NCBI GenBank assembly: GCA_003159495.1
Contig: PLPI01000048.1
Coordinates: forward strand, 1-40,000
Source: a candidate division FCPU426 bacterium
GTDB lineage: Bacteria > Oederibacteriota > PGYV01 > Palsa-1178
DNA length: 40,000 nucleotides
Reading direction: 5' to 3'
In this document: positions 1 to 40,000 of the stretch, in pieces
How the letters are laid out: each line of letters begins with the position of its first letter
Position numbering within the stretch: the first letter of the stretch is position 1
The notes under the pieces: generated by a model
Told to the model about the DNA's origin: nothing
Databases searched by the model: none
Seen by the model: the letters and a program-made list of their open reading frames with translations, nothing else
Program-made: the position numbers and the translations under genes

Positions 1-88
1 ATATACCCCGGATCAGGTAATGTTTGCGGGATTTTCCGACAGTACCTTATTATATTATATGTATGCGCGGCTTAATGCGGACGCCTGA
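1..88 (+). CDS. 3' end of an unidentified gene
   Basis: An open frame enters from the window edge (codons in the frame of base 2) and stops at TGA 86-88. The last 28 residues end in a stretch rich in Tyr, Leu and Met (STLLYYMYARLNADA). It reads like genuine protein, and the next gene starts 11 bases later behind its own Shine-Dalgarno sequence, so the two are probably co-transcribed. Too little is present to name a family. Confidence 0.55.
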   Translation, partial: YTPDQVMFAGFSDSTLLYYMYARLNADA

Positions 89-99
89 CGGGAGCACAA

Positions 100-1140
100 A
101 TGAAAATCAAGGGAGTAAGCTACGATGCCGGGCGCGTCATGGGGACCAACTGGCGGCCGGAATTCAATCCGCGGGTGGTTATTAGGGAGTTTGAAATAAT
201 AAAAAACGACCTTCACTGCAATGCTGTCAGGATTTGCGGGCGTGACATAAAACGGCTGATATTCGCGGCACGGGAAGCATTAAAGCAGGGGTTTGATGTA
301 TGGCTTTCTCCGGAGATGTGGGATAACGGCATGTACGAAACATATTCATATATTAAAAAAACGGCTGAAGCCGCCGAAATGCTCCGCTTACAGTGGCCGG
401 ACAAACTGGTGTTTGTTGTCGGGTCGGAACTGACTCTTTTTATGAGGGGTATCGTACCCGGGAAGCGGTTTCTGGACAGGCTTAAAAATCCCGGCCTGTG
501 GGAAAATGTAAAAGCGGGAAAGCATAACGAACCGCTGGGAAAATTCCTTTCAAGAACCGTTGAAGGCGTGCGGAAAGTATTTCACGGAAAGGTGACATAC
601 GCGTCTCTTATATGGGAAAATGTCGACTGGAACATCTTTGATATTATCGGCGTGGATCATTACTGGGACGACCGCATAAAAGAGAGGTATGTTGATATGC
701 TGGCGCCGTTTTCTTCCTTTAAAAAGCCGGTTGTTATAACCGAGTTCGGGTTCAGGACCTTTACGGGGGCGGATAAGGCCGGCGCAACGGGGCTAGGCAA
801 TGCCGATTATTTTTCCCTTTTCCTGCACAGCCTCCCGATGATTGGAAGGTTTTTCCGGCCCAGGGTAAAGATTATTCACGGACGCGACGAGGCACTGCAG
901 GCGCACAGCCTGACGGAACAGTTAAAAATTCTTGATTCAGCCGGTGTGGAGGGGGGATTTATCATGACGTTTGTATCCCCGATATATCCGTATGATGACG
1001 AGCCGCAATACGACCTTGACAGGGATAATTTCAGCCTTGTTAAAAGTTTTCCGGCGGGAAAACGCGGAGAAACATACCCGGACATGCCGTGGGAACCAAA
1101 GCAGGCATTTTATTCCGTAGCGGAGTATTATAAAAAGTAA
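100..1140 (+). CDS. TIM-barrel glycoside hydrolase-like protein (clan GH-A-like), cytoplasmic
   Basis: A 346-residue protein with no signal peptide or membrane segment, so probably cytoplasmic. The layout fits a (beta/alpha)8 glycosidase. An N-terminal strand 'MKIKGVSYD' resembles actinobacterial proteins often mis-annotated as 'abortive infection protein'. A strand ending VVGSE110 could supply the acid/base Glu, 'GVDHYW' lies near 184-189, and 'VVITEFGF' puts a candidate nucleophile at E215, a typical GH-A strand-7 signature. The C-terminal part (PIYPYDDEPQYDLDRDNFSLVK) is typical of the same group. The start is supported by GGGAG seven bases upstream. A LacI regulator follows 120 bases downstream, which suits a carbohydrate role. 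Fold and candidate catalytic residues are inferred from motifs; the substrate is unknown. Confidence 0.6.
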   Translation: MKIKGVSYDAGRVMGTNWRPEFNPRVVIREFEIIKNDLHCNAVRICGRDIKRLIFAAREALKQGFDVWLSPEMWDNGMYETYSYIKKTAEAAEMLRLQWPDKLVFVVGSELTLFMRGIVPGKRFLDRLKNPGLWENVKAGKHNEPLGKFLSRTVEGVRKVFHGKVTYASLIWENVDWNIFDIIGVDHYWDDRIKERYVDMLAPFSSFKKPVVITEFGFRTFTGADKAGATGLGNADYFSLFLHSLPMIGRFFRPRVKIIHGRDEALQAHSLTEQLKILDSAGVEGGFIMTFVSPIYPYDDEPQYDLDRDNFSLVKSFPAGKRGETYPDMPWEPKQAFYSVAEYYKK

Positions 1141-1150
1141 CGAAGGAATA

Positions 1151-1179
1151 TTGCTATTTTAACAATAAAATAGTAGAAT
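1151..1179 (+). promoter_or_regulatory. Sigma-70-type promoter of the first lacI-family gene
   Basis: TTGCTA (1151-1156), a 17-base spacer, then TAGAAT (1174-1179). It lies 82 bases ahead of the regulator start. The spacer contains a perfect inverted repeat listed separately. Confidence 0.5.
1154..1173. promoter_or_regulatory. Candidate operator: perfect 8-bp inverted repeat inside the promoter
   Basis: CTATTTTA (1154-1161) and TAAAATAG (1166-1173) are perfect inverted arms around a 4-base centre, sitting between the -35 and -10 boxes. LacI-family proteins bind such palindromes as dimers, so autorepression by the adjacent gene product is a reasonable inference. A second self-complementary pair, CGCGCG at 1184-1189 and 1201-1206, follows just after the -10. 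Confidence 0.4.
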
Positions 1180-1260
1180 AATACGCGCGGATAAGACTAT
1201 CGCGCGAAGGCAAAATTTAAAATTTAAAACCAATAAGTGTAAAGCGCGGAGGAGGTTTCC

Positions 1261-2268
1261 ATGAGTATAACAATAAAAGATGTTGCAAAAAGGGCGGGTG
1301 TTTCACATACCACCGTTTCCATGGTGGTTCATGATGACAAGCGCATAACCGCGGAAACCAAGAAAAAAGTCCTGGCGGCAATTGAGGAGCTGAAATACCA
1401 CCCGAACTACCTTGCGCGCGGGCTGGTCCAGGGGAAAACAAATACCATCGCCATAATGGCAACTTTTTTCTCGTCATTTTTTGAAATGAATTTTTTAAAG
1501 GGTATAGAGCAGGAAATGGGCGACTCTGAATTTCAGATAAACGAATATTCGACACGCGGCAGACCCGGGGTAAAACAGCAGATAATGGAACAGATATTAT
1601 ACGGCAAAAGGGCGGATGTGCTTATATTGCTCTCCATAAAACCGGATAAATCAATTTTAGACGAGTTTAAGAAGAACGAACTGCCGATTATACTTATAGA
1701 AGAAGAAATGAAAGGCGCGCATACTTTAAAGACCGATAATTATAAGGGCGGCTTTCTTGCCGGGGAATATCTGGTGAAAAAAGGGCGCAAAAATATCGGG
1801 GTTATCGTCGGGGAAATAAACGGCGATGAGGTGGGTACGAGCCCGGATGAGCGCCTGCGCGGATTTAAAAGGGCGCTTGAGGACGGCGGGGTTGCTTTTA
1901 ACAAGAACCTTTTAATACAGATAAAGAACTTTGATTACAGGGACGGGAAAGAGGCGCTGAAGGAATATTTAACAGCAGGGGCAAAACTTGACGCGGTCTT
2001 TTGCGCGGCCGGGGATTATGTGGCCATGGGGTTTCTTGAGGAAGCAAAACGGCAGGGTGTAAAGGTGCCGCAGGATATAGCGGTTGTCGGATACGACGAC
2101 CTGGAGATGTCGGCGATTGTAAATCCGCCGCTTACCACTATAAAACAGTCGATAACAGAACTGGGCAGGGAAGCTTTTAAAATTTCAGTTGATGCGGCGG
2201 CCGGGAAACTGAAAGAACCGAAGATAATAGTACTTGCCCCGGAGCTTAAAATAAGGGAATCTGCTTAA
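1261..2268 (+). CDS. LacI/GalR-family transcriptional regulator
   Basis: A 335-residue protein of normal LacI-family length. The N-terminal HTH reads ITIKDVAKRAGVSHTTVSMV (residues 3-22), followed by the hinge helix region 'HPNYLARGLVQGKT' that enters the minor groove. The rest is a periplasmic-binding-protein-like sensor: 'VKTDNYKGGFLAGEYLVKKG'-type linker, 'DAVFCAAGDYVAMGFL', 'VVGYDDLEMSAIVNPPLTTIKQ' and the terminal 'LKIRESA', all classical. GGAGGAGG lies at the right distance from the ATG. It is clearly paralogous to the regulator at 8534-9538 (shared TIKD-AK, KTN-IA, TFFSS segments). The effector is probably a sugar; the nearest plausible target is the upstream glycosidase-like gene or its own promoter. 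Confidence 0.93.
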   Translation: MSITIKDVAKRAGVSHTTVSMVVHDDKRITAETKKKVLAAIEELKYHPNYLARGLVQGKTNTIAIMATFFSSFFEMNFLKGIEQEMGDSEFQINEYSTRGRPGVKQQIMEQILYGKRADVLILLSIKPDKSILDEFKKNELPIILIEEEMKGAHTLKTDNYKGGFLAGEYLVKKGRKNIGVIVGEINGDEVGTSPDERLRGFKRALEDGGVAFNKNLLIQIKNFDYRDGKEALKEYLTAGAKLDAVFCAAGDYVAMGFLEEAKRQGVKVPQDIAVVGYDDLEMSAIVNPPLTTIKQSITELGREAFKISVDAAAGKLKEPKIIVLAPELKIRESA

Positions 2269-2285
2269 ATAAGCGTCGCATAGGG

Positions 2286-2314
2286 TTGACATTAGAGGTT
2301 TTGTGTGATATATA
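2286..2314 (+). promoter_or_regulatory. Strong sigma-70-type promoter of the TPT-repeat protein gene
   Basis: TTGACA (2286-2291), exactly 17 bases, then TATATA (2309-2314), preceded by a TGTGA stretch. Predicted transcription start is about 2321, with a ribosome site GGAGGGTAGG at 2338-2347 before the ATG at 2352. Confidence 0.7.
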
Positions 2315-2351
2315 AGATGAAGCTATAGAAATTTTCTGGAGGGTAGGTTTG

Positions 2352-3575
2352 ATGAGATTAAGGATTTTTGTGTTTATTTCCGCCATTATATTATTTTTGT
2401 CATCAACTGTAATGATTTTTGGGGATGGCTCTCCTACGGTAACACCAACAGTAACCGAAACATCAACCGAGGCAGATTCGCCGACGGTTACACCTTCATC
2501 AACGGAATCGGAATCACCTACAATAACACAAACATCAACCGAAGAAGATTCGGCGACAGTAACGCCTTCATCGACTGAGTCTGGTACTGAAACGGCAACA
2601 TTGACAGCCACTGCAACATCAACAGAAGCGGATACGGTGACAGCAACGCCGACATCAACCGAGGCTGATTCGCCAACGGTAACGCCGTCATCAACGGAGT
2701 CGGGAACTTTAACATTGACAGCCACGTCAACATCAACAGAAGCGGACACGGCGACAGCGACGTCAACATCCACGGAAGCTGATTCTCCGACAGTGACGCC
2801 GACATCGACCGAGGCTGATTCGCCTACAGCTACATTTACTGCCACAGATTCAATAACACCGACAATAACAGAGACATCATCGAATACAGGAACATATACC
2901 GCAACCATGACAATAACAGAAACAGATACGGTTACGCCTACCTTTACAGATTCACCGACTGTAACCGAAACATGGACGGAATCGGAGACGCCAACTATTA
3001 CAATGACTTCGACGGAATTACCTTCACCGAGCGTTTCTCCGACGATAACAGAGACCGCAACCGGATCCGCAACCCCGTCTGTGACGGAAACGGCCTCCGA
3101 ATCCGCGACCCAGACCATAACGCCTACTCAGACAGAGACGGGTACGGCAACTATTACCCCGACAATAACAGAAACGGCCTCCGGTACGGTAACCGGTACG
3201 GTTACTGCCACTATAACCGGAACTGAAACAGAGACGGCCAGCCCGACAGTTACCGCAACAATTACACCGACCATGACCGAAACTGTTTCTCCGACAACGG
3301 CGGCGGATACATTTACGCCGACAGCCGTGGATTCTTTTACGGAGACTGTTACGCCTTCATTTACACCCACTTTCACATTGACGTCCACGACAACTTTCAC
3401 GTTAACTTCCACGCCGACATTCACGCTGACGTTTACGCCGACTTTCACATATACGGTTACGTCAACGGGCACGGCGACGGTCACGCAGACAGCGACACCA
3501 ACATTTACGCCGCAGATAACATTTACATCTACGCAGACTGTAACGTTAACACCGACTGCGACGGCAACGGTTGAG
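2352..3575 (+). repeat. Degenerate in-frame repeat tract encoding TPT/STEAD units
   Basis: The DNA is built of degenerate ACN-rich units (for example variants of 'acatcaaccgaggctgattcgcc' recurring around 2460, 2530, 2655 and 2810). The repeats differ mostly at third codon positions, which indicates an old, protein-level repeat rather than a recent tandem duplication. The reverse strand is accidentally open through the same tract. Confidence 0.6.
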
Positions 3576-3866
3576 ACCTGGGAGTATTATCCAAATCCCG
3601 TGAATCCCGTAACCCAGGTGCTGAATATAGCTGTTGATTATTCCGGAGATATGGACGATGTAACCCTTTTAATATACACCACGGGCATGCGCAAGGTAAG
3701 GGTGATAGATTTTGGCGCCGTGGCCGCGGGTAATAAGATAATTACAACGCCGTCGGGAAGCCTGTCGGGATTGAGCCGGGGCGCGTACTATACCGTAATA
3801 ACAGGGACAAAACACAGCGGAGGCTCCGTGGTCTCCGGCATTAAAACCATACTGATATTTTACTGA
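2352..3866 (+). CDS. Secreted Thr/Pro/Ser/Glu ('TPT') repeat protein with C-terminal sorting/Ig-like domain
   Basis: A 504-residue protein. I place the start at ATG 2352, directly after a TTG that is also in frame. The N-terminus is a signal peptide (RLRIFVFISAIILFLSSTVMIFG). Residues ~28-400 are low-complexity Thr/Ser/Pro repeats. The first half carries acidic repeats of the form STEADSPTVTPSSTES, and the last ~100 residues of the repeat switch to aromatic FTPTFTLTST-type units without acids. The final ~100 residues form a folded domain that opens with 'YYPNPVNPVTQVLNIAV' and ends in '..SGIKTILIFY'. This resembles the FlgD-Ig/Por-type C-terminal domains found on exported proteins in Bacteroidetes-like and candidate-phylum genomes. 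A cell-surface or extracellular stalk, possibly glycosylated on Thr, is inferred. Confidence 0.75.
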   Translation: MRLRIFVFISAIILFLSSTVMIFGDGSPTVTPTVTETSTEADSPTVTPSSTESESPTITQTSTEEDSATVTPSSTESGTETATLTATATSTEADTVTATPTSTEADSPTVTPSSTESGTLTLTATSTSTEADTATATSTSTEADSPTVTPTSTEADSPTATFTATDSITPTITETSSNTGTYTATMTITETDTVTPTFTDSPTVTETWTESETPTITMTSTELPSPSVSPTITETATGSATPSVTETASESATQTITPTQTETGTATITPTITETASGTVTGTVTATITGTETETASPTVTATITPTMTETVSPTTAADTFTPTAVDSFTETVTPSFTPTFTLTSTTTFTLTSTPTFTLTFTPTFTYTVTSTGTATVTQTATPTFTPQITFTSTQTVTLTPTATATVETWEYYPNPVNPVTQVLNIAVDYSGDMDDVTLLIYTTGMRKVRVIDFGAVAAGNKIITTPSGSLSGLSRGAYYTVITGTKHSGGSVVSGIKTILIFY

Positions 3867-3981
3867 TATGGATTTTTAAAATAGCGCTAAAATCGGTTTA
3901 TACCGTACAGTCCTGTCAAATCATTATTAATTTCTTTTGGAACTATTCGGGATTAACGCACGTCTAAATGTTGTTATCAGG

Positions 3982-4009
3982 TTTACAGGAATTTTTTTTG
4001 TGATATACT
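3982..4009 (+). promoter_or_regulatory. Promoter of the TolC-MacA-MacB operon
   Basis: TTTACA (3982-3987), a 16-base spacer, then TATACT (4004-4009) with an extended -10 (TGaTATACT from 4001). The predicted start near 4016 leaves a ~50-base leader before ATG 4067 and argues against the upstream in-frame ATG at 4031. Confidence 0.65.
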
Positions 4010-4066
4010 TAGGCAGTCTAATTATTCATAATGTTAAGTATTATACTCTTTAAAGAAGGGAATCTT

Positions 4067-5380
4067 ATGGCGAAAAAATTGTTTCCTGCACTGTTGTTGA
4101 TATTTTCGGCTTTTTCAGCATCTCTTTTTGCCGGCGACCTTACCTGGGATTTGTGCGTTAATGAAGCGCTGAAAAACTCGCTTTCATTGATATCGGCCAG
4201 GGAAATATTGAACCAGGCCAGGGCGGCAAGCTGGATGCCCGTAAGTTCAGCGCTGCCGCAAATATCGGCTTCGGCCTCGGGTTCCAAATCGGGCAATGAA
4301 CCCGGAGTGGACGCCACGCCGACGATATTGAACGGGATTTCTTACAATCCGGCCAACACGTACGATGAAAACTACTCATACGGATTGACCGCAAAACAGC
4401 TCATCTTTGACGGATTTGACAACACCCAGCAGATACTAAAGGCGTCGGAAGACCTGAAAGCCGCGGAACTTAATTATAAAATAGCGTCAAGCCAGGTAAG
4501 ATATAATTTAAAACAATCGTATGCAAACCTTATGAAGGCGCAAAGAATGGTTGTTATAACCGGGCAGATTTATGACCTCAGGACAAAACAGTATGGCGAC
4601 TTAAAATTGAGGTATGGCGCGGGAACCGAGAACAAAGGCGACCTTATGTATTCGGAAGCGGATATGGAACAGGCCAAATTTGAACAGGACCAGGCGGTAA
4701 GGGATTTGGAACTTGCAAAGCTTGATTTCGGGAACAAGCTCGGAAGGGATAAAACGGACGACATAGTCTTAAAAGAGGATTTTACAACTACCGAGAACTC
4801 GGACAAGGACCCCGATTTTGACGCGCTTATGAAGACAAATTATTCGCAGCTTCTTGCCGCGGCGCAGGTGCGCTCGGCGGGATACGCGCTCGGCTCCACG
4901 ATCAGCTCAATGCTCCCGACGGCTTATCTTGACGGGAGCCTTGGAAGAGGCGGCTCTGAACTGATGCCGCAGAATACGCAGTGGTCATTCGGAGTTGATA
5001 TTTCATTTTCAATATTTGACGGCGGGAAATCAGCCGCCCAGACGGCCCAGGCATCGGCCGCGCTATCCCAGGCAAAAGCGGATGAAAAATCATCCGACCA
5101 GCAGGCTTTATACACCCTGGAAAATTCATGGAACGCATTTAAAGACGCGGTATTGACGCTTGCCGTACAGAATAATTATCTGATTGCGGACCAGGAACGC
5201 GCGAAAATAGCGGACGCGCAATATACGACGGGTTTGATTGTTTTTAACGACTGGACAATAATACAGGACAGCCTTGTATCCGCGCAGAAATCATTTGTGG
5301 CGGCTCAGGCCCAGTTACTAATATCTGAAGCTGCCTGGGTGCAGGCAAAAGGAGGAACTCTTGAAGACGATATCAGATAA
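4067..5380 (+). CDS. tolC: TolC-family outer-membrane efflux channel
   Basis: A 437-residue precursor. The start at 4067 gives a clean signal peptide (MAKKLFPALLLIFSAFSASLFA|GDL) with AAGAAGGG seven bases upstream; an in-frame ATG at 4031 would bury it. The mature protein shows the TolC duplicated pattern: 'LTWDLCVNEALKNSLSLISARE' at the start of repeat 1, 'LPQISASASGSKSG' and 'YGLTAKQLIFDGFDN' strands, long helices, then the second repeat with 'FGVDISFSIFDGGKSAAQTAQA' and a C-terminal 'AAQAQLLISEAAWVQAKGG'. It is the exit duct for the MacA/MacB-like exporter encoded next, and it overlaps the adaptor gene by 20 bases. The family is clear; the substrate is unknown. Confidence 0.88.
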   Translation: MAKKLFPALLLIFSAFSASLFAGDLTWDLCVNEALKNSLSLISAREILNQARAASWMPVSSALPQISASASGSKSGNEPGVDATPTILNGISYNPANTYDENYSYGLTAKQLIFDGFDNTQQILKASEDLKAAELNYKIASSQVRYNLKQSYANLMKAQRMVVITGQIYDLRTKQYGDLKLRYGAGTENKGDLMYSEADMEQAKFEQDQAVRDLELAKLDFGNKLGRDKTDDIVLKEDFTTTENSDKDPDFDALMKTNYSQLLAAAQVRSAGYALGSTISSMLPTAYLDGSLGRGGSELMPQNTQWSFGVDISFSIFDGGKSAAQTAQASAALSQAKADEKSSDQQALYTLENSWNAFKDAVLTLAVQNNYLIADQERAKIADAQYTTGLIVFNDWTIIQDSLVSAQKSFVAAQAQLLISEAAWVQAKGGTLEDDIR

Positions 5381-6359
5381 AAAATCAGGCGCAATCTGGT
5401 GGATTGCCGCGCTGGTCATTGTTGCTATTATTGCGTTTTTCATATTTAAACCGAAAAAATCATCGGAAGTAACGGTTGAATACCAGGCCAAGCTGGGGAA
5501 CATAAAAGTTTCCGTAAGCACTACCGGTGTTATTCAGCCGCAGAACAGGATTGCCATCAGCCCGCAGATACCCGGCAGGCTGGAATCCGTTTCTGTCGTC
5601 GAGGGCGACTATGTAAAAAAGGGGCAGATACTCGCCTATATGAGCTCTACCGACAGGGCGGCATTGCTTGACGCGGCGCGTTCCCAGGGCGAAAAAAACA
5701 TGCAGGAATGGGAAGACACATATAAACCCATACCTTTGATAGCCCCGATAAACGGGCAGGTTATAGTGCAGACCATCAGGCCGGGCCAGTCAATATCGAC
5801 CACGGACGCGGTTATTGTACTTTCTGACAGGCTAATAGTCCAGGCCCAGGTCGACGAAACTGATATCGGAAAGCTGAAGCTTGGACAGAAGGCAAACATA
5901 AGCCTTGACGCGTACCCGAACACAATAATCGAGGGGACCGTTGACCATATAAATTATGAGTCATTGACTGTTAATAACGTAACTATATACGAGGTGGATA
6001 TTCTTCCAAAAAAAGTGCCCGACTTTTTCCGTTCCGGCATGTCGGCGAATATAGACGTTGTTGAACAGGAAAAGGATAATGTAGTGCTCCTGCCGGAGGA
6101 AGCGGTGAAGACCATTGACGGTAAAACTTTTGTTTTTGTGAAGACAGCTGATGCGAAAAAACCTGAGAAACGTGAAATTGTCACAGGGCTTATAAATGAC
6201 GACGATGATACAGAGGAAATAGTTTCGGGTTTAAACGCCGGCGATATTGTGGTTGTCAAAAAGAAAACTTATGTGGCGTCAACAGGGGCGCAGACAGTAA
6301 ATCCTTTTATGCCTTCAAGGGCGCCGTATACTCCAAGCGGAGGGGGCCATTCTCACTAA
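5361..6359 (+). CDS. macA: Periplasmic adaptor (membrane fusion protein), MacA/HlyD family
   Basis: A 332-residue protein starting at TTG 5361 with GGAGG five bases upstream, inside the end of tolC. One membrane helix (residues ~12-29) anchors it. Then follow the barrel-sandwich (lipoyl-like) halves 'ISPQIPGRLESVSVVEGDYVKKGQIL' and 'IAPINGQVIVQTIRPGQSIS', and a beta-barrel and membrane-proximal domain ('QAQVDETDIGKLKLGQKANISLDAYP', 'VVLLPEEAVKTIDGKTFVFVK'). The alpha-hairpin that normally lies between the lipoyl halves and reaches the TolC tip is only ~25 residues (~98-123), far shorter than in E. coli MacA. The C-terminus ends in a Gly-His tail (GGGHSH). It pairs with the neighbouring tolC and macB genes. 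Confidence 0.85.
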   Translation: MKTISDKKSGAIWWIAALVIVAIIAFFIFKPKKSSEVTVEYQAKLGNIKVSVSTTGVIQPQNRIAISPQIPGRLESVSVVEGDYVKKGQILAYMSSTDRAALLDAARSQGEKNMQEWEDTYKPIPLIAPINGQVIVQTIRPGQSISTTDAVIVLSDRLIVQAQVDETDIGKLKLGQKANISLDAYPNTIIEGTVDHINYESLTVNNVTIYEVDILPKKVPDFFRSGMSANIDVVEQEKDNVVLLPEEAVKTIDGKTFVFVKTADAKKPEKREIVTGLINDDDDTEEIVSGLNAGDIVVVKKKTYVASTGAQTVNPFMPSRAPYTPSGGGHSH

Positions 6360-6424
6360 GGAAATGGTTTAGTACGGCAGTAATCAATGTTGATAGATTA
6401 AAGAATCAATAGATGAGGTAACTG

Positions 6425-8392
6425 ATGAATATTATCGAGATAAAGAAGCTGAACAAAACATACAGGACCGGAAAAGTTGAATTCAAGGCGCTTGACGATG
6501 TATCGGTAACCGTCGAAAGGGGCGAGTTTGTCGCCATAATGGGGCCGTCAGGTTCCGGGAAATCAACACTCATGCACCTTATGGGATTTCTTGATTCGCC
6601 AGATTCTGGTTCTTACATCATTAACGGCAGGGAAACTTCGGGACTCTCGGACGATGAATACGCGCAGCTGCGCTCCTCTGTTATCGGTTTTGTGTTCCAG
6701 CAGTTTCACCTGCTTGCAAGGGAAAGTACCATTGAAAACATCGAGCTTCCGCTTATTTACGCCGGAAATACGGATTCAAACGGCAGGGGATTAAAATTAT
6801 TGAAAGACGTCGGGCTTTCTTCCAAGGAAAATAATATGCCCAATGAATTATCCGGAGGCGAAAGGCAGAGAGTGGCGGTTTCAAGGGCGCTTATCAACGA
6901 CCCGGATATAATACTCGCGGATGAACCGACGGGAAACCTTGATTCAAAGAGCCAGACCGAGATAATGGAGCTGTTGTCAAATCTGAATAAAAACGGCAAG
7001 ACAGTCATCGTGGTTACCCATGACGAAGAGGTTTCGGAATATGCGGCAAGGATAATAAAGATCAGGGACGGAAAAGTCGTATCCGATGAAAAGAAAATAG
7101 GAAAAAATTACATAGCACCAAAAGATTTGGATGTAAAAAAAGAAAATGAAAAGTCGACCGCAAAACCCGTGATAACAAGGATAGAGTTCGTCGATTATAT
7201 AAAGCAGGCTTATAATTCAATTTTAGGGAACAAAATGCGTTCCATTTTATCAATGCTCGGCATACTAATAGGAGTGGCCGCGGTTATTGCCATGCTCGGA
7301 GTGGGCCAGGGGGCAAAAGACTCGATAGCAAAAAGCCTCTCTTCCCTCGGTTCAAACCTTTTGACCGTTATTCCCGGGAATTTTCATATGGGCGGAGTTT
7401 CGCTTGGAACCGCAACAGTGACACGTTTTACGGAGCAGGACATTGAGGCCCTGGAAAAATTGCCGGATGTTAAATATGTGTCCGGCACAGTGAGCGGAAG
7501 GGCCCAGGTGGTATTCGGCGGCAAGAACTGGAACACATCCGTACAGGGAGTAGGCGTTAATTATCCTGTAATGAGAAATTCGGTCCCCTCATACGGGGCG
7601 TTTTTTACGGATGAAGACATGCGTTCCAGGAACAGAGTCTGCCTCCTCGGGCAGACGGTTATAAACAATCTGTTCGGCGACGCAAATCCCGTCGGCAGGG
7701 AAATAAAGATCAACAGGATAGCTTTTAAAGTTATCGGCGTTCTGCCCTTAAAAGGAGCGACCGGTTTCAGGGACCAGGATGATATTATTATCCTGCCGTT
7801 ATCCACGGCAATGTACAGGCTTCTGGGGAAAATTTATATAGATTCGATAGATGTGCAGGTTAAAGATATGAACCTTATGGACGCCGCCGAGGATGAAATA
7901 ACGCAGGTGATCAGAAAAAAACACAGGATTACGAACCCCGACGACACCAGTTTTCAAATTATGAATATGGCGGAACTGCAGAAAACTTTTGCTCAGACAT
8001 CGGAAGCCATGTCGCTATTGCTCGGATTTATAGCCGCAATTTCACTTCTGGTCGGAGGCATAGGCATAATGAATATTATGCTCGTGTCCGTTACGGAACG
8101 CACAAGGGAAATAGGCCTCAGAAAGGCAATAGGGGCTAAACGGAAGGATATTTTAACACAGTTTCTTATCGAAGCCGTACTGATGACGTTTTTGGGCGGC
8201 GTTGCCGGAATAATACTCGGCGGTTTGATTGCCCTGCTTATTTCGGTATTCGCAAAATGGAACGTTGAAGTATCGGCCGTAGCAATAATAGGAGTTACCC
8301 TGTTTTCAATCGCCGTAGGGGTTGTATTCGGGATTACGCCGGCAAGAAAAGCCGCGGAGTTAAGCCCTATAGACGCGCTGAGATATGAATAA
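6425..8392 (+). CDS. macB: MacB-type ABC exporter (ATPase fused to permease)
   Basis: A 655-residue protein, the standard MacB length. The N-terminal ATPase has Walker A GPSGSGKST (40-48), the Q-loop 'FVFQQFHLL', signature LSGGERQR (~141-148), Walker B 'IILADEP' and the H-loop 'VVTHDEE'. A linker leads to TM1 (~265-290, 'RSILSMLGILIGVAAVIAMLG'), a large periplasmic domain (~300-520), and three C-terminal helices including 'VGGIGIMNIMLVSVTERTREIGLRKAIGA', the hallmark of MacB/FtsX-like mechanotransmission permeases. The order tolC-macA-macB indicates a complete tripartite pump for periplasmic substrates such as peptides or lipids (family knowledge; substrate not inferable). Confidence 0.93.
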   Translation: MNIIEIKKLNKTYRTGKVEFKALDDVSVTVERGEFVAIMGPSGSGKSTLMHLMGFLDSPDSGSYIINGRETSGLSDDEYAQLRSSVIGFVFQQFHLLARESTIENIELPLIYAGNTDSNGRGLKLLKDVGLSSKENNMPNELSGGERQRVAVSRALINDPDIILADEPTGNLDSKSQTEIMELLSNLNKNGKTVIVVTHDEEVSEYAARIIKIRDGKVVSDEKKIGKNYIAPKDLDVKKENEKSTAKPVITRIEFVDYIKQAYNSILGNKMRSILSMLGILIGVAAVIAMLGVGQGAKDSIAKSLSSLGSNLLTVIPGNFHMGGVSLGTATVTRFTEQDIEALEKLPDVKYVSGTVSGRAQVVFGGKNWNTSVQGVGVNYPVMRNSVPSYGAFFTDEDMRSRNRVCLLGQTVINNLFGDANPVGREIKINRIAFKVIGVLPLKGATGFRDQDDIIILPLSTAMYRLLGKIYIDSIDVQVKDMNLMDAAEDEITQVIRKKHRITNPDDTSFQIMNMAELQKTFAQTSEAMSLLLGFIAAISLLVGGIGIMNIMLVSVTERTREIGLRKAIGAKRKDILTQFLIEAVLMTFLGGVAGIILGGLIALLISVFAKWNVEVSAVAIIGVTLFSIAVGVVFGITPARKAAELSPIDALRYE

Positions 8393-8461
8393 CACGGCAC
8401 ATAAAGTATTTATTTAATCTTTTAATACAATAAATATCCCTCCCTGTGAGCATTTAATAGC

Positions 8462-8491
8462 TTGCCATAAAACCATTGCATAGTATATACT
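8462..8491 (+). promoter_or_regulatory. Promoter of the second lacI-family gene
   Basis: TTGCCA (8462-8467), an 18-base spacer and TATACT (8486-8491). The ATG at 8534 follows a GAGGG at 8522-8526. Confidence 0.5.
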
Positions 8492-8493
8492 AT
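8480..8493. promoter_or_regulatory. Candidate operator: 14-bp perfect palindrome over the -10 box
   Basis: ATAGTAT/ATACTAT is a perfect 14-base palindrome spanning the -10 hexamer. Its position is typical for an autoregulating repressor, and the gene directly downstream is a LacI-family repressor. AT-rich palindromes also arise by chance, so confidence is limited. Confidence 0.35.
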
Positions 8494-8533
8494 TGTAGAT
8501 ACTGCTTAATGTTAAAAAATGCGAGGGATAAAA

Positions 8534-9538
8534 ATGGCGGTCACAATAAAGGATATTGCAAAGCTTGTGGGAGTCACCCCGACAACCGTATCCATGGCTG
8601 TGCGGGGAGACAAACGTATAAGCCTTCCCACCAGGGAAAAAGTCCTTAAGGCGGCAAAGGAACTGAACTACAGGCCCAATTACACGGGAAGAAACCTTGT
8701 CAACGGAAAAACAAATATTATCGCGGTAGTTTCCACTTTTTTTTCATCGCTATTTGCCGTCGAAATAATGCGGGGCATTGAGTCATCCGCATGCGCCGAT
8801 GGAATGCGGCTGAACCAGTTCTCTTCACACGGGGTAAGGGAAAAAGAGGCGGAAATGCTGCGCGAGATTCTATATTCGGTAAAACCCAGGGCCCTTATAT
8901 CCATCAGCCTTAAACCGGCGCCGGAAGTGGTTGAGGAATACAGGAAGGAAAACACCCCCATTGTGTTAATCGAAGAGCTTGCCGGCGGGGCTGCGACGGT
9001 AAAAACAGACAACAAAAAAGGCGGGTTTCTGGCCGCTGATTACCTTCTTAAAAAAGGCAGGTCGAAAATCGGCATTATAGTCGGAAAACTTGTGGGGGAA
9101 TTAGGCGGGGAAAACGCGGCTGAAAGGCTTGAGGGATATAAGCAGGCCCTTTACATGCACGGGATAAGTTTTAACCCGGAACGCGTCATCGAGGTGGTGC
9201 ACTATACTTTTGAGGACGGCATAGAGGCTTTCAACAGGCTGCATAAGCGCGATGCCGGGTTTGACTCGGTATTCTGCGCAGCGGGAGACATGACCGCGGC
9301 GGGGGTTATAAAAAGCGCCCGTGAAAATTTGATAAAGGTCGGGGAGGATTTTTCCGTGGTGGGTTATGACGACAATATAATAGCGCCGATAATATCGCCA
9401 TCCCTGACTACGATAAAGCAGCCTGTTTTTGAGATGGGAAGGGCGGCAATCGACCTTGCCGTTGAAGCCTTGAATTCAAAGGAAAAAGAAAAGGTGGTAT
9501 GCTTTGAACCGACGCTTGTGGTAAGGGAGAGCGCTTAA
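8534..9538 (+). CDS. LacI/GalR-family transcriptional regulator (paralogue of the 1261-2268 gene)
   Basis: A 334-residue protein from ATG 8534, chosen over the in-frame ATG at 8519 because GAGGG sits seven bases upstream of 8534 and the protein then begins MAVTIKDIAKLVGV, the usual LacI N-terminus. The HTH is TIKDIAKLVGVTPTTVSMAV and the hinge 'YRPNYTGRNLVNGKT'. The sensor domain holds 'VKTDNKKGGFLAADYLLKKG', 'FDSVFCAAGDMTAAGVI', 'VVGYDDNIIAPIISPSLTTIKQP' and the C-terminal 'PTLVVRESA'. It matches the first regulator along its whole length but differs in recognition-helix residues (SHTT versus TPTT), so the two probably read different operators. Confidence 0.92.
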   Translation: MAVTIKDIAKLVGVTPTTVSMAVRGDKRISLPTREKVLKAAKELNYRPNYTGRNLVNGKTNIIAVVSTFFSSLFAVEIMRGIESSACADGMRLNQFSSHGVREKEAEMLREILYSVKPRALISISLKPAPEVVEEYRKENTPIVLIEELAGGAATVKTDNKKGGFLAADYLLKKGRSKIGIIVGKLVGELGGENAAERLEGYKQALYMHGISFNPERVIEVVHYTFEDGIEAFNRLHKRDAGFDSVFCAAGDMTAAGVIKSARENLIKVGEDFSVVGYDDNIIAPIISPSLTTIKQPVFEMGRAAIDLAVEALNSKEKEKVVCFEPTLVVRESA

Positions 9539-9577
9539 GGCCGTACCGGAATGAAAGCTGTCTACACTGATATACAT

Positions 9578-9606
9578 TTAACATCTGCCCGCAAAAAGCC
9601 GATAAT
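9578..9606 (+). promoter_or_regulatory. Candidate promoter of the sigma-54 activator gene
   Basis: TTAACA (9578-9583), a 17-base spacer and GATAAT (9601-9606), about 48 bases before ATG 9654. The match is good but not perfect. Confidence 0.4.
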
Positions 9607-9653
9607 ACTATGAGAATATTTATTGAACTCATCATGTTAAAAGGCGATGAACA

Positions 9654-10988
9654 ATGAAAATAATAAAATCAGGCAATTTTTTCAGTGTGGACGCTTTTTT
9701 GAGCGCGTTCTCTGCGGGAGAACATGATGTCCAGAAGATAAACGAGGCCGCCATATCCGGGGTTGCTGAAAATGGAGACTTGATCCTTTATGAAACTATG
9801 GAGTCCGGTGATGCAGGTGTTGACAGCGTCCTTAAGGAAAAAGAACGCACCGGAGCAAAGGTTGTATTTCTAATCCCGTCTGAAGCGCCTCCCGAATACG
9901 CGGTTTCCCTGGAAAGGCTCGGGGCTGACGCCATAATAACCATGCCGTGCGGCTATCCGGAATTTTCTGCGGTATTGAACAAATTCGCGCTGCTCGCCGA
10001 ACAATCCTCGGCAAAAGAAGAATTCGGCATAGTGGGAAATTCTCCGCAGCTTGATTTCATCAGGAACTTTATAAAAAAAGTTGCAAAGTCAAACATCCCC
10101 GTCCTTATTGAAGGCGAGAGCGGGACCGGCAAGGAACTTGCCGCTTACGGCGTTCACAAGGCAAGCCTCAGGGCCGACCAGCCTTTTATTCCGGTGAATT
10201 GCGGCGCCATACCTAAAGAGCTGCTTGAAAACGAGTTTTTTGGCCATGAAAAAGGGTCCTTTACCGGGGCAATAAATGAAAAAAAGGGGCTCTTTGAAAT
10301 AGCGGATAAGGGAACCCTGTTTATTGACGAGATTGGCGAAATGGACCCTTCGGCGCAGGTGAAATTATTGCGCGCACTTGAAACGGGCAAGTTTATGCGC
10401 ATTGGCGGCACAAAAGAATTAAAGGTTGACGTGCGCATCGTGGCGGCCACCAACAGGGATGTAAAAGCTGAAATGAAGGCGGGCCGTTTCAGGCAGGATC
10501 TTTTTTACCGGTTGAGTTCCATACTGATAAAACTACCTTCGCTCCGCGACAGGCGCGGTGATATACCTGTGCTTGCCGAATATTTCCTGTCGCACTCAAG
10601 GGTAAGGCCGGAGGAGGCTGTGTATAAAAAAATAGACGCGGATGCCATGGAAATACTGGTGCAATACAACTGGCCGGGAAATGTCAGGGAACTTTTAAAC
10701 GTGGTGGAACGCGCCGTTGTCCTGTCGGAGCAGAGGGTTGTGATTACAAAAGCCGACTTCCCGCCCCATTTAACAGAAACCGGCGAGGCTCAATTTGACG
10801 GCGCCGGGGACGAAGGACAGCCGTTAATGCAGGGCACAACGCTTGAAGTATACTTGGACGCGCTGGAAAAGAAATTTATAGGCGCGGCGCTAAAAAGGAA
10901 CGGCCATGATAAGATGAAAACAGCGGCTGAACTTGGCATCAGCATAGCCAATTTGTACAGAAAGTTAAGGAAATATAATATAGAATAA
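9654..10988 (+). CDS. Sigma-54-dependent transcriptional activator (NtrC-type AAA+ with degenerate receiver)
   Basis: A 444-residue protein. Residues 1-~118 follow a receiver-like strand pattern (GDLILYE47, AKVVFLIP, GADAIITM97P) but have Glu instead of the phospho-acceptor Asp at the end of strand 3, Met instead of the conserved Lys, and no N-terminal acidic pair. It is therefore probably not phosphorylated. The AAA+ domain has Walker A GESGTGKE (154-161), loop-1 GSFTGA (201-206, a variant of GAFTGA that contacts sigma-54), Walker B TLFIDE (221-226), 'ATNRD' and the 'FRQDLFYRL' arginine-finger region. The C-terminus ends in a FIS-type HTH (~398-444: 'AALKRNGHDKMKTAAELGIS..NLYRKLRKY'). The gene immediately downstream has a canonical sigma-54 promoter, making it the obvious target. 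Confidence 0.93.
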   Translation: MKIIKSGNFFSVDAFLSAFSAGEHDVQKINEAAISGVAENGDLILYETMESGDAGVDSVLKEKERTGAKVVFLIPSEAPPEYAVSLERLGADAIITMPCGYPEFSAVLNKFALLAEQSSAKEEFGIVGNSPQLDFIRNFIKKVAKSNIPVLIEGESGTGKELAAYGVHKASLRADQPFIPVNCGAIPKELLENEFFGHEKGSFTGAINEKKGLFEIADKGTLFIDEIGEMDPSAQVKLLRALETGKFMRIGGTKELKVDVRIVAATNRDVKAEMKAGRFRQDLFYRLSSILIKLPSLRDRRGDIPVLAEYFLSHSRVRPEEAVYKKIDADAMEILVQYNWPGNVRELLNVVERAVVLSEQRVVITKADFPPHLTETGEAQFDGAGDEGQPLMQGTTLEVYLDALEKKFIGAALKRNGHDKMKTAAELGISIANLYRKLRKYNIE

Positions 10989-11036
10989 TTGTTTTTCCTT
11001 CCGGAACACATGTACACCGGCTCATTTTAATCCCTT

Positions 11037-11064
11037 TTGATAATCATTTATTGATAATGATAAT
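11037..11064. promoter_or_regulatory. Repeated TTGATAAT/GATAAT motifs upstream of the sigma-54 promoter
   Basis: TTGATAAT occurs at 11037-11044 and again at 11051-11058, with a further abutting GATAAT at 11059-11064. The cluster lies 55-80 bases upstream of the -24 box, a reasonable place for an enhancer site of the upstream activator. Runs of GATAAT also resemble Fur boxes, so an iron-regulator site is the alternative. Confidence 0.35.
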
Positions 11065-11116
11065 ATTTTTACGCCTGTAGAAAAATAAAACCCCTGTAAA
11101 TACGGCGATTTTAGAG

Positions 11117-11132
11117 TGGCACGATGATTGCT
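11117..11132 (+). promoter_or_regulatory. Sigma-54 (-24/-12) promoter
   Basis: TGGCAC-N5-TTGCT: GG at 11118-11119 and GC at 11130-11131, the canonical spacing. This matches the textbook consensus TGGCAC-N5-TTGCW. The predicted start is near 11143, followed by GGAGG and the ATG at 11175. The activator needed for such a promoter is encoded directly upstream. Confidence 0.85.
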
Positions 11133-11174
11133 TATATATATCCTGTAATAAATAAATATGTGGAGGAATAAAAA

Positions 11175-11585
11175 ATGAATATTACAAAGGGTTCTTTAAA
11201 AAAGAGAGTTTTCGGCACTATTTTACTACTGGCTGCTTGCGCGGTTATACCTGCTGCTTTTGCCGGGGGAAACACACAGCTTGCCAGCATAAATCATTAT
11301 GATAATTCAGCGGGGCTGCAGTCTGCCGTTCAAAAAGACGCCGACATACCGGACGGCATAGACGCGGCAACATGCACGGCTATGGGAAATGTACCTGTGA
11401 TAGTTGAAGGACCCACAAAACTTGAATTCTGGTGGAGGGGGAGCGATTCGGGCGTTATAACATTTTATGTAAACGGCAAAAGAGCGGCTGTTGTTGAAAA
11501 GGATTCAGGCTGGCAGAAACTCACATATAATGTAGAAAACGCCGGGGTCCATACAATAAGGTGGATATTCAAAAAGAACGGATAA
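11175..11585 (+). CDS. Small secreted protein with an incomplete beta-sandwich, sigma-54 controlled
   Basis: A 136-residue precursor with a signal peptide (KKRVFGTILLLAACAVIPAAFAGG). The mature part contains 'VIVEGPTKLEFWWRGSDSGVITFYVNG', 'GWQKLTYNVENAGVHTIRWIFKKNG'. That is the pattern of the Ig/jelly-roll modules of many surface proteins (strand 'L.F.W...S..', '..FYING', 'W....Y.l..G.HTl.W.Y.K'). Those modules usually continue with a '..S.G.D..W.D.V' strand, but here the gene stops right after KKNG, and no such continuation is visible past the stop. GGAGG lies at a good distance from the ATG. Expression from the sigma-54 promoter suggests a conditional surface or extracellular role, but the function is unknown. 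Confidence 0.75.
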   Translation: MNITKGSLKKRVFGTILLLAACAVIPAAFAGGNTQLASINHYDNSAGLQSAVQKDADIPDGIDAATCTAMGNVPVIVEGPTKLEFWWRGSDSGVITFYVNGKRAAVVEKDSGWQKLTYNVENAGVHTIRWIFKKNG

Positions 11586-11623
11586 AATTATAGAGCTGAT
11601 TTAAATATAAGAGTTTGAGACGG

Positions 11624-11655
11624 CAGGCAGGGGCGTTCGTGGGCGCCCCTGCCTG
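11624..11655 (+). terminator. Hairpin downstream of the small secreted protein
   Basis: A 12-bp perfect stem (CAGGCAGGGGCG 11624-11635 with CGCCCCTGCCTG 11644-11655) around an 8-base loop. The following U-run is weak (TTGCGTTT), so it is a terminator-like or 3'-stabilising hairpin. Confidence 0.6.
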
Positions 11656-11694
11656 TTGCGTTTGGATCTTTAATTCTAATTGAAAATAATTCTC

Positions 11695-11723
11695 TTTACA
11701 AACAAGGCCAAATTTGCAATAAT
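11695..11723 (+). promoter_or_regulatory. Candidate promoter of the pyrophosphatase gene
   Basis: TTTACA (11695-11700), a 17-base spacer, then AATAAT (11718-11723) preceded by TGc (extended -10). It predicts a ~95-base leader before ATG 11826, in which only a small hairpin (ACGGT/ACCGT near 11773) is visible. Confidence 0.45.
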
Positions 11724-11825
11724 AGCGCTTGTATTTTTTTGTTTCTAAATTAAAACATTCTAACAGATGAAAGACGGTATTTAACCGTAAAACAATTCCA
11801 AAATCTTTGAAGGAGGTATCTGTAC

Positions 11826-14222
11826 ATGGCAGATCCTGTAATTGCAGCACAAGCAGTAACACAGGTTGTCCAGGCCGCGGCACAGGTTGCCCAGAAGACG
11901 GCCGAGCACATCAGGCTTACACCGCTCACGTCTTTTGAGAACACCGCGCTTTGGGTAGTCTGGGGCACATCTTTACTTGCTCTGGTTTACGGATTTTACC
12001 TGATGTTCGAGATTCTCTCGAAATCAAGGGGAACGCAGAAGATGATCGATATTAATGCCGAAATCAAAAAGGGCGCGAAAGCGTACCTGGGGCGCCAGTT
12101 TTCCACGATCATCTGGTTTGTAATAGGGCTTATGATAGTCCTGTTTTTAACCTCGGTTGTGGATCCGGCTCTTGGTTATACTTCGGATCAGGTTATGAAG
12201 ATCAGGATAGGCAGGACGCTCGCGTTTTTCCTCGGAGCGCTTGCTTCGGCGGTAACAGGAACTGTTGGAATGCTCCTGGCCGTTGAGGGAAATGTCAGGG
12301 TGGCCGCGGGTGCGGTCGATAAAGGCAAAAGGGAAGCGCTTACAATAGCATTCAGGACGGGTTCAATCGCCGGAATGTTCACGATCGGACTCGGACTGCT
12401 CGGCGCAACATCAATATTTTTAATATTCCAGACTGAAGCTTCATCCATTTCCGATGTTCTTATCGGATTCGGATTCGGCGGATGCCTGCTCGCCCTTTTT
12501 ATGAGGGTTGGCGGCGGAATATTCACAAAAGCCGCGGATGTAGGAGCGGACCTTGTCGGAAAAGTTGAAAAGAACATACCCGAAGATGATCCACGCAATG
12601 CGGCGACGATAGCCGATAACGTCGGGGACAACGTCGGAGACTGCGCCGGAATGGCTGCGGACATTTTCGAGTCATATGAAGTAACGCTCGTCGCGGCCAT
12701 GATTCTTGGCGCGACGGTTTTTGGAAATATGGGAGTTATCTTCCCGCTTTTTGTCCGCGCAATCGGAGTTATCGCTTCAATCATCGGGACATACGCGGTA
12801 AGGTCGAACAGCGAAGAAGAACACGCAATGAAACCGATACAGAGGGGCTTTATGCTCGCGTCGGTACTTTCAGTTATCGGATTTGTAGCGGTAACAATGA
12901 TGTATCTGGTTCCGGCTTTAACGGAATGGATCTCACAGAAACCGGATCTTTTCCCCAACGCACCGGCAAACGGCGCGATGCTTCTCGGATGGAAACTATG
13001 CATCATTACCACAATAGGGATAATCCTTTCATTTGCCATTTCAAAGATAACCGAGCATTTCACCACGACAGAGGATAAACCCGTAAAAGAAATAGTAAAA
13101 TCAACACTCACCGGGCCGGCGACAGTAATTCTTACCGGAACGGCCGAGGGAATGGAATCGTCGGTATGGGCCGTTGTTTCAATTGCTATTGCCATGGCGA
13201 TTTCAATTCTGACATTCACCATTATGCCGGTCGGCACTGCGGCGGTAGTTACCGCACAGACACTTTATGGAATAGCGCTTATCGGACTTGGAATGCTCAC
13301 GGTAACGGGTATCATCGTTTCCGAGGACACATTCGGGCCGGTTTCTGACAACGCGCAGGGCATCGGCGAAATGGCGCAGCTTCCTGAAAAAGGAAGGGCG
13401 GCATTGGACGAGCTCGACGCGGTTGGAAATTCGACAAAGGCAATAACAAAGGGATTCGCAATAGCAACCGCCGTCATAGCGGCCGTATCGCTTTTCTCCT
13501 CATTTAACGAAGTAACAGGCGTTCCGTTCATCAACCTTTCAAGCCCGATAGTTTTCATCGGACTCCTGATCGGCGGCGGAGTGCCGTTCCTTTTCTCCTC
13601 ACTGCTCATCCGCGCAGTCAGCAGGGCGGCTTTCCTTGTTGTTAATGAGGTAAGAAGGCAGTTTAAGGAAATCAAAGGGCTCATGGACGGCACGGAAAAA
13701 CCCGAGTCGGCCAAAGTTGTTGATATCTGCACAAAAGCCGCGCTCAGGGAACTTGTCAGTCCGGCTCTTCTCGCGATTCTTATGCCTGTTGCAATGGGAT
13801 TCCTGTTCAAGGCCGAGGGCCTTGGCGGATACCTCGCGGGCGTTATTCTCGTGGGACAGCTTATGGCTGTTTACCTGTCCAACACCGGCGGAGCATGGGA
13901 TAATGCGAAGAAATCGGTTGAACAGATGGGGCTTAAAGGCTCCGACAGGCATAAAGCAGCGGTTATCGGCGACACGGTCGGCGACCCGTTCAAAGACACG
14001 GCAGGACCTGCGTTAAACCCGCTCATAAAGGTTATGAACCTTGTGGCGCTTTTAATCGCTCCTATTATAGTGCAGTACAAGGGCTATGACTGGGTGACAA
14101 TAACGGTTGTTGTTGTCTGCCTTGGCGTGATCGCAATCGGGCTTTCCTATTCAAAAAGGGACGATGAAACGGTCAAGAAGATAGCCGAGGAAGTAAGCGC
14201 AAAAGTTTCAAAAGCAAAGTAA
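11826..14222 (+). CDS. hppA: Membrane-bound proton-translocating pyrophosphatase
   Basis: A 798-residue polytopic protein with ~16 hydrophobic helices that couples hydrolysis of pyrophosphate to ion export across the inner membrane. The active-site segments are unmistakable: '[20 protein letters not shown]', '[23 protein letters not shown]', and near the end '[21 protein letters not shown]'. The segment around residue 538 reads [10 protein letters not shown]; Lys538 and Thr541 stand at the positions that mark K+-independent enzymes (K+-dependent ones have Ala and Gly/Ala), and K+-independent members are H+ pumps. AAGGAGGT precedes the ATG. An N-terminal extension rich in Ala/Gln/Val comes before TM1. 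The gene is monocistronic, with its own promoter and terminator. Confidence 0.96.
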
Positions 14223-14262
14223 TCAAAGGCATACTGCGAAAAGCAGTGTGAGTTATATGGGC

Positions 14263-14297
14263 AAAGGGCCGGTGAAAACCGGCCCTTTGTTTTTTTG
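14263..14297 (+). terminator. Rho-independent terminator of hppA
   Basis: A 10-bp stem AAAGGGCCGG (14263-14272) / CCGGCCCTTT (14279-14288) with loop TGAAAA, followed by GTTTTTTT (14289 on). Textbook structure. Confidence 0.9.
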
Positions 14298-14370
14298 TGT
14301 AAGGCAGGAACTTTCAGATGGGAGAAAGGTGAAAGTAGATAATAATGGAAAAAGCGCGGAAAAAAACTGA

Positions 14371-14399
14371 TTTAAAGAGGCCGGGATATATGTTAGAAT
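14371..14399 (+). promoter_or_regulatory. Candidate promoter of ychF
   Basis: An extended -10 (TGtTAGAAT, 14391-14399) with a weak -35 TTTAAA at 14371-14376 and a 17-base spacer. The ATG is at 14460. Confidence 0.4.
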
Positions 14400-14459
14400 T
14401 ATGGGCGTTAAAATTTGTAAAATATTTTTGGCCTTATACCGGCCGAATAAGGAGATAAT

Positions 14460-15560
14460 ATGGAAGTTGGAATAGTCGGACTGCCAAATGTCGGGAAAAG
14501 CACAACTTTTAATGTCCTCACAAAAACCGCCGGCGCGGCCGTGGCAAATTACGAGTTCTGTACGATTGAGCCGAATGTGGGAATCGTTGCGGTGCCGGAC
14601 GAGCGCCTTGATTTTCTTTATAAAACATATAACGACGGGAAAACGACCTATGTTCCGGCCACCTTTAAATTTGTGGACATCGCGGGGCTGGTCAAGGGGG
14701 CATCAAAGGGCGAAGGGCTCGGTAATAAGTTCCTGGCAAATATCAGGGAGGTTGACGCCATCGCGCATGTGGTAAGGGTATTTACCGACCCCAATGTGGT
14801 GCGCACTACCGGCAAGCTGGATCCTCAGGGCGATATCGAAACCATAGAGACGGAACTCATGCTCGCCGACCTTGACAGCGTCACAAAAGGGTTCCAGAAG
14901 GTGGAGCGCGCGGCAAAATCCGGCAACGACAAGGAGTCTCTTAAAAAATATGAGGCTTTAAAAAAGGTTAAAGACGCCCTTGAAAGCGGAATGCCCGCCT
15001 CGGCAGCCGGGCTTACCGCCGAAGAAAAATTGCAGGTAAAAGAACTCGGGCTCATGTCTTTAAAGCCGGTGCTGTATGTCTTAAACACGGATGAGGATAA
15101 AATAGAGGGGTTTGAAAAACATTTCCCGGAACTGGTGGAATACATAAAAAAGAGGAAGGCCGAATACGTAGTAATATCGGCAAAGATAGAGGGCGAGATG
15201 ATGGAGCTCGGCGAGGAAGAAAGGAAAGAGTATTTAAAGGAGCTGGGGTTTGAGTATAAGGGATTTGCCGAATTCATAAGACACGCATACAGGCTGCTTG
15301 ACCTCATAACCTTTCTTACGGCGGGGGCGCAGGAAGTGCGCGCCTGGCCGATCAGGCGCGACTCAAAGGCGGAAGAGGCCGCGGGTAAGATACATTCTGA
15401 CATCCAGCGCGGTTTTATAAAGGCCGACGTCATGAAGTTTGAGGAGTTTAAAAAAACAGCAGACGAGGTAAAAATGAAGGAAATGGGGCTCGTGAGAAGC
15501 GAGGGGCGCGATTATATAATGCAGGACGGCGATATAGTATATTTTAAATTCAATGTTTAA
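14460..15560 (+). CDS. ychF: YchF/OLA1-family P-loop NTPase (translation-associated, Obg-like)
   Basis: A 366-residue protein, the normal YchF length. G1 is GLPNVGKST (7-15). The start of the ORF, 'VGIVGLPNVGKSTTFNVLTK', and 'CTIEPNVGIVAVPDERLD' are YchF signatures. G3 is DIAGLVKGASKGEGLG. The G4 position reads 'VLNTDED', i.e. NxxE rather than NKxD, which is why YchF proteins prefer ATP over GTP. A coiled-coil arm (~140-200) and a C-terminal TGS domain ('SDIQRGFIKADVMKFEEF' to 'YIMQDGDIVYFKFNV') complete it. Family members bind ribosomes and modulate stress responses. GGAG precedes the ATG. Confidence 0.97.
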   Translation: MEVGIVGLPNVGKSTTFNVLTKTAGAAVANYEFCTIEPNVGIVAVPDERLDFLYKTYNDGKTTYVPATFKFVDIAGLVKGASKGEGLGNKFLANIREVDAIAHVVRVFTDPNVVRTTGKLDPQGDIETIETELMLADLDSVTKGFQKVERAAKSGNDKESLKKYEALKKVKDALESGMPASAAGLTAEEKLQVKELGLMSLKPVLYVLNTDEDKIEGFEKHFPELVEYIKKRKAEYVVISAKIEGEMMELGEEERKEYLKELGFEYKGFAEFIRHAYRLLDLITFLTAGAQEVRAWPIRRDSKAEEAAGKIHSDIQRGFIKADVMKFEEFKKTADEVKMKEMGLVRSEGRDYIMQDGDIVYFKFNV

Positions 15561-15688
15561 AGGTTAAAAGAACCGCAATATATTACCAAAATAGTGAACT
15601 TTACCGCCCGGCCGTACGTCTAATATTTTTGAAGAGTGTTGATTTTTGGAAAAAACCGGATTTACGGATAAAATAGGAGTCAGATAAC

Positions 15689-16719
15689 ATGTATAAAATT
15701 ATAAAACTATCTTTTTTATCGATTTTTATTGCAATCTTCTCCGCGGCGGCATTTTGTTCCGGCGTGAATTACAGTGTCCGTTCCAAAATATCACTTGCGG
15801 GAACGCAGGGCTGGGATTACCTTACGGATGATCCGGCGGCCGCAAGGCTTTATGTTTCACGCGGGGATCATGTTGTTGTGATAGATACAGCCAAAGACAG
15901 TGTTATAGGGGAAATAACCGGAACAACTGGAGTTCATGGAATAGCGGTTGCGGATGAATTCAATACCGGCTTTACAAGCAACGGCAAATCAAATACAGTG
16001 ACAATCTTTGACCTGAAAACACTGAAGGTAAAGGGCGAAGTAAAGGCCGGGGAAAACCCCGACGCGATAATATATGACGGTTTTTCAAAGAAAGTATTTA
16101 CATTCAACGGAAAATCAAAGGATTCCACTGTTATCGACGCGGGAACGGGAAAGGTTCTCGGGACAAAATACCCCTCGGCGGAAAACCTGAGTATGCCTGC
16201 GCGGACGGCGCGGGTAAGGTTTATGTCAATATCGAAAACACTTCCGAAGTGGCCGAGATTGACGCGGTACGTTTAAAAGTTTTGAGGCGTTTTTCCATAA
16301 AACCGGGGGTTGAGCCCACAGGAATAGCCATTGATATAAAAGATCATATTTTGTTTTCGGGATGCCACAATAAGATGATGACCATTCTGGATACCATATC
16401 GGGGAAACTTCTGGCTTTGGTTCCAATAGGCGCGGGTGTCGACGCGTGCGCCTTTGATCCTGGAAGAGCTCTGGCATTTGCATCCAATGGGATGGATGGG
16501 ACATTAACCGTAATTAAAGTTCTGGAAAAGGGGAAATTTGACATTGCCCAGACTGCTGCCACACAAAAAAGCGCGCGTACCATGGCGCTGGATACAATAA
16601 CCCATAAAATTTACCTTTCAGCCGCTTCGTTCGGTAAACCCGTTGTACAGACAAAAGGTGGAAAACCGGAACGTCCGCCTGTTATTGAAGGGACTTTTGC
16701 CGTGCTTGTAGTGCGTTAA
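15689..16719 (+). pseudogene. YncE-like (YVTN-type) beta-propeller protein, disrupted by a -1 frameshift
   Basis: Two overlapping frames make one protein of ~343 residues. The first (15689-16276) has a signal peptide (KIIKLSFLSIFIAIFSAAAFCSG) and propeller blades ('GWDYLTDDPAAARLYVSRGDHVVVIDT', 'TVTIFDLKTLKVKGEVKAGENPDAIIYD'). Its true sequence runs out at 16165-16168, a run of four A in 'GGGACAAAATACCCC'. Adding one A restores ..GTKIPLGGKPEYACADGAG and then continues in the next frame through KVYVNIENTSEVAEID into the second part (from ~16249, ending 16719) with further blades ('LFSGCHNKMMTILDTISGKLL', 'FASNGMDGTLTVIKV'). Such proteins are periplasmic propellers. The frameshift may be a sequencing or assembly error in a homopolymer, or real inactivation. 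Confidence 0.85.
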
Positions 16720-16773
16720 TCAAAAATTATTTTTTAAGCAGCCAAAAACAAATATATAACCAGTATGTTTTTA

Positions 16774-16782
16774 TGCTATAAT
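16774..16782 (+). promoter_or_regulatory. Extended -10 promoter of the TolC-RND operon
   Basis: A perfect extended -10, TGcTATAAT (16774-16782). The -35 region (ATATAA) is poor, which extended -10 promoters tolerate. It lies 52 bases before ATG 16834. Confidence 0.55.
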
Positions 16783-16833
16783 TTCAGACATCAATTTTTA
16801 ATAAATAAAATTATGAAAGAAGAGGAAAAATAA

Positions 16834-18120
16834 ATGGTTAAAATAACGGGTAAAATAACGGCTGTACTGATTTTTGTCATCTCGATAGCTTTTTTTTTAC
16901 CGGCTTTTGCGGACGACCAGGCCGCAAGGCCGCTGTCTCTCGACGAGTGCTATAAAATAGCCCTTTCAAATTCCGACGCGGTTAAAATTCAGTCGGAAAA
17001 ACTCAGGCAGGCTAATATGGCAAAGCTGGACACTGTGGGAGCTTTGCTGCCTACAATTTCGGTCGACCACTTCAGGGATTTTGGTATCAGCGGATTTAAC
17101 AGTAGTGGTTATGCGGATGAGGGATGGGAAACTGAAATAATAGCGACACAGCCGGTTTTTCACGGGCTTGAAAAAATAAACGAGATATCCGTGGCGGACA
17201 GGGAAGCTTATAAGGAAGAACTTAACCTTATTTCGGCTAAAAGGGATCTTGCAAACAGCACCGTAAACGCTTTTTACGCCCTTGCCTCGGCTCAGGCGGA
17301 CATAATAAACCTTCAGGACGCACTTTCATTAATGCTCGCCAGGGTAAAGGAACTCAAACAGTGGCAGGAACTCGGCAAATCCAGGCCGAGCGAAGTTTAC
17401 GCCACCGAGTCATCGGCAGCTCTTATCGCTTCACAGCTTGAGCAGTCAAAGGCGGCCACTGACGACGCCTCCGACGCGCTTGACCGTGTAATGGGCATTG
17501 AAAATCCGGTTGCGGTCATCCAGCCGGAAGAGACCAGCAGTACGGTTGAGGATATAAATATTACCTTTACGGCGGAGAGCCGTTCTGATGTCCTTGCGCA
17601 GAAAGCCGAGGTTGAGGCCTCGGATAAAAGGATAGCAACGGGGCTTGGCGTGCTTCTGCCGCAGGTCGATCTTTCCGCGGCAAAAGTTCTTGGCGGAACG
17701 CCGTTTCTTGGCACGACGGCATATAAAGATACGGGCTGGCAGTTCATGTTAACCGCGCAGTACCCGTTATTTCAGGGCGGGCAGAGGATTTTTGACACTG
17801 TGGCGGCTTTTTCACAGAGGGAAGCGGCTTACAGGCAGTATATTTCCACCCTGCTTGATGTAAAGTACGAGCTGAGGTCCAGGATGAGGGATTATTATGC
17901 CGCGGGAAAAATTCTTGCGTCGATGAAGGATGCATACACGAAGACGACGCAGTCATTAAATGCCCAGGTGGCGGATTATAAATACGGCCTTGTGACAAAT
18001 GTCGACGTCCTGCAGGCAATGTCGGATTCCACCTCGGTAAAGCAGTCGCTTGACAGGACCATTATAACGAGGGAACTTGATAAAAAATTACTTGAGATAT
18101 CGGCGGAGGTTGAAAAATGA
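16834..18120 (+). CDS. TolC-family outer-membrane efflux protein
   Basis: A 428-residue precursor with a signal peptide (ITAVLIFVISIAFFLPAFADDQ). Family features are 'LSLDECYKIALSNSDAVKIQSEKL', 'LDTVGALLPTISVD', and the second repeat 'LGVLLPQVDLSAAKVLGG..' with 'FMLTAQYPLFQGGQRIFD' and 'VADYKYGLVTNVDVLQAMSD'. It differs clearly from the TolC at 4067-5380. Its stop overlaps the start of the RND permease gene by four bases (ATGA), so the two are translationally coupled and should work in one pump. Confidence 0.88.
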   Translation: MVKITGKITAVLIFVISIAFFLPAFADDQAARPLSLDECYKIALSNSDAVKIQSEKLRQANMAKLDTVGALLPTISVDHFRDFGISGFNSSGYADEGWETEIIATQPVFHGLEKINEISVADREAYKEELNLISAKRDLANSTVNAFYALASAQADIINLQDALSLMLARVKELKQWQELGKSRPSEVYATESSAALIASQLEQSKAATDDASDALDRVMGIENPVAVIQPEETSSTVEDINITFTAESRSDVLAQKAEVEASDKRIATGLGVLLPQVDLSAAKVLGGTPFLGTTAYKDTGWQFMLTAQYPLFQGGQRIFDTVAAFSQREAAYRQYISTLLDVKYELRSRMRDYYAAGKILASMKDAYTKTTQSLNAQVADYKYGLVTNVDVLQAMSDSTSVKQSLDRTIITRELDKKLLEISAEVEK

Positions 18121-21100
18121 CATTCTCAGACCAGTCAATTAAAAATCCGGTCATGGCGTGGATGATACTGATCGGAATAGTTGTTTTTGGATTTATTTCA
18201 TACACCGGGCTGGGTAAATCACTTATGCCGGATGTGGATTTTCCTGTTTTGACTGTTAATATTACATGGGCGGGAGCGGCGCCTGATGTTGTCGAATCGC
18301 AGATAACAGACGTTGTGGAAGGCGCTGTCATAGGTATTGACGGCGTAAACGAGGTAACTTCGTCATCAACAAGGGGCGCGTCGCAGGTGACGGTGCAGTT
18401 TAACCTTGATAAAAACATAGACGCCGCCCTTCAACAGGTGCAGTCGGCGCTGGCTTCGGTCGCAAAAAATCTTCCGAACACCATAGACCCGGCTGTAATA
18501 AAAAAATCCAACCCGGATGCTTCTCCCATAATATGGCTCTCATTTTCCGGCACGCGTCCGCCGCAGTTCCTTATGGAATATACAATGAATTATTTAAACG
18601 ACGCTTTTTCGTCGGTTCCGGGGGTTGCGCAGGTTATGCTCGGCGGATACTTAAATCCGTCGCTCAGGGTATGGTTAAATCCGAAAAAGATGGTAAATAA
18701 GGAGATAACACCCGACGATGTTTTGAACGCTATTGCAAGCGGGCATGATGAAGTCCCGGCGGGATTCATTGACAACGGAACGAAAGAGACATCAATCAGG
18801 CTTCTGGGCGAAGCGGCAAGCCCTGAGGAATTTGCATCAATAGTCATACCTTCAAGAATGGGAATGTCCATCTGGAAACCCATAAGGATAGGAGATGTTT
18901 CCCGGGTCGAAATGGGGCTCGAAGACGCGCTGACCGTCGCAAGGACTCCGGATGGAATGGCGGTCGGACTTGGCATTGTAAAACAGCCGGGATCAAACGC
19001 CGTTGAAGTGGCACATGCCGTGAAGGCAAGGATGGAACAAATCCGGAAAATACTTCCTCCGGGGACTCGCCTTGACATGCGTTTTGATACCACACAATTC
19101 ATTGAGGATTCATCAAACGACATGAATTTTGTTATTTTTCTTTCCGTGGTGCTGACGGCAATAGTATGCTGGCTCTTTCTCGGAACTTTTAATACGGCGC
19201 TTAATGTGTCCCTCACAATTCCAATGTCGATATTCGGCGCTTTTTTTGTCATTAAATTGATGGGATTCACCCTTAACACTTTCACTTTTCTGGGGCTGTC
19301 GCTTGTCATAGGCATAGTCGTTGATGACGCCATCATGATGGTTGAAAATATTGCGAGGCACAGGGAGGAGGGCGAAACAAAGATAAGGGCCGCTTTAAAA
19401 GGCTCGCGTGAAATAACATTCGCGGCTGTAGCGGCAACCGTTGCCATACTGGCGATATTCCTTCCGGTTATATTTATGCCGGGAGTTATAGGAAGGTATT
19501 TTTTCCAGTTCGGTGTGACAATATCGGCGGCTGTTGTAATATCCCTGCTCGGCGCACTGACGCTCACCCCAATGTACGCTTCGCAATATATGCCGGCTCC
19601 GGCTAAGGAGAAATCAAAAAAACCGTTTATGGATGTAATAATGGACAGGACCAGGGTCGGTTATAAAAAGTTTTTGAAAACCTGCCTTGATAACAGGTGG
19701 CGCGTTTTGATCATTTCGCTTGTGGTTTTCGGGATTTCACTTTTCCTTGGAATTGTGCTTATTAAAAAAGAATTCGTGCCGCCCCAGGACCAGGCAAGGC
19801 TTTCTGTGAACCTCCAGACGCCCCCGGGTTCGGCATTTGCGTTTACGAACGAAGTATTCAAAAAAGCCGAGGCGATAGTGGCGGCCAGGCCTGAAACGGA
19901 CAGTTATTTTTCCATAATCGGGTTCGGCAGTCACAATTCAGGCGGCATTCAGGTGACATTTAAAGATAAAAACAAGAGGCCCGCTGACCCTGTTTCTCAT
20001 AAAGTTCTGACGCAGATGCAGATAGCCGACGAATTAAGGAAAGAACTCAAAAAAGTGCCGGGAATCAGCGTTATCAGTATGATAGACCCGTCCCTCCAGG
20101 GATTTACAGCAAAAAGGGGATATCCGGTGGAATTTATGTTGATGGGGCCGGACTGGGATAAATTGGCCGGCCTTGCGGCGGGAATGGTCAAGGATATGGA
20201 AAAAACCGGACTCATGGTAGGCGCGGATTCCGATTATAAAATCGGCGTTACCGAGGCGCTTGTTTATCCGGACAGGGTAAAGGCTGCGGCGCGCGGAGTA
20301 AATATGTCGACCATTGGAAATGCCCTTAATGCTTCTTACGGCGGATTGAAGTACGGTAAATATACAAAGGATGGGAAAAGATATGACGTCACTGTTGAAC
20401 TTGAACAAACAGACAGGACCGACATTCAGGGCATCCTGAACGCTTATGTTAGGAATAATCAGGGGGAATTGATAAAACTTTCTGATGTTGTAAGCGTCAA
20501 GGAAAAACCTACAGTCACATCGATAACCAGGGAGAACAGGGAAAGGGCCATCAGGATCTATTCGGAAGTAGCCATGGGAAAATCGCAGGGCGATGCGCTT
20601 AAAGCTGTGGAGGACCTTGCGGCAAAACTTCCCGAAGGTTACAGGATATTCATGGTGGGAAATTCACAGGGGTTCAAGGACTCAACAACGGCCTTGATTT
20701 TTGCCCTGTTTCTCGGAATATTTGTAGCATATATGGTCCTGGGTACGCAGTTTAATTCTTTCGTTCACCCGATATCGGTTCTTATAGCGCTTCCTTTTTC
20801 CGTTACAGGAGCGTTCATAGCGCTTTATATCACCCACCAGACGTTAAATATTTACAGTATGATCGGGATAATCCTTTTGATGGGTATTGTAAAGAAAAAT
20901 TCAATTCTTCTCGTGGATTTTACAAACCAGAGGCGTGCGTCGGGAATGAATGTAAGGGATGCCCTGCTTGAGGCCTGCCCGATAAGGTTACGGCCTATTC
21001 TTATGACATCCGCGGCGACGATTGCGGCCGCTATACCTCCGGCGCTGGCGCTCGGGCCGGGAGCGGAAACCCGCGTTCCAATGGCGGTCGTCGTAATTGG

Positions 21101-21266
21101 CGGCGTCTTTTTCTCGACCATACTGACTTTGTTTGTTGTGCCTTGTGTATATAGCCTGCTTTCAGGCCTTGAAAACAAACACCATTTGGATGAGGTTCAC
21201 CTGGCCATGAAAGAGCTCGGGCAGGAAGAATCGGAATTTGTAACTACGAAGAAAAAAAACAAATAA
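18117..21266 (+). CDS. RND-family multidrug efflux permease (AcrB/HAE1 type)
   Basis: A 1049-residue inner-membrane proton/drug antiporter of normal HAE1 length. It has TM1 'PVMAWMILIGIVVFGFISY' and 'GLGKSLMPDVDFPVLTVNITWAGAAP', two large periplasmic loops (docking and porter domains, ~40-335 and ~560-850), and the proton-relay helices: TM4 'GLSLVIGIVVDDAIMMVENIAR' with the paired Asp, and TM10 'LMGIVKKNSILLVDFTNQ' with Lys. 'RPILMTSAATIAAAIPPAL' is also typical. There is no periplasmic adaptor gene in this operon; the window's only adaptor is the MacA-like one at 5361-6359. A strong terminator follows. Confidence 0.96.
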   Translation: MTFSDQSIKNPVMAWMILIGIVVFGFISYTGLGKSLMPDVDFPVLTVNITWAGAAPDVVESQITDVVEGAVIGIDGVNEVTSSSTRGASQVTVQFNLDKNIDAALQQVQSALASVAKNLPNTIDPAVIKKSNPDASPIIWLSFSGTRPPQFLMEYTMNYLNDAFSSVPGVAQVMLGGYLNPSLRVWLNPKKMVNKEITPDDVLNAIASGHDEVPAGFIDNGTKETSIRLLGEAASPEEFASIVIPSRMGMSIWKPIRIGDVSRVEMGLEDALTVARTPDGMAVGLGIVKQPGSNAVEVAHAVKARMEQIRKILPPGTRLDMRFDTTQFIEDSSNDMNFVIFLSVVLTAIVCWLFLGTFNTALNVSLTIPMSIFGAFFVIKLMGFTLNTFTFLGLSLVIGIVVDDAIMMVENIARHREEGETKIRAALKGSREITFAAVAATVAILAIFLPVIFMPGVIGRYFFQFGVTISAAVVISLLGALTLTPMYASQYMPAPAKEKSKKPFMDVIMDRTRVGYKKFLKTCLDNRWRVLIISLVVFGISLFLGIVLIKKEFVPPQDQARLSVNLQTPPGSAFAFTNEVFKKAEAIVAARPETDSYFSIIGFGSHNSGGIQVTFKDKNKRPADPVSHKVLTQMQIADELRKELKKVPGISVISMIDPSLQGFTAKRGYPVEFMLMGPDWDKLAGLAAGMVKDMEKTGLMVGADSDYKIGVTEALVYPDRVKAAARGVNMSTIGNALNASYGGLKYGKYTKDGKRYDVTVELEQTDRTDIQGILNAYVRNNQGELIKLSDVVSVKEKPTVTSITRENRERAIRIYSEVAMGKSQGDALKAVEDLAAKLPEGYRIFMVGNSQGFKDSTTALIFALFLGIFVAYMVLGTQFNSFVHPISVLIALPFSVTGAFIALYITHQTLNIYSMIGIILLMGIVKKNSILLVDFTNQRRASGMNVRDALLEACPIRLRPILMTSAATIAAAIPPALALGPGAETRVPMAVVVIGGVFFSTILTLFVVPCVYSLLSGLENKHHLDEVHLAMKELGQEESEFVTTKKKNK

Positions 21267-21290
21267 AATTTTTGGTTTAGAAATAATAAA

Positions 21291-21328
21291 AAACAGGGCG
21301 GATGCTTAAAACATCCGCCCTGTTTTTT
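21291..21328 (+). terminator. Rho-independent terminator of the TolC-RND operon
   Basis: A 14-bp stem AAACAGGGCGGATG (21291-21304) / CATCCGCCCTGTTT (21312-21325) with loop CTTAAAA, then a T-run through 21328. Confidence 0.92.
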
Positions 21329-21371
21329 ATTTGCGATATTTTTTTTAGGCCGGTTGAAAAGTTATGCACTA

Positions 21372-21400
21372 TTGACACCGGAGTAAGTATGATGTATTAT
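21372..21400 (+). promoter_or_regulatory. Strong promoter of the hydrogenase-related operon
   Basis: TTGACA (21372-21377), exactly 17 bases, then TATTAT (21395-21400). It lies just past the preceding terminator and 62 bases before the TTG start at 21463. Probably the single promoter for 21463-29313. Confidence 0.7.
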
Positions 21401-21462
21401 CAAAAACAATCAAAACACGGCTTATTTCAAGCCGGTAGCATATAAAAAAGAAGGCATTTAAA

Positions 21463-22143
21463 TTGCAGCTTAAAATAAAGGATGTTATGGAATTGCTCGG
21501 CGTGCCCGAGCAGGCCGTCCTTAAATATATCAGGGAAAAAGGGCTTCCGGCCAGGAAAATAAGCCACCAGTATAATTTCAACAAAGAAGAGATAAAAGAA
21601 TGGGTCTTAAAGAACGGCATAGCCGTATCGGAAAAATTCCTCGATTTAAACCTTGTTAAAACCCCGGTTTCCATCCATAGTCTCGTAAAAAAAGGGGGTA
21701 TATTTACCGGTATAGATGGAACCACTCCGGGTGAGATACTTGCCCATGCGGTCGGGAAAATGAAGGTCCCTGACGGGCTCAAAAAGGATGAGATATTAAT
21801 TTCCCTTATAGAAAGGGAAGAGTTGATGCCCACGGCTGTCGGCCGCGGCATAGCCATTCCGCACCCCAGGAACCCCATAATATCGGACATTGAAAACGAA
21901 TCAGTCACAGTATGCACCCTGAAAAATCCGGCTGATTACGGAGCGGTGGATGGAAAAAAGGTTCACACTCTTTTTATCGTGATGAGCGCCAATTCGCGTC
22001 GCCACCTTGAAATACTTTCAAAGCTCCTTTTCTTATGCCAGCAGGAGCCGTTGGTATGGATGCTTGAAACTGGAAAGGGGCCGGAAGAAATACTCTCCTA
22101 CATAGGGGAGCAGGAGCAAAAATTGAAGGAAAACGGCCGTTGA
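21463..22143 (+). CDS. HTH (excisionase/MerR-like) - PTS EIIA (PtsN/fructose-type) two-domain protein
   Basis: A 226-residue protein starting at TTG 21463 (AAGAAGG upstream). Residues 1-52 form a compact helix-turn-helix of the excisionase/MerR type ('IKDVMELLGVPEQAVLKYI..KGLPARKIS..YNFNKEEIKEWV'). After a linker, residues ~75-220 are a PTS EIIA type-2 domain: 'EREELMPTAVGRGIAIPHPRN' contains His134 in the place of the phosphorylated active-site His of EIIA-Ntr/EIIA-Fru, and 'SRRHLEILSKLLFL' (His181) is also characteristic. No PTS permease or HPr lies nearby. Its gene overlaps the next by three bases, so it probably senses phosphotransfer state and regulates this operon or complex (inference). 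Confidence 0.85.
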   Translation: MQLKIKDVMELLGVPEQAVLKYIREKGLPARKISHQYNFNKEEIKEWVLKNGIAVSEKFLDLNLVKTPVSIHSLVKKGGIFTGIDGTTPGEILAHAVGKMKVPDGLKKDEILISLIEREELMPTAVGRGIAIPHPRNPIISDIENESVTVCTLKNPADYGAVDGKKVHTLFIVMSANSRRHLEILSKLLFLCQQEPLVWMLETGKGPEEILSYIGEQEQKLKENGR

Positions 22144-24101
22144 GCTTGTTCATTTACGGCATTGTCATAATAATTGCGGGCGGCCTTTTCAGCGCTTTTG
22201 CCGCGGAAAACCGCCGGGTGTACGCCGCGCTTGCCGCGGTCCTGGCTGGAGGCGTTATGTGCCTTATCCCGGCGGTGAATGTGCTTTTTTTTCACGGCAC
22301 AGCGGTATATGATCTTTTTGGAATAATATTTTCACTGGACCCACTTTCGGCATTTTTTTCCGCCATTATAGTTGTATTGTCATTTTTTTCCGTTCTTTAT
22401 TCCGTGCCTTACATGAAAGGATATTATTCAAAAGAACATGCCGTAACATCCCATTATATATTCCTGACAATCCTCATCGCCTCGATGCTCATGGTAACCG
22501 CGGCGCGCGACGCCGTGGCATTCATGATAAGCTGGGAAATCATGGCGCTTTCGTCTTTTTTTCTCGTGATATTTGAGAACGGGAAAAAAGAGGTTGTAGA
22601 TGCGGGAATTTATTACCTAATCATGTCGCATATAAGCGCCGTCCTGCTGATATGCGGTTTCGCTTTTGCTTTAAGCGGCGGGGCGGGACTTTCATTTGAA
22701 GCCATTGGTTCGGTGATGGCAAATAACCGCGGACAGGTTTTTCTTCCTTTTATCCTCTTCTTTTCCGGATTTGCGATAAAGGCCGGGCTTGTACCCGGCC
22801 ATACATGGCTGCCGAAGGCGCATCCAGCGGCACCCGCGCATATATCAGCCCTGATGTCCGCCATTATGATAGAAATGGGCATTTATGGAACGGCAAGAAT
22901 TATCATGATTTTTCCGCCGATGGGGGTGCCGGCAGGTTATGTCGTCCTTTTTTTCGGCATACTTACCGCGCTGACCGGAATTTTGTATTCCATTTCCCAG
23001 AGGGATATTAAAAAAGCGCTCGCGTATTCCAGTATTGAAAATGCGGGAATAATGGCGGCCGGGCTGGGGCTCGGAATGCTCGGGATATCATATAACCGGC
23101 CCTATATGGCCCTGCTAGGTTTTATAGGCGCTTTTTTGCAGGTTTTAAACCATTCTATTTTTAAGAGCCTTTTATTTTTCGGGTCCGGCACGATTTACAG
23201 GCGCACACATACCCTTGATGTGGAAAAATTGGGAGGCCTTTCAAAGAAAATGCCGGTGTTGTCTTTATGCTTTTTGCTGGGCTGTGCGGCTATATCCGGA
23301 CTGCCGCCGTTTAACGGATTTATAAGCGAATTTATCATTTTTTTGTCCATGATACAGGCCGCACAGACAAGGGTCATTGCCCTTGCCGCTGCGGGGATTA
23401 TTGGACTTGCCGGACTCGCGTTTACCGGCTCAATGGCGGTAATTTCATTTACACGGCTGTATTCGGGGATTTTTTCCGGGACGGCACGGTTGGATAACGC
23501 GAAAATAGAAAAAGGCGAAGGCGTTATCGAAACGCTTATTTTTATGATACTCGCGGCGGCCTCGCTTTTTATAGGTTTGTTCCCGCAGGCAGTCTATAAT
23601 ATTGTTTATGCTCCCGCGGCAGCCATGCTTGCATCCGCCGGAATGTCACCGTTGAACAACACGGCACTGGCCGGACAACTATCCGGATTATCCGGGCTGT
23701 TTTTAATATTATGCGGAGTTGTCCTGGCAATCATGGCATTCAGGTCTGTTCTGCTGAAAAACAGGGTTAAAAGCGGCAACACATGGGGGTGCGCGTATAA
23801 GGCGCCCACCTCGAGGATGCAATACACCACAAACTCATATGCGGCCCCTTTTACCGCCATCATGGAGCCTTTTGCCGGCAAAAAAGAGGTTGAAAATCCA
23901 CCAGTGGGTATCTTCCCGTCAGCGGCGGAATATAAGACGGGGTTTACGGATTTTTTTGAAAAATACCTGATAAACGCCGCGGGAAAAGCGGGACGCGGAC
24001 TGCTTAAGTTATTCACCTGGATACAGAACGGCAGCCTCCAGCGTTATATAATTTATACGATAATTTTTCTTGCGCTGTCAATTGTATGGGCGGTGAGATA
24101 A
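22140..24101 (+). CDS. HyfB/NuoL-like antiporter-type membrane subunit
   Basis: A 653-residue polytopic protein of the Mrp/NuoL/NuoM/HyfB family. It begins at TTG 22140, overlapping the previous stop (TTGA). Key proton-path residues are visible: Glu in 'AFMISWEIMALSSFFLVIFENG', Lys in 'SGFAIKAGLVPGHTWLPKAHPAAPAHISALMS', and the later 'FLQVLNHSIFKSLLFFGSG' and 'AAISGLPPFNGFISEFIIF' helices. The C-terminal region (~540-653) carries 'GCAYKAPTSRMQYTTNSYAAPF', typical of HyfB. In related complexes it pumps H+ or Na+ when electrons move through the peripheral arm. Next gene overlaps by one base (TAATG). Confidence 0.92.
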   Translation: MSLFIYGIVIIIAGGLFSAFAAENRRVYAALAAVLAGGVMCLIPAVNVLFFHGTAVYDLFGIIFSLDPLSAFFSAIIVVLSFFSVLYSVPYMKGYYSKEHAVTSHYIFLTILIASMLMVTAARDAVAFMISWEIMALSSFFLVIFENGKKEVVDAGIYYLIMSHISAVLLICGFAFALSGGAGLSFEAIGSVMANNRGQVFLPFILFFSGFAIKAGLVPGHTWLPKAHPAAPAHISALMSAIMIEMGIYGTARIIMIFPPMGVPAGYVVLFFGILTALTGILYSISQRDIKKALAYSSIENAGIMAAGLGLGMLGISYNRPYMALLGFIGAFLQVLNHSIFKSLLFFGSGTIYRRTHTLDVEKLGGLSKKMPVLSLCFLLGCAAISGLPPFNGFISEFIIFLSMIQAAQTRVIALAAAGIIGLAGLAFTGSMAVISFTRLYSGIFSGTARLDNAKIEKGEGVIETLIFMILAAASLFIGLFPQAVYNIVYAPAAAMLASAGMSPLNNTALAGQLSGLSGLFLILCGVVLAIMAFRSVLLKNRVKSGNTWGCAYKAPTSRMQYTTNSYAAPFTAIMEPFAGKKEVENPPVGIFPSAAEYKTGFTDFFEKYLINAAGKAGRGLLKLFTWIQNGSLQRYIIYTIIFLALSIVWAVR

Positions 24102-25021
24102 TGGGAGTCATCATTTACCTGCTTGTAATTATCCCGGCGCCGTTCATATTTGCGGGGCTTATTAACAGGGTCAAGGCGTTATGGGCGGGAAGGTACGGCC
24201 AGCCCGTGTTACAGCCGCTTTATGATTTCATGAAATATATGTCCAAGGGGCAGGTGATTTCCACAGCAACAAACCCGGTTTTTAAAGCCGCACAGGCAGT
24301 TTCGGCCGGAGCGGTTATCGTATCGTCCATGCTCATACCGCTTTGCGGCGCGTCTCCGGTTTTTACCGTTGATTACGGCTTCATTGTTTTTGCGTACCTG
24401 CTGGGGCTCTCAAAATTTATTTCGCTTATATCAGCAATGGATACGGGCTCAAGTTTTGAGGGAATGGGCGCCTCCAGGGAGGCTTCTTTTACCGCATTTA
24501 TTGAACCTTCATTTTTTGTCATAATAGCCACTGCCGCTGCGGTATCGGGAATGGACTCTTTTAACGGACTGGCCACATTTGCCGCATCAAACCTGCCGAC
24601 GGGCTGGGTTATAGCGTGGCTCGCGGCGGCGGCCATGCTGGTGATGATATTGACTGAGGGTTCACGGGTGCCTGTCGACGACCCGGCGACACACCTGGAG
24701 CTGACGATGATACATGAAGCCATGGTGCTGGACAACTCAGGCCCGGATATGGCGCTGATAAGCTACACCGTAAACCTTAAGATGGTGCTTTTAAGCGCCG
24801 TCATAGCGCTTATTTTTACACCAGCCGGGGTTTCAACGGGGGCGGCAGTTTTAATCCTTGCGGGGGTGCTTTTTTTGACGGCTGTGATTATCGGCTGTAT
24901 TGAATCTGTTATGGCAAGGCTGCGCATGACGCATGTGCCGCAGTTCGTATTTTTCATGTCGTCAATGGCGGTAATAATATTCTGTTCCGCCTTCATCTTT
25001 GTGCTGGCGGCGTCAAAATGA
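24101..25021 (+). CDS. HyfC/NuoH-like membrane subunit
   Basis: A 306-residue, ~8-helix protein. I choose ATG 24101 (sharing its A with the previous TAA, GGTGAG just upstream) over the in-frame ATG at 24086, which lacks a ribosome site. Family marks are 'GLINRVKALWAGRYGQPVLQPLYDFMKYM', the acidic loop 'AMDTGSSFEGMGASREASF', and 'TEGSRVPVDDPATHLELTMIHEAMVLD', matching HyfC/HycD/NuoH. This subunit joins the peripheral electron-transfer arm to the membrane antiporter arm. Its stop overlaps the next start by four bases (ATGA). Confidence 0.93.
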   Translation: MGVIIYLLVIIPAPFIFAGLINRVKALWAGRYGQPVLQPLYDFMKYMSKGQVISTATNPVFKAAQAVSAGAVIVSSMLIPLCGASPVFTVDYGFIVFAYLLGLSKFISLISAMDTGSSFEGMGASREASFTAFIEPSFFVIIATAAAVSGMDSFNGLATFAASNLPTGWVIAWLAAAAMLVMILTEGSRVPVDDPATHLELTMIHEAMVLDNSGPDMALISYTVNLKMVLLSAVIALIFTPAGVSTGAAVLILAGVLFLTAVIIGCIESVMARLRMTHVPQFVFFMSSMAVIIFCSAFIFVLAASK

Positions 25022-25659
25022 CCATATTTTTCGCGGCTATATTCAGCATGACAATGATATATGCCTGCTCGACAAGCAGGATAGAGGCCTATATAAGGGT
25101 GTTGTCCCTGCAGGGGATACTGCTTTTTCTCTGTGTCATTACAGGGCCAAAGGGACTTCCCGCGGTTACCTTTATTTTCCTCTGCGTGGAAACTTTTGGC
25201 TTTAAGGCCGTGCTGATACCGTGGTTTTTGATGTATACGGTGAGAAAAAACGGCGTGTTAAGGGAGGATGAACCCTACATACCCAATTTTTATTCAGTTG
25301 TCACGGCCACGCTCATATTTGCGGCTGTTTTTTTTGTTTCGTTTTTAATACTTAAAAGCGGAACAGCGCCGGGTTTTAAGGCCCTTTATTTCGGCGCCGC
25401 GCTCTCGGCCATTGCAACGGGGCTTTTCATTATTATAAGCAGGAAAAAGGTTATAACGCACGTCATGGGTTTTGTGATGATGGAAAACGGCATATTTCTC
25501 CTTTCGCTTTCTTTTGCGGGAGAGATGCCCTTTATAGTCAACCTTGGAGTTTTGCTTGACCTGTTTATCGCGGTCTTTTTGCTGGGGCTTTTTGTTTCAA
25601 GGATAAATTCGACCTTTGACGAGCTTGAGGTGGATATGCTTTCGGAATTAAAGGACTAA
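25018..25659 (+). CDS. HyfE-like membrane subunit (NuoK-like C-terminus)
   Basis: A 213-residue protein with about six hydrophobic segments. The N-terminal half ('IEAYIRVLSLQGILLFL', 'LCVETFGFKAVLIPWFL') and C-terminal half ('VMGFVMMENGIFLLSLSFAGEMPFIVNLGVLLDLFIAVFLLGLFVSRI') match HyfE. The latter carries the Glu of the NuoK-like proton channel. It overlaps the preceding gene by four bases and the next starts three bases after its stop. Part of the ion-translocating arm. Confidence 0.9.
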   Translation: MTIFFAAIFSMTMIYACSTSRIEAYIRVLSLQGILLFLCVITGPKGLPAVTFIFLCVETFGFKAVLIPWFLMYTVRKNGVLREDEPYIPNFYSVVTATLIFAAVFFVSFLILKSGTAPGFKALYFGAALSAIATGLFIIISRKKVITHVMGFVMMENGIFLLSLSFAGEMPFIVNLGVLLDLFIAVFLLGLFVSRINSTFDELEVDMLSELKD

Positions 25660-25662
25660 TAG

Positions 25663-27045
25663 ATGATAATAATAATGTTCCTTATTTCAGGCTTTTTTTT
25701 CGCGGCACTTGCGCTTGTTTTAAGGTCAAAAACGGCAAATGCGCTCATACCCGTTATTTATGCCGTATGCCATATCGCGATGACGGTGTATCTTGCGGTA
25801 AAACCGGAGAACGTTTCCGGTTATTTCGGCATCGACTCAACGAATACGGTTTTTTTGTTTATTCTTTCGGCTGTTTACCTAGGGGTTTCCGTTTATAATT
25901 TTGATTTTATAAAAAAATCGCAGGCGCCTGCGCTTAAAACCACTTATTATACTGTTGCGCTTCTTGCCTTTACAGCGGCCATGACGGCGGTTTTACTCTC
26001 CTTTAACCTGGGGCTTATGTGGGTTTTCATCGAAGCGACGACGCTTGCAAGCGCATACCTGATATATTATCACGGGGATAAGAATGCCCTCGAGGCGGCG
26101 TGGAAATATATTTTTATATGTTCTATAGGCATATCTTTCGCCTTCATCGGCATCATATTTTTATGTGTTTCAATGCCCGGGGTTGAAAAACAGCTCTCTT
26201 TTGACGCTGTATACAGGGCCGCCCCGGCCATGGACCATGCGTGGCTGAAAACCGCCTTTGTCCTTATGACAATCGGCTTCGGGACAAAGGCCGGGCTTGC
26301 GCCGGTCCATTCATGGCTGCCGGACGCCCATTCGGAAGCGCCTACTCCGGCCTCCGCGCTGTTATCCGCCACACTGCTCAATACGGCCATGGTTGCCATA
26401 ATAAGGATACTGAAAATAATGGACCTTGCGGGGCTTGAAAAGGACGCGGGTTTCTACCTTATTCTCATGGGACTGCTCTCGGTTTTTGTCGCGGCGGTTT
26501 ATATAATAAGGGTCGGGAGCTATAAAAGGATGCTCGCATATTCATCCGTGGAAAACATGGGAATAATAGCCGTTGGCTTGAGCCTGGGCGGCGCGGCAAT
26601 GCCTGCGGTATTCATCCAGGCGGCGGGCCATTCGCTCTCAAAGGCGGCATTCTTTCTTACCTCCGGAAATATCTTAAAACGTTACGACACCAAAGAAATA
26701 TCGGCTGTCAGGGGCCTTTTAAAAAGCGACCGTGTAACAGGCTGGCTCTGGATAGCCTCTTTTGTAATGATTTCGGCAATACCGCCGTCGCCTCTTTTTA
26801 TAAGCGAGTTTAAAATATTAAGGATTATGTTCAGCCGGGGCATGTGGCCGCAGGCCCTGCTTATGCTGCTTCTTTTGACCGCGGTCATTTACGGCATGGC
26901 AACAGCCGTCTTAAGTATGTGTTCCGGCGATGCTCCTGAAGGCGCGGAAAAATTACAGTTAAATCCTGCGCGTTATGTTGCACAGGTCACCTTCATAACC
27001 ATTCTGGCGCTGGCGGGATTTATGCTAGCCGCCGCAACGATATAA
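25663..27045 (+). CDS. HyfF/NuoM-N-like antiporter-type membrane subunit
   Basis: A 460-residue, ~14-helix protein. Antiporter signatures are 'LGLMWVFIEATTLASAYLIYY' (Glu of TM5), 'TIGFGTKAGLAPVHSWLPDAHSEAPTPASALLS' (Lys of TM7), 'MLAYSSVENMGIIAVGLSLGG' and 'IQAAGHSLSKAAFFLTSGN'. Length and the 'HSEAPTPASALLSATLLN' wording point to HyfF rather than a second HyfB. With HyfB-like it gives two pumping modules. A HyfD homologue is absent, so the arm is shorter than that of E. coli hydrogenase 4. Confidence 0.92.
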   Translation: MIIIMFLISGFFFAALALVLRSKTANALIPVIYAVCHIAMTVYLAVKPENVSGYFGIDSTNTVFLFILSAVYLGVSVYNFDFIKKSQAPALKTTYYTVALLAFTAAMTAVLLSFNLGLMWVFIEATTLASAYLIYYHGDKNALEAAWKYIFICSIGISFAFIGIIFLCVSMPGVEKQLSFDAVYRAAPAMDHAWLKTAFVLMTIGFGTKAGLAPVHSWLPDAHSEAPTPASALLSATLLNTAMVAIIRILKIMDLAGLEKDAGFYLILMGLLSVFVAAVYIIRVGSYKRMLAYSSVENMGIIAVGLSLGGAAMPAVFIQAAGHSLSKAAFFLTSGNILKRYDTKEISAVRGLLKSDRVTGWLWIASFVMISAIPPSPLFISEFKILRIMFSRGMWPQALLMLLLLTAVIYGMATAVLSMCSGDAPEGAEKLQLNPARYVAQVTFITILALAGFMLAAATI

Positions 27046-27055
27046 GGCGTTAAAA

Positions 27056-28540
27056 ATGGAAAACTTCAAACTTACAAAAAACAACAGGCCGGCAGAGTTA
27101 AAGGGGCTCCCTGAACTTTCTATCGGCGAGTTAAGCAGGGCTGTTGTCACGGAATGTGCGGCCGGAAAAAGAGTGCTGGGATTTTTCGGCATGAACGAAG
27201 CGGCGGATAAGATGCGCCTCTTTGCCGCGCTTGCCGATGACGAATCGTCGTCTATTCTTTTATCGTCCGCATGTTTTGACAATGTGAAAAATTATCCGTC
27301 CCTGACGCCGGATGCTCCGATGTTCCATATGTTCGAGAGGGAATTTTATGAGCAGACGGGCATAAGGCCCGATGCGCATCCCTGGTTAAAACCGGTGCGT
27401 TATCCGTCGGTAAGCGGCGGAAAAATGGAGGATTATCCCTTTTTTACCCCCACCGGGCGGGAAATGCACGAGGTTGCGGTAGGGCCGGTCCACGCGGGCA
27501 TAATTGAGCCGGGCCATTTCAGGTTCCAGTGCGCAGGAGAGAATGTTAAGCACCTTGAAATACAGCTGGGTTACCAGCACAGGGGGGTTGAGGCGCTCTT
27601 TGACGGATGCGGCGGCCGCGATATGATACACCTCGCCGAGTCTGTCTGCGGCGACACGGTAGTGGGCCATGCCACAGCATACGCTTCTCTTCTTGAATCA
27701 CTTTCGGGTACGCAGGTCACAAGAAAAGCGTATGTCATCAGGGCCATAGCGCTTGAGCTTGAACGCGTTGCCATGCACACGGCAGGGCTCGGAGCGATAG
27801 CCGGCGACATTGCATATCTCATGGGCAATGCCGTATTCGGGGCCAACAGGACAAAAATTATAAATACATCACTTCTTATCTGCGGGTCAAGGTCGGGGCG
27901 CGGACTTGTCCGTACCGGCGGGGTTGTTTATGACATTGACGCGCTAAAGGCAAAACAGATAAGGCAAAACGTGAACGAGGCTTACGACAGGATACGCGAG
28001 ATGGCAGAGGAGATGTTCTCGTCGCCAAGCGTGCTCTCCAGGCTCCAGCAGACCGGCGTGGTTTCAAAACGCGACGCTGTAAAGACGGGAATGACCGGGT
28101 TTGCCGCAAGGGCTTCCGGTGTTGCTGTGGACTCGCGCGAGGACCATCCGTCAGGCGCTTATATCCATTTTCCGGTGCGCAAAGAGGTGCTCGAAAGCGG
28201 GGATTGCTTTGCAAGGGCATACCTCAGATATATGGAAATAAACCAGTCGATAAAACTTGTAAATGAAATGTGTGATAATATCCCGTCCGGAGAAATATTG
28301 GCGGAAAAAAGTATCATGGCGCCTGATTCCATCTGCGTGTCGATTGTTGAAGGCTGGCGCGGCGGAATTGTTTATACCGGCATCACGGATAAAAACGGCT
28401 CGCTGAAAAAAATAAAGATAAAGGACCCGTCATTTAACAACTGGTACGGACTTGCGCTTGCCATGCGAAATAACGGGATATCCGATTTTCCGGTTTGCAA
28501 CAAGAGTTTTGACCTTTCATACTGCGGAAACGATTTGTAA
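27056..28540 (+). CDS. HyfG/NuoCD-like large subunit lacking the NiFe-binding motifs
   Basis: A 494-residue protein. Residues 1-~115 resemble a NuoC-type domain and 130-494 a NuoD/[NiFe] large-subunit domain ('VGPVHAGIIEPGHFRF', 'LEIQLGYQHRGVEALF', 'ALELERVAMHTAGLGAIAGDIAYLMGN'). True group-4 hydrogenases have CGIC at the first site and DPCxxC at the C-terminus. Here the first site reads ESVC198GDT201VVGH, losing the second Cys, and the second reads FD486LSYC490GND-end, losing Pro and the paired Cys. There is no cleavable C-terminal extension after the last Cys and no maturation protease nearby. It therefore cannot bind NiFe in the known way and fits the energy-converting hydrogenase-related (Ehr) class. 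It most likely passes electrons to another acceptor or donor. Confidence 0.9.
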   Translation: MENFKLTKNNRPAELKGLPELSIGELSRAVVTECAAGKRVLGFFGMNEAADKMRLFAALADDESSSILLSSACFDNVKNYPSLTPDAPMFHMFEREFYEQTGIRPDAHPWLKPVRYPSVSGGKMEDYPFFTPTGREMHEVAVGPVHAGIIEPGHFRFQCAGENVKHLEIQLGYQHRGVEALFDGCGGRDMIHLAESVCGDTVVGHATAYASLLESLSGTQVTRKAYVIRAIALELERVAMHTAGLGAIAGDIAYLMGNAVFGANRTKIINTSLLICGSRSGRGLVRTGGVVYDIDALKAKQIRQNVNEAYDRIREMAEEMFSSPSVLSRLQQTGVVSKRDAVKTGMTGFAARASGVAVDSREDHPSGAYIHFPVRKEVLESGDCFARAYLRYMEINQSIKLVNEMCDNIPSGEILAEKSIMAPDSICVSIVEGWRGGIVYTGITDKNGSLKKIKIKDPSFNNWYGLALAMRNNGISDFPVCNKSFDLSYCGNDL

Positions 28541-28557
28541 ATGGAAAAGGAGACGCG

Positions 28558-29313
28558 ATGTTCGAAATGCTGAATATCAGGATACGCCAGGGTTCGCAAT
28601 ACATACCCGACGTAAAAAAAGCGGTTTTAAACCAAATGCACAGGGGTTTCCCCGTATTGAATGCGGATAAGGTGGATTCCTCGTTCACGGCGGATTCCGT
28701 GTGCCCGTCGGGGGCCATAACAAGGGAGCCTTTTGCCATTGATATGGGAAAATGCGTATTCTGCGGGGACTGCGCAGGGGCGTGCAAAAATAACGAGATA
28801 AAATTCACCAGTTTCCATAAACTGGGCGCAGACTCGCGCGAGAAGCTGGTTATAAAATACGGGGATACTCCCGGAGAGTATGAAAAAAACGCTGTTGTAT
28901 GCAGGAAGGAAATAAAAAGGATATTCGGAAGGTCGTTGAAATTCCGGCAGGTATCGGCCGGGGGATGCAACGGATGTGAAATGGAGCTTAATGCGTGCAC
29001 CAACGTTAATTTTGACATGGCTAGGTTCGGCATAGACTTTACGGCATCGCCGCGCCACGCGGACGGCCTGGTAATAACGGGCCCGATAACAAAGAATATG
29101 GCCTTTGCCGTGGAGGAAACATACAACGCAATAGCGGAGCCAAAAATAATAATAGCATGCGGCGCCTGCGCTGTTTCTGGCGGGATATTTGCCGGGTCAA
29201 ATGCGGTTGACAGGGAATTCTTTGCGGCCCACGGGGTAGACCTTTATGTGCCGGGCTGCCCGCCCCATCCGCTTACGTTCATTAACGGAATTTTAAAACT
29301 TATCGGTAGGTAA
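28558..29313 (+). CDS. Fused ferredoxin - small subunit (HyfH-HyfI/NuoI-NuoB-like)
   Basis: A 251-residue fusion. The N-terminal ferredoxin part keeps C49-P plus C66, C69 and C72 (from CVFCGDCAGAC), exactly the ligands of one [4Fe-4S] cluster of a two-cluster ferredoxin. The CxxCxxC set for the other cluster is gone, leaving C76 as an orphan. The C-terminal part is a NuoB/HyfI-type small subunit with the proximal cluster ligands C137 and C140 ('GGCNGCEMELNA'), C204 ('CGACAVSGG') and C234 ('VPGCPPHPLTFINGIL'). Usually HyfH and HyfI are separate. Electrons would run between the single ferredoxin cluster and the proximal cluster next to the large subunit encoded upstream. AAAGGAG precedes the ATG. 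Confidence 0.9.
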   Translation: MFEMLNIRIRQGSQYIPDVKKAVLNQMHRGFPVLNADKVDSSFTADSVCPSGAITREPFAIDMGKCVFCGDCAGACKNNEIKFTSFHKLGADSREKLVIKYGDTPGEYEKNAVVCRKEIKRIFGRSLKFRQVSAGGCNGCEMELNACTNVNFDMARFGIDFTASPRHADGLVITGPITKNMAFAVEETYNAIAEPKIIIACGACAVSGGIFAGSNAVDREFFAAHGVDLYVPGCPPHPLTFINGILKLIGR

Positions 29314-29357
29314 AACGGGATTGCTGTTGTAAAATACAGGATAAGGATGGTGACCCG

Positions 29358-30098
29358 TTGAAAAAAATAATATTTACACTCTTTGCGGTTATGGTAAGCT
29401 TCGCGGCTTTTGCCGAGCAGTTTGAGCACCCCATGATGGACCTCGATGTTCCGTCAGGCATGGAAAAGGGGCAGATGTATGTCGAACTCGGGGAAAAATC
29501 TTACGCGCCGTTAAATAATTACCCGCCGGATGATTTTTTTGCCGTTATTGACAACGGAGCAAATGTAAAACTGGGCGTAAGGTACATGGCCACAGATAAC
29601 ATTTCCGCCGGCGTATCGTATATTTCTGAAAAAATGGAAAAAACAGCGGAGCTGTCATATACATTTAATTTTGAAAAGAATGGATTCAACGCGAAAATCG
29701 AGGCCGCTTATATCAATGACAGGGAAGCCCCCGGCGAACCCCTGAAATCAAAGCCGTTCGGCCTTGTATCGTTCCAGACCGTGCCGTTCATGAATAAAAT
29801 GTTCGTGGTGACCGTTGATTACGGCTCTGAAAGCGGCCATTCCGGCCTGGGAACGGGAATATTATACAACATCTCCGAACACAACTGCCTGCTGGCGGAA
29901 TATTACCCGGTTATAAACCAATACAAAAGCAACACAACCAGCTGTTATTCCTTCGGCTACAAACACGATACATACGGCCATCAGTTTATTTTCAGGGTGG
30001 GGAATTCAAGCCAGATAGGGGCGAGGGATTTGATGCAGGGAACAAACAGCGGCAACCTCTACGCAGGAGTTGATGTTATGAGGCTGTTTGCGTTTTAG
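29358..30098 (+). CDS. Exported beta-barrel-like protein of unknown function
   Basis: A 246-residue precursor starting at TTG 29358 (AAGGATGGTGA upstream) with a signal peptide (KKIIFTLFAVMVSFAAFAEQ). The mature chain alternates polar and hydrophobic residues in strand-like blocks ('NVKLGVRYMATDNISAGVSYI', 'TAELSYTFNFEKNGFNAKIEAAY', 'LYAGVDVMRLFAF') and ends in Phe, as outer-membrane barrels often do. The region 'EHPMMDLDVPSGMEKGQMYVELGEKSY' recalls DUF5777-type barrels, but I am not certain. It begins 44 bases after the hydrogenase-like operon's last gene and could be read through from it. Confidence 0.65.
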   Translation: MKKIIFTLFAVMVSFAAFAEQFEHPMMDLDVPSGMEKGQMYVELGEKSYAPLNNYPPDDFFAVIDNGANVKLGVRYMATDNISAGVSYISEKMEKTAELSYTFNFEKNGFNAKIEAAYINDREAPGEPLKSKPFGLVSFQTVPFMNKMFVVTVDYGSESGHSGLGTGILYNISEHNCLLAEYYPVINQYKSNTTSCYSFGYKHDTYGHQFIFRVGNSSQIGARDLMQGTNSGNLYAGVDVMRLFAF

Positions 30099-30207
30099 GC
30101 GGGTGAGATCAAAATGCGTGAAAACTGTAAAATGGAGATTGTCGTAATACAAGGCCGGGATGATAGGATTAAGAAAATCTTATGGGCTATAAGGGGGAAA
30201 TATAGTT

Positions 30208-30340
30208 ATGTTAAACAAAAAAAGCAACAAGCAAGATCTGGCGCGAGTTTTTGGAAGCTCTGGAAGATGAACCACTAAAGCTATCGGCAGAGTTTGATAT
30301 CCTGTTACAAATAATTTTAAAATTGACAAACTTATATTAG
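30208..30340 (+). pseudogene. Small broken reading frame upstream of the toxin-antitoxin pair
   Basis: ATG 30208 follows AAGGGGG. Its frame stops early, but removing one A from the seven-A run at 30217-30223 would open a 43-residue frame with protein-like content (ATSKIWREFLEALEDEPLKL, then SAEFDILLQIILKL) to TAG 30338. The 293-base interval between genes (30099-30391) holds this relic and the promoter below; I see nothing else in it. It may be a decayed small gene, a one-base sequence error, or chance. Confidence 0.3.
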
Positions 30341-30351
30341 TTATATATACT
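30323..30351 (+). promoter_or_regulatory. Consensus promoter of the AbiE-type toxin-antitoxin operon
   Basis: TTGACA (30323-30328), exactly 17 bases, then TATACT (30346-30351). It lies 41 bases before ATG 30392. Confidence 0.75.
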
Positions 30352-30391
30352 TATTGTAAAGAAATTTACAATATTTCCGTAAGGTGGAAAA

Positions 30392-31195
30392 ATGAAAAAT
30401 AATGTTACAACCAGAGGATATCTAACACAGAGGGAACGACAGGTGATTGGCAGGCTCTCATATGAAAAAACAGCGGCAATAACACGAAAACAGTTTGATT
30501 CATATTTTAATAATTACCCAAAAACAGTAAGGGAAAAATTGATTTACAGGCTGAACAGACAGGGTATTTTGAAAAAAATCAAAAAAGGGGTTTATATTTA
30601 TTCCCCGTTAGAGGCGGGTCCCGCCGGAAGAAATATTAATGAATACATGGTGCCCGGGCTCCTGCTGCCCGGCAGGGATTATTACATAGGTTATTCAACA
30701 ATGTTTAATTACTATAAGTTTACCGACCAGTTATTCCGTGTAATTTATGTTTTAAATACGGGGATTCAGCGCGACAGGGATGTCGGCGGAATGAGATTTA
30801 AACTGCTTAAGGTATCAAAAAAGAGAATGTACGGTATAACTGAAATTGATATAATGGGTGTAAAATCCAGGGTAAGCGACCTTGAGAGAACACTCGTGGA
30901 TCTTATATATTTTTCAAACCCTGTTGGAGGCCTGAAGCGTGCCTATGAAATCATGGTTGATATGGTAAAGCGCGGCAGGGCGGACCGGGAAAAATTCCTT
31001 GAATATCTGGCGCTGTTCCCGAATGCTTATGTAAGGAAACGCGCCGGATATATTCTGGACTCAGCCGGAATAAAAACAGGCAGATTGGTTGAGGCCATAA
31101 ATCCAATGTCGATTATGACCCTTTATAATGGAAAAAGCAGAAAAGGCAGAATTGACAAAAAGTGGGGGATTATCATAAATGATTCACGAGAATAG
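30392..31195 (+). CDS. AbiEi-family antitoxin / transcriptional regulator
   Basis: A 267-residue protein, the usual AbiEi size. It has an N-terminal winged HTH ('TRGYLTQRERQVIGRLSYEKTAAITRKQFDSYF', 'LIYRLNRQGILKKIKKGVYIYSPLE') and an AbiEi-like C-terminal domain ('PGRDYYIGYSTMFNYYKFTDQ', 'VSDLERTLVDLIYF', 'LEYLALFPNAYVRKRAGYILD'). In type IV AbiE systems this protein represses its own promoter and neutralises the partner toxin. AAGGTGG precedes the ATG, and the gene overlaps the toxin gene by 17 bases, the expected order (antitoxin first). Confidence 0.85.
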   Translation: MKNNVTTRGYLTQRERQVIGRLSYEKTAAITRKQFDSYFNNYPKTVREKLIYRLNRQGILKKIKKGVYIYSPLEAGPAGRNINEYMVPGLLLPGRDYYIGYSTMFNYYKFTDQLFRVIYVLNTGIQRDRDVGGMRFKLLKVSKKRMYGITEIDIMGVKSRVSDLERTLVDLIYFSNPVGGLKRAYEIMVDMVKRGRADREKFLEYLALFPNAYVRKRAGYILDSAGIKTGRLVEAINPMSIMTLYNGKSRKGRIDKKWGIIINDSRE

Positions 31196-32054
31196 GGAAG
31201 AGTTTAGGGGGATTCTGGAAAGAGCTTCGGCTGCAACCGGATTTCCAGCGGGCCTTCTTGAAAAGGATTATTATTTAACAATTATGCTTAATGGTATAAA
31301 TAAAGAATTGGACGAGAAACTCGTTTTTAAAGGCGGAACCTGCCTTAATAAGCTGTATTTTGACTATTTCAGGCTGAGCGAGGACCTTGATTTTACGCTG
31401 TTGTTGCCGGATGGGAAAGTAAATAAAACTATAAGAAGCAGATGTATGGACGGGATTAAAAAGGGTATAAAGAAATATTTGCAAAAATACGGCCTTATTC
31501 TTGATGAGTCTGAAAGGCCGGGCAGGAATGAAAGCAGGCAGTACGTTTATTACGTGAATTATGATTCTATAATTACGGGAACAACGAACCATGTGAAGCT
31601 TGAAATAGGATTGCGCGCAAATCCGTTTATGAAGGTCCGGGAAATGAAAGTTAAGCATGTTTTTAAAAATCCATTTTCCGGCGTTGAGTTGTTTGATGCG
31701 GGAACTGTAAAATGCCTTTCACTGATTGAAATTGCCGCGGAGAAATTCAGGGCCGCCGCTACCCGGAAAAAAATAGCGCCAAGAGATTTTTTTGACCTTG
31801 ATTATCTGATTAAAAAGGGGGTTGATTTCAAATCAAAGGACTTACAGGAGCTTGTTTCGAAAAAAATGGCCGAAGATGGGTTCGCTGCACCCGTGGGAAA
31901 ATATTATGTAAATTTATTCAGGACTGCGGAGGAAATCAGGGATATGGAATTGCGGCTTGAGGATGAACTGTATCCGGTGCTGGCAAAATCGTCGATAGGG
32001 GATTTCAGACTGGATAGGGTCATCAAGTATTTTAATGCAATAAGAGTAAGGTGA
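31179..32054 (+). CDS. AbiEii-family nucleotidyltransferase toxin
   Basis: A 291-residue protein of the AbiEii/MenAbi-type nucleotidyltransferases. Diagnostic motifs are the N-terminal 'GLLEKDYYLTIML', the nucleotidyltransferase core 'KLVFKGGTCLNKLYFDYFRLSEDLDFTLLL' (GG..L and the catalytic DLD), 'VKLEIGLR', and 'LIEIAAEKFRAAATRKKIAPRDFFDLDYL' with the conserved K...R....R..D..D block. AbiEii toxins are bacteriostatic and several AbiE systems act in phage defence by abortive infection (family knowledge). The whole pair appears intact. Confidence 0.88.
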   Translation: MIHENREEFRGILERASAATGFPAGLLEKDYYLTIMLNGINKELDEKLVFKGGTCLNKLYFDYFRLSEDLDFTLLLPDGKVNKTIRSRCMDGIKKGIKKYLQKYGLILDESERPGRNESRQYVYYVNYDSIITGTTNHVKLEIGLRANPFMKVREMKVKHVFKNPFSGVELFDAGTVKCLSLIEIAAEKFRAAATRKKIAPRDFFDLDYLIKKGVDFKSKDLQELVSKKMAEDGFAAPVGKYYVNLFRTAEEIRDMELRLEDELYPVLAKSSIGDFRLDRVIKYFNAIRVR

Positions 32055-32108
32055 CTGGAACAGAACAGATTTTCCGGCGGTACCCATTAATTAACGGAGA
32101 AAATAAAG

Positions 32109-32867
32109 ATGAAAAAAATAGCGGCTGTCGAGGTTCAGGGGATATTTAAAACTTATAAGTCCGGATTTTTCAGGCCCCGTTTTACCATGGCGCTTCAGGG
32201 AATCGACCTTGTCATCCATGAAGGGGAGCTCTTCGGCGTACTTGGGCCAAACGGCGCCGGGAAAAGCACTTTGCTCAATACCATCATGGGGCTTATCACC
32301 CCGGATAAAGGCTGTGTGCTCATATCCGGTAATAACACCTGCGGCATGTTCCATCATGAGGTGCGCGCTTCCATGAACATGAGTTCCGGCAACCCTAATT
32401 ACCCGTGGGCGCTTACCGTGCGGGAGGCGCTTAACTTTTACGGCATGCTTTACGGAATTTGGGGTAAAAAACTTCATATAAAGGTCGACAGCCTTATCGA
32501 ACTAATGGAGCTCGAAAAACACGCCAATACGAGGTTTGACGAGCTCTCAACGGGCACCAAGCAGAGAACCTCTATAGCCAAATCCCTTTTAAACGACCCG
32601 AAAATACTCCTTCTTGACGAACCTACATCGGGCATGGATCCGAACATATCGGTAAAAATAAGGGGGCTGATAAAACGGCTCCACGGGGAATTAAAGATCA
32701 CCGTACTGCTTACGACCCATATGATGAGGGAAGCAGAGGAGCTCTGCGGGCGTATAGCGTTCATAAAGGACGGGAAAATAACCGCGCTTGGAACAAAGGA
32801 AAAGATACAGAAAATGACAAAGTCAAAGAACATGGAGGAGGCCTTCATTGAACTCGCAGCTGATTAG
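32109..32867 (+). CDS. ABC-2 type exporter, ATP-binding subunit
   Basis: A 252-residue ATPase. Walker A is GPNGAGKST (~49-57), signature LSTGTKQRTSIAKSLL, Walker B 'ILLLDEPTSGMDP' and the switch 'LLTTHMMREAEEL'. The 'LSTGTKQR' form of the signature is typical of ABC-2/NatA-type exporters. GGAG precedes the ATG. It overlaps the permease gene by 20 bases. The substrate may be a drug, lipid, polysaccharide or Na+; the sequence does not decide. Confidence 0.93.
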   Translation: MKKIAAVEVQGIFKTYKSGFFRPRFTMALQGIDLVIHEGELFGVLGPNGAGKSTLLNTIMGLITPDKGCVLISGNNTCGMFHHEVRASMNMSSGNPNYPWALTVREALNFYGMLYGIWGKKLHIKVDSLIELMELEKHANTRFDELSTGTKQRTSIAKSLLNDPKILLLDEPTSGMDPNISVKIRGLIKRLHGELKITVLLTTHMMREAEELCGRIAFIKDGKITALGTKEKIQKMTKSKNMEEAFIELAAD

Positions 32868-33630
32868 GATATACGCGTTCGCGTACAGAAATTACATATT
32901 CGCCATAAGGAATTTTTTTACTTTTGCGGAAATGCTCTTCTGGCCTGTTATAGGCATACTTTCCATAGGATTGATGGGAGGTTTCCTGGGCCTTAAGGGC
33001 AATATGAGGGAATTTCTGCTCACCGGCGCTATAGTCGCCGGGGTCTTCCAGACATCACAGCTTGATGTGGCATACGGATTTTTATACGACGTTTGGTCCA
33101 AAAGCGTCAAACAGACCTTCATAGCCCCGGTGAGGAACATGGATTATATAGCCGGTTCATGGCTCATCGGAACCGGGCGGGGGATAATTACATTTTTCAT
33201 GCTGGCCGCCCTTGCCGCCTTATTTTTCAAATTCAGAATGCCGCCGGGTTTTGCCCTGTGGGCCTCTCTGGCTGGCGTGTACCTTACGGCCATGATAACC
33301 GGAATGATGACTATATTTTTTATCTTCATGTTCGGCCAGAGGATAGATATCATAGCCTGGATGATGTCGGCGCTGACGATGTTATTATGCGGCATCTACT
33401 ATCCGGTGACATACCTGCCGCCATTCTTCGAAAGACTGGCGCAGTTCATACCTCTCACATATTTTCTGGAATATTTCCGCACGGGCTACGGTTTCAGTTT
33501 AAATTTCACACATCCGCTGTTAAAAGGGTTCGGACTTTCAGCCGCGTATATAGGGATATTATTGTGGATGATTGAAATGGCGTTTTTAAAGGCAAAAAAG
33601 TCGGGGATGCTGGTAAAGCTGTCGGAATAA
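32848..33630 (+). CDS. ABC-2 type exporter, permease subunit
   Basis: A 260-residue membrane protein starting at TTG 32848 behind GGAGGAGG, with six hydrophobic helices. ABC-2 family features: 'AFAYRNYIFAIRNFFTFAEMLFWPVIGILSIG' at the N-terminus, 'FGQRIDIIAWMMSALTMLLCGIYYPVTYLPPFFERLAQFIPLTYFLEYFR' near the end. It forms the membrane part of the exporter with the ATPase encoded upstream. Confidence 0.9.
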   Translation: MNSQLIRIYAFAYRNYIFAIRNFFTFAEMLFWPVIGILSIGLMGGFLGLKGNMREFLLTGAIVAGVFQTSQLDVAYGFLYDVWSKSVKQTFIAPVRNMDYIAGSWLIGTGRGIITFFMLAALAALFFKFRMPPGFALWASLAGVYLTAMITGMMTIFFIFMFGQRIDIIAWMMSALTMLLCGIYYPVTYLPPFFERLAQFIPLTYFLEYFRTGYGFSLNFTHPLLKGFGLSAAYIGILLWMIEMAFLKAKKSGMLVKLSE

Positions 33631-33651
33631 GGGGGCCGGGTTTAATGCATA

Positions 33652-33680
33652 TTGACTAAAATCATTGCGGATAGGATAAT
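33652..33680 (+). promoter_or_regulatory. Promoter of the marC-family gene
   Basis: TTGACT (33652-33657), a 17-base spacer and GATAAT (33675-33680). ATG 33725 follows GGAGG. Confidence 0.55.
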
Positions 33681-33724
33681 CAAACCGACAGGGCATATAA
33701 GAAACTTTCTGTGGAGGTTCTATC

Positions 33725-34306
33725 ATGTTCAGGAATATAATACTTGCGTTTATTCCGGTTTTTGTGGCCGTGGATGCCATCGGCGTGCTTCCAATGTTCA
33801 TATCTCTTACACACAATATGGATGAAAATGAGAAAAAAGGGGCGCTTTTAAATTCATTCATAACCGGGGTTACTCTTGCAATAGCCTTTATTCTTGTGGG
33901 AAAGTGGATATTTTCCATACTGGGAATAACCGTGAATGACTTCATGATAGCCGGCGGATTTATATTGTTCTGCATAGCTCTGCGCGACCTGCTTACGACG
34001 GAGAAGGCCAGGCATGTTTCCGCATCGGAATTCGGCACGGTGCCGCTCGGCACCCCGCTAATCGTGGGGCCGGGGGTGCTTACGACCTGCCTTATTATGG
34101 TTGACCAGCACGGCATTATCGCCACCATAACATCGGTGATATTAAATGTCCTTATCGCTGTCACAATATTCGGCTTCTCCGGTGTTATCATAAGGGTTAT
34201 CGGCAGAAACGGGGTGGGCGCCATGTCCAGGGTAATGGCCCTTCTGCTGGCAGCAATCGCGGTAATGATGATGAGAAAGGGATTTTTCGGCCTGCTAATA
34301 AAATAA
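33725..34306 (+). CDS. MarC-family integral membrane protein
   Basis: A 193-residue protein with six hydrophobic helices, the normal MarC length. Family marks: 'FIPVFVAVDAIGVLPMFISLTH', 'FMIAGGFILFCIALRDLL', 'GTVPLGTPLIVGPGVLTTCLIMVDQHG', and the terminal 'MSRVMALLLAAIAVMMMRKGFFGLL'. The family's function is not settled, and the original antibiotic-resistance naming is not supported. The next gene starts 13 bases downstream, so they are probably co-transcribed. Confidence 0.9.
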   Translation: MFRNIILAFIPVFVAVDAIGVLPMFISLTHNMDENEKKGALLNSFITGVTLAIAFILVGKWIFSILGITVNDFMIAGGFILFCIALRDLLTTEKARHVSASEFGTVPLGTPLIVGPGVLTTCLIMVDQHGIIATITSVILNVLIAVTIFGFSGVIIRVIGRNGVGAMSRVMALLLAAIAVMMMRKGFFGLLIK

Positions 34307-34319
34307 AACCGGAGAGCAA

Positions 34320-35297
34320 ATGAAGCTGACGCTGAAAATATTGCTGGCTGTTTTTCTTTTTGTACCGTCAATTTTTGCCGTCCACGGCGCGCCGGCCGGA
34401 AAGTTGAGGCTTATCCAGGACGGCTGGGCCCAATATTCCGAAAAAATTCGCCCTCTTCCGGTTGTTTCGTCGGCTTTGATTCCCTGGCCAAAAAATATGC
34501 GGGTCAGTTCAATATTTTACGACGGATTCTTCCTGAAAGGGGACGACAGCAGGCTGCTGATAACGATACTAAAGGATGATTACAGCAAAGCAAAATTCAA
34601 CCATGAGGCGGAGTTTTTTATTTATGACAGCACAAGCCGTTCGTGGAAAAATATAGGCTCCGAATTCCTCCAGCAGGATTACAGGATAATACCCGTGCGA
34701 GCCACTTCGGAATGGTTCATTTTCGCCAAGCAGGCAGGCGAGGATTCGGATTACGGCGAAATCGTTACATATGACATGAAGACCATGGCGAGAACATCTA
34801 AAATAATTACGGGGAAGCAGGGATACAAAAAAATAATTACGGCGGGAAGTGCTGAAATATGCGGCCTCTCGCGCGAATTCAGGCCCGGCGATCCTTCACA
34901 ATTTATCGCGGCTTCCAGGATAAATACCGGTACAAGTTACTATAAGGGGATAGTGAGCGTCAGGGGCAGGAACCTTGAGCAGACTGAAGTTTTAAGATTC
35001 GGTTCCGAACCGCAGTACCTGACAGGAACGCGGGCCATAACATTCAGGTTCAGGGAATATACGGGCTCGTTTTTCGGGTTTTACGATACGGCGGCATCCG
35101 GCCCCATATATTCGTTAAAGGCCGACAATATGATATTCAGCCATTATGAACAGGGAGTACGGGTAAAACAGTATGTCAATATAATCAAGTTAAGGGCGAT
35201 AAACGCATCGTTTGACAAAATGGTATTTCTGGCCGAGGATGAGGCCGGGCCGCGCGTAGTGCTGCTCAATATACAACCGGCGCTGTTCGGGCCGTAA
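34320..35297 (+). CDS. Secreted protein of unknown function
   Basis: A 325-residue precursor with a signal peptide (KLTLKILLAVFLFVPSIFAVHGA). The mature chain is strand-rich ('FFLKGDDSRLLITILKDDYSKAKFN', 'EWFIFAKQAGEDSDYGEIVTYDMK', 'FDKMVFLAEDEAGPRVVLLNIQPALFG'), with repeated 'value-then-unit' blocks that resemble beta-propeller blades. I recognise no named family. CGGAGAG precedes the ATG. Confidence 0.6.
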   Translation: MKLTLKILLAVFLFVPSIFAVHGAPAGKLRLIQDGWAQYSEKIRPLPVVSSALIPWPKNMRVSSIFYDGFFLKGDDSRLLITILKDDYSKAKFNHEAEFFIYDSTSRSWKNIGSEFLQQDYRIIPVRATSEWFIFAKQAGEDSDYGEIVTYDMKTMARTSKIITGKQGYKKIITAGSAEICGLSREFRPGDPSQFIAASRINTGTSYYKGIVSVRGRNLEQTEVLRFGSEPQYLTGTRAITFRFREYTGSFFGFYDTAASGPIYSLKADNMIFSHYEQGVRVKQYVNIIKLRAINASFDKMVFLAEDEAGPRVVLLNIQPALFGP

Positions 35298-35327
35298 AAA
35301 AACAATGAGAGGTAACAACTATAATTA

Positions 35328-35356
35328 TTGAAAACGCGGCAGAGTATATGTATAAT
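35328..35356 (+). promoter_or_regulatory. Near-consensus promoter abutting the zinc-ribbon gene
   Basis: TTGAAA (35328-35333), exactly 17 bases, TATAAT (35351-35356). The expected start of transcription is about 35363, next to the ATG at 35364, so the mRNA would carry no leader. Confidence 0.6.
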
Positions 35357-35363
35357 GTCATAC

Positions 35364-35885
35364 ATGGATGAAGAATACAAGGTATGCCCGAAATGCGCGG
35401 CAATAAACCCTAAAGCAGCCAGAGAATGCGTAAGATGCAGGCAGCAGTTGAACCTTATACAGGCCGCGCCTGTTGTCATAAAGGTTGAATGCCCTGTCTG
35501 CAAAATACCCATGTATCCGGGGAGAATGTCAGGCTTTGAGGTTTATCATTGCGCCGAATGCGGCTCAACATGTTATAAAAAAGAGAGCCTTCTGCGGATG
35601 ATGCCGCAGGACAACAAGGTTTTTGAGCGCGGGGACGCCGAACGCAGCCACGTAAAACCGCCATATTTTGAAAAAAGGGAAAGGCCCCCGTTTTTGATAT
35701 GCCCGGTGTGCAGGAAAAAAATGGAGACAAAAAAGACCGGCCCGATGCAGATAGATGTCTGCACCGAGTGTAACGCGGTTTTTCTTGATTCAGGCAAGGA
35801 AAAACACCTCTCTGACATGCTCGGGCCGTATAAATCCTTCATTATGAACCGTGGTTCCAAAAATCCCGGGCGCCATTCAAGGTGA
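35364..35885 (+). CDS. Triple zinc-ribbon protein (two TFIIB-type zinc fingers)
   Basis: About 173 residues from ATG 35364. In-frame ATG 35355 overlaps the -10 box of the promoter and an in-frame TTG at 35328 is its -35, so 35364 is the best start. A first ribbon CPKC...CVRC is followed by two TFIIB-type zinc fingers (zf-TFIIB): CPVC..CAEC and CPVC..CTEC. The last carries the family phrase 'IDVCTECNAVFLDSGKEKHLSDML'. A basic tail follows (RGSKNPGRHSR). Such proteins probably bind zinc and nucleic acid or protein; the precise role is unknown. There is no convincing ribosome site. Confidence 0.75.
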   Translation: MDEEYKVCPKCAAINPKAARECVRCRQQLNLIQAAPVVIKVECPVCKIPMYPGRMSGFEVYHCAECGSTCYKKESLLRMMPQDNKVFERGDAERSHVKPPYFEKRERPPFLICPVCRKKMETKKTGPMQIDVCTECNAVFLDSGKEKHLSDMLGPYKSFIMNRGSKNPGRHSR

Positions 35886-35906
35886 GACTTTAAGGTGAGA
35901 CTTTAA
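35881..35906. repeat. 13-bp perfect tandem duplication
   Basis: GGTGAGACTTTAA occurs twice back to back (35881-35893, 35894-35906). The first copy contains the stop codon of the zinc-ribbon gene. Confidence 0.9.
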
Positions 35907-35917
35907 GGAAAAAACAA

Positions 35918-35946
35918 TTGACTATAATTTTTTAGTATGATAAATT
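35918..35946 (+). promoter_or_regulatory. Promoter of the lipoprotein gene
   Basis: TTGACT (35918-35923), a 17-base spacer and TAAATT (35941-35946). The ATG at 36020 follows AGGAGG. Confidence 0.55.
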
Positions 35947-36019
35947 GTTTAATTATAATCTATTTTTTAGGATAGTGTCATGTTTATAAGGGATATTTGG
36001 AAAATATCAGGAGGTTTTT

Positions 36020-36472
36020 ATGTTAAAAAAGTTGGCTTTAGCTTTAATTGCCCTGACTGTTATATTTCTTGCCGGCTGTAAGGGATCAAGGTCGGTAAAA
36101 ATAGTTTATACATACAATGACAGGTGGACAGGCTCATATGTGGCAAATAACACAACCGTTACCACCGGCTCGGACCGAACAATGACATATGACCTTGGTG
36201 ATTACAATGCAAAAGTAGTTGTTGATGCTGTCGCAAATACTTACGCCTGTGATGCGGACGTATCCGGGCAGCCTGTACCGGGAACTCCATACAACGGACT
36301 TACATATTACAATTGCCCGAAAAATACCGGATTGGGCATCACCATTGAGATTGACGAGGATTTTGACAATGGATTCCTTTATCTCGCGTCAAAAAACGTC
36401 AAGGCGACAGCGGCTGAATCGCGCTATTGCTATCCGGTTGAAATTTCATACGATTTTTCGCCTACGAAATAA
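36020..36472 (+). CDS. Small lipoprotein of unknown function
   Basis: A 150-residue precursor with a type II signal peptide: KKLALALIALTVIFLAGC, lipobox LAGC, Cys20 as lipid anchor. The residue after Cys is Lys, which does not block outer-membrane sorting. The mature protein contains four further Cys (about one pair near 'YACDADVSGQPV' and 'YYNCPKN', and 'SRYCYPV'), so disulfides are possible. It is strand-rich, and I recognise no family. AGGAGG lies close to the ATG. The downstream gene follows after ~40 bases and may be co-transcribed. Confidence 0.75.
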   Translation: MLKKLALALIALTVIFLAGCKGSRSVKIVYTYNDRWTGSYVANNTTVTTGSDRTMTYDLGDYNAKVVVDAVANTYACDADVSGQPVPGTPYNGLTYYNCPKNTGLGITIEIDEDFDNGFLYLASKNVKATAAESRYCYPVEISYDFSPTK

Positions 36473-36513
36473 ATATTATTCAAATAAACCGCTTTGATTT
36501 TAGGAGGAACTTG

Positions 36514-37029
36514 ATGAAAAGGGCAATTATATCAATATCGATAGTTCTGATAATATTGGCTGCGCCGGTTTTTGCGATGGCTTCGAGGTATGATTCCGAC
36601 GAGGTTATTGACGAGACCATTCTTGAGCCGAAGGATCCCATTCTTGCGACTGTGCTTGCGGTTGGGCCGGGGCTTTTGATTCATGGCTGGGGCCATTTTT
36701 ACACTGAGGATTATAAAATGGGGCTCATGCTGACGGGAACAGAGCTTCTTTCAATAGGAGCAATGTGGTTCGGGGCGTGGGAAAACACATCACCCGACGC
36801 ATTCGCTATTTACGGGTCTGGCGGCAGGCAGGGCGGGGCATTGACTTTTGCATTCGGTTTCCTTTTATTTATGGGATCCTGGTTTGCTGACATTTATCAG
36901 GCCGGAAATTCGGCCCATCAGTATAATGTCGAACATAATCTTGAGTTCAAGGTTCAGGAAGAGTCCCTCCTGAACGGCAACGGGAATTACAACTCGGTTT
37001 ACGCGGCCGCGTACAACATAAGGTTCTAA
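36514..37029 (+). CDS. Small exported or membrane protein with a DUF5683-like pattern
   Basis: A 171-residue protein from ATG 36514 (AGGAGG upstream; an in-frame TTG lies directly before). An N-terminal signal/anchor (IISISIVLIILAAPVFAMA) is followed by 'PILATVLAVGPGLLIHGWGHFYTEDYKMGLMLTGTELLSIGAMWFG' and 'GALTFAFGFLLFMGSWFADIYQAGNSAHQYN', i.e. two more hydrophobic segments with a Gly-His-Phe-Tyr turn. The pattern 'PG...GWG.FY......G' resembles small envelope proteins such as DUF5683, but assignment is tentative. A double hairpin with a T-run ends the transcript. Confidence 0.6.
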   Translation: MKRAIISISIVLIILAAPVFAMASRYDSDEVIDETILEPKDPILATVLAVGPGLLIHGWGHFYTEDYKMGLMLTGTELLSIGAMWFGAWENTSPDAFAIYGSGGRQGGALTFAFGFLLFMGSWFADIYQAGNSAHQYNVEHNLEFKVQEESLLNGNGNYNSVYAAAYNIRF

Positions 37030-37044
37030 AATATAAACATATAC

Positions 37045-37106
37045 GGGCCGCATGCGCGGCCCGGTAAATAAAACGGGCCGGAGAAAGTTCCGGCCCGTTT
37101 GTTTTG
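37045..37106 (+). terminator. Tandem hairpins ending the lipoprotein/membrane-protein transcript
   Basis: The first hairpin has a GGGCCGC/GCGGCCC stem (37045-37051 / 37056-37062). The second has AAACGGGCCGGA (37071-37082) / TTCCGGCCCGTTT (37088-37100) followed by GTTTTG. The second is a good rho-independent terminator. Confidence 0.85.
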
Positions 37107-37143
37107 TATATAAACTCCAGACAAATTATAAAAGGCGGTTATC

Positions 37144-38907
37144 ATGTTAAAACGCACACATTTCTGCGGTGATGTAACAGAGGCCCTCACGGGTAAGGAT
37201 GTTTCCATAAACGGCTGGCTCGACACAAGGCGCGACCACGGAGGCGTCATATTCCTGGACATACGCGATAAAACGGGCAAGGTACAAGTGGTATTTGACC
37301 CGGAAATAAACGGCGCGCTCCACGAGACGGCGCATAAACTGCGCGGCGAATATGTGCTCGGCATAAGCGGCAGGGTCCGCCCCAGGCCGGAAGGCACAAA
37401 GAACCCGAAATTAAAGACGGGAATGGTGGAGATTGTGGCGGATACGGTGGAAGTATTCAACCAGTCGCTGCCGCTTCCTTTTCCCATAGACGAATCAGCC
37501 GAAGTTGGCGAGGATTTGAGGCTCAAATACAGATACCTCGACCTGCGCAGGCCGAAAATAATGGAGAACCTTACAATAAGGCACACGCTCACAAAACTTA
37601 TCAGGAAATACCTTGATGAAAACGGTTTTACCGACGTTGAGACACCGGTGCTTTTCAAGTCAACTCCCGAGGGGGCGCGCGATTATCTGGTGCCGTCAAG
37701 GGTCAACCCGGGAACATTTTTTGCCCTGCCGCAGTCGCCGCAGATGTTAAAACAGATATTAATGGTGGCCGGACTGGACAGATATTATCAGATAGTAAAA
37801 TGTTTCCGTGACGAGGACCTGCGCGCAGACAGGCAGCCGGAATTCACCCAGATAGATATTGAAATGTCGTTTATCGAAGAGGATGACATAATGGGCCACG
37901 CGGAGAATTTTATACGCAATGTCTTTGAGCATGTGCGGTCGATAAAACTGCCGGAACAGTTCAAAAGGATGACCTACGCGCAGGCAATGGAGGAATACGG
38001 CAACGATAAGCCGGACACGCGTTTTGAAATGAAGCTGAAAACCATAAGCGAGATATTTGACGGCTCTGAGTTCAAAATATTCGCGGAGACGGTTAAAAAT
38101 GGCGGCGTTGTAAAGGCCCTGAATTTTAAGGCATCGGCCGATAAACTCTCACGCAAGGACATAGACGATCTGGTGGCGTTTGCGGTTAGGCAGGGGGCGG
38201 GCGGCATGGCGTGGATACGCTTCGCGGAAAAACCCGAGTCTCCGATAGTGAAATTTATCAGCGAGGACAGGCTCAATAAACTTAAGGAAATGATGGGAGT
38301 TGAAAAAGGGGACATTGTTTTCTTTATGGCTGACAAACAAAACAAAGTCAATGACATATTGAGCAGGGTAAGGCTCCACATTGGTGAAAAGTATTCGCTC
38401 TACGGCAAAAACAGCCTTGAATTCCTGTGGGTGGTGGATTTTCCGCTACTTTCCTATAACGAAGAGGAAAAAAGATATGAGGCAAACCATCATCCGTTCA
38501 CAGCCCCTAAAGATGAGGATATTGCGCTTCTGGATACGGAGCCGCTGAAGGCCAGGGCGAGGGCATATGACATGGTATTAAACGGAACGGAAATTGGCGG
38601 CGGTTCCATAAGGATACATAACAGCGAACTGCAGAAAAAAATGTTCGGCCTGATAAATATAGCGGATGAAAAGGCTGAAATGATGTTCGGATTCCTTCTT
38701 GACGCGCTGAAATACGGCGCGCCGCCGCACGGCGGCATCGCGTTCGGGCTCGACAGGATAGCGATGATACTGACCGGATCCGCATCGATACGCGACGTTA
38801 TTGCCTTCCCGAAAACGGCAAAAGCGCAGTGCCTGCTTTCCAACGCGCCGTCAGAGGTTGACCAGAAACAACTCAGGGAATTGTCGATAAAACTCAGCCT
38901 GGATTAA
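37144..38907 (+). CDS. aspS: Aspartyl-tRNA synthetase (probably non-discriminating)
   Basis: A 587-residue class II synthetase of bacterial type. It has an N-terminal OB-fold ('INGWLDTRRDHGGVIFLDIRDKTGKVQVVF'), motif 2 'KCFRDEDLRADRQPEFTQIDIEMSF', a bacterial GAD insertion (~290-420), and motif 3 'GIAFGLDRIAMIL' near the C-terminus. His32 (in RRDHGG) and Gly84 (in RPEGTKNP) match the residues found in non-discriminating enzymes (His/Gly) rather than the E. coli type (Leu/Lys). It may therefore also charge tRNA-Asn, with GatCAB completing Asn-tRNA. That last point is family-based inference. AAGGCGG precedes the ATG. Confidence 0.97.
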   Translation: MLKRTHFCGDVTEALTGKDVSINGWLDTRRDHGGVIFLDIRDKTGKVQVVFDPEINGALHETAHKLRGEYVLGISGRVRPRPEGTKNPKLKTGMVEIVADTVEVFNQSLPLPFPIDESAEVGEDLRLKYRYLDLRRPKIMENLTIRHTLTKLIRKYLDENGFTDVETPVLFKSTPEGARDYLVPSRVNPGTFFALPQSPQMLKQILMVAGLDRYYQIVKCFRDEDLRADRQPEFTQIDIEMSFIEEDDIMGHAENFIRNVFEHVRSIKLPEQFKRMTYAQAMEEYGNDKPDTRFEMKLKTISEIFDGSEFKIFAETVKNGGVVKALNFKASADKLSRKDIDDLVAFAVRQGAGGMAWIRFAEKPESPIVKFISEDRLNKLKEMMGVEKGDIVFFMADKQNKVNDILSRVRLHIGEKYSLYGKNSLEFLWVVDFPLLSYNEEEKRYEANHHPFTAPKDEDIALLDTEPLKARARAYDMVLNGTEIGGGSIRIHNSELQKKMFGLINIADEKAEMMFGFLLDALKYGAPPHGGIAFGLDRIAMILTGSASIRDVIAFPKTAKAQCLLSNAPSEVDQKQLRELSIKLSLD

Positions 38908-38961
38908 AAAATGAAAAAATCGGATATTGTGCGTGTTTATTGATGTTTTAGCTTAAAGAAC

Positions 38962-38989
38962 TTGACATAGTTTCATAATATGGTAAACT
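38962..38989 (+). promoter_or_regulatory. Promoter of the glycine-rich protein gene
   Basis: TTGACA (38962-38967), a 16-base spacer and TAAACT (38984-38989), 40 bases before ATG 39029, which has GGTGG upstream. Confidence 0.6.
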
Positions 38990-39028
38990 TGTAGAAGTAA
39001 TTTAGGGAACCTGTAAAAAAGGTGGAAA

Positions 39029-39796
39029 ATGAAAAAAATCTCATTTTTGACGGTAATATTGGCTTTAATAGCTGTAAATTTTGCCTGCGGCGCTGTTTCA
39101 AACTCCGCGGCTTCAGGCCCGGCAGCTTCAGCCACACCTCAAACTTCCGATATGTCGATAATCAAACAAAAAGTGCAGAACGAACTTGACCGGATCAATA
39201 AGCAGGGACAGTCCGGACAGAACGTCGAACAGGAAATTACAATTGATAAATATGGCAAAAAAGCAAAACCCGAGGAACCCGTCGTTGTAGCCACGCCGGT
39301 TGGATATGATGCCGGAACGCTTGCCGCCATGAATATTATAGGCGGATTGTTCGAAGGCGGAATAATCGGAGCTGGAACGGGCCTTATAGGATATTCGGGT
39401 TCTATGAACACCAATGTCAGGCCGCTTGTTACAGGAACGGTAGCCGGAGCGTTCACGGGAGCCGGGCTCGGGGCGGTTTTGTCGCTTTTACAGACAACGA
39501 ACCAGAGGTATTCGTCTTCGGATGATCTTGGATACGACATTGCCGGCGGTACCGTAATCGGAACCATACTTGGAGCGGCCGGCGGTGTTATTTCCTACGG
39601 CAAAACGCGGCACCTTGAAAATATATCACAGGGTATGGGGTATGGAGTGGCTGCGGGCGCCGCATGCGGGCTGACCCTCGGTATAATAGAATCGCTTTTA
39701 CCGGAGTATTACCGCGGAGAAACGGAAAAAATAAGGGCCATGAACATATACGAAACAGGGAGCACGACAATGCTCAGCTGTAACTTCGGGTTCTGA
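39029..39796 (+). CDS. Exported glycine-rich membrane-associated protein
   Basis: A 255-residue precursor. The N-terminus KKISFLTVILALIAVNFACG is a signal peptide; 'NFAC' is a weak lipobox, so it could be a lipoprotein anchored at Cys20 but this is uncertain. A polar, Gln-rich linker follows ('NELDRINKQGQSGQNVEQE'). Residues ~95-220 are Gly/Ala-rich hydrophobic segments with small-residue spacing ('GLFEGGIIGAGTGLIGYSG', 'GTVAGAFTGAGLGAVLSLL', 'GTVIGTILGAAGGVISYG', 'GYGVAAGAACGLTLGIIES'), like glycine-zipper membrane proteins. I do not recognise a named family. A second short Gly-rich exported protein begins eight bases downstream. Confidence 0.6.
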   Translation: MKKISFLTVILALIAVNFACGAVSNSAASGPAASATPQTSDMSIIKQKVQNELDRINKQGQSGQNVEQEITIDKYGKKAKPEEPVVVATPVGYDAGTLAAMNIIGGLFEGGIIGAGTGLIGYSGSMNTNVRPLVTGTVAGAFTGAGLGAVLSLLQTTNQRYSSSDDLGYDIAGGTVIGTILGAAGGVISYGKTRHLENISQGMGYGVAAGAACGLTLGIIESLLPEYYRGETEKIRAMNIYETGSTTMLSCNFGF

Positions 39797-39804
39797 GGTA
39801 TAAT

Positions 39805-40000
39805 ATGAAAAAACTAATTCTTGCTTTTGCCTTTCTTGCGGGATTCGGCGCGGCTTCTTTTGGCGGCGACCTGGGGAACATTCTCGGGGTTGATACTGCC
39901 ATGGGAATTGCGGGCGGAGCGGCAATGGGCGTTGCTTTTTCAACTCCCTCATACATGGGCGGAGGCTCCACGGCCGACCCCAGGGTATTTCTTGTGGGCG
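39805..40000 (+). CDS. Glycine-rich exported protein, 5' part (continues past the window)
   Basis: ATG 39805, with GAGG about seven bases upstream, opens a frame to the window edge. The start has a signal peptide (KKLILAFAFLAGFGAASFG|GD) followed by Gly/Ala-rich sequence 'DTAMGIAGGAAMGVAFST', similar in style to the preceding gene. Eight bases separate the two genes, so they are probably one operon and perhaps diverged copies. Confidence 0.7.
   Translation, partial: MKKLILAFAFLAGFGAASFGGDLGNILGVDTAMGIAGGAAMGVAFSTPSYMGGGSTADPRVFLVG

Follow-up and report, generated by a model that had tools for sequence, protein, structure and literature searches.

The window examined here, a stretch of 40,000 nucleotides from a candidate division FCPU426 bacterium, carries an operon of hydrogenase-4 type whose large subunit has lost the motifs that normally hold nickel and iron. 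This raises the question of whether the encoded complex can still handle hydrogen and, if not, what reaction may now be coupled to its membrane arm.

The vacated [NiFe] site

The HyfG/EhrL-like large subunit (27056..28540, + strand, 494 aa) consists of an N-terminal 30-kDa-type domain followed by a 49-kDa/hydrogenase domain and is without any conserved [NiFe] ligand. The open reading frame, its coordinates and the residue numbers given in a first-pass annotation (C198-G-D-T, D486-L-S-Y-C) are correct. Among proteins of solved structure, E. coli HycE is the best match (E 1e-46); it also provides the closest solved fold (7z0s_E) to an AlphaFold model of HyfG with a mean pLDDT of 88. Both ligand motifs of group 4 hydrogenases, the L1 CxxC and the L2 DPCxxC, are absent. 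At the former L1 site (27638..27661, + strand) codons 195-202 read E-S-V-C-G-D-T-V, the HycE counterpart being D-R-V-C-G-I-C-G, and at the former L2 site (28499..28537, + strand) codons 482-494 read NKSFDLSYCGNDL and end the protein, the counterpart in HycE being IGSLDPCYSCTDR plus a tail. In the alignment on E. coli HycE, the ligand cysteines C241, C244, C531 and C534 fall on C198, T201, S488 and G491, respectively; the earlier claim that both CxxC pairs are gone thus holds, with T201, S488 and G491 in place of three ligand cysteines.

The encoded C-terminus, L494, aligns with R537, the final residue of mature HycE, so the gene stop coincides with the hydrogenase cleavage point and there is, as first proposed, no cleavable tail. 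The HycE large-subunit domain is described as spanning residues 182-537 (PMC9474812). Residues 491-494 of HyfG hardly vary in the family, although the single-chain model gives them low pLDDT, which suggests that they may form an interface with other subunits.

A genome scan yielded at least 570 relatives of HyfG, 80 of which were retained for alignment. C198 is a cysteine in 44/80 of these and otherwise A, T, V, N or S; C490 is a cysteine in 64/80 and aligns with HycE S533, one position off the ligand. Since the former is variable and the latter out of register, the leftover cysteines are no evidence of a metal site, and rescue of the site by them was rejected. The observation that two cysteines remain without either pair can accordingly be refined: neither is a conserved ligand in the family. 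The expectation that automatic annotation would return hydrogenase 4 proved right for the membrane genes and wrong for the large subunit, whose best score is with NuoD; plasmid homologues that have an annotation go under “NADH-quinone oxidoreductase subunit C” or under “nickel-dependent hydrogenase large subunit”.

Family searches of this genome, a draft at 97.8% completeness, returned no match to HypA, HypD, HycI or PF00374. All gene absences reported here rest on drafts, those reached through loci being of unstated completeness. The absence of these maturases joins the HycE alignment and the grouping of cysteine-less sequences into one clade (see below) in making [NiFe] binding as improbable as the first-pass annotation had supposed. 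The complex is almost certainly incapable of handling hydrogen, its nickel-iron site permanently lost. HypD is absent from 41/58 carriers of the complex and present in 17/58, which may own other hydrogenases. Four matches to [FeFe] hydrogenase were found in this genome, and the family is present in 44/58 carriers; hydrogen metabolism in this organism would therefore run on these separate enzymes.

A single loss and a fixed replacement

The retained relatives come from Melainabacteria/Gastranaerophilales, Spirochaetota, Lentisphaerota, Ignavibacteriota, Bacteroidota, Acidobacteriota, Calditrichota and other groups. E195, G199, N482, K483, L487, S488, G491, D493 and L494 are shared by 80/80 sequences and D200 by 79/80, and position 201 is T or S throughout (80/80), giving the common motif LAESxxGD[ST]...NKSFxLSYxGxDL-COOH. 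Fixation of these replacement motifs across many phyla, together with the hyfBCEFG-hyfHI gene order fixed in the relatives, argues against a decaying copy, and gene decay was rejected. In the window's phylum, true group-4 hydrogenases occur beside this family with CGIC and DPCxxC intact; a C-terminal extension is present in most of them, and two are without a tail. Among the proteins examined, Asp200, Lys483 and the C-terminal NKSFxLSYxGxDL are confined to the cysteine-less ones and missing from every hydrogenase and NuoD, and because of this confinement they can be used as a signature.

In a tree of 52 sequences and 325 columns, from which the motif columns (the L1 region and all positions beyond residue 477) were removed and in which archaeal MBS was not included, all 36 cysteine-less sequences form one clade (100/100). 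Its nearest cysteine-bearing relatives are E. coli Hyc/Hyf (99/97), and NuoD stands apart. This placement, for which the first-pass annotation had called, rejects a NuoD paralogue and points to a single ancient event in which the [NiFe] site disappeared, distinct from the loss in NuoD. The clade splits in two, with support of 100/99 for the main part, to which the window belongs, and of 99/94 for its sister; one sequence, L118_4699, has a very long branch and an unsure placement.

The proton path of HycE has been traced through E193, H284, R395, E437, R478 and D529 (PMC9474812), which align with E151, H241, R352, E394, R435 and D486 of HyfG. These residues are strongly conserved in the family except for D486, the canopy aspartate, which is Asn in 72/80 relatives. 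The quinone residues of complex I are absent from HyfG in the same kind of alignment, the NuoD His and Tyr corresponding to I150 and G199. Judged by residue conservation, the pocket looks like a hydrogenase site without metal in which the proton supply has been retained.

Membrane arm, Fe-S wire and leader gene

The order hyfB-hyfC-hyfE-hyfF-hyfG-hyfHI is found in nearly all sufficiently long loci. In the window, an antiporter-type HyfB/EhrA-like subunit (22140..24101, + strand, 653 aa; PF00361, E 5e-57) has hydrogenase 4 subunit B as its best NCBIfam model, below cut-off, and its E133, K214, E300, H338, K342 and E397 are 95-100% conserved and identical in E. coli HyfB. It is followed by a HyfC/NuoH-like membrane anchor (24086..25021, + strand, 311 aa; PF00146, E 2e-26), in which E140, E191, E211 and E273 show 100% conservation and are the same residues as in HyfC and HycD, and by a HyfE-like subunit (25018..25659, + strand, 213 aa), which matches the NCBIfam model “hydrogenase 4 membrane subunit” (E 1e-20) and, slightly below cut-off, Oxidored_q2, with E156 and D181 100% conserved. 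A second antiporter-type subunit, HyfF-like (25663..27045, + strand, 460 aa; PF00361, E 3e-50), has hydrogenase 4 subunit F as its best NCBIfam model, again below cut-off; its E124, K148, K209, E297, H323 and K327 are conserved at 100%, and E. coli HyfF has the same residues. Overall, charged residues of HyfB, HyfC, HyfE and HyfF are 90-100% conserved, E. coli Hyf having the same residue at most of these positions, and on the strength of this homology ion translocation by the membrane arm is likely.

The EhrS-like small subunit (28558..29313, + strand, 251 aa) is a HyfH-HyfI fusion joining a ferredoxin-like domain to the proximal cluster. Alignment with HycF and HyfH assigns C49, C66, C69 and C72 to one predicted [4Fe-4S] cluster, the first CxxCxxC of HycF being lost, and alignment with HycG assigns C137, C140, C204 and C234 to the proximal cluster. 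The ferredoxin-domain cysteines are present in 76/76 sequences and the proximal ones in 75/76 each. Both ferredoxin motifs are retained in a main-clade relative encoded by a Variovorax plasmid as well as in the sister copy of a Lentisphaerae genome (L028), and sister-type proteins of Rhizobium, Cupriavidus and genomes G007-G010 have the proximal cluster and no ferredoxin domain. Such differing degrees of wire shortening are evidence against one common soluble donor.

The operon is led by a gene for an EIIA-HTH protein (21463..22143, + strand; Pfam HTH_17, E 7e-10, and type-2 PTS_EIIA_2, E 2e-23), which in the window overlaps the hyfB start by 4 bases. Its His134 is identical in 19/19 sequences. 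The gene lies directly upstream of hyfB in 17 related operons (5/5 in Spirochaetota, 4/6 in Bacteroidota, 4/6 in Lentisphaerota and single cases elsewhere); Calditrichota, Ignavibacteriota and Acidobacteriota are represented too, and the Melainabacteria operons are all without it (0/27). A literature search found no mention of a link between such a gene and this operon, of which it is a likely candidate regulator. In the neighbourhoods of related loci, no other gene beyond the operon is common to different phyla. The idea of a hidden partner gene nearby was discarded, as clustered flanking proteins showed merely local synteny among Melainabacteria. The first-pass annotation had left the electron partner unnamed, in keeping with the finding that only the likely regulator accompanies the operon across phyla.

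Several further genes of the window may be mentioned. A DUF5777 membrane beta-barrel gene (29358-30098) lies on the same strand 45 bases after the operon and is not found beside its relatives, and an AbiEi/AbiEii-type toxin-antitoxin pair (30392-32054; PADLOC E 2e-43 and 1e-39) is located just downstream of the operon. At 11826-14222 a large membrane protein resembles an H+/Na+-translocating pyrophosphatase, another putative ion pump, and at 2349-3866 a Thr/Pro/Ser-rich low-complexity protein combines many near-repeats with a C-terminal domain.

Related complexes and candidate function

A six-subunit membrane-bound “NiFe hydrogenase” without the required hydrogen-binding motifs was described in Melainabacteria in 2013 (PMC3787301), and in 2019 an Ehr clade was defined from Melainabacteria, Riflemargulisbacteria, Lentisphaerae and Spirochaetes (PMC6349859); Ehr complexes have also been named in Geobacter (GSU0739-45; PMC7894505), comammox Nitrospira (PMC10284858) and CPR (PMC7304191). 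The window shows the Ehr-type gene set, in which L and S join membrane subunits of antiporter-like, NuoH-like and HyfE-like kind, the Geobacter composition having been published (PMC7894505). Of the groups with a named Ehr, the comparison covered Melainabacteria, Lentisphaerae and Spirochaetes, whose sequences, of the kind named Ehr (PMC6349859), group with the window. Assignment to a hydrogenase-4-derived “energy-converting hydrogenase-related” (Ehr) complex, an already known class, is supported, and the Ehr-type identity first suggested agrees with both the published Melainabacteria complex (PMC3787301) and the Ehr clade (PMC6349859). New here are the single loss, the Asp200/Lys483 signature, the residue mapping, the retained proton residues and the wire shortening, as well as the EIIA link, the finding that formate dehydrogenase is not a general partner and the relatives on plasmids of bacteria in culture.

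With Ehr the complex shares a group-4-like large subunit without [NiFe] ligands, NuoL-like and HyfE-like membrane subunits, L and S (PMC7894505, PMC6349859, PMC3787301), and overlapping host taxa; going by published descriptions, it may differ in its ferredoxin-like domain, fused to the small subunit with one predicted cluster, its EIIA-HTH leader and the lack of a formate dehydrogenase in the genome. E. coli Hyc/Hyf offers the nearest fold, the nearest cysteine-bearing clade and the same membrane subunits, proximal cluster and proton path, but here HyfA/HycB, HyfD and formate dehydrogenase are missing, HyfH and HyfI are fused with one cluster lost, and HyfG has lost its four NiFe ligand positions along with the cleavable tail. 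Like NuoD/NuoCD of complex I, HyfG has no NiFe ligands and ends at the same position, yet it belongs to a separate clade, lacks the quinone His/Tyr and retains E151, and the proximal motif of the small subunit is a hydrogenase-type CxxC instead of the tandem Cys of NuoB. MBS of P. furiosus is likewise a group-4 relative with an altered NiFe pocket and an Mrp-type membrane arm, but keeps two of four ligand cysteines and has a three-Cys proximal cluster, whereas here no ligand Cys is conserved and the CxxC is of hydrogenase length.

Redox-driven ion translocation by Ehr has been put forward as a proposal (PMC6349859, PMC7894505), and we found no paper showing what Ehr complexes do, nor turnover for any member. 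From the invariant Fe-S ligands and the charged residues of the membrane arm we infer, with the first-pass annotation, an electron-driven ion pump; the complex probably pumps ions while electrons pass to an acceptor. A low-potential soluble donor, most likely reduced ferredoxin from pyruvate:ferredoxin oxidoreductase, would deliver electrons to the single [4Fe-4S] cluster of the ferredoxin-like domain, from which they would pass to the proximal cluster and on to an acceptor bound in the vacated pocket at Asp200/Thr201/Lys483/Ser488. A non-proton acceptor is proposed in view of a metal-less pocket with a proton supply, which would be provided via Glu151, Arg435, His241, Glu394 and Arg352, and the reaction would drive export of H+ or Na+ through HyfB and HyfF. 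Reduced ferredoxin is the simplest donor, although the oxidoreductase family PF01855 is common in general: its presence in 58/58 carriers is weak support given 10/14 control genomes. Against such a pump it counts that turnover requires an acceptor and none was found, that no electron-donor gene is linked to the operon in the neighbourhoods of related loci and that the canopy Asp is mostly replaced by Asn; the sister subclade of Cupriavidus, Rhizobium and G007-G010, without a ferredoxin domain, is odd for a ferredoxin-driven machine. As a whole, a ferredoxin-fed Ehr pump reducing a non-proton acceptor and exporting H+ or Na+ stands, in our judgement, slightly above an even chance of being right.

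The hydrogenase-derived arm might instead serve as a redox sensor on an Mrp-like antiporter, with EIIA-HTH as a phosphotransferase link, making the complex a gated ion transporter. Such a role would accord with the lack of any universal specific donor or acceptor among those sought, with a wire whose shortening varies within the clade (from two ferredoxin-type clusters to one or none), with fully retained antiporter residues and with the place of the EIIA-HTH gene at the head of the operon in several phyla. In E. coli, K+ transport is regulated by EIIA proteins of the PtsN type. If this were true, sister forms with a single Fe-S cluster would represent the end point of the shift. We nevertheless regard it as unlikely, as the proton-delivery residues of the redox site are retained, the main clade keeps two clusters in series that a mere sensor would not need, Melainabacteria operons have no EIIA gene, and the HTH domain fits plain transcriptional control. 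Rather unlikely, too, is electron transfer from the proximal cluster to quinone through an independently re-invented site. Complex I is a precedent for quinone reduction by a cysteine-less large subunit, and quinones are plausible in this organism given its separate complex I (nuo genes) and three UbiA-family proteins, but HyfG has I150 and G199 in place of the headgroup-binding His and Tyr, the small subunit has CxxC and not the NuoB tandem Cys, and Melainabacteria carrying the complex are reported to be without quinones and respiratory chains (PMC3787301). UbiA is found in 53/58 carriers; its absence from 5/58, these being MAGs, is not decisive.

Binding of sulfane sulfur or polysulfide in the cavity follows the archaeal MBS, a group-4 relative that reduces its substrate directly at the proximal cluster (PMC7684303). 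MBS relies, however, on a shortened small-subunit motif and a three-Cys proximal cluster and is reported to lack the MBH glutamate (PMC7684303), which HyfG retains as E151; considering also the two ligand cysteines that MBS retains and HyfG does not, this chemistry seems highly improbable here. Most improbable is formate as the electron source through a formate dehydrogenase-Ehr system, as proposed for Riflemargulisbacteria and Saganbacteria, in whose genomes fdhA lies near nuoE/F-like genes (PMC6349859), and consistent with the greater abundance of Geobacter Ehr subunits on formate (PMC7894505). PF00384, the molybdopterin oxidoreductase family which covers FdhA, was found in 19/58 carriers and is absent from 39/58, so formate dehydrogenase is not a general partner of the clade, and no such gene adjoins the operon. 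The family is missing from this genome (97.8% complete) as well as from G039 (100%), G041 (99%) and G040 (96%); hence this genome lacks NuoG as well as any formate dehydrogenase of that family, and the formate partner was rejected here, unless the gene lies in the missing 2%. On contig C74 of this genome (L085, 2612-12353), nuoABCDHIJKLMN without nuoEFG is followed by a polyprenyl-synthase-like gene, and the NuoD encoded there retains the quinone His/Tyr.

The [NiFe] site was lost here separately from complex I, a second instance in nature of a hydrogenase remodelled, probably, into a different ion pump. As Ehr is widespread and this clade extends to gut Melainabacteria, Spirochaetes, Lentisphaerae, Ignavibacteria and plasmids of soil bacteria, an answer would cover many organisms. 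Plasmid relatives in cultured Variovorax, Cupriavidus and Rhizobium make function testable, and Asp200, Lys483 and Glu151 are offered for mutation. Plasmid 3 of Variovorax sp. PBL-E5 (L133, 4905-21428) carries a main-type operon with a sister-type operon 3 kb on; the Lentisphaerae genome GWF2_38_69 (L028) likewise has one operon of each part, and in G044 (L111) two main-clade operons stand in tandem. Replicons of Allomeiothermus silvanus, Rhizobium and Cupriavidus metallidurans CH34 (L134-L138) carry cysteine-less relatives ending NKSFxxSYxGxDL, the annotated ones among them being named NADH-quinone oxidoreductase subunit C. At L126 (G043:C228) HyfG is split into two ORFs of 185 and 318 aa, reflecting either an assembly frameshift or a broken copy.
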